Positions 1-64,000 of a DNA stretch of 64,000 bases are shown piece after piece; within the stretch, counting starts at the first letter, position 1; each line of letters opens with the position of its first letter. The notes beneath the pieces were generated by a model that was not told the DNA's origin, made no database searches, and worked only from the letters and a program-made list of their open reading frames with translations. The stretch comes from Rugalucina vietnamica. Its lineage: Eukaryota; Mollusca; Bivalvia; Lucinida; Lucinidae. The translations under genes were made by a program, and so were the position numbers. The DNA is taken from positions 35,046,139 to 35,110,138 of the forward strand of contig OZ024870.1 of the NCBI GenBank assembly GCA_964017185.1, read 5' to 3'.

Positions 1-156
1 CCCTTTTTCTGCCGACTCAATTTTTTTTTTTTTTTTTTTTGCTTTTCTGGAGTTTTTTTTTTTTTCTTCTTCTTTCTTCTGCTGGATTCAGTTCGGTAAT
101 GATTTTCGTCCATTGTGGTGTGGTTATAGACGATTCAGTTAGTAAAGTTTTTAGTC

Positions 157-652
157 ATGTCTTACAGGTGCTTTATTGTTGTTGTCTTTCCTATTAAGCT
201 TTCATTATGCAAGTGTCTAATTCGCGTGCGCAACTGTAGCAACAATATGGCCGACAAGTCAAGTCCGAGGGCGGAAAATGCCTTAGTTTTCTGTTGCAGC
301 GTCGTGTATAGCGACAATACTGGCTCTAACCTGGCAATTAAAAATGGGCTATACAGTTTTGAGCCAGACTACACGTGGAAAGATGTTTTGAAAGAATTGG
401 ATGAAAAACCAACATTACCATTTTGTAAAGCAGATACAGCAGACGTCGGGGTATCCTCCAAATTGAATGGCTCTAAAAAAATTTACCCAGACATGGATGA
501 GGCTATTGAGGTGGTGAAAAACTTCAACATAGATCTAAAATATGTCACATTTAAGATCTGTAAAGCTGTGGCAACTTTTGAACAGAAAACTAAAAGTTCA
601 GGCCCAACTGTGAATGCTTTCCAGAGATCATTTCAAACACAAACTCTTTTTG

Positions 653-697
<45 letters not shown>

Positions 698-699
698 AA
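157..699 (+). pseudogene. N-terminal exon of unknown gene, copy A, broken by poly-A expansion
   Basis: The open frame runs from ATG at 157. A second ATG at 247 (aacaatATGG) has better context and is the likelier start, giving MADKSSPRAEN at the N-terminus. The protein is mixed and hydrophilic with no domain I recognise. A run of 42 A (653-694) encodes polylysine and then runs into a stop. Copy B has 16 A at the same place and reads on through KDTESPRFTG to a possible donor (ACAG|GTATTT). The length difference (26) is not a multiple of three, so this copy is frameshifted unless the A count is a sequencing error. It may belong with the exons at 1787-4109. Confidence 0.5.
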
Positions 700-849
700 A
701 GGATACAGAGAGCCCCAGATTTACAGGTATTTGTCTGCAATGCTAACTTTGACAGCAATGTCCAACTCCTAATATACCCTGTCGCAACTGGGAAAGGTAT
801 AAGTGTAAGCAATGACCAGGAACTGGTAGGATCATATACAAACACCGTA

Positions 850-1030
850 AAATTGCCATGTCGGCCATCTTGGTCATGTGACCTAGACCATTTATATAAA
901 CTTTTGTTGCAGAGGAGATCTTTGAAATTGTGAAAGACGACGGACGGACAGAAGGACGCCAGACGCCGCCGGATGCCTACCTATCCTATAAGCTCACCTG
1001 TGAGCCTTCGGCTAAGGTGAGCTAACAATC
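850..1030 (+). mobile_element. 3' fragment of hairpin-ended repeat (family H)
   Basis: It holds the family H core (GGCCATCTTGGTCATGTGACC), a GACGGACGG-rich stretch, and the terminal hairpin TATAAGCTCACC ... GGTGAGCTAA. It is truncated at its 5' side. The same fragment is present in copy B at about 34874-35054, so it predates the duplication. Confidence 0.8.
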
Positions 1031-1437
1031 ATATTCAACCAGTCTTCAAGAAGGGAAACAGTGGCACACAGAGAAGCTCCTGACTCCTTGAATGGAGAGA
1101 TGTGACAGATACAGATATAGAAAGAAAACAACAACAAACAATAGGACATGTTGAGATATATTCTCCATACAATTCTCCATGGCTCAAGCAAAGCTCTGTT
1201 ACCCACCGGTGCTTGTTCAATTTTTTTAATAGTTGTTGACTTATTACCAATGTGCTGTTACCTCCTTGTTTCTTTTGAAAATAAATTTCAGAGGAAGTAA
1301 TTCAACAATATAAAGGATGTTTAAAAGGTAACTTAGGTAAGAGTTGTTCTCGCGTCATTCCAGACTGGGACAACCATGCTTGTTGTTGTTCTCTCTGTTG
1401 GATGACATAAATACTCTATAGATTGGTCTTGATCTGT

Positions 1438-1786
1438 TTAACCCACATTTAATGAACGGATTTTCCAATCACTAACAATTGGATGAGTCCACTTTCGAAA
1501 TCGGTCTTCCGTTTTGCTTTTCCAATAAGGCGGAGGAAGAAAGGTTTCTGTGATTCGGACTTCATTTTCCTCGCCTGTAGTGAATAAATTCATTATGGCT
1601 GAGAAGAAACAGACACTTGGCGACATTGTCGTCTCCGCAGACCATACAAATAACCATGACAACTGCACAGTCGCCATAAAAGCGAGTAAAAGTCTGTTTC
1701 CTTTGTTTTTTTGTTTTTTTTCTCCTCCGACCCAAAATTTTCTAAAAAATCGGAAATCAAAAAAATAAATAAAAAACTGGCCTTAG
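1438..1786 (+). mobile_element. One-sided TE end carrying a first-exon-like segment
   Basis: The right end (aaaaaactggccttag at about 1771-1786) matches the right end of the TIR element at 52367-54272, including an upstream TTTTCTCCTCC tract. I found no matching left end nearby. Inside it ATG at 1594 opens MAEKKQTLGDIVV, about 34 codons, followed by GTAAAAGT, a weak donor that copy B has lost. The segment is also in copy B (36224-36567). The promoter-plus-exon reading is inference. Confidence 0.45.
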
Positions 1787-2174
1787 ATTTAGCATCACCA
1801 TCAAAATTATTTAATGCTATTAAGCTTGGATATGAAATTAAAAGACTAGTTAATGCTAAACTTGGTTAGGCAATAAGAGAGAGAAATTTGGAAGACAATG
1901 ACGAATGTAGGGACTTTCTCCAGCTGATGGAAATGGAATGGGGTACTAGAGTGTCCAAACTGGCATGTATCATACTGAATGAAAGGAAATTCAACAAAGA
2001 AAAAAATCTACCATTACCAGATGATATAAAGAAATTGATGTAATATTTGAACAAATGCTTGGAAAACGCTACTCCTTAATGTAATTATGCTGATTATAGA
2101 CGAGCCTGCCTTCTGGTAGAAGCAAAGTTGGTATCCTACAACAGGAGACGTCCTGGAGAAATTTCATAGATAAA
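1787..2174 (+). pseudogene. Tyrosine-recombinase-like exon 1, copy A (decayed)
   Basis: Read in one frame, the exon encodes a helical segment (SPSKLFNAIKLGYEIKRL ... FNKEKNLPLPDDIKKL) followed by LVEAKLVSYNRRRPGEIS, then the donor AAA|GTAAGT at 2175. The RRRPGEIS stretch resembles the first catalytic arginine box of eukaryotic (Crypton-like) tyrosine recombinases. The histidine and tyrosine boxes are not visible. In-frame stops replace codons near 1869, 2041 and 2079. Copy B (36568-36955) shares the stop after KKLM but lacks the one near 1869, so decay began before duplication and continued after it. The family call is from memory and tentative. Confidence 0.5.
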
Positions 2175-2210
2175 GTAAGTCTGTATGAAAATGGAAATAG
2201 CATGTATAAA

Positions 2211-2449
2211 CAGAGCCTGGTCACGAGAAAACCGGAATTTTGCGTGGGCGAAAACAAAGGCGCAGATCAGTTGTGCAGTAACTGCACAGCTGATCAGCGC
2301 CTTTGTTTTCACTACATGGATAGTACAATCCCTCTTATTCTTAAATCCTAAATTTCAAGTTCCTAATCATATTCTTTAGCTGCAGAGGCCTATTTATGTG
2401 GGACTTGGCCGGAAATCCAGAAAACCGGTTTTCTTGCGTCGCAGCCCAA
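2211..2449. mobile_element. 239-bp palindromic MITE, absent from copy B
   Basis: Copy B reads gtataaa|tagtttttag without this block, so the ends are defined by an empty site. The ends are imperfect inverted repeats around AGAAAACCGG. The centre (2251-2309) is a near-perfect palindrome with 29-bp arms and two mismatches (AAAACAAAGGCGC ... GCGCCTTTGTTTT). No coding capacity and no clear target duplication. Confidence 0.75.
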
Positions 2450-2682
2450 TAGTTTTTAGGTTGACTGCACGAAAAGCACTGGGGTATTGTAGTCAGTTTG
2501 GTTCAAAGTTGGTTGTCCACATTCCAGTCCATGTGCGGTTCTGCACCCTCATTCTTATCGCACTGCTCCTTCCAGAGCGACAATATGGTGCGACCCATAG
2601 AATATAAACGAAAAAATTATACATCCTACCGTATGAGGCTTGCATCATGTAAGAAAGGACTTATAATGCTTCTTTTCTGCAG

Positions 2683-3141
2683 CTGCTAACTATTGAAAAC
2701 TTTGAAACATTTGATAACTGCTAATTAAATGCCTGTGGAGTGAATGAAGTTGAAGAATTGAAACATCCGAGTACAGCAATAAAACTAGGACATGACACAG
2801 GGAGACTTGCAGCTGCAAAAGGAACATATGCAATAAAAAAGAGAAATGAGGCACAGAGAAAAGAAGCAGCAGACTTCCCATATTTAGTGACTGCGGAATG
2901 GAAGTTGAAGGTCAAGAAAAGGGCAGCTTGTTTGCTTGAGGAAAGGAGGTTCAACAAACCATTATCCCTTCCCACCCCCGAAGACATAGCTAAGACATAG
3001 CCAATCTAGCAAAGAACCTGGTGAATAGTTTGAAAGATTTGGAGTTGAAGACAGCAGCTGACCCAGATCCTGTCTTATACAATCGTGTTGCTGTGCTGGC
3101 AGAAGCCAGATTGTTTCTGTACAACCGAAGAAGATCAGTTG
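2683..3141 (+). pseudogene. Tyrosine-recombinase-like exon 2, copy A (decayed)
   Basis: This exon is a diverged homologue of the one at 1787-2174. AIKLGHDTGRLAAAKGTYAIKKRN lines up with AIKLGYEIKRLVNAKLGYAIRERN, and EERRFNKPLSLPTPEDIA with NERKFNKEKNLPLPDDIK. It follows the acceptor tcttttctgCAG and ends in AEARLFLYNRRRS. A short duplication near 2983-3000 (gacatagctaagacatag) breaks the frame, and the donor present in copy B (GTAAGT at 38465) is deleted here. The two exons therefore look like an internal tandem duplication within one ancestral gene. Confidence 0.5.
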
Positions 3142-3177
3142 ATTAATTAACTTAGAAAGGTGGAAACTAGAGTATTA

Positions 3178-3532
3178 CCTTATTCATTCTAATAAGCGCA
3201 CAGTGTGCTTAACTTTTCAAAATAACTAAAAGTTAAGGTGACAAAATATTGTTCTAATTAGCCGACACTATGAAGGAAAACTACTCATCAAAATGCTGAA
3301 ATAACCATGTCAAATCAATCAATGGTGATGTCATTCAAGTATTCAAATTGTTGGAAAGTAGTTTTCGATCATTTAAGGTTACGTTTTAATGCTTCTAATG
3401 TGGTATTAATGTGTAGAATTGGTGTAAAATACCAATATACTATTCGAGCAGTGTGCGCTCATGCATATGTTTTTCAGAAAAGACCGGGGTGTGCGCTTAT
3501 TGGAGGATGTGCGCTAATTAGAACGAATACGG
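3178..3532. mobile_element. 355-bp Tc1/mariner-like MITE, absent from copy B
   Basis: Terminal inverted repeats CCTTATTCATTCTAAT ... ATTAGAACGAATACGG (about 26 bp, with mismatches) are flanked by TA on each side (3176-3177, 3533-3534). Copy B has one TA at this point. Tc1/mariner elements duplicate TA. No transposase frame. Confidence 0.85.
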
Positions 3533-3599
3533 TAAATAATTATCAGGAACTTTAATCAGAACCCAGACCCGCACATCACTGGGAAAGAAAGAAAAACTA

Positions 3600-3700
3600 A
3601 ACGAAATATAAGCATCAGACATGCTCCCATGGTTAACGCTTCTGATACAAGTATGGCTACAACATGTCCTTCAGAAGAGGGAATAAATGGAGAAGCAGAG
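3600..3700 (+). pseudogene. Penultimate exon of unknown gene, copy A
   Basis: It encodes NISIRHAPMVNASDTSMATT, then CPSEEGINGEAE, and ends at a plausible donor (GCAGAG|GTACAA). It is matched closely by copy B at about 42744-42854. The phase at the donor (0) agrees with the exon at 3991. No recognised domain. Confidence 0.4.
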
Positions 3701-3990
3701 GTACAATGCATTACATGAAAATTAACACTGGCAAATTATTTCAGACGTTTTCCAGATTTTGTCTGGTGATTGGCGGTGAATCGGGGTTATTAAAGCAGTT
3801 GTTGTGGCTGTCACTGGTTCTTGTTTGAACTTTGATCTTCGGTAATTCTTCCCATATGATGTGCAAGAAAAAATATAAAATCTTCCATTTATCAATTTTT
3901 CAAAGCAAGTTATAATACAATGTACAAAATCATGACCAAATAATACTTTGTTAGGCCAGATGCTACTTTACGATTTTTCAATAATTTCAG

Positions 3991-4109
3991 TCATCCATCA
4001 AGAAGAGGATAATGATGGAGGGCGATTTACGTGGGGCAGTAAAAACCACTCTGGAGAGTGTCTTCTCTATAGAAAAACTTGTTTCCTCAAGCCTTAAGGG
4101 TAAAAAAAA
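3991..4109 (+). pseudogene. Last exon of unknown gene, copy A, interrupted by a family H insertion
   Basis: It follows the acceptor ttttcaataatttCAG. The frame SSIKKRIMMEGDLRGAVKTT continues to the A-run at 4102-4109, where a 1.98-kb repeat is inserted. The remaining codons (GICKEEQPPFIKKAKI, stop) resume at 6092-6141. Copy B lacks the insertion but has one extra A in its GAAAAAACTTG tract, which frameshifts it to a stop. Each copy is thus broken by a different lesion. The C-terminus is basic. Confidence 0.5.
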
Positions 4110-6091
4110 CCAGAGGACCAATGGTCCTGTAAACGCTCACCTGAGATCTGCAGCATATACCAATAAACATGTTTGAATATTATGGTATTTAATCCCAGTG
4201 CAGGGGCAGATGAAGCCCTTGGGCCATTTTCTTTTTCATAATAATCAATATTTTGTCCATTTGCCAATTTCCTGCTGGCTTTTTCCTTCAAATGACATTT
4301 TAACAGTTATTCCCATTCAAATGCATTGGCAACCCATGTTGACCTTGCCATAAACTGGGTCAAGGTCATCACAGGGTCATGATTTATATATACATTGTAG
4401 TACTTGAGCCATCGATGCTTCAAGCCAAGTTTCCTTGAAATCTGTCCACTGGTTCCGGAGAAGAAGATTTTTGAGAGATTTTTACCATATATGGGCCTGG
4501 CGGCCATCTTGGTCATGTGACCTGGATTATTTATATACACATTGATTACCCCATCCTTTTGATGCTTCACATAAAATTTGGCTTTGATTGGCCAAGTGGT
4601 TTCAGAGGAGCACATGTTTGAATATTATGGAGATATACAAGTATATTGCCCCGGGGTGGGGGCATATGAGCCCCTGTGGTCCATTTTTTGTCAGAATCAT
4701 TAATAGTCAGTCCTTTAGCCCATTTCCTGCAAGACTTTCACTTTAAATGACATTTTAAAAGTTTTCCCCATTCAAATGTATTGGTGACCTATGTTGACCT
4801 TGCCATAAAATAGGTCAAGGTCATCACAGGGTCATGATTTATATATACATTGTAGTGCTTTAGCCATCGATGTTTCATGCCAAGTTTCATTGAAATTGGT
4901 CCAACGGTTCCAGAGAAAAAGATTTTTGAAGGGTTTTTACCATATTTGGGCATGGCGGCCATCTTGGTCATGTGACCTGGATTATTTATATACACATTGG
5001 TTATCCCTTCCTATTGATGCATTACATAAAATTTGGCTTTGATTGGTCAAGTGGTTTCAGAGGAGCAGACGTTTGAATATAGTGAAGATATACATGTATA
5101 TTGCCCCGGGGTGGGGGCACATGAGCCCCTGGGGTCCATTTTTTTTTTCAGAATCATTAATATTCAGTCCTACTGCCCATTTCCTGCAAGACTTTCACTT
5201 TAAATGTCATTTTAAAAGTTTTCCCCATTCAAATGCATTGGCGACCTATGTTGACCTTGCCGTAAAATAGGTCAAGGTCATCACAGGGTCATGATTTATA
5301 TACACATTGTAGTGCTTTAGCCATCGATGCTTCATGCCAAGTTTCATTGAAATTGGTCCACCGGTTCCAGAGAAAAAGATTTTTGAAGGGTTTTTACCAT
5401 ATATGGGCATGGCGGCCATCTTGGTCATGTGACCTGGATTATTTATATACACATTGGTTATCCCTTCCTATTAATGCTTTACGTAAAATTTGGCTTTGAT
5501 TGGTCAAGCGGTTTCAGAGGAGAAGACATTTGAATATAGTGAAGATATACATGTATATTGCCCCGGGGTGGGGGCACATGAGCCCCTGGGGTCCATTTTT
5601 TTTCAGAATCATTAATATTCAGTCCTACTGCCCATTTCCTGCAAGACTTTCACTTTAAATGACATTTTAAAAGTTTTCCCCATTCAAATGCATTGGTGAG
5701 TTATGTTGACCTTGCTGTAAAATAGGTCAAGGTCATCACAGGGTCATAATTTATATACACATTGTAGTGCTTGAGCCATTGATGCTTCATGCCAAGTTTC
5801 GTTGAAATCGGTCCACTGGTTCGGGAGAAGAAGATTTTTGAAGGGTTTTTACCATATATGGGCATGGCGGCCATCTTGGTCATGTGACCTGGATTTCTTA
5901 TATACACATTGGTTCCCCCTTCCTATAGATGCTTCATATAAAATTTGGCTTTGATTGGCCAAGCGGTTTCAGAGGAGAAGATCTTTGAAATTGTGGACGG
6001 ACGACGGACGACGGACGGACGGACGCCGGATCATGGCCATCCTATAAGCTCACCTTGTGAGCCTAACGGCTCAGGTGAGCTAAAAAAAAAA
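4110..6091 (+). mobile_element. Complete family H element with about 455-bp tandem units
   Basis: It starts CCAGAGGACCAATGGTCC and ends in a hairpin (GCTCACCTTGTGAGCC taac GGCTCAGGTGAGC) followed by TAAAA. GCTCACCTGA near the start mirrors TCAGGTGAGC at the end. The interior is roughly four tandem units of about 455 bp with the core ATGACCCTGTGATGACCTTGAC (here split across strands), each giving spurious minus-strand frames. A GACGGACG microsatellite precedes the hairpin. Copy B gives the empty site (9 A at 43240-43248). Hairpin end, subterminal inverted repeat, tandem core and insertion in a T/A run resemble non-autonomous Helentron-like elements; that class is inference. Confidence 0.75.
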
Positions 6092-6207
6092 GGGATCTGC
6101 AAAGAAGAACAGCCGCCTTTCATCAAGAAGGCTAAAATTTAAAAAAGTTTTTGACCTTGATTAGTTATATGTTCCCCCTTCGTATAAATGCTTCATATAA
6201 AATAAAG

Positions 6208-6266
6208 CTATCCTCAGCGACATCTAGCGGCGAAATCGAGCATCTACCTCTTTTTCGATACGAACA
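6208..6266 (+). repeat. Terminal direct repeat A1
   Basis: 59 bp starting CTATCCTCAGCGACATCT. It is repeated at 15743-15802 with one extra C. Homology stops sharply after GATACGAACA in both copies. Confidence 0.85.
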
Positions 6267-6523
6267 CTGTAGCAGACAGATGTGTTTTAGCTCTGAGAAA
6301 GGTATACGTTTTTATTATATTCAGCCCGAGGGGGCTGTTGACCTAGGTGGTCAGATTCCAGCTTTGGTAGCTGAGAGACCTTGGTGGTCAAGTTAGACCT
6401 TGGTGGTTAGGATATATTTTGGGACTCTGTGCTGTTATGTGGATATTAAATGTGTTATTTGAAATTTTTAAAGAGCGGCCATATTGGTGTAATTCTTTTT
6501 CAAGGATCTGTTTTGTATTGCAG

Positions 6524-6838
6524 ATGGTGCAGCCAACCACCTTGAAACGTAAACATTCGCTGAAGGATGTCAACATTCTGCCTTTGATTAAAAGGATTAG
6601 GGCTGAGGCTGACCAGAGAATAGCAGAATATGCCAGGATTCAGGTGTCCAAACGGACGGAAGAAACCCCGGCTGAAGAATTAAAAGGTCACTTTGAGGGT
6701 CTCACTGGGGAGGACGCCAAAGATTTTCTTACGATGTGTGGCTTGGACTATACTGCGGAAAATTTGAGGATTCTTGTACATCATACAATCATCTTTGCGA
6801 ATGAATTTGGGCACCCTAAAGGCCAGGAGTTGCGTGCC
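6524..6838 (+). CDS. Gag-like ORF1, exon 1 of Ngaro-like element
   Basis: ATG at 6524 (MVQPTTLKRKHSLKDVN) lies directly after an acceptor-like tract (ttttgtattgCAG), so an upstream 5'UTR exon is possible (a donor-like AAAG|GTATAC is near 6300). The exon ends QELRA at the strong donor GCC|GTAAGT (6839) in phase 0. The protein is basic at the start and helical. The exon at 11822 begins in the same phase, so splicing gives one continuous reading frame. Upstream in-frame codons to 6419 also stay open but precede the acceptor, and I do not include them. Confidence 0.6.
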
Positions 6839-7640
6839 GTAAGTCCGTTTTTTCTTTGCAACATTTTAGTATTTTTGCATGCTGTTTTATAATTGATATC
6901 ATGTATGCTACCGTTGTTAATGCTGTTGCATCTTTGCATGTGTGCATATAATGTGTCATCATTTTTATTCATGTCGAGTTGGCTGCACATCCTGCATGAG
7001 ACTGGAGAATCTGCAGAAATAAATGTTGCATGATCAGCATTCACATTTTGGCAATGTCGCCCACATGTTGTTAGCTGTGTGTGACGTAGTTTCCCCGCCG
7101 ATATTTCTTTGCATTATTCATAAGGTAGCCGTGCGCGCTCCAATCAAGATGAATGTAGATACGTATGACGTATTTTCCCGCTTAATTTTCCTTGAATTAT
7201 TCATAAGGTAGACGTGCATGGCATTTCCCTGATGTTAGATGGATGTGCGGCAGGTGAAAGATAAGCTCAGCATTTCCTTCTGGCAATCTTATAAGAATGT
7301 TCATTGTTTGTATCAAGCAAAGGCGGTCCATTGTAGCTATTGGCTAAGTGCATGCAAAGACATTGATCAGAATAGTTTGCAGTGCATTTAGGTGGTTGTT
7401 GAAATGTTGTGGCTTATGTATGCATTTTCTCTTTTTAATTATTTTAATAATGTTCCCAGGCAGCTGGAATGTTGTTTTATCAAGGTTAGCGTGGCTATGG
7501 AGCCGGTGCTGGATAATATACTTAAACACTTGATACATGTTCAGCATGTTAAGAGAGGCGTTACTTTATAATTACTACCTGATGAGTTGGTATAAATTTT
7601 GTTCGAAATGGAGACTTGTCAATTCGTTTTTGATTATTTG

Positions 7641-8557
7641 TGTAACATAGTAGGCACGCCTGCCTTTGGGTTTTGGGATTCAGACTTGGTAACTTGTGGT
7701 CTGAAGAAACTAGTTTGTAATTTGTTGGAACTATTGATTGGATCCTTGGAAATTAATCTAGGAGATGAACAATGCTTCTGCTGGTCTTTGGAAGATTAAA
7801 TGTATTTCCATTGATAATGTTTTCTATGGGTTTTGCAGCTACTTTGTATTGAAGATTGACATCATTGTCCGGGTGCGATTGTTTAAATCTATTTCAGGCT
7901 TAACTGGACAGCTTATGATGTATTAATATTGGACCATTTGCATCTTATATTGTATTCGTGACGTATCCAGTGGGAAGGGTTTAACAATTATCTATTTCCT
8001 GTTTACCTTGGCAACGGTATTGTTATGAAGATGAAGCTTGGTATCTCATTGGTTTATGGTTTTGGTGTATTTGAATAATTTTGAGGTTATCGGAATCTGG
8101 TGAAAATTTTGATATACTGTAACTTGGTATCATGGGGTAACGACGTCGTTTTGGGTTGATGTGTGTGCGTGTGTATGGATGCGAAGACTGCACCATTTCT
8201 AGAACATTAAGGACAGATTAGATTTATGAGAACTAGTTTATTCTTGTGGCAAAGCTTCTTTGGGATTATGTCCTTAATCTAAGGGGAGTCGTCTTTTAGC
8301 TTTTGGAATGAGGAGACTAAAATAGTATTACAAAATTGAAACTTTAATTAACTTTCTATAGAACAATCGAAATAGGACTCCAGTTTATTTTGGAAATTAG
8401 TATAACAGAAAATTCAGTACAACAGAAATAATATATTCAACGAATGAAAATGTAAATTGACTTTAGTTATTCTTTCAATCCACGAAAATAAACATAACGG
8501 TCACGAGGAACAACGGAAGTACTAACTCAAACACCCTGTGCCCTTGGTTAGGTCACA
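7641..8557 (+). repeat. 5' LTR
   Basis: 917 bp, TG...CA, identical by eye to 10677-11593. Contains no significant frame; the short frame at its start is an LTR shadow repeated in the 3' LTR. Confidence 0.93.
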
Positions 8558-10676
8558 GTGTAAACTGGTGCCGTGACCAGGATGCGAACCTAGAGGACAT
8601 TTCAAACGTGGGTACTGAAAATTTATCTATCTTGGACTGCTGGTTTAAACTAAAGAAATGGAACTTTGACGATCTGAACATTTAATATGGCCATGGGGAA
8701 AAATTACAGTAACTTAACAAATACGATGTTTTAATTGTGGTCAGATCTTCACCTGGTGTTAAGAAACATCACTAGATCTTACTTACGGGTGGATCCAGTT
8801 GGACATAATAGCTGGGGTCCATGAGGACACTGCCATCATACAAAGAGATCGGGCTGTTCAAATTTGACTCGCCGTTAGAATTTAGGCCTATGGTGGCTAA
8901 ATTGTTGATAAACAATGATTTATTTGCGGCAAAGGACAGCGATTGGACATTTACTGGTATGTAAAATTTGATATTGACACTGGTGATGCCCCGCCGATTA
9001 AACTTCGTCGATGAGTGGTGACATTTTGTTTAAAGCACAGGTTCTGTGTACAGCCGTCTGTGCTTGGGTCTACGCTACTGACGGGATGTTATATGAGCCA
9101 GGGTTTAAGCGTGGATTCTAGAAAACCATCTGCGCTAGGTGCGACGCTTAACAACATGATGTCATCCTTGGAGAACTAGATAAAAACCATGTAAAACAGT
9201 GCATTAAAATAAACTTCAAATGATTCAATTTCAAAGATGAGAAAGCATTAATGTTTAAGCAAGTCAAGTAGTGTTTAGTTATAAAAATGGCAATTTAATT
9301 AAGTATTATTGCAATGGTTTGTGTGCGCAGTGTGTTGGTTAACATGCAAATAATTGTGTTGTAACAGAATTAAAATGACGATTGGATTAATAACAGGATG
9401 TACTTTTCTTCTTTTCATATTTGGATATGTCAAATAATCTTTATCTTTGAAGCAAAGGCCTGAACCGTAGCTCTTTTCGAGCAAGGCGCTAGGCATGGTT
9501 GCGCCGTAGACTTGGTCCTGAGAAACAAGGAGTCTTGGTAGAATACATAGTGCCAAGGTTATAGAGTGAATGTTTGACTGTGGATTAGTATCATATCATC
9601 ATGTCATCATTAATGTTGGTGTGACAGGACACACAATTGTCTCGAATTTGTACTGTGACAGGACACTGTTATTATGAGACAATGTTTATCGGTATTGTGA
9701 CAGGACACATTTTGTGCTGATAAAATGAATTCTGTTAATGTTATATATTGTGTTATATGTTGTATATCATGTTATATTCATGTGTGCAAGAGAATATGCC
9801 TCAACTGTTGAGACGCCATTTGTTTGGGTATTCATAATGGCTACCTTAATGATTGACGCATTAATTTTATTCGGGTATTAATGTTTTTGATTATGGTTGC
9901 TGACTACTTTGTTCAGAGTCTCTGTTTGAAAGGGGCCCTTGTAGTTAAAGGGTAGGGGAAAAAGAAATTCTTCCGCTCTGGCAAAAGTCAGGTTTATAGA
10001 GTTGATATACTTGGGGTTATCAACAGTATTTAAACTGTAATTGTTTTATTCCGGGAGGGAATAATGTTAAGGACGTGTGAGAACAAAAGGCAATGCTTCA
10101 AAGTGTATCATCATTGTAGTGGGTTCTATAATGGGATTTGTAAAGACTATAACTGGAGTTTTCTTGTGGCACTATTGTAATTTGGTATTAGTTCTTGCGC
10201 TACTGTGGAAATAAATAAAAAACTGTAGCAGCATTTATGTTTTCCAATAATGGACAAAGCTGACACAATTTCAGCATTGGACTTAATGGTTGTGGTGCTT
10301 GTGGCAATGAAACTGTATTGGTCAATGTAAAATAAGGTGCTGATTAAAATGTAACTTGGTAGTTGTTTGCATATTGTTGCATTTTGGTTTTGTCAAATTT
10401 GAGGTTTTTTGGTTATGATATTTCGGTTGCAATGTCGGTTGACGACATGTGATTGGGTTTTGTCAGTTTTCTACATTTTGTTGTGTTCAATTTGGACTAA
10501 GGTATTGGTTTCCGATATTGCACTGTGCTGCTGAAGAAATCAGAGGGAACTTCAAAATAGTATAAGACATTTTCTGATATTGGGTTTAGTAGCCTGATGC
10601 TACAAGTATGACTTGTCCTGCTGCCTTCTTTGAATGTTTTTCCCTGACGGCAAAAACATTTGGCCAAGGGGTGTTC
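8558..10676 (+). other. LTR element internal region, non-coding
   Basis: 2.1 kb without a credible frame. The 12-mer GTGACAGGACAC occurs three times (9621, 9655, 9697). A short purine stretch (AAGGGG) lies just before the 3' LTR, a weak polypurine tract. Confidence 0.7.
8566..8590 (+). promoter_or_regulatory. tRNA primer-binding site of LTR element
   Basis: TGGTGCCGTGACCAGGAT begins eight bases after the 5' LTR. It is the complement of a tRNA ending ATCCTGGTCACGGCACCA. As I recall it, invertebrate tRNA-His(GTG) has this acceptor end, and the match appears to continue into the T arm with one mismatch. Confidence 0.8.
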
Positions 10677-11593
10677 TGTAACATAGTAGGCACGCCTGCC
10701 TTTGGGTTTTGGGATTCAGACTTGGTAACTTGTGGTCTGAAGAAACTAGTTTGTAATTTGTTGGAACTATTGATTGGATCCTTGGAAATTAATCTAGGAG
10801 ATGAACAATGCTTCTGCTGGTCTTTGGAAGATTAAATGTATTTCCATTGATAATGTTTTCTATGGGTTTTGCAGCTACTTTGTATTGAAGATTGACATCA
10901 TTGTCCGGGTGCGATTGTTTAAATCTATTTCAGGCTTAACTGGACAGCTTATGATGTATTAATATTGGACCATTTGCATCTTATATTGTATTCGTGACGT
11001 ATCCAGTGGGAAGGGTTTAACAATTATCTATTTCCTGTTTACCTTGGCAACGGTATTGTTATGAAGATGAAGCTTGGTATCTCATTGGTTTATGGTTTTG
11101 GTGTATTTGAATAATTTTGAGGTTATCGGAATCTGGTGAAAATTTTGATATACTGTAACTTGGTATCATGGGGTAACGACGTCGTTTTGGGTTGATGTGT
11201 GTGCGTGTGTATGGATGCGAAGACTGCACCATTTCTAGAACATTAAGGACAGATTAGATTTATGAGAACTAGTTTATTCTTGTGGCAAAGCTTCTTTGGG
11301 ATTATGTCCTTAATCTAAGGGGAGTCGTCTTTTAGCTTTTGGAATGAGGAGACTAAAATAGTATTACAAAATTGAAACTTTAATTAACTTTCTATAGAAC
11401 AATCGAAATAGGACTCCAGTTTATTTTGGAAATTAGTATAACAGAAAATTCAGTACAACAGAAATAATATATTCAACGAATGAAAATGTAAATTGACTTT
11501 AGTTATTCTTTCAATCCACGAAAATAAACATAACGGTCACGAGGAACAACGGAAGTACTAACTCAAACACCCTGTGCCCTTGGTTAGGTCACA
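10677..11593 (+). repeat. 3' LTR
   Basis: 917 bp, identical by eye to the 5' LTR, followed by the ATTTG target duplication. Confidence 0.93.
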
Positions 11594-11821
11594 ATTTGTG
11601 CTTTCTGATTGTTTAAAATAATAGTGAATAACGACTGGTTTTATTTGCTGAAATGTTCCGTTTTCTCAAGGATTGTCCATCATGAAATATGTAGGTCGCG
11701 TATGTTTGATATTTTCTGGATAATGTATAAAAGAGATGTTTTGTTCCGATACATGTGATTCATGGCACCATTTTAACGTTTAAAGAGGCTGTTTGTATTT
11801 TGGTTTATGTTCTCGTTTCAG

Positions 11822-12511
11822 GACACGGTTCAAGAAGAACCTATGGCAAAGAAGCAGAAGTTGCCTACTGTACCGGATGATCCTAGTACACTAGAACAGA
11901 GGGTTCTGTCTCTTGAAAAGAAAACCGATGATGCTATAAGCAGACTCAAAGACCAGGTGAGGTCGTTGTGCCTCCAACATGATCCGAGTGAAGCATTGAT
12001 CTTGTTGACTCTCGATGAACTGGCTCGAGTCTCTAAGCGACAAGGCCATGCTGATTGGGAAATACATGACGAATTAGCCAGGCACGCAAAAATCCAACAA
12101 GGGCAGTTGGACCTGGCGCATTTTTGTCTGATGGCACTTAGTGGTCAAGCTGGTGACATCATCACTAAAGCGCTGTCAAAATGCAAGAAGCAAAAAAAGG
12201 CGGAAGCGAAGGCTAAAAATCCAATGACAGAAACTGAGACAAGGGCCACAATGTCACCTCTAACAAATCTGTACCCTCCGTTACCCGCCACTGGCTACCA
12301 ATACCCTAGCCCTTTTCCTACGACCTCATTTGGGTTTCAATATCCTGGTCAATATGCAGGTATGCCGATGTATCCGATGCCTCGTCCGTATTCTATGGGC
12401 AAGGGGGCAGTTGGAAGGCAGTGGAGGGCTAAGGGACCGTGTCATTTTTGCGACTCTACTGACCATCTAGTTAAAGATTGCCAGAAAATGAAACTTGCGA
12501 AACATAAATAA
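11822..12511 (+). CDS. Gag-like ORF1, exon 2 with CCHC zinc knuckle
   Basis: The exon begins DTVQEEPMAKKQK in the phase left by exon 1. It contains a short predicted coiled coil (LEQRVLSLEKKTDDAISRLK), a helical region, a K-rich stretch, a Pro/Tyr/Met-rich linker, and near the C-terminus CHFCDSTDHLVKDC, which fits the CX2CX4HX4C nucleic-acid-binding knuckle of gag proteins. The stop is at 12509. The open frame extends a few codons upstream, but the acceptor at 11821 makes 11822 the likely exon start. The role would be packaging the element RNA in the cytoplasm. It remains fully open, so gag was intact recently. Confidence 0.65.
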   Translation, partial: DTVQEEPMAKKQKLPTVPDDPSTLEQRVLSLEKKTDDAISRLKDQVRSLCLQHDPSEALILLTLDELARVSKRQGHADWEIHDELARHAKIQQGQLDLAHFCLMALSGQAGDIITKALSKCKKQKKAEAKAKNPMTETETRATMSPLTNLYPPLPATGYQYPSPFPTTSFGFQYPGQYAGMPMYPMPRPYSMGKGAVGRQWRAKGPCHFCDSTDHLVKDCQKMKLAKHK

Positions 12512-12721
12512 ACTTTTAGATTTTACGTATTACGCTGCTTTGCTTTTGGCTAGCTATCATGTATCATAATGGTTATTGTATGCGTAGGTCTATAGATGTA
12601 AAGTTTTTTTCTCCAATGTCTAGTCCAGGGACACAGATCCCTAGTGGGTCATCTTGATTCACGTGGGCTAGGTGTTGGGGATGTGTCCTTTTCTGAATTT
12701 TGCTGTTTTACCTTTTGGTAG

Positions 12722-13384
12722 GAGTGTAAACAACCTGCAGTTAAGACATCGCCAGGCTGTGATTTCATTCAGATTCCCGACTGGGAAAAGGCAATTGATT
12801 TTCAACCAGTGGACAGACAGATATCTAAGGAAGAGTGGGTTACTTTAGAAAAGGGCAGTCCCCAACTCCTTGCCCACCACGCATGCGCGGAAGATGTTCT
12901 ACGTGGCGACAATAGTTATAACATAAATAAGCTTCCCCTCAGAGACCCTGACAATTTTGTTTCTGGTGGTTTACATCATCAGGTTGCTGAATGGAGGAAA
13001 ATACTGTCTTCAGGCGTACAAGATAAAGAGATTCTGACATATATAGAAAATGGAGTTGATGTTAAATCTTTTTTCAAGCATTTTAAAGGCAATTTCAGAG
13101 GTAGGTCATATGATTCAGATGTGCCTCCGAGACAGTATTTTCCGAATTCTGGCAGTTGTAAAGCGTTTACTTCCTTTATTGTTACAGAATTATTGGATAG
13201 AATAAGAAATGGTTCTATTCGGGTCTGGGGTAAAGTTGGAGAATGTGACATGCCGAAAGTAATTATGCCTTTGACAGTTGAACCTAGTAAGCCTCGTTTA
13301 TGCCATGATGATCGATATCTGAATTTATGGACAAAAGATGTCCCTTTTAAACTGGAAACTTTGAAGGATGCTGATTTTAATTTT
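12722..13384 (+). pseudogene. Ngaro/DIRS-type reverse transcriptase, N-terminal part only
   Basis: After an acceptor-like tttaccttttggTAG the frame runs ECKQPAVKTSPGCDFIQIPD and on to VEPSKPRLCHDDRYLNLWTK. The PSKPRLCHDDRYLN segment is the finger region of this RT group. The palm with its catalytic aspartates, RNase H and tyrosine recombinase should follow. Instead, after about TLKDAD at 13370, homology changes to a different RT. The frame continues without meaning to 13501. The closest family call is from memory of similar invertebrate proteins. Confidence 0.55.
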
Positions 13385-14754
13385 AGGAAGACAAACTTCC
13401 TACGATGTATTGGTTACCTAAGCTTCACAAAAGACCATACAAAGCTAGATTTATTGCAAATTCTAGCTCTTGTACTACCACTGAACTTTCTAAATTATTA
13501 ACTTCCTGTCTTACTGCTATCAAATCGCATGTTATAAGATACTGTGAGACAGTGTATGAAACTTCAAATAAAAATTGGTTTTGGTCAATTAAAAATTCTG
13601 GTGAGGTGCTTAGTAAATTGAAGTGTAGAGGGTTCCGTGCGACAAGCTTGTCCACATATGATTTTTCTACTCTGTATACAACATTACCACATAATCTAAT
13701 AAAAGAAAAACTTCTGGATTTGATTGAGTGGACCTTCAAAAGGGCATTAAAAAACTATGGTTCACTTTATTTGGCATGTAATGACAGAAAGGCTTTTTTC
13801 ACTTCCTCTGACCAAAGTCGGTATACACTTTGGTCATGTCAGAATGTATGCGACTCCTTATCCTATCTCCTTGATAATATTTATATTAGATTTGGGACCA
13901 AGTTATACAGACAAATTGTTGGAATTCCGATGGGTACAAATTGCGCACCTCTAGTAGCTGATTTATTTTTATACTGCTACGAAAGAGATTTCATGGATTC
14001 TCTTAACCATGATAATCAAGCTGATGTTATCGAGGCTTTTAATTCCACATCTAGGTACCTCGATGACCTTTTGAACATTGACAACCCTTATTTTGAAGGT
14101 ATGGTCAATCAAATTTATCCACCTGAACTTCAGTTGAACAAAGCCAATATCTCAGATACTGAAGCCCCCTTTTTAGATCTACATCTTTCTGTTGCAAATG
14201 GATTTGTTTCTTCTAAAATTTATGATAAGCGCGATGACTTTGATTTTGATATAGTAAATTTTCCTTTTTTGGATGGTGACGTTCCTCGTCGTGCTTCTTA
14301 TGGTGTATACATTTCGCAACTTATTAGGTTTGCTAGAGTCTGCAATCATGTTACAGACTTCAACGCTCGAAATAAATGTTTAACGGCAAAACTTCTCCTA
14401 CAGGGCTATCGGTATCATAAACTTCGAAAAACATTTTCTAAATTTTATCGTAGACACTATGAATTGATTTCCAAATATAATGTTGGGTTAAAGACGCTTT
14501 TAAGTGAGGGCCTTTCGGAACCTGAATTTTATGGTGACTTGGTTTACAAATTTAAGAAACTTAAAGGAATTAATGATTTTTCTTTTCAGTTCAGAAAAAT
14601 CATAACACGTTACACACGTATAGGTTATAACTTGAATGTTATGCGACAGTCTGCATGCTTAGTTTTTAACCCAATCATGGTTGATAACTATGCTGCCTTC
14701 TTTAATTGCACGCCGGTGGGTCGGGCGTCAGACTCTATGATGGCCCCGACATAA
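13385..14754 (+). pseudogene. Penelope-like reverse transcriptase, 5'-truncated
   Basis: The reading frame is EDKLPTMYWLPKLHKRPYKA onward; counting from the methionine at 13405 there are 449 codons. LPKLHK (residues 4-9) is typical of Penelope-like RTs. STYDFSTLY carries the first catalytic Asp (86), GIPMGTNCAP is at 173-182, and YLDD at 218-221 is the second catalytic motif. The palm, thumb and C-terminal regions look intact and there is no internal stop. The fingers' first part and any N-terminal domain are missing. No GIY-YIG endonuclease follows the end (VGRASDSMMAPT). It is joined to the upstream RT in another frame at about 13370-13386, so it arrived by insertion or recombination. Confidence 0.65.
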
Positions 14755-15200
14755 AGCTATTCACTTTAGTCGGTTGGGGCCGGAGCTTCTTGTCTGTTGC
14801 TTGGCCCACCGGGGTCCAACTAGTGTTTTTCTTTTGCTCCGGAGTTAGTAGGTTATTCGGCGCCCAGGGATCTCCATCGTCGGGCAGCTTACTCAGTCTG
14901 TGAGTCCTGGTTTTTGATTCATCAGGATGTTTATCATGATTTATTTGTTTGTTCTTGATGATTCATTGGCTAGTTAGAGATTCACCACGACGACCGAATA
15001 ACTAATTAAATGTTATGAACCACTGCAGAAGCTGAGGGTGAGGTTATGGCCATGTAAAACCGGTTTAAGCCCGCCAGTAACTTTGTGTTACTGATCGTTC
15101 CAAGTCGATACTTCTGTGGTGGTTCTTTTTGTTTTATGTCTTGGTGTATAAAAATTTTTGTGCTGTTCGCGCCTTATGTATGTTTTCATATTTTTAGTTA
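14755..15200 (+). other. Likely 3' untranslated part of the Penelope-like copy
   Basis: GC-richer than its surroundings, with complementary blocks (GCCGGTGGG near 14711 and CCCACCGGGG near 14805) that could form a long stem closing over the RT stop codon. A second block (ACCGGTTTAAGCCCGCCAGT ~15060) resembles 3' tails of bivalve repeats that I recall. The true 3' end is not determined. Confidence 0.35.
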
Positions 15201-15265
15201 AGTTAAGGTAACTGAGTGGCCACCTATTGGGAAAATAGCTGCTCATTCGGCTTACGATATGTTTC
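15195..15265 (+). repeat. Short repeat also found near 22428-22496
   Basis: GTTAAGTTAAGGTAACTGAG followed by GGCCACCTATTGGGAAAATAGCTGCTCA is a diverged match to the stretch after the SINE at 22150-22400. Its identity is unknown. Confidence 0.5.
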
Positions 15266-15671
15266 ATGGTATAAGTTCCTGATTGTTAGTTTGGTTTTTT
15301 CCCACCTCGGTTTTTGGAGTGGGAATCTTTTTCTGATTGCGCCTTTTCCTGATCTTTGCCTACTTGTACCTTTTAATAGTTTGCCACGATTGTGTGATTC
15401 ATAAGAATTTACCATGCTTGATTTGAGAGACTTACATTTCATGTTTAAGTAGTGTGGTTCCATGTGACATTAACTGTATTTTATTCTATGTGTGTAGTTA
15501 TGTTTTGTTAAAATGAACATGTATATTCCTGATTTGCTTTTCTGCCTTGCTTCTCAATATACTGCAACCATAACAATGTGTTGTTTCTTTATTCTTTTGA
15601 GTTTTGGGAGAGTAAGCCCAAGGGGACAGAACAAGAATTGAGACAGTCTGTTACTGGTCTGCTGAACTTTG

Positions 15672-15742
15672 ATGTGTCTCTTTTGCCCAATACTGCAAAA
15701 GGAAGCGGAATGCAGATGATAGATGTCACTGGGGTTAGGTTA
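15672..15742 (+). repeat. Direct repeat B1
   Basis: 71 bp starting ATGTGTCTCTTTTGCCCAAT, identical to 15933-16003. It abuts A2 without a gap, as expected for a split-direct-repeat element. Confidence 0.88.
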
Positions 15743-15802
15743 CTATCCTCAGCGACATCTAGCGGCGAAATCGAGCATCTACCTCTTTTTCCGATACGAA
15801 CA
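15743..15802 (+). repeat. Direct repeat A2
   Basis: 60 bp, same as A1 (6208-6266) apart from one extra C in the CTTTTTCCGATA stretch. Confidence 0.88.
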
Positions 15803-15932
15803 GGGTAGATGGACTAAAAGGTGGAGATAACTGAGATTATGACTAAAGGAGCGGATTATAAATGGGTTTATTTAATTGCTACCCACCCACCACTCCCTAA
15901 AGTGACGTTTGTCATTTGTCTTCTTCTCTTCC

Positions 15933-16003
15933 ATGTGTCTCTTTTGCCCAATACTGCAAAAGGAAGCGGAATGCAGATGATAGATGTCACTGGGGTTAGG
16001 TTA
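15933..16003 (+). repeat. Direct repeat B2, right end of Ngaro-like element
   Basis: Identical to B1. Sequence after GGGGTTAGGTTA differs (cgagcg here, ctatcc after B1), which fixes the element end. Confidence 0.88.
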
Positions 16004-16560
16004 CGAGCGAGTTGAGCAGAAACAAGACCAAGGCCTAAGATAACAAGAAAAGCTATAACATGTAGCCACATGTAATAATTGGGCGGTGTGATAAAAGAGG
16101 TAGAAATACTAAAAAGAAATATGGATTGATTTGCTAAGGTTTTATTATGGAAACGGCTACGTGTTAAAATTCCTTCATTCACTGGCTCCGTGTTAAAATT
16201 CCTTCATTCACCGGACTGCTTTCCACTGATTCGGGCGTTTTGGTCAATTACCAAATAAACAGACATTAATGATCCGGTTCCGACTATGACTACACACTCA
16301 GTTTAGGCAAATAAAATGTATAATCGGTATACTAACTCGAGCGATGTAGTCACAATAAAAACAAATTTAAAAAATTCAAACGAGCAGTCATCCTTTAATT
16401 TAATAATTAATGCAGTATTTCTGAACAAGATCATGATTGAAGAATAAGACTGAATGCAAAACTTAAGAATGGTTAAGAAATATGGGAGGGTCGGGTGATG
16501 AACCCTTCCCCTCTTGATTTCTTTTGGTGGTGAGCAAAAAAGAGTTAAGAACCTACGAAA
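16004..16560. other. Non-coding stretch with a short tandem duplication
   Basis: No gene seen. A 28-bp unit (GTGTTAAAATTCCTTCATTC core) occurs twice in tandem at about 16152-16207. Confidence 0.6.
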
Positions 16561-16574
16561 TGTCAATTCAATCT

Positions 16575-17124
16575 GGACATGATGTTTGAATATTATAGTC
16601 ATATACATGTATATAGCCCCGGTGCAGGGGCAGATAACCCCCTGGGGCCAAAATGTTTTTGTAAACATAAATAGTCCATCCATTTGCCCATGTCCTGCAA
16701 GTTTTGCCCTTCAAATCACATTTTAACAATTTTCCCCATTCAAATGCATGAGCGACCTATGTTGACCTTGCAGTTAATTAGGTCAAGGTCATCAGAGGGC
16801 CATGGATTGATTTATACAAACTTTGTAGAGCTCCATTGCCTGATGCTTCATGCCAAGTTTCAAAATCATAGGCCTTATGGTTCTGGAAAAGAAGATTTTT
16901 AAAGTTTTTGCTACTTATAGCCATGGCCTGGCGGAAATAACTTTTGTTCCCCCTTCCTGAGGATGCTCCATATAAAGTTTGGCTTTGATTGGCCCAGTGG
17001 TGTTAGAGGAGATGTTTCACTGAACATTGTGGACAACAATGACTACAACGACGACGGTCGATGGAGCATGGGTATACTATAAGCTCACCTTGTGAACATA
17101 ACGGCTCAGGTGAGCTAAAAATGG
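16575..17124 (+). mobile_element. Family H element, 5'-truncated, one unit
   Basis: It holds one unit of the family H core (TTGACCTTGCAGTTAATTAG, GGTCAAGGTCATC), a short GACGACGG tract and the terminal hairpin CTCACCTTGTGAAC ... GGCTCAGGTGAGCTAAAA. The CCAGAGGACC start is missing. Confidence 0.8.
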
Positions 17125-17164
17125 GACCTGGCGCGTATACTAGCATACAAATATGCATTCAAAG

Positions 17165-17390
17165 GAGCATGTTGGCCTGGTGGTTAGTGCATCAGACTCT
17201 GGTTAGGGAGGTAGGGAGTGGATCCCCACTGGTGGCTGGCTTATATCACTGCACGATGAGCAAGGGACATTGACTCTGGAAAGTACTTATTAATACACAC
17301 AAACGAGTGTCCCAAGCTGGGGACATGACAGAACTATTGTTGACTGGGACGTCACATCCATACCTAAATCAAACCAAAAGGTTGCACAGC
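17165..17390 (+). repeat. SINE-like repeat with degenerate tRNA-like head
   Basis: GGCCTGGTGGTTAGTGCATC resembles a tRNA A-box region but no good B box follows. The tail (GACTGGGACGTCACATCC) resembles tails of the SINE-1 family in this window. Weakly supported. Confidence 0.4.
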
Positions 17391-17524
17391 TCAAATGTGG
17401 GTTGTACATTTTGTAAAGTGTTGTTTCTTAGTCTTTCTTAAAAATCTGACAGCTGCTGACTACGCCATTTTAGCTCTAAAAATTCTGGTGTTTGATTTAA
17501 GGTCTAACATTCTTTCTTGGTCAT

Positions 17525-17765
17525 CAATTTTTCAGTTATGTCCGGATGGTGCGACGGTTTTCTGGGTATCAACCAGGGTGAAAATCATGAGAGCCATGGA
17601 CTAATTTCCCTCCTGGCGCACCCCCGGTGAAGTATTGTCAATTTGGCGTGTCACCAGTAAACCATTCAGATTCAGATGTGTCTTGCTCAAGGACGCAACC
17701 AAGTCCCAGTGGGGTTTGAACCCAGAACTTTGTGATTCAACACTACGCCACTGCCCTCACTAAGT
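17525..17765 (-). repeat. SINE-1 (tRNA-headed), diverged copy
   Basis: On the minus strand a tRNA-like head (GGCAGTGGCGTAGTG, B box GGGTTCAAACCCC) is followed by the shared core GTCCTTGAGCAAGACACA. The 3' part is rearranged compared with 32415-32620. Confidence 0.7.
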
Positions 17766-17769
17766 ACAT

Positions 17770-18223
17770 GACTGTAATGTGCTAAACCTCGGCTGCAGCA
17801 ATCATGCTTGATAGCTCAATTTCAGGAACATACTCTGAATCCCTGGCGACAGGTTTTCTTGCACCCCGACTCACCTACTGATCTCGAAATTTTAAAACCA
17901 GCAAAATTTATAAGTCATGAAATTTCATGTATTTATTTCTGTTTATGCACACTATGAAAGAACATAAATGCACTATTTACATATATAATACATGTACATG
18001 TTTGTACAAAACACATGCAATGTGTTTTTTTGTTTTTCGAATTTAAGCATGAAAACTCCATGTGACCTGCATTGTCATGTTTGTCCATTAATGGGTCATG
18101 AAAGAAAGTCAACCTTGATAAACATATCCATATTGCAAGTATTATAATCTATATCACACTGGTTTATATTCAGAGAGAATTGTGAATGAAAACAAACAAT
18201 GTCGATGCCATGATAAATACCTG
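17770..18223. other. Non-coding, AT-rich
   Basis: I see no gene, repeat family or strong structure here. Confidence 0.5.
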
Positions 18224-18425
18224 TGTGGAGTATGGCAAGCCGTTTTACTATTTATTATGCTTATTAGATATCTTGAATAGTAAATAAGATATCTTAATTA
18301 GGATATAAGATATCTTATTTAGCAATAAAGATATCTTTTTTATCAAAAAAGATATCTTATATCCTAAATTAGATATCTTATATAGTAAAGAAGATACCTA
18401 ATATGCTAAATAAGATATCTTATTT

Positions 18426-18937
18426 GATCCCACAATTAAGATATCCTATATAGCATATAAGATATCTTATTTGATAATTTAGATATCTAATATACTAAAT
18501 AAGATATCTACTATACCTAAAAAAGATATCTTCTTTACAAGATTTATTAAGATATCTACTTTCATAAATAAGATATATATCTTCATTGCTAAACTAGATA
18601 TCTTATATAGCAAATAAGATATCTAAAGTGGTAAATAAGATATCTTATTTAGGTATAATAGATATCTTATTTAATTTATTTGATCCCACAATTAAGATAT
18701 CCTATATAGCATATAAGATATCTTATTTGATAATTTAGATATCTAATATACTAAATAAGATATCTACTATACCTAAAAAAGATATCTTCTTTACAAGATT
18801 TATTAAGATATCTACTTTCATAAATAAGATATATATCTTCATTGCTAAACTAGATATCTTATATAGCAAATAAGATATCTAAAGTGGTAAATAAGATATC
18901 TTATTTAGGTATAATAGATATCTTATTTAATATATAT
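18426..18937 (+). repeat. 256-bp internal tandem duplication within the GATATC array
   Basis: Both copies start GATCCCACAATTAAGATATC and are nearly identical, including the rare GATATATATC variant. They show that the array grows by unequal exchange or replication slippage of blocks, not only single units. Confidence 0.9.
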
Positions 18938-18987
18938 GATATCTTATTTAGTATATTAGATATCTAAATTATCAAATAAGATATCTT
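18938..18987. repeat. 50-bp inverted copy of 18459-18508 / 18715-18764
   Basis: Exact reverse complement of the run TTAGATATCTAATATACT with its neighbours, so the array contains long hairpins beyond the single 10-bp palindromes. Confidence 0.85.
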
Positions 18988-19787
18988 GATTAAGGCTATA
19001 AATAAGATATCTGTATTGGTATAGTAGATATCTTATATAAGTATCAGAAACCAATTGTGATTGGGTAAAACAAATAAGATATCTTATGTACTAAATAAGA
19101 TATCTGATTTGTTAAACCTAAATAAGATATCTAATATAGGATATAAGATATCTATTTTTGTGTATACATAAGATATCTTATTTGTCAAATAAGATATCTA
19201 CTTTAGCATAGTAGATATCTTATTTGTGAATGCAATTAAGATATCTTATATGTTGAAGAAGATATCTTATTTGACAAATAAGATATCTTATATGATAAAA
19301 TAGATATCTAATATACTTTTTTAGATATCTTATATATTAATTAAGATATCTTATTTAGAAAAAACATTATTGATATCTAATTTATCATATTAGATATCTA
19401 ATTTGTTAAACAAGATATCTTAATTAACAAATTAAATGCTATATCAGATATCTATATTAATTAAGATATCTTATATATTTTTACAAATAAGATATCTAAT
19501 ATATCAATCAAGATATCTTATTTGTTAATTTAGATATCTACATTAACAAATAAGATATCTTGTTTAGTTAAAAAGATATCTTATATACTATATAAGATAT
19601 CTTAAATGACAATTTAGATATCTAATATAACAAAACAGATATCTTATTTGCTATATAAGATATCTTCTTTATAATAGATATCTAATAAAATAAAGTAGAT
19701 ATCTTATTTATTAAAGAAGATATCTTATATACAATATAAGATATCTGTTTGTTTGAATAAATAGTAAAACGGCTTGCCATTGTGGAG

Positions 19788-20426
19788 ACAACTTTCCACA
19801 AATCACAATTTTTTTTTGTAAAGTTGTTCTAAGGCACGTAATTGCATACTATAGTCTTTGAGTCTTTTACTGATTTTATCCGCGTTGGCTGTTCTCAGTT
19901 CTGGATAATCGGTTTGGTATTGTTACTATATATCACTGAAACATGTTTCGTGCACATGCACATCTTTGTTAACAGCTTCTCACCATGGTCTTATGTCACA
20001 GACAGCAAGATCCTTCATGCAGAAGAAACATACATACACACGAGTATTTAACAACAATTGTCAGAGAATCAGACTAAATCCTCGCTTCAATAAAACGCCT
20101 ATGGGAAAGAACACAGGATGCTAAAAAATGATGCACAGTTCAAACCCAAGAATAGATCTTGTCAATGGCACTGTCACACTGAATCCAGTATAGCCCAGCC
20201 TTTTTATAGCAGGGCTTTAAAACTAAACTTTAATGATTTTTGCTTTGTAATATCAACTATATCTTGATTTCTTCACAGTATTACTATAACTCATGTCCAC
20301 TTCAAAACACAGATTGTATTAAAGTCCATTATTTATCATTTAAGTTAGGGTGAACAGTTTATTGTACATGCAGTCATCCACTCTAATTGACTTAAAATAT
20401 AAGTTTTCTGTTGTGGTTCACTACCT
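19788..20426. other. Non-coding stretch
   Basis: No gene or repeat recognised; short frames only. Confidence 0.5.
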
Positions 20427-21199
20427 CACCCTGTCCAACGTTGACGCCGGTGAAAGGTTCCAACACCGGTTACTACGGTGCTTTCGCTACAAAATTTGAT
20501 GGATGCGAATAAATTTCTTGTTTTGTTCAATGTAATATAAACTTTTGCGATGAAGTTAAATGTGCATCTAATGGAGAATTAACTTGACTTTTTATTTCTG
20601 CTTGAACGGAAAACTGTTTTTGTATAATTTTTTCCAAACATTCGATTCAAAGTTGGTAAACAAGGTTCGGCCAAGGCCTATTCGGCCGATTTCTACAGAA
20701 ACTGTTCGTATTTTCCAAAATAAGCACAAAATGTGAGCAAACGAGCATTTTGATATGACTTGTAGGCAAGATTGTTGGACGTTTGCATCGTTCTCGATAG
20801 ATTTTCCCCCGAAAAATGCACAGGAAGAATTTTATGGCAAAAAGTAAACACAACGCCGGTTACTACGGTACCAGAATTACCTGGATTATTGGATAGATGG
20901 GCATTCTAGCTTTACAAGATGCGGATTGTGTTACTAATTCGTGCCCAGCTTCTGCCTACATACCTCTTTTATGTAGTTTAGGAAACTATACGTTCATTGG
21001 CATGGTTATCAACCCTAGAATGAAGAGATTCTAATGAAACAGTTCCGTATTGTTATGAGATAGAAGTGGTTCCAATAGGAAAACAGGGCTTGTCCGTGAC
21101 TCACCAAATGCATGTAATTATACTTTGAGGTACATGTACCTTGGTATTATAAGTTTCACCAACCTTTCTGCAACCCTTTGAAATTGAAGCACTTACTTA
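20427..21199 (+). repeat. Left inverted arm
   Basis: Pairs with 28265-29039. It continues beyond the nested insertion as 25802-25900, where CTCAATAACTCTATGACTGA matches the reverse complement of CAGTCATAGAGTCATTGAG in the right arm. Confidence 0.85.
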
Positions 21200-22149
21200 C
21201 AGTAAATTATCCAGTTCCGGGTCACTTTTTTTTCGAAGTGGTTTCCAGATAATTGCTCACAGCAAACTAGGTTTCGACCTTACCATTAGAAAGTATAATC
21301 CTTCTTCTAAATAATGAACTTTAGTCTGATTAATTGTGAATATTCTGTGGGCCACACGATGGCTTTGAAGCAGACCACCAATTTATCCAGTTCCGAATCA
21401 TTTATCCAGTTCCGAATCACTTGCGATATTTTTTAAACAGGACACTCTATGGCGCTATTGCGTTATGATTTTGAGTTTGTAGCTTCATTACTTCTTTATA
21501 AAACAAGACTTACACACAGTTTACCATTTCAGATAAAAAAATGTCAAAAAACTGTGTACATGTATACGACGTATAACTTACGTTCTGGATATTGGCGTCA
21601 ATCGAAAACAAATACATGTTCTAAGTCGGTAATGGCGTAACTGGTTCCAGATTTTTGCAGTTAAGAGCTGGTAATCATGGGCTGTGCATTGGTTATTTTC
21701 ATTTTTGTTTGTTTGTTGGTTTGTTTGTTTGTTTGTTTTGTTGTTGATGTTTAATGAGTTTGAAATTCAATGTTACACAGCTTTTATGTTGCGTAAACAG
21801 AGATATCTAACAGGAGTATGTCAACTAGACTAGAAATCCAGACAGCATGTTTTGTTCGCGATGCAGATCGACTGCACAAAGAATCACCTGCGTAAGGTAA
21901 CGGCCATTTGATTTTTATTATTGGGGAGGGGGGGGGGGGGGGGGCTGTAAGATTTTAAAAAAAAAAGAAAGAATAGGATCCAATTTTGGTCGAAAAACAT
22001 ATCTAGGGCAGAGTAAATTCTGTATTACTATCTTACGTATTGTAATATATACCAATAAAAAGACAGGACCACGTCGTGAGAGAAAAATAATATCCAGGCC
22101 CGGAAACATCTTCCAGCCCCCCCCCCCCCCTCTTAAAATTCATTCACTT

Positions 22150-22400
22150 ATTTATCTATCTATCTTGGGTCAGTTTACGTCCCTTTTAGGATCATTTAGC
22201 TCATATGAGACGAGCCAGTCAGTTGGTGTGGTGAAAACGGGCGAACCCCGAGAAAAAAAGGAAAAAACAAACAAACAAACAAACAAAAACCCTGGCATAT
22301 CTTCAAGCAGAACTTGTCTCACATGAGTCCACAAAAAACACAGCGGTGAGACGATCGAATGAAACGCGTTAATGAAATCAGCTCTTCACCACTCGGCAAC
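22150..22400 (-). repeat. SINE-2 (tRNA-headed), diverged copy
   Basis: Shares GTTTACGTCCCTTTTAGGAT and CTCATATGAGACG...GAAAACGGGCGAACCCCGAG with the copies at 22755, 55285, 61130 and 62120. The tRNA-like head is at its right side and degenerate. An (AAAC)n expansion interrupts it. Confidence 0.7.
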
Positions 22401-22528
22401 GGGGTGGGGGTTTGGCATTCATTTATTTAGTTAAGTTTTGGTAAATGAATAGCCACTTTTTGGGAAACAGCTACTCACTAGACTACTATGTCAAAAGAAG
22501 AAATCAAAATAATAGATAGAACAATGTT

Positions 22529-22532
<4 letters not shown>

Positions 22533-22590
<58 letters not shown>
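22533..22590. repeat. (GA)n microsatellite
   Basis: Pure GA run of about 50 bases ending in GAAAGAAAGAGAG. Confidence 0.95.
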
Positions 22591-22754
22591 AAGAGAGATG
22601 TTACTAGATTCCTTATATGAGGACCAAAAAGCATAACTCGGCGCTCAACGTGAGGATCGAACCCAGTGTCTGTCCTTCTTGGCTTTGTTGTGTGATTATA
22701 TTTGAAGCACGTTTAGTTTAGGATGTCAGGGCATCCTAACTCCCCCCCCCCCTT

Positions 22755-22960
22755 TTTGATTCAGTTTAACGTCCCTTTTATGATTATTTCAGCTCATATG
22801 AGATGCGCCAATCAGTAGGTGGGACGAAAACGGGAGAACCCCGAGAAAAACAAAACCACCTGACACGCTCGCAAGCAGAACTTGGTTTGTCTCACATGGC
22901 CAGAGCGGGGTTCGAACCCACACTAGACACAGGGATGAGAACTTTGGGCACAAGTCCCAT
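22755..22960 (-). repeat. SINE-2 (tRNA-headed)
   Basis: Minus strand: tRNA-like head with B box GGGTTCGAACCCC, then CAAGTTCTGCTTGCGAGCG, then GGTTCTCCCGTTTTCGTCCC and the end GTTAAACTGAATCA. Its head end at the right abuts the family H element at 22962. Confidence 0.8.
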
Positions 22961-22961
22961 A

Positions 22962-25123
22962 CCAGAGGACCATTGGTCCTGAGAACGCTCACCTGAAGCC
23001 TGATCCTGGAGTATTAAGTCATCATGAAATGACCTTGACCTTGAATACTCACACACCTTTATTGAATTCATAAGTTGTCTGCATCTGCAAAGTTTCAGGT
23101 CTCAGGCTACAATAGTTTCAAAACCCAGTGATTTATGAGAAAACCATAATTTTAATTTTGATATTTAAATGACTTTGGGTCAAGGTCAAGAAATGACCTT
23201 GGCCTTCATTAATTACTTACCTCAATTGACTCCATTGGTTGTCTGCATCTAGCAACTTCCAGGTCTCAGACTGCAACAGTTTCCAAAATATCCATTGTTT
23301 TCGCCTTTTCCCGTGTAAAAGCCTATGTTTCCAAAATTGACCTTGCCGTAAAATAGGTCAAGGTCATCCTATGGTCATCATTTGATCAAACTATGATGGG
23401 CTGTAGTCCCAAATGCTACATACCAAGTTTCGCGAAAATTGGCCTGCCGGTTCTGGAGAAGAAAATTTTTGAGTGGTTTTTACCATATATGGGCGTGGCG
23501 GCCATCTTGGTATCGTGACTTGGATTTCGCGATCAAACTTTCGTCTCCCCTACCCATGGATGCTCCACATAAAATTTCACTTTGATTGGCCCAGCAGTTT
23601 CAGAGAAGAAGATCTTTGAACAGTGTGTATGGACGACAAACTGGCCAAGGTCAAGAGATGACCTTGACCTAAATTAATCACATACCTTCATCTACTCCAT
23701 TAGTTGTTTGCATCTACCACTTTTCAAGCATCAGGCTGCAATAGTTTTCAAAAAATCCATAGTTTTCACTTTTTCCCATGTAAAAGCCTATGTTCCCAAA
23801 ATTGACATTGCCGTAAAATATGTCAAGGTCATCCTAGGGTCATCATTTTATCAAACTATGATTGGCTGGAGTCCCAGATGCTACATACTAAGTTTCATGA
23901 AAATCGGCCTGCCGGTTCTGGAGAAGAAGATTTTTGAGTGGTTTTTACCATATATGGGCGTGGCAGCCATCTTGGTCATGTGACCTGGATTTTGCGATCA
24001 AACTTTCGTCTCCCCTACCCATGGATGCTCCACATAAAATTTCACTTTGATTGGCCCAGCAGTTTCAGAGAAGAAGACCTTTGAAAAGTGTGTATGGACG
24101 ACAGACTGGCCAAGGTCAAGAGATGACCTTGACCTACATTAATCACATACCTTCATCTACTCCGTTAGTTGTTTGCATCTACCACTTTTCAGGCATCAGG
24201 CTGCAATAGTTTTCAAAAAATCCATAGTTCTCACTTTTTCCCATGTAAAAGCCTATGTTTCCGAAATTGACATTGCCGTAAATTAGGTCAAGGTCATCCT
24301 AGGGTCATCATTTTATCAAACTATGATGGGCTAAAGCCCCAAATGCTACATACCAAGTTTCATGAAAATCGGCCTGCCGGTTCTGGAGAAGAAGATTTTT
24401 GAGTGGTTTTTACCATATATGGGCGTGGCAGCCATCTTGGTCATGTGACCTGGATTTCGCGATCAAACTTGCATCTCCTCTACCCATGGATGCTCCACAT
24501 AAAATTTCACTTTGATTGGCCCAGCAGTTTCAGAGAAGAAGATCTTTGAAAAGTGTGAATGGACGACAGACTGGCCAAGGTCAAGAGATGACCTTGACCT
24601 AAATTAATCACATACCTTCATCTACTCCATTAGTTGTTTGCATCTACCACTTTTCAGGCCTCAGGCTGCAATAGTTTTCAAAAAATCCATAGTTTTCACT
24701 TTTTACCATGTAAAAGCCTATGTTTCCAAATTTGACCTTGCCGTAAAATAGGTCAAGGTCATCCAAGGGTCATCATTTTATCAAACTATGATGGGCTGAA
24801 GTCCCCGATGCTACATACCAAGTTTCGTGGAAATCAGCCCACCGGTTCTGAAGAAGATTTTTGAAGGGTTTTTACCATATGTGGGCGTGGCGGCCATCTT
24901 GGTCATGTGACCTGGATTTCGCGATCAAACTTGAAATGCCACTACCCAAGGAGGCTCCACATAAAATTTCAACTAGATTGGCCAAGCGGTTTCAGAGAAG
25001 AAGATCTTTGAAATTGTGGACGACGACGACGACGACGGACGGACGACGGACGACGGACGGACGCCGGATCATGGCCATCCTATAAGCTCACCTTGTGAGC
25101 CTTCGGCTCAGGTGAGCTAAAAA
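22962..25123 (+). mobile_element. Complete family H element, second subfamily
   Basis: It starts CCAGAGGACCATTGGTCC, ends in CTCACCTTGTGAGCC ttc GGCTCAGGTGAGCTAAAAA, and has four tandem units of about 465 bp. Each unit contains GACCTTGACC, TGGTCATGTGACC-type and CAGAGAAGAAGATCTTTGAA blocks. A GACGACGACGG microsatellite precedes the hairpin. The ends match the element at 4110-6091, but the unit sequence is diverged, so this is a separate subfamily. Confidence 0.8.
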
Positions 25124-25217
25124 TGGGGTCCTGACATGACCATAGCTGTGGACTAGAACGTTAAGCATTAATTCAAACAAACTGCATTGCAAATGAAAGA
25201 CTGTGGTATTGTGGCGA

Positions 25218-25225
25218 CACGCACG

Positions 25226-25256
<31 letters not shown>
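25218..25256. repeat. (CA)n microsatellite
   Basis: CACGCACGCACGCACA followed by a pure CA run. Confidence 0.95.
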
Positions 25257-25257
<1 letters not shown>

Positions 25258-25322
25258 TCAAATAAAATACTGAGATTTAAACACTCCTCAGTTCCTTTAG
25301 GTTTATATATTAGCGCTAAGAC

Positions 25323-25724
25323 GTGTACTGCGATATTAATAGATTTACGAGTACATGTACTATGTCGACACAATTATTTTTTACTGACCCGAAACTAGCT
25401 AAATTGGTAAATAAAATTAACAAGCTCCTACGCAACAGAAAATCAATAAATGAAGTTCAGTTTTCCTGGTGTGTTATAATTAATGTTGGAACGCATGTTG
25501 GAACCAAAAGTGTAAAAAAAATAATGTTCAAGGCTCATGCATTTTGCGAAAACCTGCACCTTGTGGATAATTACACAAGTACAATATACCTTCTAATTCG
25601 ACAGATCATCTCGAAGAACAGATTTATTTTTAGCATGCAGATAAGTTTTCAAAATCTGACTTCGTGCAGAGGAAGAGAAAAAGATAGACTTCATGACCAT
25701 ACAAAATATTTGTTTTTTAATTGA
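25323..25724 (+). other. Uncharacterised 133-codon open frame
   Basis: The frame MYCDINRFTSTCTMSTQLFF onward lies inside the TA-flanked element between the CA microsatellite and the right end. Composition is mixed and no transposase motif (DDE/D triad, HTH) is evident. Its position where a transposase relic could lie is the only reason to list it. Confidence 0.2.
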
Positions 25725-25872
25725 ACAGCTGCTGTGTAGTTCGTGACGATACGACCACTTGATTCGGAACTGGATAAGATTCGAAACCGGATAATTTACT
25801 GTACTCGCTCAATAACTCTATGACTGACCCTGGCATTCGAACGTTTATAAGTCAAACCATTATCCAGCATGT

Positions 25873-25875
<3 letters not shown>

Positions 25876-25909
<34 letters not shown>

Positions 25910-26034
25910 GGTTATTGAATGAATGTCGAAAACTATTCTGAACGAGTTCATATTGCGAGGACGCACGAGCTTGCGAGTGAATCTCAGCCATATGAACGAG
26001 TTCCAAATTGTTTACGATTTTCATTCAATAACCT
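25876..26034. repeat. (TAA)n run and adjacent imperfect palindrome
   Basis: About 33 bases of TAA repeats are followed by an inverted repeat: AGGTTATTGAATGAATGTCG at 25909 and its mirror CATTCAATAACC at 26023-26034, with GAACGAGTTCATAT in the inner arms. Confidence 0.7.
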
Positions 26035-28264
26035 TTTCATTACATGTATATACCCTAAAGTACGCAATGGAAGGTTTGTAAATGCTTATTCCTGGCATCT
26101 CCAGTCCTGATAGACATTTCATTTGGCCACATTTCACGTAAAAAGGTATCGGTTTTAGCGACTTATCACCATATTGCAACACACGCAGGGCTTTGCCTTA
26201 GTGTACGCGAGAACCGTGACGTTGCAGTAAAATTGATGATGTCGACGTGACTCTTTGGCGTCGTTGCGATCGGAAATTTCATGAACAAAGTTAGAAATTC
26301 GGAGTACAAACACTTTTAAATCATTGCTCTTCCAAAATTTGAGGTATTTGTCATGAAATGAAGTTTTGTGTATTTATTGTGCGAGGAAATCTGTATTTTT
26401 CCTAGTTTCGTCGTTCGTTTAGTTGAAATGGAAACGGAAAATGGCTGCCAGATATTTTTTTTTCAATGGCGACCTACTGTACTATCGAAAGTAGTCCCGC
26501 CGGGAACTTGCTTCTTTAGACCCGTGCAAACTATTGAATATGATATAAGTTTCCATCGAAAACAATATGGAAAATTCTAACACGTCTCGCCTATAAACAA
26601 ATGGTTATAAAACGCGTCATATTGTGCATCAATTTTACTAGGCGAATAAGCGTGACTTAAATTTTCGACGTTTTTACGCCATTTTGTATGACCTAAGCAA
26701 TCTCATAAGTCACATTACCTTGACATTAGACGATAAAACGTCATTTCAACGCGTTAAAAACGTAACAAACATGTGTAGACATTTGCGGTAACGTCAAAAG
26801 TTTGGCGGAATTTCATCAGTGCAATGGTCGAAAAGTTATTGAGAAACTTAAGGTTTAAAATGATTTCATTTTGTTTATTGCATGTTAGAATCGAAAAAGA
26901 TCAGCTCTTTGTTGAATAACAATTCACTATTTTTCAGTCAGTTGTATGCAGATAAATCACTCGCGTTGCGCACTCATGATTTGATCTCACAACTCACTGC
27001 TAGGGCTGATCTATTTCTTAAATATTCAATATTTTAAGCAATGTAAAGTGAACGGAGTAATTTCTTCGGTATAAATATAATTCATGTATGCTGTGTTGGA
27101 GCAAACAATGGATTTCAAATGGCACCCCAATCTGGAAAAGCAGTCCCACAAAATGTCGAAGCCCTTCCCAATCTGGCCACAACAGTTACTGTTGACTGGA
27201 ACGACAAAACAAGAACAAATATACAAACAAATAATTTATCTCCCCTTCAGTGACATCATACATGCACTTTCTGTTAACCGTATATTGCCTCATATGGTTA
27301 TTTGGAATGCTATACCCGAAAAACACTAAATAATCAAATTGATACGTATATGTTTACTTATTTTTTTGTCAGAAAATGGAATGTCACGTCTGTGGAAAAA
27401 AAATCCTAACCAAACAGGAGCTTTTCAATGGGGAGAAGATTATATTTTCAGTAGATACTGGACTTCTTAGTTCACTTGGAGCTCGGTCTTCAATGAAAGT
27501 CTCTAAGGTTCCCGTTTGAAACGAATGTGGATCTTTTTTTATCTTTGATTTATTAAAAGGTCAATGATGACTCCTTTCGCATCCTCCACTTATATTGTCT
27601 CATTCTGCAAGAAACAATACGATACTTTGCCGTTTGGATAATACTAGTCTTTATGTTGACTTCCCTCTTGAGTGTTACAAATTTACAGTAATTCTCTTTG
27701 TTGCCAAATCTAAAGGGTCACTTGAGTATCCTAAACCGCGGTATGACCCACCCCTTTCTCATTAATATGTCTTTTAATCATTGATTGTCAATAAGCCAGA
27801 CAACGAAGTTATTTTACTATATGGCTTGCGCATTTTTAAATACTTTTTACAAACTCTAATTCATGGGAGAAAATCGGGTTGATCAGAGGAACGTTTATTT
27901 CCCAGAACAGTAAGATATGTTGTTTTTGTTTTGGTTTTTTAGTTTGTAAAGAGTTGTTAGAAACATCTTAATCTTAATGAGTCAGTTCTGAAGTAAGAAC
28001 AAATACGAAGAAGTTTAATTAGAAATGAGTAGTGTCTTATATGGCTAACGGCAACCTTTTCTACAATGAGACACTATCTATCTTATACGGAACCGTTTCA
28101 TTAAAAGAAATCACTATAGACTTGATGGCCATGCAAATGAACGTAAAGTTCCCGAAACCCACATGAAAGATTATTGTTATTATTATTATCATCATTATTA
28201 TTATGCTTCGACTCGAAACTTCCGAATGCGTGAGTCAGTCATAGAGTCATTGAGCCAGTAAGTA
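26035..28264. other. Interior of long-arm element, no recognised gene
   Basis: Only short frames. The right part contains a diverged second copy of an arm segment (CTTATACGGAACCGTTTCAT at about 28083, compare CAATACGGAACTGATTCAT at 28415). 27630-27780 matches 43530-43690. Confidence 0.5.
27630..27780 (+). repeat. Unknown interspersed repeat, copy 1
   Basis: AGTAATTCTCTTTG, TTGCCAAATCTAAAGGGTCA and CACCCCTTTCTCATTAATAT recur in order at 43530-43690 with mismatches and small indels. The family is not recognised. Confidence 0.7.
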
Positions 28265-29039
28265 AGTACAGGCAAGAAAGTACTTCAATTTATAAGGGTT
28301 GCAGAAAGGCTGGTGTAACTCATAATACCAAGGTACCTCAACGTATAATTACGTGCAATTGGTGAGTCATGGACAAGCCCTGTTTTCCTACTAGAACCAC
28401 TTCTATCTCATGACAATACGGAACTGATTCATTAGAATCTCTTCATTCTAGGGTTGATAACTATGCCAATGAACGTATAGTTCCCTAAACTACATAAAAG
28501 AGGTATGTAGGCAGAAGCTGGGCACGAATTAGTAACACAATCCGCATTTAGTAAAGCTAGAATGCCCATCTATCCAATAATCCAGGTAATTCTGGTACCG
28601 TAGTAACCGTCGTTGTGTTTACTTTTTGCCATAAAATTCTTCCTGTGAATTTTTCGGGGGAAAATCTATCGAGAACGATGCAAACGTCCAACAATCTTTC
28701 CTACAAGTCATATCAAAATGCTCGTTTGCTTACATTTTGTGCGTATTTTGGAAAATACGAACAGTTTCTGTAGAAATCGGCCGAATAGGCCTTGGCCGAA
28801 CCTTGTTTACCAACTTTGAATCGAATGTTTGAAAAAAATATACAAAAACAGTTTTTCGTCCAAGCAGAAATAAAAAGTCAAGTTAATTCTCCATTAGATG
28901 CGCGTTTTACTTCATCGCAAACGTTTATATAACATTGAACAACATAAGAAATTTATTCGCATCCATCAAATTTTGTAGCGAAAGCACCGTAGTAACCGGT
29001 GTTGGGGCCGTTTCACCGGCGTCAACGTTGGACAGGGTG
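28265..29039 (-). repeat. Right inverted arm
   Basis: Reverse complement of 20427-21199. Scattered substitutions and a few indels separate the arms, so the element is not brand new. Confidence 0.85.
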
Positions 29040-29584
29040 TACCTGCTCGATTTGCTGTTGATGATATAAGCTCTCTCCCCTCTGAAAATAAATGAATACA
29101 CGCATCAGTAATACATGTAACACAAAATAACAAAACAATGACATTGTCACATATCAAAATTGGACATACATGCAGTCACTTTCTGAGTACTATGAAAGGG
29201 CTCCTAAAAACAGTTTCTCCTTGTGACGTTTCCTCCAGGACTATTTCGCAAAAAATCGAATGGGGCTGTTTGCTAAAAAAGGTGAGACGATTCGCTCAAA
29301 ATCAATTTTATGGGTCGGTTCACCAAATATAGTTTTAGAAGTCCTTAAGCGACTTGTTTATCCTATTTGGATGTCTTAGTTCGTTGAAATGACATAAAAA
29401 ATAAATAATTTCAATGAAAAAAAACATTAAAATCAATTTTTTTAAAACGTGGCACTCTTCGGGAGTAAATGTCCCGTTCGAAAAATATTTTTTTACGCAA
29501 ACAGTCCCGGGAGGAACTGGTTTGTGCATGAAACATCCTGTAACCCCATGAAAGCCATGTGTACTATGTCATGTTTTTTTTTTT

Positions 29585-29770
29585 TGTTTTTTTTTTTTGT
29601 ATTGAGGCCTTACATCTCAGTCAACAATTTTTCAGTCTTGTCAGGATGGGTTTAACCAGTACTGTAGTGTCTTGCTCAAGGACACAACACGGTGAGGCCT
29701 GTGGGGATCAAACCCAGGACCTCTTTATTTAGAGTCCAACACTCTACCATTACGCCACCCCGCTCCCTAC
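29585..29770 (-). repeat. SINE-1 (tRNA-headed)
   Basis: Minus strand: AGGGAGCGGGGTGGCGTAAT head with A box TGGCGTAATGG and B box GGGTTTGATCCCC, core GTGTCCTTGAGCAAGACAC, tail TGACTGAGATGTAAGGCCTC, then an A-rich end (poly-T at 29571-29600 on this strand). Confidence 0.85.
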
Positions 29771-30339
29771 TACGGTATGTAATGTGATGACTAATATCAC
29801 TAAAGATGATCTTACCAAAAACTGTATCATTGAAATAACACTGAAACATCTTTACGCTGCTTGACATCCAACATACAACATTGTCAGTGTGTCAATCTTT
29901 CAACCAAAACAACAATCTGAAACAGACAAATATCATTTGAACTCTTTCAGCATTTTCATGTCTGTTGGTATTTATCCAAGTTTGAAGTAGTACTGTCAAT
30001 GTACATGTATCTATCCTGCCATACCACCCTATATACCCGAATATTATGCGCATAAATGTATCAAAAAATGTACTAGTATAAATCAACATTTTGGAAGACA
30101 CCATTTTATGAAAAATAAGTCTGTGAGAAGATACAGTTTAAAGAGTGTTTTGTTAAAAGATAATGTGTTAAAGATGCAAATTTAGATAACCAGTAATAAA
30201 AATATCACAGCGGATGCATTTAACTGTTTGATTGTGTAAAAAATTATATGAAAAAATCATGTCTCACAGTTCCAGACCCAGGGAAAGATCCAGGTATGGG
30301 TCGTGTAGCAAAATACATATAATTTGGCACTGGCACCTA

Positions 30340-30640
30340 GGCATTATACTAAGGAAATTGCATACAAAACATCGGTTCGACCTCAACTCGAGTATGCAGC
30401 TCCTATTTGGTATCCCTATAATGATACTCAGACTGCTAAGATAGAGATGGTGCAAAGGACTGCAGCCAGGTGGACCTGTAGGACAGTAGCGTTGGTGATA
30501 TGCTAGACAAACTTGAGTGGCCATTGGCTGGAGTCCCGCAGGGAGCGGTCCTCCTAAGACACACTCTGGTACAGTATATCTTGATAAAAACAAATACCTG
30601 ACCCCAGCACCCAACCTTAAAGAAATGCACAAGACAATTT
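30340..30640 (+). pseudogene. Non-LTR retrotransposon ORF2, C-terminal relic
   Basis: SVRPQLEYAAPIWYPYNDTQ and AKIEMVQRTAARWTC match the conserved end of CR1/Jockey-type LINE reverse transcriptases (VRPKLEYA...VWxPY...LExVQRRAARF). Frameshifts follow: SSVGDMLDKLEW and then YLTPAPNL appear in other frames. Only about 300 bp survive. Confidence 0.75.
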
Positions 30641-31650
30641 ACCTATAGTCAGGTCTGGTACACATCAGGATTGAGGTCAGGGATTTTTTTTGTGTGTCTC
30701 AGGGGCCGAAATTAGGCCTCATTCCCATTGCAAATTACTATAATAGGTGTCTTTTTCCCCAATCTGGAGAAAAAAATCCCAATTACAGCTGAAAATAATT
30801 TTCAACAGTTCCATACATTGTGAAATTCAAACTTTGTTGTTAGAAATGTTATTTAACTTTTGACACTTTTGATTATGAATTATTATATAATTATTCTAAA
30901 TGAAATCCCTTATTAAGCTATGCCACTTTGGAAAATATCAATTTTGAATGTCTAGAACTTGAAATTTCCCAATTCCGAATTTACTTCGCTAATTGTCCCA
31001 ATCAGAAAGGCCCTAGGGCCCCTTCCCAAAATTGTCAAAAAAATCCCTGGAGGTAAGGTTTTTAACCTCATTGAGGTTTGAAAATGTATGTGAAATTACT
31101 AGATCTATATTGAGAAAAAACAAATACATGTAGCTATGCAAAAATTGCAACATCATTCCGGGCCGGGCCAATGTTGCTTGCAAAATGTGCAGCTTTCAAA
31201 TGAAACATTTTTCAGCAAAATCTGTTTGAGAATTCTTTGCAAATTCCTCCAATTTCATAAGTGGAAGGGGTAATTTTTGAATTTTGAGATTTAAAATAAT
31301 AGTCTTCAATGTATGGCATGTATTTGATTTCTGCTGCTTTCTGTATATTTTATACTTTTTTCTAAGAATATCATCATTTTGATGTTTAACATTGCTGAAA
31401 TACTATTAAACAAAAAATGAAAACAAGTATAAACTTAAAAAAAAGATTACCACTTACACCTGATGTCAGTGGCAGAAACCAGGTTTGTGTCAATCAGAAA
31501 GACATCAATGCCGGACAGTAGAAGTAAGCAGAAAACAATGGTAACATTAGGTAAAAACATGTTTTGTAAAAAAATATTCTCAGATTAATTTTCAAAACAG
31601 TTGTATCAAAAATAAGTAAACGACCAAGGTTAACAGATTTATCAAAGCAG
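30641..31650. other. AT-rich non-coding stretch
   Basis: I see no gene or named repeat. Text such as CCCTAGGGCCCCTTCCCAAA suggests old repeat debris. Confidence 0.4.
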
Positions 31651-31659
31651 AATTTTGCA

Positions 31660-32084
31660 TTTTTCAACGTAAGGCGTAAAATAAAAATTGCCTTGTTTCC
31701 GCTAACATGCCGAAGACGGGGTAGAGTCGGTAGGTGGGAAAATCTTTTTATTTTTTGTGTATTTTTATCTTACTTGAAAATGGGTAAAGAGGTAGAAACA
31801 TGCTAAAATTAATCATACATGTAAGTAGTCGAAACAAACATGCGATGAAGTTTAAAACCAGTAGGAGGCTGAATGCGAGTTGACCTAGTATTGTTGAAAT
31901 TATAGCAGTTTTTAAATCATTGTCTGTTTTCCACTTCAAATGTTGAGGGTCGGTCTGCATGAAAATATTTCTATTTTATTTTTATTGGCAATAAAAACTG
32001 CAGGGTCAGCGCAAAAACTCAGAGTCGGACTGGTTAGCGGAAACACAGCTTTTTTTTGTTTACGCCTAATGCTTCATTTTTCGA
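31660..32084. mobile_element. 425-bp MITE with 9-bp target duplication
   Basis: AATTTTGCA flanks both sides (31651-31659, 32085-32093). Inverted ends share TAAGGCGTAAAATAAAAATT and TTGTTTCCGCTAAC with the mirrored right end (GGTTAGCGGAAACA...GTTTACGCCTAATG). A 9-bp duplication suggests a Mutator-like superfamily. No coding capacity. Confidence 0.75.
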
Positions 32085-32414
32085 AATTTTGCACATGTCT
32101 ATGCATATTTCAAAACTCAATGGAGGTTACAAACCTCAGTCCTGACTTGCATCAGACCTGATAGTGATGCCCTGAAAAATTCATTTTTCCCCAGAACTAT
32201 TCAGGTTTGGAAAAGTATCCCTTCTCGAGTGGTCTCATCCAAGACCATTTCAGGAATTTAAGGTTTCTATTTAAAAATAGGCCCATATCGAGGCAGTTGT
32301 TTTAGTGTAAATAGTTTTAATGGTGGACCCAAAAACTATTTTCCCCTTGACTAAATTCTAAATTTAGCCAACCACCCCACACCTGAGGTGATGACTGATG
32401 ATCAGAAATTTTGT

Positions 32415-32620
32415 TGTTTTTTTTTGTATTGAGGCTTAACGTCCCAGTCATCAATTTTTCAGTCAAGTCGGACGGAGCCAACTCTTCCTCGGTTTAACCA
32501 GTACTGTAGGGAGTTAATGTGTCTTGCTCAAGGACACAACACGGTGACGCCTGTGGGGATCGAACTCAGGACCTCTCGATTCGGAGTCCGACACTCTACC
32601 ACTACGCCACCGCACTCCCT
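32415..32620 (-). repeat. SINE-1 (tRNA-headed), well preserved
   Basis: Minus strand: AGGGAGTGCGGTGGCGTAGT, A box TGGCGTAGTGG, B box AGTTCGATCCCC, core GTGTCCTTGAGCAAGACACA, tail GACTGGGACGTTAAGCCTC, then oligo-A. Confidence 0.88.
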
Positions 32621-34046
32621 AAAGATCAGAAATTGATCGACTCAGAAGATAGGTAGCTTCTTCAACTGCACCCACAGGGGCGGATCCAGGATTTCTGAAG
32701 AGGGGGTTCAAATGCAGAAATGGGGGGTACGTTTGCCTAATTTCAGACAAATTTCTTTAAATTCCCTATGAAAATGAAATAATTTTGGTCCTGAGGGGAG
32801 TTCGAGTGAACCCCTTGAACGCCCTCTAAATTCACCACTGACCCACCTTCTCTGGAAGTCACCAAGCCTAGTGCCACCAACAGAACAGTGCCCAAGAGTG
32901 TGAAAGATGAAAAACAGATTTTTTTTATAAAACAAATGGTTATGTAATACACAGTATGCATGTCGATTATTTCCAATGGGGTCCTGTTGGTTAGAATCTC
33001 CAACACTACCAGACAGCAAGCGTCCAGACCCAGATGGCTAGATTCCTGGTCTGAAGAGGCTAGACACTGCCTTTTTGAAAAGCTTATACTTGTATAACAT
33101 TGCATTCCAAAAGCATTACAGTAACATTTGGTAAATACTACCTACTGTAGTGACCAAAAATTCATGAAATACCCCGCAATTCTATTTCCACGTATTCAAC
33201 AGTCTCTAGATTGACAATCAAATAAAAAGAGTGATACAAACCTTGAGTCATTTCTTTCTTCGTAAACATTGATCTCCATCACAGTGGATTTTGATACTCT
33301 ACGGTACCAACTTCGAATACCGGTAGGTTTAACAAAGAAAAACTAAATATTAAATATATAGCAAGATATTCAACATCTGGCAAACGTTCAAAACTGGACT
33401 TTACCAGTGGAATTTCCTTGGTCAAGTTATTCAACTGAAAGTAGGTCAGCTTGTACAGTCACAGTCAATAGACACCTGTTGCAAAATAAAAATCATTAAT
33501 AACAACTATTGTTAGAAAAATTAAGCAAATAAATCCTTCTCTCCAACCTCTGATATGACAAAACTGATATCCACTAACTAATAAAACAAAAACAAAATAT
33601 TTCCAATTGATTCAAGTAAGTAAAATTAATGGTGGACAGGTCCTGTAGCTGTGGAGGCAAATAGAGGCCCCATATAGGGAAAACAAATTGAATATGAAAA
33701 CAGACAGAACAATGCAAAGCTAATAAAATCCAAATAAATAATCAAAACACCGATAAACATAACATCAACGAGAAGAAGAACAATTCTCAAACACATACAT
33801 GGAACCATCTGGCAAAACAACATGCTAATAAAGCAAATTCCAAACAATTTCCAGAGGAGCTAAATTTAGGCAATTTCATGAACCCCCTATTGAGCCTTTT
33901 TTCCTGAAACCAAATGGACTATTTATTAATATTTTCCTAAACATTGCTTATCAATTCACTGATATGACAATTTCTTATCAATTAATTAATATTTTATGAA
34001 TTATTCCGCCCAGAAAAATTGTTTGTTTGCAATTGCCGCCTGACCC
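32621..34046. other. Non-coding stretch with repeat debris
   Basis: No gene seen. 32680-32850 (GGCGGATCCAGGATTTCTG, then CCCCTTGAACGCCCTC) looks like part of an old interspersed repeat. The rest is AT-rich. Confidence 0.4.
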
Positions 34047-34206
34047 ACCCTTTTTCTGCCGACTCAAATTTTTTTTTTTTTTTTTTTTGCTTTTCTGGAG
34101 TTTTTTTTTTTTTTTTTCTTTCTTTCTTCTGCTGGATTCAGTTCGGTAATGATTTTCGTCCATTGTGGTGCGGTTATAGACGATTCAGTAAGTAAAGTTT
34201 TTAGTC

Positions 34207-34770
34207 ATGTCTTACAGGTGCTTTATTGTTGTTGTCTTTCCTATTAAGCTTTCATTATGCAAGTGTCTAATTCGCGTGCGCAACTGTAGCAACAATATGG
34301 TGGACAAGACAAGTCCGAGGGCGGAAAATGCCGTAGTTTTCTGTTGCAGTGTCGTGTATAGTGACAATACTGGCTCTAACCTGGCAATTAAAAATGGGCT
34401 ATACAGTTTTGAGCCAGACTACACGTGGAAAGATGTTTTGAAAGAATTGGATGAAAAACCAACATTACCATTTTGTAAAGCAGATACAGCAGACGTCGGG
34501 GTATCGTCCAAATTGAATGGCTCTAAAAAAATTTACCCAGACATCGATGAGGCTATTGAGGTGGTGAAAAACTTCAACATAGATCTAAAATATGTCACAT
34601 TTAAGATCTGTAAGGCTGTGGCAACTTTTGAACAGAAAACTAAAAGTTCAGGCCCAACTGTGAATGCTTTCCAGAGATCATTTCAAACACAAACTCTTTT
34701 TGAAAAAAAAAAAAAAAAGTTAAAGGATACAGAGAGCCCCAGATTTACAGGTATTTGTCTGCAATGCTAA
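34207..34770 (+). CDS. N-terminal exon of unknown gene, copy B (open)
   Basis: Same frame as 157-699 with a 16-base A run (34703-34718), so it reads through to KDTESPRFTGICLQC. A possible donor (TTACAG|GTATTT) lies at 34749. The likely start is the ATG at 34297 (MVDKTSPRAENAVV). Compared with copy A, about four residue changes and about four silent changes suggest weak or no protein constraint since duplication. Function unknown. Confidence 0.4.
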   Translation: MSYRCFIVVVFPIKLSLCKCLIRVRNCSNNMVDKTSPRAENAVVFCCSVVYSDNTGSNLAIKNGLYSFEPDYTWKDVLKELDEKPTLPFCKADTADVGVSSKLNGSKKIYPDIDEAIEVVKNFNIDLKYVTFKICKAVATFEQKTKSSGPTVNAFQRSFQTQTLFEKKKKKLKDTESPRFTGICLQC

Positions 34771-34873
34771 CTTTGACAGCAATGTCCAACTCCTAATATA
34801 CCCTGTGGCAACTGGGAAAGGTATAAGTGTAAGCAATGACCAGGAACTGGTAGGATCATATACAAACACCGTA

Positions 34874-35054
34874 AAATTGCCATGTCGGCCATCTTGGTCA
34901 TGTGACCTAGACCATTTATATAAACTTTTGTTGCAGAGGAGATCTTTGAAATTGTGAAAGACGACGGACGGACAGAAGGACGCCAGACGCCGCCGGATGC
35001 CTACCTATCCTATAAGCTAACCTGTGAGCCTTCGGCTAAGGTGAGCTAACAATC
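34874..35054 (+). mobile_element. Family H 3' fragment, copy B
   Basis: Counterpart of 850-1030, with one change in the hairpin stem (AGCTAACCTG instead of AGCTCACCTG). Confidence 0.8.
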
Positions 35055-35367
35055 ATATTCAACCAGTCTTCAAGAAGGGAAACAGTGGCACACAGAGAAG
35101 CTCCTGACTCCTTGAATGGAGAGATGTGACAGATACAGATATAGAAAGAAAACAACAACAAACAATAGGACATGTTGAGATATATTCTCCATACAATTCT
35201 CCATGGCTCAAGCAAAGCTCTGTTACCCACCGGTGCTTGTTCAATTTTTTTAATAGTTGTTGACTTATTACTAATGTGCTGTTACCTCCTTGTTTCTTTT
35301 GAAATTAAATTTCAGAGGAAGTAATTCAACAATATAAAGGATGTTTACAAGGTAACTTAGGTAAGAG

Positions 35368-36123
35368 CAGAGCCCCAGATAAGGGTCGTATTTGCGTATT
35401 TTACGACCCTAAAATCAGCAGATATGCCTCTGACTGAAATTTGATGAGTACCATTTACGCATGCAATTTCTAATATACGCAACAAATCCAAATTGACGTC
35501 GTAGGCTATCGCCATCTTAATCCAATCAAAACAATAACAGATGCTTGCATGCTTCCGAGAAAAGTATCTGAATACTTTTGTCAAGCCTTTATCAAACCAT
35601 GATGCCCGAACCATCGGCAAATCTTGATTTTGATTGGACAATTGTGTTGCACTTGATTTCGCGTATTGTGTTTTAAGATACTTGGTTCGAGACGATTCGT
35701 TCCATGACAAAATACAACACTCTCGAACGCCGAGTCGCCCTTTTTTAATGTGATTTCTTTCACCGCCGAAATGTTCGATTTGTTTAGTGTCAATGTGATA
35801 ATTGTCACCAATTAACTAAAACATTTCATTTTTCAAGAGTCAATGAAGCGTGAACAGTGATTGCCCCTTTTCCTGATCACTGCATACTTATTTCTTTGTA
35901 TACTACATGTATCTTTGTTTGAAGTGAGCATTACCTGTAATTAGGCTTGCCAGTTTTAATTGGTAATTAAGTTTTGAAGGAAACGACAGGGAAAACTTGC
36001 CTTCAAATCACTTAGTGGCTTTTCTTAAGCATTTAAAGAGATTTCTTCATTGCCAGTTTGTGCTCTAATTATTATTCATAAACAAGATTTTAATAAAGTT
36101 TCGATTAAAAAAAATAGGCTCTG
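35368..36123. mobile_element. 756-bp TIR element, absent from copy A
   Basis: CAGAGCC ... GGCTCTG ends are flanked by TAAGAG on both sides (35362-35367, 36124-36129). Copy A has one TAAGAG at 1338-1343, so this is a clean 6-bp target duplication with a known empty site. The longest frame (minus, 35357-35710) crosses the element's end and shows no transposase motif, so I treat the element as non-autonomous. Confidence 0.9.
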
Positions 36124-36223
36124 TAAGAGTTGTTCTCGCGTCATTCCAGACTGGGACAACCATGCTTGTTGTTGTTCTCTCTGTTGGATGACATAAATAC
36201 TCTATAGATTGGTCTTGATCTGT

Positions 36224-36567
36224 TTAACCCACATTTAATGAATGGATTTTCCCATCATTATCAATTGGATGAGTCCACTTTCGAAATCGGTCTTGCATTT
36301 TGCTTTTCCAATATGGTGGAGGAAGAAAGGTTTTTGAGATTCTGACTTCATTTTCCTCGCCTGTAGTGAATAAATTCATTATGGCTGAGAAGAAACAGAC
36401 ACTTGGCGACATTGTCGTCTCCGCAGACCATACAAATAACCATGACAACTGCACAGTCGCCATAAAAGCGAGAAAAAGTCTGTTTCCTTTGGGTTTTTTT
36501 TCTCCTCCGACCCAAAATTTTTTCTAAAAAATCGGAAATCAAAAAAATAAAAAAAAACTGGCCTTAG
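36224..36567 (+). mobile_element. One-sided TE end with first-exon-like segment, copy B
   Basis: Counterpart of 1438-1786, opening MAEKKQTLGDIVV at 36381. The donor-like GTAAAA of copy A is changed to GAAAAA here. Confidence 0.45.
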
Positions 36568-36955
36568 ATTTAGCATCACCATCAAAATTATTTAATGCTA
36601 TTAAGCTTGGATATGAAATTAAAAGACTAGTTAATGCTACACTGGGTTATGCAATAAGAGAGAGAAATTTGGAAGACAAGGACGAATGTAGGGACTTTCT
36701 CCAGCTGATGAAAATGGAATGGGGTACTAGAGTGTCCAAACTGGCATGTATCATACTGAATGAAAGGAAATTCAACAAAGAAAAATATCTACCATTACCA
36801 GATGATATAAAGAAATTGATGTAATATTTGAACAAATGCTTGGAAAATGCTACTCCTGAATGAAATTATGCTGATTATAGACTAGCCTGTCTTCTGGTAG
36901 AAGCAAAGTTGGTATCCTACAACAGGTTACGTCCTGGAGAAATTTCACAGATAAA
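36568..36955 (+). pseudogene. Tyrosine-recombinase-like exon 1, copy B (decayed)
   Basis: Counterpart of 1787-2174. It keeps TLGYAIRERNLEDKDECRDF open where copy A has a stop, shares the stop after KKLM, and has SYNRLRPGEISQIK before the donor AAA|GTAAGT (36956). The central Arg of the RRR box is Leu here. Confidence 0.5.
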
Positions 36956-37157
36956 GTAAGTCTGTATGAAAATGGAAATAGCATGTATAAATAGTTTTTA
37001 GCTTGAATGCACGAAAAGCAATGAGGTATTGTAGTCAGTTTGGTTCAAAGTTGGTTATCCGCATTCCAGTCCATGTGCAGTTCTGCACCCTCGTTCTTAT
37101 CGCACTGCTCCTACCAGAGCGACAATATGGTGCGACCCATGTAGAATATAAACGAAA

Positions 37158-37940
37158 AAAGAAGATCTATGGCTAAGATGTAAGAAGTCCCTAAATGTCA
37201 GATTTGGGAGGACGAAATTTTCATGTTATGACTATTGGGCTGAATTTTAACATTTATAGGCGAAGAAATATATACACTTTCGTTTACAAAACAGTTTGGC
37301 TGATTTAACAGAATCGTGACAATGCAACTAAATATTTTCACAACCCACCCCATCTTTGGGACAAATGAACCATTAGACTTTGAACTGGTTTGCATTTGTT
37401 TGTCAACAGCACTTTTTAAGCAAATAAATATAGGCTCGTTTGTCATATGAATATTGTCATATGAATATTGGATGTTTATTGTTTTGTCAGTTTACGTGTT
37501 TTTCACATTCACACAACATGTCAAAGTGGCATCCTGGGTCTAGTGGGGAAACAGGGTCAGAGAGGCGAAAATGTACAATTTCCTGAAATTTTCTCTGAAC
37601 TAAAATAAGTACAGTTGTTATGGACAATTTTAAAGACATCAACTGTAGAATTGTAAACAGTCATGGTCGTATTTCTTGTCAAACTGGTGTCAGGGTGAGC
37701 ATATGTAGGTCATGTAGATGTATTTATAGAGCAAAAGTAAATTTGCTTTCAATCTATGCGCATTGCATTAATGCTTAGGAATGTGATTCCAAATTTTATG
37801 TTAAAATTGACATAAATTATGTCATTGACAATTAAAATATGCAAGAACACAATAATTTTATCAAACAAGGCATTTTCGTCTTTGAAAGAGACATATTTGT
37901 CATTTAGGGACTATCCCAATCTAAGGCATAGATGTCCTTA
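37158..37940. mobile_element. About 780-bp TIR element, absent from copy A
   Basis: AGATCTATGGCTAAGATG...GTCCCTAAATG at the left mirrors CATTTAGGGAC...AAGGCATAGATGTCC at the right, an imperfect inverted repeat of about 40 bp. Copy A reads straight from cgaaaaaa to ttatacatcc. No clear target duplication and no coding capacity. Confidence 0.7.
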
Positions 37941-38015
37941 TACATCCTACCATCCATATGCGCCTTGAATCTTGTAAGAAAGGACTTAAACAAGCGTAAT
38001 GCTTCTTTTCTGCAG

Positions 38016-38464
38016 CTGCTAACTGTTGAAAACGATATAACTGCTCATTAAATGCCTGTGGAGTGAATGAAGATGAAGAATTGAAACATCAGAGTACAGC
38101 AATAAAACTAGGACATGACATAGGGAGACAGCGAAGTTGCAGCTGCAAAAGGAACATATGCAATAAAAAGAGAAATAAGAAGCAGCAGACTTCACATAAT
38201 TAGTCAATGCGGAATGGAAGTTGAAGGTCAAGAAAAGGGCATCTTGTTTGCTTGAGGAAAGGTTCAACAAACCATTATCCCTTCCCATCCTTGAAGACAT
38301 AGCCAATCTAGCAAAGTACCTGCAGTGGTGAATATTTTGAAAGATTTGGAGTTGAAGACAGCAGCTGACCCACATCCTATCTTAAACAATCGAGTTGCTG
38401 TGCTGGCAGGAGCCAGATTGCTTCTGTACAACCGAAGAAGATCTGGGGAACTAGAAGCTGTGAC
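38016..38464 (+). pseudogene. Tyrosine-recombinase-like exon 2, copy B (decayed)
   Basis: Counterpart of 2683-3141, with several small deletions that break the frame. It retains LLLYNRRRSGELEAVT followed directly by the donor ACG|TAAGT context (GTAAGT at 38465), the clearest example of the RRRSGE box here. Confidence 0.5.
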
Positions 38465-39544
38465 GTAAGTTGGTTAATTTACTTAGAAAGGTAGAAATGA
38501 GAGTATTAAATAAATATCAGGAATTTAATCAGAACCCAGACCCGCACATCACTGGGAAAGTACGTACATGACAAAAAAGAAAACCCTCATGAACTTAATT
38601 TTCTGATTCTGTACTGAAGGTGTCAGACTTTGACTGAATCAGTTCTGAATTTGGTCTTAACACTAAATTGTTGTCTGAATCTATATGAACACAAAGTCAA
38701 ATATCTGAATTTGTCTTAATTTCTGTCTGAAACACTACTGAACACAACTGAATATTTCAAGACTGATATTCAGAAAGATTCAGAATCTGAAAGTGTCTGA
38801 ATCTTTCTAAATCCTTCTGATTATGAAATATTATTCATAAATGCAGGACAATAAATCTGAACCTGTCTGAAATGTTCTGAAACATTCAGAATACATTCTA
38901 ACACTAAATACAAAGTCCAAATCTGTATGAAACTATGCTGAATGTTTAAGACTCTTGTAATTTCACACGTTTGAAATCTGAAGCTTTCTGAAACCATACT
39001 GAATAATTCAGATTAAATTCATAGCAACAAGGTAAAGTCTGTTATAGTCTGACTCTGAACATAACTCTCCACCGGACACAGTACTGGTTGAATAAAGGAT
39101 TAAAATTCAGATGTTAGCTTTCACCAGATGATGAACTACATTGGGCTTCCCGGAGACAATTAAACAACTTTTTCATCATCCAGTAAAAGCTAAAATCTTA
39201 ATTTTAATACTTATATTTACGACTGATATTATCAATCAAGTATGGGTCTCTCACCCATGATTTTTTTAATCCCTTTCAATGAAATTAGGAAACCGTGTTA
39301 CAACACAGGCAGCCAATTCAGCCAACTTCATAATTATAACCTTCTGATTAACCTTGTTCAACGGCACTAAAGTGGGCTCACTACAGTCTGTTATAAGAGT
39401 TATATGCTTCCCCAACTTTCCAGTCAAGTTATCTTTGCAAAGGCTGGTATCAATTTCTGTGAAAGGGCGCAAAAAGGCATATGGCGATTGGTCCAGAATT
39501 ACATAAAGTAGCACTTCGCCATATTTGTTCTCATCATAGTAGTG

Positions 39545-40068
39545 GTATTAAAATTTTGTTCGCAATATTTTGGTCACATGACCAAGATGGCCGCCACACA
39601 CATGTATGGTAAAAACCCTTCAAAAATCTCCAGAACGGGTGGGCCAATTTCCATTTAACTTGATATGTAGCATCGGGGACTCTAGCCCATCATAGTTTGC
39701 TAAATTGATGACCCTGGGATGACCTTGACCTATTTTACTGCAAGGTCAATTTTGGAAACGAAGGCTTTTACTTGGGAAAAGGAGAAAACAATGGATGTTT
39801 TGGGAATTATTGCAGCCTGAGACTTGAAAGCTGCTAGATGCAGACAACTGATGAATTTCTTGACCTTGACCCAAGGCCATTAATTGAAATATCGAAAATA
39901 AAAACTTGGTTTTTCTCAGTAACCTCTCAGCCTATGAATGTGAGACTTGAAATTTTGCAGATGCAGATAACTTATGAAGTGAATAAAGGTATGTGACTAT
40001 ACAAGGTCAAGGTCATTGCATGATGACTAAATGCTCCAAGGTCAGGCTTCAGGACCAATGGTCCTTTG
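39545..40068 (-). mobile_element. Family H fragment, 5' part
   Basis: Minus strand: CCAAAGGACCATTGGTCC start, then the second-subfamily unit (GACCTTGACC blocks) to TGGTCATGTGACCA. The 3' hairpin is missing. Confidence 0.75.
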
Positions 40069-40900
40069 GTTTTTCAAGTTAATAGACACACATTTTTATT
40101 GGAGCTCATTTAAACTGCATATATGTTGTTAATCTGTGTAACTATAGAACAAGAAGTTGTAATTTATTGCTAAAATATGCCTCAAAATAATGAAGAAATT
40201 TTGGCACAGAAAATCTCAGGTCTTTTCGTTTTGGGGGGTACTATGATTTTCACCTTGAAAACCGGTTTTACGCCTCAATTCCGCCCCATTTACAGGCAGA
40301 AGCTGCCCCAAAATTTTGTATGGGTTACCCAAAAGCAACACAAATCCAAGGAGATATGGTTTGGATATAACTCTTCAGAAATTTTTAATTTTTAACAATT
40401 TGAACTGAGGTCATGTTTCACAATGAAAGTGAGGGGGGAGGGGGAGGGGCATAGTGGGGGCATAGTGTTTCATAAACACATTTTCTAGTATTGTTTGAAG
40501 ACGGCTTTTGCTTTCTGTCCATTTTTACGTGTTTTTGAAACATGAATGTTCTGTTTGTCCCACATGCAGGTGCTTCACAAATTCAAAATTTTCATTTGGG
40601 AAGATAAATCATAGTATATACTATATACAGTAAGTACTGCCCCGTAAGTGCACTTTACTTGCAACGTTTGATAGTGATTAGTGCACTGGATGTGCACAAG
40701 GGTGTTACCTTTCGTCTTAGCTTAACTGTATGGTTGGATCTGCAAATAGAAATTTTGAAAAGTTAGATATCCCTTATATATCAAAAATTAAAAAAAAAAA
40801 AACATCAGGCATAACACTGCAAGCTCATTTTCCAAAAGAAATATATATATTATACTATTAATTATAGACCCAATCCTACATAATTACTTTCAGCTTGCAG

Positions 40901-41506
40901 CATGAAAATCAAAAAAGATTGGGAAGCCACCACCGAGAGGAAGGTTATGAAGGCCTTCCACAACACAGTGCAGTATAGAAAAAGGTTGGTGTTTTGTTAC
41001 ACTTTGTCAGACACTGACAAGTCTAAATATAAAAATATTTATATATATATAGTTTGGCACTAAAATTAGTTTAGTTATGTGGTGGCATTGATGAACTCAA
41101 CTGCAGGAAGTTAAACAAGCTATTGTAGTTGCCTATAAGGTTGTACCTACTTAGTAACTTACAGAAGTCAACTTACCAAAATTTTTATGTAAAGTCAACC
41201 CATCCATACATATAAACCTTAAATGTTTTCTTGGGTGTTGCTTTGTATATTACACACTTTGGTAGGTTGTCATGTCATCCAAGATTTGGATAGAAATCCC
41301 ATTTTTGCAAAATAACTTTGGTAAAAAAAAAAAATGACAATCTTTTTGAAGTAGAGAAAATTTTCATCAAAAGATAATGAGACCCTAATTTTAACAGCTG
41401 TAATCTATTCTGCATATTTTACAGGGACAAGGAGGCCATGAAAATAAATACGAAGAGGAAAATACTAAAAAAAGAAATGGAGTTGGAAACAGACAGTAGT
41501 GACTAG
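40901..41506 (+). CDS. Two-exon C-terminus inside the TCTGAA element
   Basis: Exon 40901-40984 (acceptor cagcttgCAG; reads MKIKKDWEATTERKVMKAFH, then NTVQYRK) ends AAAAG|GTTGGT. Exon 41425-41506 begins after catattttaCAG and completes the split codon as Arg, giving RDKEAMKINTKRKILKKEME and LETDSSD, stop. The phase match and charged composition argue for a true C-terminus. It may be the tail of the element's own protein or a captured host fragment. No domain recognised. Confidence 0.4.
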
Positions 41507-42743
41507 TTTTTTGTGGACAGAATATTTCTGGACATTATCCTATATTTACATTTTTATTGCAATCGCCCTAGATGAAAGTATCTTTCTTGATGTTCTTCAT
41601 TTCCCAATGAAAAACATTGTCACGAGGCCATGCCTATAGGCGGGGCGACGTCAAAGCCCATCCAGTGACGTTGTTTGTTTACTCTTGTTGTTGTGACGTT
41701 GGTCGCGTATCGCCATGACGTTAGGCGCGAAAATTTGACGTTTTGGCTGTTCCAAAATTACGTTAAGTCTAATTTAATGTCAAATAACATGAAAATGTGC
41801 GGTAGGAAAACCCCTACAACCAGATTGCAAGATCCAGATCAACAATGTTTCACTTGTATGCTACTGTGTGACTGCTGTTTAAGCGTTAAAAAAGAATAAA
41901 TTTTACACGGAGTTGAAGTGCTGATTTTATCTTCTCAACCTTATTGAGAATATTATATTGCGGTTGGCTAAATTACATTAGATTAGTACATTGTTGTGTA
42001 GTCATGTACTTTTGACTTTATACTAGTTCAGGCCTCTTGCTCAAAATCAGCTTAGAACACAATATATGCCTCAACCTCTTCAGTCTTGTCAATATTTGTC
42101 TAAAGCTCACATACTGAGTCATACATGAACTGCAAGTTTTGCATCTAGAAAAAGAAAACGTCTGAATTGTCAGTCTAAATATTTGCTGGGTTTGATAAAA
42201 ATTTGGCAAAGTTCAGATTGACATTTCAGATATATATATTCAATTCAGAATGATTAAGCAGACTGAACATTTCTGAATTCTGAACTGATTTTTTTCTGAA
42301 AACTTCTGATAGTGTCTGTATTAGTTCTGAAAATGTGTCTGTATTAGTTCTGAAAATGATTGAATGGTGTTGGTTCAGTTATCTGAACCAGTTCTTCAAA
42401 TGTCTGAATCTTTCCTTAATAGTCCCAAATTCAGCAGATATTAAGAAAAGCAGTATTCAGAAATATTCAGATTAATTCAGAATGATTAAGCTGGCTGAAT
42501 TTTTCTGAATAATGCACTGAATTTATTCTGAAAACATCTTATTGTTTCTGCATTGGTTCTGAATAAAAACTTACCACACATCTGAACCGGTTCTTCAAAT
42601 GTCTGAATTGTTTCTGGATAGTCCCAATTTCAGCAAATATTAAGAAAAACAATTATTATTAGTTTCAGACGGATTCAGAATGTTTTTCAGAAAAATTCAG
42701 AACATAGTTCAGACAAGATTCAGACATCAAATTTTCATGAGGG

Positions 42744-42854
42744 AAACTAAACAAAATATAAGCATCAGACATGCTCCCATGGTTAACGCTTCTGATACAA
42801 GTATGGCTACAACATGTCCTTCAGAAGAGGGAATAAATGGAGAAGCAGAGGTAC
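42744..42854 (+). pseudogene. Penultimate exon of unknown gene, copy B
   Basis: Counterpart of 3600-3700. It reads ISIRHAPMVNASDTSMATT and ends at GCAGAG|GTACAA. The TCTGAA element lies immediately upstream. Confidence 0.4.
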
Positions 42855-43131
42855 AATGCATTACATGAAAATTAACACTGGCAAATTATTTCAGACTTTT
42901 TAAAATGTTTTCCAGATTTCGTCTGGTGAATCGGGATTATTAAAGCAGTTGTTGTTCTTGTTTGAACTTTGATCTTCGGTAATTTTTCCCATATGATGTG
43001 CAAGAAAAAATATAAAATCTTCCATTATTTTATCAATTTTTCAAAGCACTAATACAATGTACAAAATCATGACCAAAGAATACTTTGTTAGGCCAGATGC
43101 TACTTTATGATTTTTCAATAATTTCAGTCAT

Positions 43132-43230
43132 CCATCAAGAAGAGGATAATGATGGAGGGTGATTTACGTGGGGCAGTCAAAACCGCTCTGGAGAGTGTCT
43201 TCTCTAAAGAAAAAACTTGTTTCCTCAAGC
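43132..43230 (+). pseudogene. Last exon of unknown gene, copy B, frameshifted
   Basis: Counterpart of 3991-4109: SSIKKRIMMEGDLRGAVKTA, then one extra A gives KEKTCFLKP and a stop. It lacks the insertion that breaks copy A. Confidence 0.45.
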
Positions 43231-43353
43231 CTTAAGGGTAAAAAAAAAGGGATCTGCAAAGAAGAACAGCTGCCTTTCACAAAGAAGGCTAAAATTTGCA
43301 AAAGTTTTTGCCTTGATTAGTTATATGTTCCCCCTTCGTATAAATGCTTCATA

Positions 43354-43717
43354 AATGTTGTGCTGTGTGGCGGCCCTAAAAAGTCTCCCCGTACATCATC
43401 CATAGTGCAGGTTATATTTTGTTTTTGGTCCTTTGAGATCAGCGAAGATATTCTGAGAACTCAGAAATTTATTATCGGTTAAGATTCATTTTCTAGCCAA
43501 TGTTTAATATATTTGGCCCCATTTAGATAAGAAAACACTAGTCTTTGTATCGACTACCCTGTTGAAAGTTGCAAAATTTCAGTAATTCTCTTTGGCTCCA
43601 TGTTGCCAAATCTAAAGGGTCACTGACAAGACTTCAATAGTCGAAACCACGGTATGGCCCATCACCTTTCTCATTAATGTGTTCACTGCTCTTAAAGGAT
43701 CTCAGTTTTAATTTTTA
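43354..43717. mobile_element. 364-bp insertion with 6-bp duplication
   Basis: It splits a family H fragment. TTCATA occurs on both sides (43348-43353, 43718-43723), and family H text resumes after it (TATAAAATTAGGCTTTAATT). It includes the repeat shared with 27630-27780. No inverted ends seen. Confidence 0.6.
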
Positions 43718-43848
43718 TTCATATAAAATTAGGCTTTAATTGGGCAAGCAGTTTGAGAAGATCTTTGAAAATATGAACACATACAGTCGCCAGCTCGAGT
43801 ACCATCCTATAAGCTTCCCATGAGCCTTTGGCTCAGATGAGCTAAATA
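43718..43848 (+). mobile_element. Family H 3' fragment with decayed hairpin
   Basis: TTTGAGAAGATCTTTGAAAA and the hairpin AGCTTCCCATGAGCC ttt GGCTCAGATGAGCTAAA. No GACGG tract remains. Confidence 0.7.
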
Positions 43849-43917
43849 TATGGCAAACACCAAAATATCAAAGAAGAGAAACCAAGCATTAGCTAAAATT
43901 TCTTTATACTTTTACAG

Positions 43918-44092
43918 GAGTGACCCAGGAAATGGAGAGGTAATTGTTGTAGGGACCATAAAAGAAGGCAGTGTTGCAACATGTAATTGCAACCCGATGT
44001 ATACTCAAACTAATGGATCTACTAAGCGAATGTGTGAAGACCGCAGTTGGACCCGCATGCCAGCTGTGTGCAGTCTTTCGGGTTACTCTTAG
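43918..44092 (+). CDS. Terminal exon with a Sushi (CCP)-like half domain
   Basis: Follows the acceptor ctttatacttttaCAG. The frame reads SDPGNGEVIVVGTIKEGSVA, then TCNCNPMYTQTNGSTKRMCE, then DRSWTRMPAVCSLSGYS, stop. The cysteine and tryptophan layout (G...C.C...Y...G...C....W...P..C) fits the C-terminal half of a complement control protein module, used for extracellular binding. The first bases complete a codon from an upstream exon not identified here. The exon is intact. It could be a host gene's end or an exon carried by a repeat. Confidence 0.5.
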
Positions 44093-44329
44093 CTATTCTA
44101 ATAATTCAACTAGTTTCGAACTTTCCACATCATCATCATACACATTATCATTATATAAATGTGCATCTATAATTTACTCATTATGTATAAATGGTAAAAA
44201 TCACTCTATGATATATAAAAGGCAGTTTAACCAATTAAACCTGATATACAGGATTTATATATATACAATGTACTCAACTTGCAAAGAGAAATGCAAAATT
44301 TTAATTTTCGTTTTTTCGCATAAATTAGA

Positions 44330-44465
44330 TTTTGAAATTGCATGGTCCATCGGTTCTGGAGAAGATTCTTTGAGTATTTACCATATATATAGGCATGGTG
44401 GCCATCTTGGTCATGTGACCTGGATAATTCATGTACATATTTGTTCCCCCTTCGACATTTGCATA
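44330..44465 (+). mobile_element. Family H core fragment
   Basis: GGTCCATCGGTTCTGGAGAA followed by CATCTTGGTCATGTGACC. Neither end is present. Confidence 0.75.
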
Positions 44466-44994
44466 TTGACTACTTAAGTGGAATATTAACAATGCCATTA
44501 GGCTAACAATTGGCTTTGAACAACTGACCTTTGATTTGAATTTTAAGTTCAAACATGATCAAGTCTTCCCTATTTGAATGAAGAAAAACATGAAGCTACT
44601 GATGAAAAAGAATGCACATAGGTCAGTTCCAGCTGATCAACATCTTCAATGTAAAACATGTACATATTCAATGTAAAAACATGCCATGCTGTGGCTCAAA
44701 TGATTCATTGCTTAACATTTACATTGTTCTAAAACCTCCTTAGATGAACCATTAGATGTCCACATGTTTTCATACTTCCATGAACAACATTGTGTCACGC
44801 GACGTGACGTGATCCAAACTTGACGTCAAAAAACATGAATCTCCCCAATCTGATTGGACGTTGTAAACGTCGACGCCGTTCCGCTGTTTGCACACCCACT
44901 GTGTGTAGATTCTTTGTTTGCTTGTAAATGTGACCGCCTTGGTGATTTTTCCACAAGCGATAGAGAGAAATTAATGTAAATATAAGCAATGAGT

Positions 44995-45138
44995 TTAATT
45001 TTTCTGTTGTTCATGGAGCTATGAACCGCAGTGGGTCGCTATAGCAAAGCTTACATGAACCCCTTCGGGGTTCATTCACTTTGCACGCGACCCACTGCGG
45101 TTCATAGCTCCATGAACACCAGAAAAATGAAATTCATT
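44995..45138. repeat. Hairpin element with a TTCG loop
   Basis: Arms around GTTCATGGAGCTATGAACC and GGTTCATAGCTCCATGAAC (about 35 bp, perfect in the core) enclose an inner stem ATGAACCCC TTCG GGGTTCAT. The whole 140-bp block folds into one long hairpin. Confidence 0.85.
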
Positions 45139-45289
45139 TCTTAATATATGACATGATTTATTCTGAAGAACTTGGTCTGATTATATCCGTGGCATTAATG
45201 CCCACTGGTACATAGTTTTGGACATAGGACATAGAAGGCCAGCCTATTGCAGAAGACTAGATAAAGGGGGTATTTAGTGATAATTAAGA

Positions 45290-45670
45290 GATAATTTTGC
45301 TCATTTTTCATAACAACCTATGTTGTGGGGGCTCATTACATCAGGAAAACATGTCCGTGAAATGTGTACCCCCTCAAACCCCACTTTTATATAGCAAAAC
45401 TGGGGTATGCAGGGGCATACCTGTTTTTCTTATTTTTGCTCCAAAACTTAGATTGTGGGTACTCGTTAGAATCGCCTCGGCGAGGCGGTTCTAACGTGTA
45501 CCCACATTCTATGTTTTGAGCCAAAATAAGAAAAATATCAAAATTTTTCAGCTGAAATTTACCAATTTTAAAACTGAAAAAAAAAATCTGTTTATTGCAT
45601 GGGCCAGTTTTCGTAATGAGAATCTCATTGGCGAAGCGATTCTAATGAGCCCCCACAACACCCACTGGCC
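45290..45670. repeat. Larger foldback element
   Basis: TTGTGGGGGCTCATTA near 45322 mirrors TAATGAGCCCCCACAA near 45645. In the middle 45425-45533 is a 50-bp-arm palindrome centred on CGCCTCGGCGAGGCG with TTAGAA/TTCTAA shoulders. A related, interrupted copy is at 58384-59460. Confidence 0.8.
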
Positions 45671-45879
45671 AACTTCTAATTTAAATCATCTAACCATGTA
45701 GATCTATGCTAGCTTATTTTCAATACAATTGCTTGAAAACATATTTTTTAAAACTTATTTCTGTTCACACAGCTGATTGAAATTGATCCCGGATCCGGGG
45801 TTTGTATGCCCGTGGAAATGAAAGAGATAGTGTTCAATACAGTCACAAAAAGGACTGAATTGGCAGGGAAACTGCTCAG

Positions 45880-46366
45880 TGTTCTACAATAATGGACAAC
45901 TTGAAAGAGCCAAAACCATTAAGAGATTGCCACAGGCAGACAAAATCATTAGTGCCATCATTATATACTCCTCAAAAAAAATCTGGTCACCCAAAGTGTT
46001 TCAAAAAACAGCTGGTGAGGGAGTTTTGATAAAACTGGATGACATCTATGCTGATGTCGTCGTGAAAGTTGTGGATTCTAGTAATACCCAAGATATTGAT
46101 GTTGAGTTACCAGAAGCTATAGATGGCAAAACAAAGTTGGAAGACACATTACTCAAACATATAATCAAGTGGAGGAAATGCCGACTCAAAAACATACAAG
46201 GAAAAGCTCTTCGAGAGGTACACCAGTAAGAACTACAGACAATTCGAAGAAAGGGGAAGGAACTGTTGTGAGAAGGACAGTAATGCAAAGCCTATCTTCA
46301 ACACCAAAACAGAGACTTAATAAGAAAACAGCTAATACATCTGATTCACCATCAACAGGACAATAG
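45880..46366 (+). pseudogene. Unidentified coding relic
   Basis: Overlapping frames look protein-like in turn: MDNLKEPKPLRDCHRQTKSL, then DDIYADVVVKVVDSSNTQDI, then TPVRTTDNSKKGEGTVVRRT with a stop after SDSPSTGQ. The switch between frames suggests frameshifts. No domain recognised. It lies just left of a TCTGAA-family end and could be that family's gene. Confidence 0.35.
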
Positions 46367-46369
46367 GTA

Positions 46370-46484
46370 TGGTTTGTTCAGACAATTTCAGATAAAGTTC
46401 AGACAAGATTCAGATTTTAAAACACCTCAGCCAAAGTTCAGACAACTGTTCAGCTAAAATTCAGACACTAATTTTTCATGAGGA
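46370..46484. mobile_element. Right end of a TCTGAA-family element
   Basis: TTCAGA repeats and the end TTTTTCATGAGG match the right end at 42620-42743. No paired left end is seen. Confidence 0.65.
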
Positions 46485-47589
46485 TTTGGCCTATTGGCAA
46501 AAGCTGTTTGGAAAAAAAAATTCTACAAGGCCATGTCTAAAACTTCCTGGATCAGGAAGAAATCTAAAGAAATTTCAAGACAACTGGGTATTCCTCTGGG
46601 AAGAAGAAACAAAGTGATAACCTTCAACAACCAATCAAGACAGTCCAATCAACCCTTTCAGTCAGACACCCAATCTCGTGGTACAAGAGTTGGGGGCTGC
46701 ATCAACTTCAAGCCTAGATGACCAACTAAATACCAAAGAGGTAAATCAATGATCAGAAACAAAGTCGCCTACTATCCAGGTCAAACATGGACACAAGGGT
46801 TGTCATGGATACTGTCACAATGGATCTGGAGGCCACAGAAACTAAAGACACCGGAACAGAGCACCAGTTGTCTGACACTATCCATAAAATCCAAACCAGC
46901 AACACAGGCTAACAATGAGGTCCCTTGTGGTACAACCTTTAATACCCTTGTCAGATTCATATCTGACCCCTATTAGATCTAAAATGTTCTGTCCATCATC
47001 CATATTAGTCACCCATATCAAAGGTGCAGGTTGTATGGTGTGGAACTGTGGCATTCAAAAATTTTATACCATGTTGAAATACACTTTTGTTTAATTAAAA
47101 GTTAAGAATATAATGAAAGTGAATTCTCTTTGTGAAACAAACAATGTGTGAAAAATCCGACAATAAATCAATAGACACGCATACAAAGGGAAATGGATTC
47201 AGTGAAACAAAATATCCGACCTGGACGCACCTAAAATTCCTAAGGGACAATGACATCTGATCCTGCATATCGCACGAGCAAAATCAACATTATTGGTTGC
47301 ATCAGTGGGAGTTTCCTCACCCTGGGGAACAACCGATGGTCAAATTCTGGAAAAGGCACTGTATGGCAGTAATAGTCTTATGTTGAATGTTTGACAGCAT
47401 ATTCTGCAGACACTAGTCCTACAGCTCAAAAAACAATTTTCTGTACAACTGTGTCAAGTGTTTTCCTGAAAACAAGAGAGTCGCTGATTAGAGGCTATAA
47501 AGTAAGATTTGACAATAACTACAAAGTTAAAAATTGTGAAAGTCAAGACGTCAGAAAGATTTCCAAACAACATGACTAAGTCTTCTTTC

Positions 47590-47930
47590 TTACGAGTTCC
47601 AAATTAAATCAGCTTACAGTATGCCATACAGACTGGGCATTCAATAAATAGGAATGAAGTTTTGAATGTAGTACACATAAATCCCTGCAAATCAATGACA
47701 CTCAACAGAGGTGATATCCAAAGACTCAAACCATACAAGGCAATAAAATGTGGAAGTACTGTGAAACATGTTTCTTGTATAATCAACACCCATGACCCAT
47801 TTGCAAAGGGAGACCAACAGAAAGGGAGGGTAGGACCACACAGTTTTTGTTTCATACATGGATGATTATAATCATCCCCAATCAAATGAATTAACAGAGA
47901 GGTATGATCAGACCCTCATTAGCACACTAG
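47590..47930 (+). pseudogene. Possible piggyBac-like transposase relic, central part
   Basis: LNRGDIQRLKPYKAIKCGST followed by INTHDPF resembles the lysine-rich RGE/W-K...STxHDP region of piggyBac transposases, and DDYNHPQSNELTERYDQ resembles the YNxxMxGVDxxDQ motif, in different frames. An earlier stretch (RGYKVRFDNNY near 47494) may match the FDNFY motif. Each piece alone is weak. Confidence 0.35.
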
Positions 47931-48195
47931 TGCCAATGAAGAACAAGATGACAGGGAAAAATATGTGGAACCTGCCCTGCATACATGTGATACATCTTGG
48001 ATGCCAAATAGGGAGATTTGAAATTTTTGGTAGGGAGATTTGGGTCTGAAATAGGAAGGTTTTTTATCGACAAAATTAAACTATATTTTAACGCGGCATA
48101 GCAACATATTCTAAGGAAAGAATTTCCAAAAATAAATGATCAGATTATATACACACTTAAGTTTTTTATTCCTGACCACTGCATATTATGCAACC

Positions 48196-48232
48196 CCCCC
48201 CCCCCCCCCCCAAAAAAAAAAAAAAAAAAATA
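48196..48232. repeat. Homopolymer C then A run
   Basis: About 18 C followed by about 18 A; its length is prone to sequencing error. Confidence 0.9.
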
Positions 48233-48239
48233 GTGTGTG

Positions 48240-49580
48240 TATAGACATCGATAGATACAGTTTCTGTAGGAGTACATGTGGGTGGGGAAGCATATGGATG
48301 GTGCATTTACTGGGTAAAATAAATGAAAAGTATAATAACCCAACTCAGATAGTCTATACAAAAGAATAAATCAAGTCAAGTTTAGTGTAATTCTAATGTT
48401 CCATTTATTTCAAATCATTTTACAAACGATAAAACGTCCCCTAGTTCAAACAATTTCAACATGTCAACTGGCTATCCAAAACGAAAGTAAATTTTACCAG
48501 TGAGCATGCTCATACCTAAATGGTGTTACAGTAAAGCGTTCGCCACACAAAGTTATCCGGATGTAAATAGTTTCCTCAATATTGGGTACTGCATGTAAAT
48601 GTTAAATTCCTGATGTGTAAAATACTGTGTATAAAAAGTCAAACAATGTTAAAGTGTTAAATGTATTGTTTGAATTGATATTTGCTTATTGTTGATCAGA
48701 TACAATGATCGTTTATAAGGCATTAAACAAGGTTCCGTTTTATAACTGGTTCTGTATGTGATAATCATTAATGATAATTTTATACATTAAGAAATAAAAT
48801 AGATCACAGTTTTGTGGTGAATTCCTTTAATTATTAATCATTAATTAAATTGTTATTTTTTGTGACACAATTCATTGCCACCGTAGTGTGACAGATTGGC
48901 TGTATTAATTAGATTACTGTTTTAACTGACTTCACTATTGTGAAAACATGTTTTGTCAAACAATACAATAACCTGCTTGGGAATTATTCGGATCAGTGAT
49001 TTGAAAACAAAGCTACTTATCGAAGCAATGTTACGCAACATTGCTCAACCTTCACATAACACCTTCTCAATCTGACACCTTATGATAATAACACTGTGTC
49101 AGTTCAATGTTAGTTAGGTGCTGTAAACACTCTACTAAGCTCACTGTTTGTTATGTGCTGTAAACACACTTCAACTCGATCTTTTCAAGAAAAATACATA
49201 ATCGTTGGTTGGGGAAAAAAAGTGATAGGATTTTTTTCTTTGTCGGGTTTTTCGTTACTATATCGGGTCGGCGGAAAAGGGACAAGAATATCGGGAGATT
49301 CACGATCAGTCGGGAGATATCACATGTATGCTGCCCTGTTGGCATATCAGACAGCCCAACAGAAAAGTATGAGACAGACTTCATTCTTCTTATTTTTCTG
49401 GAAACTGTTTCTTCCTATGTTTAGCAGTAACAAAACTTTCACAGAAAATCATAAAATTGTCTACAAAAATTAAAATAAATGCACAGAAAAATCAACAACA
49501 ATTATTTTCAATGTGTCTCTAATTCTTCAGTTGTTTCCCCTGATCTATTTATAGATATGGTATCTGTAATATTTTCCACA
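48240..49580. other. Non-coding stretch
   Basis: No gene or repeat family recognised. Confidence 0.4.
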
Positions 49581-49584
49581 GAAA

Positions 49585-49648
49585 ACGTGAAGCATTTTAC
49601 AAATCTACAAACTTTTACTACTACTTTGTAGATTTGTAAAATGCTTCC
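49585..49648. repeat. Perfect short hairpin
   Basis: GAAGCATTTTACAAATCTAC and its reverse complement are separated by a 13-20 base loop (CTTTTACTACTAC). Confidence 0.85.
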
Positions 49649-50779
49649 CACCTACTTTATTTTCATTTCTATGCTTTGAGTCTGAAAAGAACTAAAATAA
49701 CGCAGTTTTTCATTCATTTGCTGTCCTTGCTGACTTTTCATTTTCGACCAGTGCCTCAATGCAAGTCATTCCAGTCAGTGTCAAGGTATCATGGACCACC
49801 AACGGGAACATCCTGTCTACGATAGAGGATCTAAGACCACTGCCTGGGAACTGTGTACAAAAAGATCTGTCTCAAAGGTGGAAAATGGATGCCATGGAGG
49901 CAAAGACCAAACATGTTGACAGAAATTCATCTGGTGTTTTGGATTCCAATTTAAAGTGACTGGAAAACCACGACAAAAATAAAAGACAAAACTGACAATT
50001 ATGATTTTCTGTAAATTCATAATTTAATGTAGAGTCAGTAGTTTTTAGTTGGAACCATATGATGTACGAATGTATGCCAACTTTAAACAAGTTTTACTGT
50101 TGCCTATGCAATTGAGTACCCTATTGGGTGCCCCTTCTAGTTCACCTCCATGTATGTTGGAATATAACAGTTTTACTGAATGTGGAAAGTTCCTTCCAGG
50201 ATAGTGCTAAAATTACATAATGTTCTAGTCTGTGTTTAATGGCTCCTAATAGTGCCAGACTAGTCTTTTCTGCTTGATAGAATTATTATATTCTTCGACT
50301 CCTTCAGTGGATAAAAACTGGTGTATGTTGTTCCTGTGATATCAGCACTATGTGGACCACTTTCAGTGGAATTTGTTTTGTTGGACTTCTTACAAGTGTG
50401 CAGGAGCCAATGTTACATGTGAAATAGACTCCATTACCTTGTGCTGGAGCTTAAATAAGTTATAGGACTTCATATTATGTTGGAGCTGGAATATTTAAAC
50501 CTTGTGTTAGCTATAAAATATGTTATAATGTGCTGTTTTTAAGGTTTAAATTGCTTACTTACTGGAGCTGGAATATAATATGTGTGTGTGTTCAATTATA
50601 ATTATATGTGCTGTTATCAAAATTTTTTTATGTCCGACATATGTGGAGGAAGTATATTATTGAAAAAATTTGGACAAATTAGCCATTATTATATAATTAT
50701 TAATTATGATGTTTTGTTGCTCTCTCACATGTCCAAACATTTTTCAATTATATAGTTTAATGTACCCATAATAGAGGAT
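49649..50779 (+). other. No clear gene; one short exon-like frame
   Basis: 49759-49959 reads MQVIPVSVKVSWTTNGNILS onward to a stop after an acceptor-like tttcgacCAG. No domain recognised. The remainder is AT-rich. Confidence 0.3.
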
Positions 50780-50866
50780 CTTTCACGAGTGGTCATTTCA
50801 TATGAAATTTATTAAACGAGCCTTCGGCGAGTTTAATAAATTTAATATGAAATGACCACGAGTGTA
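50780..50866. repeat. Hairpin element with CTTCGG loop
   Basis: GGTCATTTCATATGAAATTT and its mirror enclose ATTAAACGAGC CTTCG GCGAGTTTAAT. Like 44995-45138 it has a TTCG-type turn. The next 200 bp contain several ACGTCA/TGACGT sites. Confidence 0.8.
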
Positions 50867-51341
50867 AGATTCGTTTTATCATATGACTTTAAAAAATAGG
50901 ATTTTATCGCCTTCGAAGTGGACATACTTTTACTGAAAATTTACATTGTTGTTACGGACGTCGTAAATGACGTTACGTAATCCCGCAAAAGTGTTAATAC
51001 ATATGCGGTCATATGATTTTTATGACATGACGTTATCCACTGGACAACAGCGACGTCATATGATAAAGCTTTGTTTTAGTGTTTTTTTTTTTTTTTTTGT
51101 TTTTTTTTTGCTATTCTTGTTTCGCAACACCTAGCAGTTTCAGGACCCACTTGAAGCTAGGTGGTGTTGCCCCTTAATGTGGAAGTCAAATATGGACAAT
51201 TACTTTCTTTAGTTCCCCTAAATTATTTGTAGATCTGAATGATTTAGGTGTCGGTGTGACTGGTACATTGCGCGCAAACCGGAAAGGTGTACCTCAAGCA
51301 ATAAAAGACAATTAAGTTGCCAAAGGGGAGACAGTACTGTT

Positions 51342-51658
51342 AAGGCTACAGTGGGGACAGCACTTCCTTCAGAAAATCACCGGTGCAGGGAAAAAAAAAA
51401 GAATATAACTCGGTCATGTGTTGTATGTGTCCCAGTAGACAGGGAGCTTCTAGCATGTGTTGGGCAGAAACGAAAACGACCTGGACATGAATCATCATAT
51501 CAGTGTGAGAAATGTACAACAGCTCTATGTGTAGAGCCTAATGGTTCAAACTGTATCACACCCAGAAAGACTTCAAATCTGCATACAAAGCAGCAAAACC
51601 AAACGAAAATGACAAAAATGAGAAAATGTTGCACCTGTGTCAGGTGTGCCTTTATTGA
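51342..51658 (+). pseudogene. piggyBac-like transposase C-terminus with zinc ribbon
   Basis: RLQWGQHFLQKITGAG, then (after a frameshift in an A-run) TRSCVVCVPV...KRKRPGHESSYQCEKCTTALC, then (another frame) FKLYHTQKDFKSAYKA ending MLHLCQVCLY, stop. The CxxC ... CxxCxxxLC ... F.LYHT pattern is that of the cysteine-rich C-terminal domain of piggyBac transposases. At least two frameshifts make it a relic. The DDD catalytic core is not assembled here; 47590-47930 may be another part of the same copy. Confidence 0.6.
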
Positions 51659-51888
51659 AGCAAGAGTATAGATAACTGACAATACTGATCTGGGAATGCA
51701 CAGGATGTTTCTAAGTCACAAGGAAGGTTTGTGCATGCTTGATGTGTTTAACCTTGTTTAATATTTAAAGTTTCTTTAATATTATATAATTATTATTAAG
51801 AACAGCTCATTGCTACTATGGTACTTGTAGCTTTTTCCAATCTATTATTGTCCGTGTATTATTATTTAAATTACGAACATGTGCTTTT

Positions 51889-52158
51889 TTGGTTGTTGTT
51901 TTTTTTCATAAATCGAAGTATAGATGTTGCTTTTATAGGCATTATACGAATCTTAGAGAGAGCGGTATCCTCACTCTTTCTTCTGAGTCACTGCTTCAGA
52001 AATATAAGAACTGTGCGAAACAGAAACCAGGCATAAGCCACAAACTTATAAAATTGATGACACACAAGGCGACCAGGTTTGGGGTGGAAAGCCAGGACAA
52101 AAAAAAAGAGAACGCAGCTAATGCAAAAATTTGGCATTATTTTTCATTTCAGTGCTAA
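51889..52158 (+). other. Exon-like open frame, unknown
   Basis: RCCFYRHYTNLRESGILTLS and LLQKYKNCAKQKPGISHKLI look protein-like. No acceptor or donor is convincing and no family is recognised. Confidence 0.25.
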
Positions 52159-52424
52159 GTTATGTTGGTGAGGCACACCTTGGCGTACAAATGAAATAAG
52201 TGACACTGGAGAGGTGCATGCCAACTGCAAAGTCTGCCACAAAGCTGGAACTCAACTTAATAGAATTCATAATTCCGGAAGACCTTATGCAGACTGGCGT
52301 TTCCGTTTATGGAAATACCCAGTTTCGATTAAAAAGCATGCCCAGCAGCATGGTTGCAGCACTGAAACTAAGGCCTGACTTTTTTTATTTTCTGGTTCTC
52401 GGGAGCGCCGACCCTATTTTTTCG

Positions 52425-53110
52425 GTAGCACGACAACTCACTGACAGACAACTGACCGAATAACAACTCGCTGACAAAAACTCATCGACAGACAAAAACT
52501 CACAGACAAACCAACTCACCGACAACGACAAGTCACCGACACGTCAATTCAACGACAAACGCCTATTATATTCCTATGCAATTATTGTTTGAACATTATG
52601 TTATCTCATGGAGGTATCAGATTATAGCTTCATGGTTATCTTAAGTTTGTGCCAAGATATTAACCAAATATCTCTCGAATATATCTTTCTTTCGCATTAG
52701 AATTTGATTCTGCAGCCAGTTGTCAGTTGGTTTACATGTAGGTATGCTTTCGTTTTTGTTTATTATTCACAAAGTAAAAGTGTCTACGTTTGCCGCATGC
52801 TGATGCGACGTTTGACTTGTAACGATCATGCTGCTGTAAATGACTCAGTGATAAACATGTTTTGTCTCCATATTACCTAAATGTGGACTAATAAAAAGCT
52901 TAAAATCATTAAATGTTTCGTTTCCAATTGTTTTATGACATTCTCTGTCGATCAGTGTTGGTGAGTGTCGGCGAATTTTCTCATTCTCTGTCGGTGACTT
53001 GTCCAGTCTGTCAGTAGTCGTGTCGGTGAGTTGGTTGTCGGTGAATATTTGCTGTCGGTGAGTTGTCATGTCGGCCAGTTGTCTGTCGGTGAGTTGTCAT
53101 AGATTCATTT
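52425..53110. mobile_element. Inverted arrays of an ACTCACCGACA-type motif
   Basis: 52430-52560 repeats CAACTCACCGACA-like units on the plus strand; 52940-53105 repeats their reverse complement (TGTCGGTGAGTTG). The middle is ordinary AT-rich sequence. This is the structure of a foldback element whose inverted ends are themselves short tandem repeats. No target duplication is clear. Confidence 0.75.
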
Positions 53111-53353
53111 TTTCAAAAACTGGAATAAAAATAAAATTGCTCTCGCTCAATTTTATTTTTTTTATTGCCGCCGATCGTAATTTTCCGCCCCATAGCGAAA
53201 TAAAATACCGGACATTTTTCGCGGGAGAGTTGTGTGCTGAAACACCGTCAAGGCGATAATTTACCTGCGCACCGGAGTATCCGTGTCTTCAAAGACACTT
53301 GGCGATTCTGTATTAGTAGAAACGTATGTATCAACAAGCATTTCTTAACATTG

Positions 53354-53602
53354 ACGCAGGAAGCATGGCCGACTCGGACTCGGAATCTTACTTTAAGATT
53401 TCAATTCATTCTCTTGAAAAGAAATATGAAAGAAATGAAATCAGGCTGATAGATCTGAATACAATTATCGGGGAGTTCCTTTCCTCATTCATTCAAGAAC
53501 AAAATGAAAACGAAGTTATCATTAAGCGAGTCAAATGCGGAGCCGACTTCGAAGTCAAACTACAGACACCAATGTCTGTCATTCACAGCTTTGGGTATAA
53601 AT
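53354..53602 (+). CDS. First-exon-like frame MADSDSESYF
   Basis: ATG at about 53365 in good context (gcaggaagcATGGCC) opens MADSDSESYFKISIHSLEKK and then YERNEIRLIDLNTIIGEFLS, ending near a donor-like TTTGG|GTATAA. The composition is that of a soluble acidic-then-helical protein. GC-richer 5' sequence precedes it. No domain recognised. It sits inside a TIR element, so it may be the element's own gene start or a captured host exon. Confidence 0.4.
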
Positions 53603-54764
53603 ATTTTACAGTTCTCTTCCAATTTTGCCATTGACCATATCTACAAAAATTGCTGGTTTCCAGCTTGTAAATATTAATCAAGCCACCCATCCAGGCTGAG
53701 GTAATTGCCCATGTCTGCATTAATTGGTTTCCAGCTTGCAAACAATCAAGCCCCACCCCAGCAGAGGTAATTAACCCTGTCTGCATTAATTGCTGGTTTC
53801 CAGCTTGCAGACAATTAATTAATATTGGAAAAACACAGGTATTATAAATCAGCAACCCCCAATATTTTCTGATTGTTTTCAAGCAGATGCCCTGTAAACC
53901 CCACTTCCCTGTAAAAATGGTGTTTACCAGGGTATTCATCATATAGGCTTGTTATCCTGATGTAAGTCAGCATAAAAGTGTTTTCTAGTTATACAAAAAT
54001 ACTAGTCAGCATAAAGTGTTTTCTAGTCCTATCTGATTACATTCTACACTGGAAAGTATGTCTTTTTATTGTGTGACCCAAGACACCTTGAAATAAACCT
54101 AGTCATAGATTAAGACCAAAAAAAAAAAAAAAAATTGCAATTTTCTTATTTTTATTTTTATTTCGACTGTAAGGTTTTTCAGCTTATATTTTTATTTTTA
54201 TTTTCTCCTCCTATCCAAACTTTAGTCAAAAATCTCCCCAGAACCAGAAAATAAAAAAAGTCTGGCCTAAGGTCAGGTCTATATTTGCATTATTTTTGTG
54301 TTAATATAATTATATCATAAGTAGTGACCATGCTAGTGTAAAAACAATTTTTCACTAAATTAATTTCATTCAGTGGGAAATGAATTAATTGGGTCAGTGA
54401 CAACAAACATTCAGTTTAAAGAAATGTACTTTTCAATTTCATTTCATTTAAAAACAGAAGGCAGGTCAGTGAAGTGTTTAAAAGACCATGCATGGAAGTG
54501 TAACTTAACTAGAACATTCTTGTTTTTGTAACAGGCCATGTGTTCAATACATTTCCAGAAGCAACTAAGGAAGACAAAGAAAATGCATGAAAAGACATCG
54601 TCAAGAAACCCCAAAACATTCAAAATGGGAAATGTCAGCTGGAATAAACCCTTCAAGTCACACATTCAAGAAGGTTGGGACGGATGAAAGATGGGTAAGG
54701 AGAACAAAAATACTTTTAAGGTTGGCCTTACATTTGATTATATATCGTGTAGAGTCCTAGAGCA

Positions 54765-55095
54765 AGACACTATTAGACATTTTTCACTTTTGAACGTATA
54801 TGCTGCTGGCGCTTGCGGTTATGACTTTCAGTGTGATGGGGGACGACTCGTGAGGGCATATTTGAGACGAAGACGAGGGACGATATGAAGAATTACTTAG
54901 TCAAAACTATCAATAGCCCGACGAAGACGAATTAAGTAAGAGAGTCAAAAAATGAAATAGTCTAGGACGTGTAGCTGTGTAGCTCAGTAGGTAGCGTTCT
55001 TGGAATTGAAAGCGAAAGGTCGTGGGTTCGAGTCCCGGACGGATCACTTTTTTTTCTTTTCTTTATTTGTCTCTCTTGTGACAAAAAGCTTTGGA
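54765..55095 (+). repeat. SINE-3: repeat with an internal tRNA-like module
   Basis: Homologous to 62690-63035 on the other strand. Upstream part: CTTTTGAACGTATATGCTGC, GGACGACTCGTGAGGGCAT. Then a tRNA-like module with A box TAGCTCAGTAGG and B box GGTTCGAGTCC, both perfect Pol III consensus, followed by a T-run and GTGACAAAAAGC. Acceptor and D stems do not pair, so it is not a working tRNA gene. Unusually, the tRNA-like part lies in the 3' half. Confidence 0.75.
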
Positions 55096-55245
55096 AATAA
55101 AACATATATTATCAGCTGATTATCTTTTTTGGCAAATGCAAGAATCATGAAATGCCCTACTACATTAAATTTTTAAATCGTAAAGGAATTGAAGTTTGAG
55201 ACGGCAGCCCACATGTATGTTTTCTCTTGTATTGGGAGCTCGATC

Positions 55246-55249
<4 letters not shown>

Positions 55250-55287
<38 letters not shown>

Positions 55288-55495
55288 ATTCAGTTTAACG
55301 TCCCTTTCAAGATTATTTCAGCTCATATGAGACGGGCCAATTAGTAGGTGGGGCGAAAACGGGAGAACCACGAGAAAAACCACCTGACACACCCGCAAGC
55401 AGAACTTGGCTTGACTCACATGTGCCCAGAGCGGGGCTCGAACCCACACCAGACACAGCGGTGAGATGATCGAATGGTTAAGTGCGATAAGATCG
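55250..55495 (-). repeat. SINE-2 with long oligo-A tail
   Basis: Minus strand: head with B box GGGTTCGAGCCCC, GGTTCTCCCGTTTTCGCCCC, GTTAAACTGAATC, then about 36 A (T-run at 55250-55286). The best-preserved copy. Confidence 0.88.
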
Positions 55496-55654
55496 TATTT
55501 TTGTATAAGAGCTGATCTATCCTCACGTCAATATTTCTTTCTGGGAGACATGAAAATATGAATATACTGAACGTTTGTACAGGCATAATGTGGCTAGGAT
55601 AAGTTAGCCATCCTGAACGACCTAAAAATGTTTTCCGCGGCTCAAATAGTACAC

Positions 55655-55870
55655 TGTATAGTGTACATGTAAAGATATATGTATATCTATTAGGTGTAAG
55701 ACCTACAGTTCCACGTGCTGTCTCGTGAGAGAACATAATTTATTTTGGCATGTTTATACATGTATTTCAAACAGATACTCGAAATCGTGATGTTATTTAT
55801 TCGGTTGATGTTTCGTTTTGAGTCCATTAGACAATCATCTGCAAGGCATAAGTGCGATATCCTAGCTACA
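55655..55870 (+). repeat. Repeat inverted at 61905-62105
   Basis: CAGTTCCACGTGCTGTCTCG and GTTTTGAGTCCATTAGACA recur in reverse orientation at 61905-62105. Together with the SINE-3 pair this suggests one ~1.1-kb repeat in two inverted copies, each with its own SINE-2. Confidence 0.7.
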
Positions 55871-56251
55871 TTTTGCAAAGCCATACAAATAAGTTGAGGA
55901 TTTGTAGACCTTCCACAGTATTTCAGCATTTTAAATGCGATAATTACGATTTTTGGGATGTTTTCAGCCTTCTCATTAGCAGGCGGCAGGAGGCTATATT
56001 GCCTTCTATTATGAATGTTCAGCCTCCTACTTTTCATATATTCACAGTGTATTTCTTTTAAATGACCCTATTTTTGCCTTCTACTTGAAGTTTTCAGCCT
56101 GTTACTTCAAAAGTTAGTGAAAAGGCTGTGTTTTTCAAGTCAAAGGCTTTCTTTCTGATCCTCATTTATGCTCTTGAATTATGCATGATGTTTATCTGTT
56201 TGAATTCAAATAAATATAATTACACTTCAAACTAAAACAATATTATTTTCA

Positions 56252-57232
56252 CACTGCTCTCACATATACCGAATTTCCCTTGCGAATGCCCTTCCGAATG
56301 CAATTTTGAGCAAATTCGCATTAATCGCTAGAAATTCGGAAGCATTCGGTAGCATTTGTAAGCATTCGGAAGCATTCGGTGAAAATTTCGAGTCGTTGCG
56401 AAAATTAGGAAGATGCTCCTAAAATTCGCAAGGAAATCATATTCTTAACATATTCGTAAAGAATTCGTAAACAATTCGGATTGATTGCAAGACATTTGTA
56501 ACACTCGCAAGCCATTTACAAGGATTCTGTAGCATTAAATTCTATTGAGTTTTGATGTCCGTAAAGAATCGCTAGTGAATCGCAAAATTTTCACATTCAA
56601 GACTCAGTTTTTAGCATAGTTTATTTATTCTGGCCCTATCCTTCAAGTAAAGACCATTATTTATGGTGTTTGGCTTTAAGCTATCCATCAATGTATGACA
56701 GACTAATTAAAGTCCCGTGAAATTTTCATTTGCCCAGTAAAATTATCTTTTTTATTGTGTAAATCGCAATTTGAGAGACACAATAAAGTGGTGTGTGTTT
56801 CAAGAGTAGACTTGGACCAATAATGACATATTTTTTCCATGCCCCATTGCATTGTGGGTGAATTTGTTTTACATTGATATTATTGGCTACAATGTTTGCG
56901 AATGAGTAAAAAATCAAAAGAATTCGGCAAGCATTCGCTACACATTCGCTTCATTTGTAAGGTGTTTGCAAGACGTTCGTATTATTTGTAACGACATTTG
57001 TAAGCGTTCGGAACATTCGGAAGGCATTTTCAAGAATTCGGTAATGAGCATGGCAATCAATTGCAACATTCTTAAGACATTTGTAAGGATCCGCAAGCAT
57101 TCTTAACGCTTTCGAAAAGACATCGTTTTGTGCAAGCCCCGCCCCCGTCCATTCGCATCATATTCGGTAATTTCAGCGCGAATTTCAAATTTTAGGATTC
57201 GCAAGGGATATTCGGTATATGTGAGAGCAGCA
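56252..57232. mobile_element. 980-bp TIR element with ATTCGnAAG motif arrays
   Basis: CTGCTCTCACATATACCGAA and its mirror (about 34 bp, one mismatch) define the ends. 56270-56540 and 56930-57200 are full of GCATTCGGAAGC, ATTCGCAAG and ATTTGTAAG variants. The centre is ordinary. No coding capacity; target duplication at most CA. Confidence 0.8.
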
Positions 57233-57351
57233 TCAAGAAAGTGAATGTTTATAGACTGAGAAACATACAGTTCGTTTTTTTTTCATAACGTGCCGCGTAC
57301 CTTGCTTAACCCTAAAACAGGATGACAATATTCTTTAATATTCTTTACGCG

Positions 57352-57352
<1 letters not shown>

Positions 57353-57431
<79 letters not shown>
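57353..57431. repeat. (CA)n/(CG)n microsatellite
   Basis: CA run with a GCGCGCGCG patch. Confidence 0.95.
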
Positions 57432-57434
<3 letters not shown>

Positions 57435-57544
57435 TCCGTAGATGACTTCATGTCGCAGTGGTTAAGTCAGTCGCTTCGTAAAATCACATGTCGAGAATAA
57501 ATACGTACAGGTAGTTGATATAAGACTGGTACAAAATTATTTTA

Positions 57545-57745
57545 GGGAGCGCGGTGGCGTAGTGGTAGGGCGTCTGACTCCGAATCGAAAGGTCCTGGGT
57601 TCGATCCCCACATGCGCCACCGTGTTGTGTCCTTGAGCAAGACACATTAACTCCTTACTAACTGGTTAAACCCAGGAAGCGTTGGCTCCGTCCCGACATG
57701 ACTGAAAAAAATGTTGACTGGTATATAAAGCCTTAATAAAAATGA
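57545..57745 (+). repeat. SINE-1 (tRNA-Arg-like head)
   Basis: GGGAGCGCGGTGGCGTAGTG, with anticodon-loop text CTCCGAA (CCG position) and B box GGTTCGATCCC, then GTGTCCTTGAGCAAGACACA and a tail ending TATATAAAGCCTTAATAAAA. A 5' AGGGAGCGCGG start is shared with the 29585 and 32415 copies. Confidence 0.85.
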
Positions 57746-58383
57746 TTTTGATAAGAGCATCTGACTCGTTAGCTCAGGAGGTTGAGCGCGAGTAGGAAAC
57801 GCCTATTTTTATTGAAATTTATTATTTTTATCATTTTTTTCGCATCTTTGACAATATTCTTGCGTAGAAAAAAAAAATAAATAAAAACTGAAAACCTATA
57901 TGCATTGGTAAAATGCAAAAATAAAGAAATCCAGACAGCAATTAAACATATAAATCGTAAACAATGTTATCATATGCAATGGTAACAATGATTATTGTTG
58001 AGCTTCCAGCTGCAGAATGTTATTTTTTAGACACTCGTGTGTATAACTAGTGATCGCTAGTTCAATTCTGAGCTGTCCATGGCTTTATGGTGACACTATA
58101 AACCGAGATCCCGTCTGCATATGACGATAACTGTTGGTGGGAAAGCAACTATCAACTATTTGTTATCGCCATGTGACTTTTAACATACTGGTGCATGTAT
58201 ATACGTACATTGGTTCTGTTAAGCTACATTTCACGTGTTTTTCGTGAACACACAGTAATTTTTTACATGTAAACATGGCAAGATTTACGATTTGAAACAT
58301 TTAGTTGATCTTTAATTTTATGCGCATTTTTTTTATTCTACGCCTTACAACGTTTTGACACATTTCAAGTAATATCGAGCATG
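57746..58383. other. Non-coding stretch
   Basis: Begins with a tRNA-like scrap (GTTAGCTCAGGAGGTTGAGC). Nothing else recognised. Confidence 0.4.
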
Positions 58384-59460
58384 GTCTGTTATCCTTATCA
58401 GGATAACATGTCCGTGACATGTTTACCCCATTGAACAACGCTTTTATAAAGCAAAACTTGAGTATGCAGGGGTATACATAGTTTAAGCTCACATGAGCCC
58501 TTCGGCTCAAAAGGTGAGCTTATAGGATGGCCATGCCCCGTCGTCCGTCAGTCGTCGTCTGTCAACAATTTCCATGATCTTCTTCTCTGAAACAGCTTGG
58601 CCAATCAAAGTTAAAACTGTTTGCGGAGCATTCTTAGGAAGGGGGAACGAAATTTGCATAAATGGACCTGGTCACATGACCAAGATGGCCGCCTTGGCTA
58701 TAAATAGCAAAAACCGTTAATTTTTTTCTTCTTCAGAACCAGATGGCATGAAGCATCAAACAATATTAAAAGCAATACAAAGTTTGTATAAATCATTTCG
58801 CTGGGATGACCTTGACTTATTTTACGGTAAGATCAACTTTCATGTAGGTCGCCGTGCATTTAAATGGGGAAATAAGTTAAATATAATTAAATGGGTGGAA
58901 ACTTGCTATGATAATACAAATGGGCAGATTCATTTTTATGAAAACACAAAGACCCAGGTGGTTGTCTGCTCCTGCCTGGGGGATATATACATGTATATGA
59001 CTATAATATTTAAACATCTTCTCTGCAACCGCATGGCCGATCAAAGCCAAACTTCGTGGAAGGGGAACGAAAGTTTGTATTAATGGTCAAGGTAACTTGA
59101 CCAAGGCCGCCATGGCTATAAATTGAAAAACCTTTAAAAGCGTTCTTCTTCAGAATCAGTAGGCCTTTGATTTTGAAACTTGGCATGAAGCATCTACAAA
59201 CTCTATATATGACCCAGGGATGACATTAACCTATTATAGGACAAGGTCAACTTAGGTTGCCTAATCTTCTGAAAACATAGATTGTGAGTATTCGTTCTAT
59301 CATGTGTCCACAATGTATGTTTTGAACAAATAAGAAAATATCAAAACTTAAAATTTTCATTTTTTTTTTTCAACTTAAAAAAACACACTGTATTTTGCTT
59401 GTTAAGGGTTTGTAATGATATCGTCATGTTTTAGTGCACATGTATTACACATGCTGACGA
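58384..59460. mobile_element. Foldback element copy split by a family H element
   Basis: 58390-58480 (GATAACATGTCCGTGACATG, GCAAAACTTGAGTATGCAGG) matches 45340-45425, and 59270-59440 (AACATAGATTGTGAGTATTC) matches 45445-45620. Between them, 58484-59260 is a minus-strand family H element with its 3' hairpin at 58484-58520. Confidence 0.7.
58484..59260 (-). mobile_element. Family H element, 5'-truncated
   Basis: It opens (on this strand) with AGCTCACATGAGCCC ttc GGCTCAAAAGGTGAGCT, followed by the GTCGTCCGTC tract, GGTCACATGACCAAGATGGC and CTTGACTTATTTTACG. The CCAGAGGACC start is absent. Confidence 0.8.
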
Positions 59461-59796
59461 CAGATCTACAACATTTAATCCTTCTTAACCTTACTCATTA
59501 GGGCCCATCTTTGCGTCAGGAATCGGGCAAGCATATAAGCACATAAGCTTCTCTTACTCAATCTGAATTTAAATAAAAATATAGGGATCAACCATGGTTT
59601 CCAGTGTTCAAACATTCGATGGATCACGAGGAAGGTGTTTGAACACAAGGCCGCAGGCCGCGTGTTCAAACACCTTCCGAGTGATCCAGCGAATGTTTGA
59701 ACACTGAAACAAACCATGGTTGATCGCTATTCTTGCATTTTCACACTAATCCACTTAAAATATCTTGAAAATAACATTAGCGACGTAAAAACCCAC

Positions 59797-59829
59797 CGAA
59801 AACAGCGGAGCTTCTTCAACGTCGGCCAT
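59797..59829 (-). CDS. First exon MADVEEAPLFS, left arm
   Basis: Minus-strand mirror of 60193-60225 with identical 11 codons. The donor is GTGGGT instead of GTGAGT. Confidence 0.45.
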
Positions 59830-59839
59830 TTTGTTTCTA

Positions 59840-60180
59840 CGAAACACATGACGTCACGTCGCATTGACCAATGACGTCGCCCAAAACCCATGTTCAAACG
59901 GCACGTGAATTTCATGATTTGAACATGGGTTTTGCTGTTTGAACACGGCTTTCGACCAATCGAAATCGGCCTCAAAGAGCTATGCGCATAGATATCTATG
60001 CAAGAATTAATATTCTTGCATAGATATCTATGCGCATAGCTGTTTGAAGCCGTTTTCGATTGGTCGAAAGCCGTGTTCAAACAGCAAAACCCATGTTCAA
60101 ATCATGAAATTCACGTGCCGTTTGAACATGGGTTTTTTTGGGCGACGTCATTGGTCAATGCGACGTGACGTCATGTGTTT
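59840..60180. promoter_or_regulatory. Putative bidirectional promoter at palindrome core
   Basis: Each arm has TGACGTCA (CRE consensus) at about 59847 and 60165, CCAAT/ATTGG boxes beside it, and further ACGTG/CACGTG sites, 25-60 bp upstream of the divergent ATGs. Promoter activity is inferred from motif content only. Confidence 0.4.
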
Positions 60181-60192
60181 CGTAGAAACAAA

Positions 60193-60225
60193 ATGGCCGA
60201 CGTTGAAGAAGCTCCGCTGTTTTCG
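60193..60225 (+). CDS. First exon MADVEEAPLFS, right arm
   Basis: acaaaATGGCC context, 11 codons, then TCG|GTGAGT, a consensus donor, phase 0. No downstream exon is recognised in the window. Confidence 0.45.
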
Positions 60226-60526
60226 GTGAGTTTTTACGTCGCTAATGTTATTTTCAAGAGATTTTAAGTGGATTAGAGTGAAAATGCAAGAATAGCGATC
60301 AACCATGGTTTGTTTCAGTGTTCAAACATTCGCTGGATCACTCGGAAGGTGTTTGAACACGCGGCCTGCGGCCTTGTGTTCAAACACCTTCCTCGTGATC
60401 CATCGAATGTTTGAACACTGAAAACCATGGTTAATCCCTATAATAAATTGAATCGGTTTGTTGATTTAAGCGTTAATCCAACAGCAAAGGTCATATGGAA
60501 ACGAGACCTCAGTTTATAGTTCAAGA

Positions 60527-60598
60527 AGACCCGGATCAAACCTGCGATCTCTGGTTTATAAGGCACGTGAAATAACCACTGCACCATGGAGGCTTGCT
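60527..60598 (-). repeat. tRNA-like sequence
   Basis: Minus strand: GCCTCCATGGTGCAGTGGTT with A box TGGTGCAGTGG and B box GGTTTGATCC. The acceptor stem does not pair. A SINE head or tRNA pseudogene. Confidence 0.5.
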
Positions 60599-60599
60599 T

Positions 60600-61129
60600 A
60601 ATAGGTTCGGTATAAACTTTATCATGATAGAAATCGTACTTTTAAATGTTAAAAAAGGACAAAAGAACGCATGCCCTTAACACCAACTGCGTTCGGCTTG
60701 CCAAGCAGCAATGTGGTTTGATAACTGATCCGGCTTGATATGATCTTTGTTTTGTCGATAGGCCCTAGGACAAAATTTCAATAGCCAAACACAACACAAT
60801 TAAATTTCTCCTTTTACATGTATATATATTAGAATCGTGAATGGCGGTTCGTTTGTTTACATATAAAAGGTCGGTAAATGGACACGTGAAATGTCTGCGT
60901 GGTATACTGTACATGAATATATGTATTCGGGTATTGTCTATCAGTGTCAGCACCATCGTATATGCTTGCGATACAATCAAAGTCCTTACAACAAAGATTG
61001 ATGCGACATCGCACAACATGTGATAAAATGGATTAAAACAACCTTCAGCGCAACAATATCGTTTTGGCAACTACCAACACCAAGACAATGAACTCTTCGC
61101 CGTAGGTTGCTGCCCAATTGATCAGTCTT
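60600..61129. other. Non-coding stretch
   Basis: Nothing recognised. Confidence 0.4.
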
Positions 61130-61265
61130 ACAATCACGGGTGACAAAAACCAAGTTCTGCTTGTGGGTGTGCAAGTTCGTTTTCTCAGGGTTCTCCCCTT
61201 TTCCCCCTGTTACTGATTTACCCGTCTCATATGAACTAAAATAATCTTGAACGGGCCGAAAACTG
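61130..61265 (-). repeat. SINE-2 fragment
   Basis: CAAGTTCTGCTTGTGGGTGT, GGTTCTCCCCTTTTCCCCC and CCCGTCTCATATGAACTAAA appear in a rearranged orientation mix; diverged and without a clear tRNA-like head. Confidence 0.55.
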
Positions 61266-61269
61266 TATA

Positions 61270-61900
61270 AAAAACAAATCATCATGATCAGAAATGAGCA
61301 CAATCAGACCCTTATCTGTAATCAAGTAACAATAAAATGACCAAGAATCTATACAATTAAATTTTCCATCCTAACATAGACACCAGGCGGGAGAGACATG
61401 GCGGTGCAACACATCACAAGCAATTTAACAACACGCATAAAAAACAAAATTACTAGCTCTTTCCAAACAAGACCAGCGTCCATTCTGTTAAAAGGGACAA
61501 TACATGAGGCAATAATCTTAAGAAAACACATGTGTCAATGTGTAGACTGTATACACCATTATTTGTGAAACAACTGAATAATTTGTGCACTTTGTAGTGT
61601 CCAAAATTGCTTCTACGTGAAAATGGCGAACATCAAAAGTAAACTGCGGCGAAGTGACGCGCGACCCGCTTTACGGGGCGACTGAAACACTATGCGTCCT
61701 CTACGGAAACACTTTAGAAACTCATGAAAATAATATAATTGAGTTAGTTTGATTTTAATTTATTTATTTGAATTCAACCAGGTGAAACAGCACGCATACT
61801 ATCACACAGAATAAATGAGGATCAGAACGAAAGCTTATGTCTTGCCAAATTAATTTTCTACATCGTAACCATCGCACTCGATATGGCAGAAACACTGTTG
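61270..61900. other. Non-coding stretch
   Basis: Nothing recognised. Confidence 0.4.
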
Positions 61901-61904
61901 AAAG

Positions 61905-62105
61905 TCTACAATAAACAAAAACAGTTGTGTGGCTAGGCATATTGTAGCTACATGTAGGGTACTGCCCCTATCGCTCTTCCTACTGTCGAATGGACTCAAA
62001 ACTAGACATCGACAAAATAAACATCGTTCGCTCACGAGATAGCACGTGGAACTGTTTTACATCTAATAATACACATATATCTGAACATGTACACTATACT
62101 TTTTG
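61905..62105 (-). repeat. Inverted partner of 55655-55870
   Basis: Shares GTTCCACGTGCTATCTCGTG on the minus strand and TTTTGAGTCCATTCGACA. Confidence 0.7.
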
Positions 62106-62119
62106 ATTTGGTGTCTTGT

Positions 62120-62370
62120 GTATTTGTTTAAATTCAGTTTCACGTCCCTTTCAAGATTATTTCAGCTCATATGAACAGCACCAAACAGTACCATGTAGGT
62201 GGGGCGAAAACGGGAGTACCCCGAGAAAAACCGTCTGGCACACCCGCAAGCAGAACTTGGCCTGTCTCACATGTGGCCATTGTGGGTCTCGAACTCGCAC
62301 CAGACACAACGGTGAGATGATTAAGTGATTATGAAATAGCGCTCTTAACTGCTCGGCCACGGGGGACGCT
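62120..62370 (-). repeat. SINE-2 (tRNA-headed)
   Basis: Minus strand: head with B box AGTTCGAGACCC, CAAGTTCTGCTTGCGGGTG, GGTACTCCCGTTTTCGCCCC and the end GTGAAACTGAATTT. Head A-box region GGCCGAGCAGTTAAGAGC. Confidence 0.82.
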
Positions 62371-62689
62371 TGCGTATTTTTTTAGTCATTAGAGGCGGTC
62401 AGCTTATCCTATCCACATTATCTGTACCAGCCAGTCAGGAAATAAATGTTGACGTTAGGATCGATCGCTGATCCGTTCTTCTGCCGAAAATGACGATCGA
62501 GTTCTCGGCTTCAATGGGTGAAAAATCAAGACCTATAAAAAACCTATACATGCGGTCTGCCTTCTCACTAGACAGTTTAATCCAGAAACTTACGATTTTA
62601 GTATTAAATGCAGCAGTGAATTTTGTGATTCTTGCATTTGCCAATAGATAAAATAATATTTTCGTTTTTCCTTTTTTTTCATTTCTTTT

Positions 62690-63035
62690 TAATTTTCTAA
62701 GCTTTATTGTCACAGGTGCGAAAAAAGGAAGAAACAAAGAAAAGGAAATTTTTTGTCCTACCCGGACTCGAACCCAGGACATTCCGATTCTATGTCTTAC
62801 ACTCTACCTACTGAACTATTCAGTTAGGCGTCCTGGACAATTTCGTTTTTTGCTTATCTCATTTAATACACCTCCGGTGGGCTGTTAGTAGTTTTGACTA
62901 TGTTAATTCTTCATATCGCCCCTCGCCTTCGTCTCAAATATGCCCTCACGAGTCGTCGCCCATCACACACAAAGTCGTAACCGCAAGCGCCAGCAAAAGT
63001 TACGTTCAAAAGTGAAAAATGTCTATTAAGAACTG
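62690..63035 (-). repeat. SINE-3, inverted copy
   Basis: Minus strand: CTTTTGAACGTAACTTTTGC, GGCGACGACTCGTGAGGGC, then a tRNA-like module with TAGTTCAGTAGG and GGTTCGAGTCC, then a pyrimidine tract and GTGACAATAAAGC. The flanks match 54765-55095 better than the anticodon-arm part does. Confidence 0.75.
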
Positions 63036-63305
63036 GTCAACTACCCATGAAGTGGTAGCTCCGTCCCATCATGACCGAAAAATTATTGACCCAGGATTTT
63101 AAGCCGCAACCAAACAATTATCTTCTTTCGTAAAAGTGACTGTGATAGCTTCCTGAAAAAGAGTGCGAGAATAGCTTATTAAAAAAATAAGTTTATTTAT
63201 TCAAGCTCCTTACAATACTGGTTAACTTCCAAGGCAGCCATGGCCCTGTCCCAACATGGGTGAAAAATGGTTGACCGAGATGCTAAGAAAAAGACAAACC
63301 AAATC
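63036..63305 (+). repeat. Two SINE-1-like tails
   Basis: AACTGGTCAACTACCCATGA...GACCGAAAAATTATTGAC (63030-63110) and TACTGGTTAACTTCCAAGGC...GGGTGAAAAATGGTTGAC (63218-63290) match the SINE-1 tail (ACTGGTTAAACCCAGGAAGC...). No tRNA-like heads. Confidence 0.6.
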
Positions 63306-63391
63306 ATTTCCTCTGGGAAGCTTAAGTGGTGATGCATCTCTATTTTTGTCAGTTTTCACCAGGTTTTTGACTGCTATTTTTCTTCTTGCAG

Positions 63392-63593
63392 ATGATTGAG
63401 ATGTATCCCCAATCAGGTGTTTACTGGTTCAGAGGAAAGAGAGAGGCCGCCCTTTTTAACTCCGAGGACCCTGACAAGTTATTGAACAAAATGTTAGATA
63501 TCTTCTTCTCAAAACACGTCCTTAAAACGTCCAATGCCAGGGGAGGGGGTGTATACACACCCCTAAACTCCCAAGTCATAGATGCTTGTCTAA
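63392..63593 (+). CDS. Internal exon, BEN-domain-like
   Basis: Acceptor ttttcttcttgCAG, donor CTAA|GTAAGT at 63594. The exon encodes MIEMYPQSGVYWFRGKREAA, then LFNSEDPDKLLNKMLDIFFS, then KHVLKTSNARGGG...TPLNSQVIDACL. The helical D..KLL..ML..FFS...L..SN..G...LN...VIDAC pattern fits a BEN domain, a DNA- and protein-binding module of chromatin regulators and some transposons. Phase 0 start, phase 1 end. The next acceptor-like site (ttttctcatgCAG, 63911) would continue the codon as ATG and reach a stop after 14 codons. The best candidate for an intact host exon here. Confidence 0.5.
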
Positions 63594-64000
63594 GTAAGTT
63601 TTAATTCTCTCAGTCTCTTCTTGTCAGTTCTATTAACACGGTCGGGAAATAAGCAGTTTATGTAAGGTACTTCAAATTCTAATACCTGTCCTATCGTATG
63701 GGGCATACATTCCCGTAGGTTTAATTGTCCTTACTTGCAGTATTCTTTTCTTGGTCACCAAGAAACATTTAGGAAGTCCTATTGTTCAAAATGTTCGGAA
63801 ATCACACATGGCTAAATAGCAACAATAATATCTCTAGTTTAGGACATAGAAAATTAAGTTTTAGATTCTGTTTTGTTTTTGCATATGCAAATTATTGGTT
63901 TTCTCATGCAGTGACTCAAATAATACTGAGTTGTCATCAAGATACCCTCGTTTAACAAGTCATTACTTACTGATTTATAGATGAGCCGCGACGCGAGAAA

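What the first reader, a model, noticed from the sequence alone, without database searches (positions are those of the whole stretch)
18224..19787. A transposable element built from 66 palindromes phased at 21 bp
Between perfect 25-bp inverted ends and a 7-8 bp target duplication, the whole interior is AAGATATCTT-type palindromes. Measured centre-to-centre distances are exactly 21 bp for most neighbours (for example 18267, 18288, 18309, 18330, 18351, 18372, 18393, 18414), about two turns of B-DNA, so the palindromes face one side of the helix. Spacers are diverged while GATATC is kept in 63 of 66 units, which suggests selection on the motif or homogenisation. This could be a multi-site platform for a dimeric protein (transposase or host factor), or a hairpin-forming ssDNA. 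I know of no described element like it; that is a limit of memory, not a search.
Basis: partly seen in the sequence, partly recalled or inferred. Interest (0 to 1): 0.92.

Follow-up and report, generated by a model that had tools for sequence, protein, structure and literature searches.

The report
Jumping gene with selected palindrome arrays
A non-coding jumping gene carries almost sixty evenly spaced copies of one eight-letter palindrome that have stayed unchanged while the DNA between them drifted, which suggests that a paired protein must coat the element for it to move.

Summary
The window holds a 1.55-kb transposon with perfect 25-bp inverted ends, 63 exact GATATC and 41 of 62 gaps of exactly 21 bp. 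In its 1.09-Gb genome the end 21-mer (up to 3 mismatches) occurs 869+867 times, control 6+8. Termini TA..TA and 6-bp target duplications are those of IS3EU/GingerRoot transposons. Ten of the 63 sites are a private duplication; two lineages carry 58-59 sites in two half-arrays around a core. Of 30 copies sampled, 20 ride inside a larger repeat.

Decisive test: between two lineages GATATC changed at 0 of 353 sites, its A/T flanks at 1 of 117, spacers at 229 of 801; mutations private to single copies hit the core at two thirds of the spacer rate (54/3801 v 192/8776; p=3e-17). Spacing is kept in 53 of 56 gaps, with 26-bp steps at mirrored places. This is selection on a phased array, not homogenisation or hairpins. 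Most likely a dimeric, probably element-encoded protein coats both arms and pairs the ends (inferred). An integrase domain lies downstream of one array-bearing end; that copy's right end was not seen.

The parts
18225..18230 (.). left target-site duplication GTGGAG
   Evidence: 6-bp rule from insertions outside the carrier
18231..18256 (+). left terminal inverted repeat, 26 bp (TATGGCAAGCCG..); the inner 25 bp match the right end perfectly
18266..19033 (.). left half-array of AGATATCT units (includes the private 256-bp duplication)
18420..18940 (.). 256-bp tandem duplication, two copies, 99% matches, private to this copy
19033..19077 (.). 45-bp central spacer: inferred to be a shrunken remnant of the non-array core found in other lineages (899 bp between palindromes in L028, 131-bp core in L004)
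19077..19746 (.). right half-array of AGATATCT units, ending with the 18-bp step and three 21-bp steps
19756..19781 (-). right terminal inverted repeat; terminal base 19781 is T where copies outside the carrier have A
19782..19787 (.). right target-site duplication GTGGAG
16042..20426 (+). carrier repeat that contains the element (matched in all 10 loci fetched with wide flanks, which were chosen because they share the near flank; matching pieces 86-99.7% identical); the window copy is cut at 20426 where other copies continue

Best explanation
A non-autonomous terminal-inverted-repeat DNA transposon of the IS3EU/GingerRoot type by its ends, whose interior is a pair of subterminal arrays (about 27 + 32 sites) of the palindrome AGATATCT. 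SHOWN (computed): the sites and their 21/26/18-bp spacing were kept while two lineages diverged by 29% in spacers, and single copies lose sites at two thirds of, or (in carrier-borne copies) nearly, the spacer rate. INFERRED: each site binds a dimer; dimers two helical turns apart bind cooperatively as a nucleoprotein filament on each arm; because the two arms carry the same block layout counted from the core, the filaments pair the two ends for excision and insertion. The binding protein is most likely the transposase or a partner protein of a gene-bearing relative with the same arrays.
For: Majority sequences of 7 and 4 independent insertions carry 58 and 59 intact GATATC; fixed differences core 0/353, A/T flank 1/117, spacer 229/801; private differences core 54/3801, flank 9/1268, spacer 192/8776; core against spacer p=3e-17. 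Of the 21 possible 8-bp phases of the unit, A-GATATC-T has 1 fixed and 54 private changes; the others have 10-135 fixed and 48-94 private. In 43 carrier-borne copies core 88/13495 and spacer 257/34708 differ from their consensus. Spacing is kept in 53 of 56 gaps; 3 length changes beside 230 fixed substitutions against 52 indels beside 255 private ones, p=8e-11, a rough test because ends of partial fetches count as indels. At spacer positions that are all A/T in a third lineage, fixed changes are A<>T swaps in 56 of 69, private ones in 33 of 61, p=0.001. In the first two lineages the four longer steps counted from the core are intervals 2, 7, 13, 19 in both halves. One array-bearing left end at C11:43361.2 kb (L099) is followed on the same strand by an rva_4 integrase domain at C11:43365.0-43366.5 kb. 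Precedent: IS607 transposase dimers bind helically phased subterminal motifs as a filament that captures the second end (PMC6188088, passages including part of the abstract).
Against: No binding protein is shown. The right end of the gene-bearing copy was not seen: about 1 kb after the gene's stop holds one GATATC and no array; the integrase domain has one in-frame stop; the right-end pattern (46 matches, all listed, up to 1 mismatch) has none there, and one search has none there at 0-1 mismatches (its list of 2-3 mismatches is cut off before C11). The private core rate is somewhat below the spacer rate (1.4% v 2.2%), so slower mutation may explain a small part. About 59 nearly redundant sites are hard to keep by selection unless binding is all-or-none. 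In the third lineage one left-half block has 3 or 4 units depending on the copy, so exact mirroring is firm only in two lineages, and the mirroring was noticed after the fact. Host-factor binding would give the same pattern.
Confidence: 0.55

Rival explanations
1. The array is bound by a host dimeric DNA-binding protein and selected because copies that recruit it are better expressed, less silenced or better placed; it has no role in end pairing.
Against: The array spans almost the whole element from 36 bp inside each terminus, keeps the same layout in both arms, and is present at the gene-bearing left end.
Confidence: 0.25
2. Concerted evolution: unequal exchange or gene conversion keeps spreading GATATC units.
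For: The window copy has a fresh 256-bp internal duplication; locus L013 has three forward ends at 1065-bp intervals.
Against: Units of diverged lineages are orthologous and in register (0.743 against 0.55-0.61 shifted); neighbouring spacers are hardly more alike than distant ones in the same array; conversion would homogenise spacers too.
Confidence: 0.05
3. Hairpin or cruciform DNA (or structured RNA) is the selected feature.
For: A single strand folds far better than shuffles, z -12.45.
Against: Expected of any palindrome array. Arms beyond AGATATCT do not covary; between lineages 113 one-sided changes make or break an arm pair against 10 two-sided changes that keep one; GATATC itself shows no compensatory change.
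Confidence: 0.04
4. Low mutability or ascertainment: GATATC simply mutates little, or only young intact copies were sampled.
For: The copies fetched first have perfect end 21-mers; private core changes are at 1.4% against 2.2% in spacers.
Against: In the same copies private mutations strike G and C of GATATC at 16/510 and 12/510, the first equal to the fastest spacer position, yet none is fixed.
Confidence: 0.02

Closest known systems
IS3EU / GingerRoot DNA transposons
   Same: TA..TA termini and 6-bp target duplications (described in PMC10045372, passages read); an integrase domain near one array-bearing end.
   Different: No palindrome array is mentioned in the passages read; the transposase of this family was not placed in a tree.
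Foldback elements Tetris and Galileo (Drosophila)
   Same: Tandem repeats inside the arms; Tetris is non-autonomous; the Tetris paper says that Galileo's repeats carry extra transposase-binding sites (PMC4079207, passages; PMC4168063, passages).
   Different: Their repeats are about 140-220 bp in long terminal inverted repeats; here the unit is 21 bp and the arms share only layout, not spacer sequence.
IS607-family ends (IS1535)
   Same: Transposase dimers on helically phased subterminal motifs form a filament that captures the second end (PMC6188088, passages including part of the abstract).
   Different: Bacterial serine transposase, four motifs, no terminal inverted repeats and no target duplication.
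hAT subterminal repeats (Hermes)
   Same: Short subterminal motifs, two of them quasi-palindromic and bound cooperatively, exact phasing called crucial (PMC10368747, passages including part of the abstract).
   Different: A handful of sites; BED domains bind one end only; hAT 8-bp target duplications (recalled).
Plasmid iterons and partition arrays (recalled, no call)
   Same: Repeats about two helical turns apart bound cooperatively.
   Different: Not transposons; bacterial replication or segregation proteins.

Membership tests
IS3EU/GingerRoot superfamily | termini TA..TA | tested here: met
   TATGGCAAG..CTTGCCATA in insertions outside the carrier; the window copy has a changed last base
IS3EU/GingerRoot superfamily | target duplication usually 6 bp | tested here: met
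   exact in 9 of 14 non-carrier insertions with both flanks in hand, one mismatch in 2 (L043, G02), unclear in 3 (L011, L019, L044)
IS3EU/GingerRoot superfamily | DDD/E transposase related to IS3/IS481 | tested here: inconclusive
   rva_4 integrase domain 3.0-4.6 kb downstream of an array-bearing left end; right end not seen, no phylogeny; the link of rva_4 to IS3EU is recalled
Miniature/non-autonomous TIR transposon | TIRs, target duplication, no coding capacity, many copies | tested here: met
   (no frame of 150 codons or more overlaps the element)
Foldback element | long near-identical inverted repeat arms | tested here: not met
   left half against reverse complement of right half no more alike than permuted spacers in three lineages; only the spacing layout is mirrored. 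One locus, L044, is itself an inverted duplication
Satellite DNA | homogenised tandem repeat without mobile ends | tested here: not met
   spacers not homogenised, TIRs and target duplications present

The most novel reading that the evidence does not exclude
The element is a nucleoprotein zipper: about 59 dimers load cooperatively on two arms whose blocks of sites, turned by half a helical turn at each 26-bp hinge, match each other from the core outwards, so that the arms pair site by site. Selection then watches every one of about 59 sites of a gene-less element because one missing site breaks the filament.
Probability: 0.3. Interest if true: 0.88.

Novelty: new variant of a known kind. Interest (0 to 1): 0.74.

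Why it matters
Non-autonomous transposons are usually thought to need little beyond their ends (general knowledge). Here selection can be read site by site over the whole interior, with a built-in control (private mutations of single and of passively carried copies). It gives an in-sequence assay of what a transposase or its partner may read: the motif, the helical phase, tolerance of A<>T swaps in spacers, and symmetry of two arms. It also points to a testable assembly with many more sites than the end complexes read about here (IS607, Hermes).

Tried and rejected
Viral contig scans for the end and for three phased palindromes: no hit. Pfam on seven frames of the window: none at E<=0.001 (three) or 0.01 (four). 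Papers: searches listed no title that names such an element; I read passages of five papers only, so this does not show that none is in print. Looking for a gene-bearing copy through the 131-bp core of the third lineage: 23 core hits, of which the surroundings of 5 were read (L004, L088, L089, L091, L092); none held a gene, and the other 18 were not read; comparing the two lists by eye, none of the 23 lies within 10 kb of an rva_4 hit. L092 proved a copy with most of the array missing. The middle of L028 has no stop-free run much above 100 codons. A first right-half alignment was wrong through a trimming error in my script and was redone. The A<>T test with positions picked from the same data (p=2e-7) is circular; I use the one with positions taken from the third lineage; over all spacer positions p is 0.012. 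Exact mirroring in the third lineage ({2,7,12,18} in both halves by consensus) is not used as firm evidence because single copies disagree. Rows dropped before counts: one search left out 5 of 48 carrier copies (1200 bp or shorter) and, of the 10 others, L011 and L044; searches used 7 of the 10 non-carrier copies (L011 and L044 dropped, L028 placed in the second lineage); one search left L010 out of the right halves. The third-lineage consensus rests on 5 copies plus 5 partial right ends.

Full report
What is there. The window copy spans 18231-19781 between two GTGGAG duplications. It holds 63 exact GATATC; 41 of 62 gaps are 21 bp, the rest mainly 26, 22, 27 and 18. The first palindrome lies at the same distance from either end. 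The unit is A-GATATC-T plus a 15-base spacer, T-W-A-W-W-T-R-N-Y-A-W-W-W-W-A in outline, with a free centre.

The family. I fetched 30 loci, picked from the first 100 places listed, where two perfect ends lie near each other: 20 share the window's flank on at least one side and 10 do not. The shared flanks belong to a larger repeat, window 16042-20426, which continues beyond 20426 in other copies; so much of the copy number is passive carriage. The 10 others plus 4 of a further lineage show 6-bp target duplications next to TA..TA ends: exact in 9 of 14, one mismatch in 2, unclear in 3. TA..TA with usually 6 bp is the description of IS3EU, and mostly of GingerRoot, in PMC10045372 (passages read).

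Three lineages. The first (window type) and the second (L028 and three relatives at C4, C7 and C11, found through the L028 middle) have orthologous arrays. The third (L004 and copies whose one end reads GGGG or similar after the TIR) has an array whose spacers are barely or not recognisably like the others (permutations reaching the observed score: 5 to 147 of 300), around a 131-bp core with 23 matches in the genome. In each lineage a non-array core separates two half-arrays; in the window type it has shrunk to a 45-bp spacer.

The selection test. Majority sequences of 7 independent insertions (lineage 1) and 4 (lineage 2) were compared. They hold 58 and 59 intact GATATC. Fixed differences: core 0 of 353, flanking A/T 1 of 117, spacer 229 of 801. 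Differences private to single copies, which should mostly be later decay: core 54 of 3801, flank 9 of 1268, spacer 192 of 8776. Fisher p is 3e-17 for core against spacer. Moving an 8-bp frame through all 21 phases, A-GATATC-T has 1 fixed and 54 private changes, while every other frame has 10-135 fixed. In 43 carrier-borne copies core and spacer differ from their consensus at 0.65% and 0.74%. L028 alone against the carrier consensus gives core 0 of 312 and spacer 232 of 798. The alignment is unlikely to be to blame: 53 of 56 gaps have the same length in both lineages, so nearly all units are compared without gaps, and they are in register, 0.743 identity against 0.55-0.61 one to four units off. 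Against the reading: the private core rate is about two thirds of the spacer rate, so slightly lower mutability or some selection on recent branches is possible; it cannot give 0 of 353.

Spacing and spacers. Three length changes stand beside 230 fixed substitutions, but 52 indels beside 255 private substitutions, p=8e-11 (with counts; the indel counts come from alignment gaps over whole halves and include ends of partial fetches, so this is a rough test). Fixed spacer changes at positions that are all A or T in the third lineage are mostly A<>T swaps (56 of 69 against 33 of 61 private, p=0.001), as expected if A/T content or minor-groove shape is read there; over all spacer positions the excess is weaker (p=0.012). 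Counted outward from the core, the longer steps are intervals 2, 7, 13 and 19 in the left and in the right half of lineages 1 and 2 (lineage 1 has 27 and 28 bp for two of them on the right); four positions agreeing among 25 by chance is about 8e-5, but the pattern was noticed first and tested afterwards. The halves have no detectable spacer similarity. The third lineage has a like layout, with smaller and less certain blocks.

Mechanism. A palindromic motif whose letters do not change, not even symmetrically, at fixed helical distance, with A/T-rich spacers, is best read as sites for a dimer bound side by side. Mirrored layout in both arms and presence at the end of a gene-bearing copy favour a role in end pairing. 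At C11 an array-bearing left end with two mismatches (L099) is followed on the same strand by an rva_4 integrase domain with one stop; the 260 bp at the gene's 3' end match nowhere else in the genome in a DNA search. With five loci holding this core and 134 rva_4 pieces at fewer places, such a neighbourhood by chance is of order 0.001-0.002 (my estimate, not a tool result). IS607 and Hermes show that transposases can use phased subterminal sites; Galileo repeats are said to carry extra transposase sites. Not shown: the binding protein, cooperativity, and the right end of the gene-bearing copy.

Novelty. By its ends it looks like a relative of a known superfamily; an element with such an array and such site-by-site conservation did not appear in the listings of my paper searches. 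I call it a new variant of a known kind.

Noticed in passing
L013 (G000:C1:20736400-20740400): Three forward ends at 1065-bp intervals and one reverse end; 163 bp of carrier flank recur at two of them: a local tandem array of part of the element with carrier flank.
   Followed up: no
L044 (G000:C3:21682700-21684600): A copy with the same subterminal sequence at both ends and flanks that are reverse complements of each other; the locus is 77% self-complementary over 1.9 kb, an inverted duplication (or an assembly fault).
   Followed up: partly
window 130-699 and 34192-34770: Two very similar reading frames (189 and 192 codons open stop to stop), no Pfam match; the first runs into a 42-base A tract (653-694), the second has a shorter run of lysine codons there: perhaps retrocopies of one gene.
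   Followed up: partly
window 4203-5989 and 23181-25013: Two tandem arrays of long units (455 and 465 bp, about 3.9 copies each).
   Followed up: no
window 11777-14754: Reading frames that look like a retroelement (reverse-transcriptase-like GIPMGTNCAPLVADLFL stretch, likeness recalled), no Pfam match at E<=0.001.
   Followed up: no
window 16042-20426; L029-L038: The carrier repeat has a shared left end AACAAGAAAAGC, spans at least 5.6 kb including the element in the copies measured, has no stop-free run over 114 codons in the copy checked (L036), and its class is unknown.
   Followed up: partly
L004:2048-2178: The 131-bp core of the third lineage contains AAAATGGCTGAT and TCTGATTGG, which also occur near the two edges of the L028 middle: perhaps the start and end of the lost gene.
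   Followed up: partly
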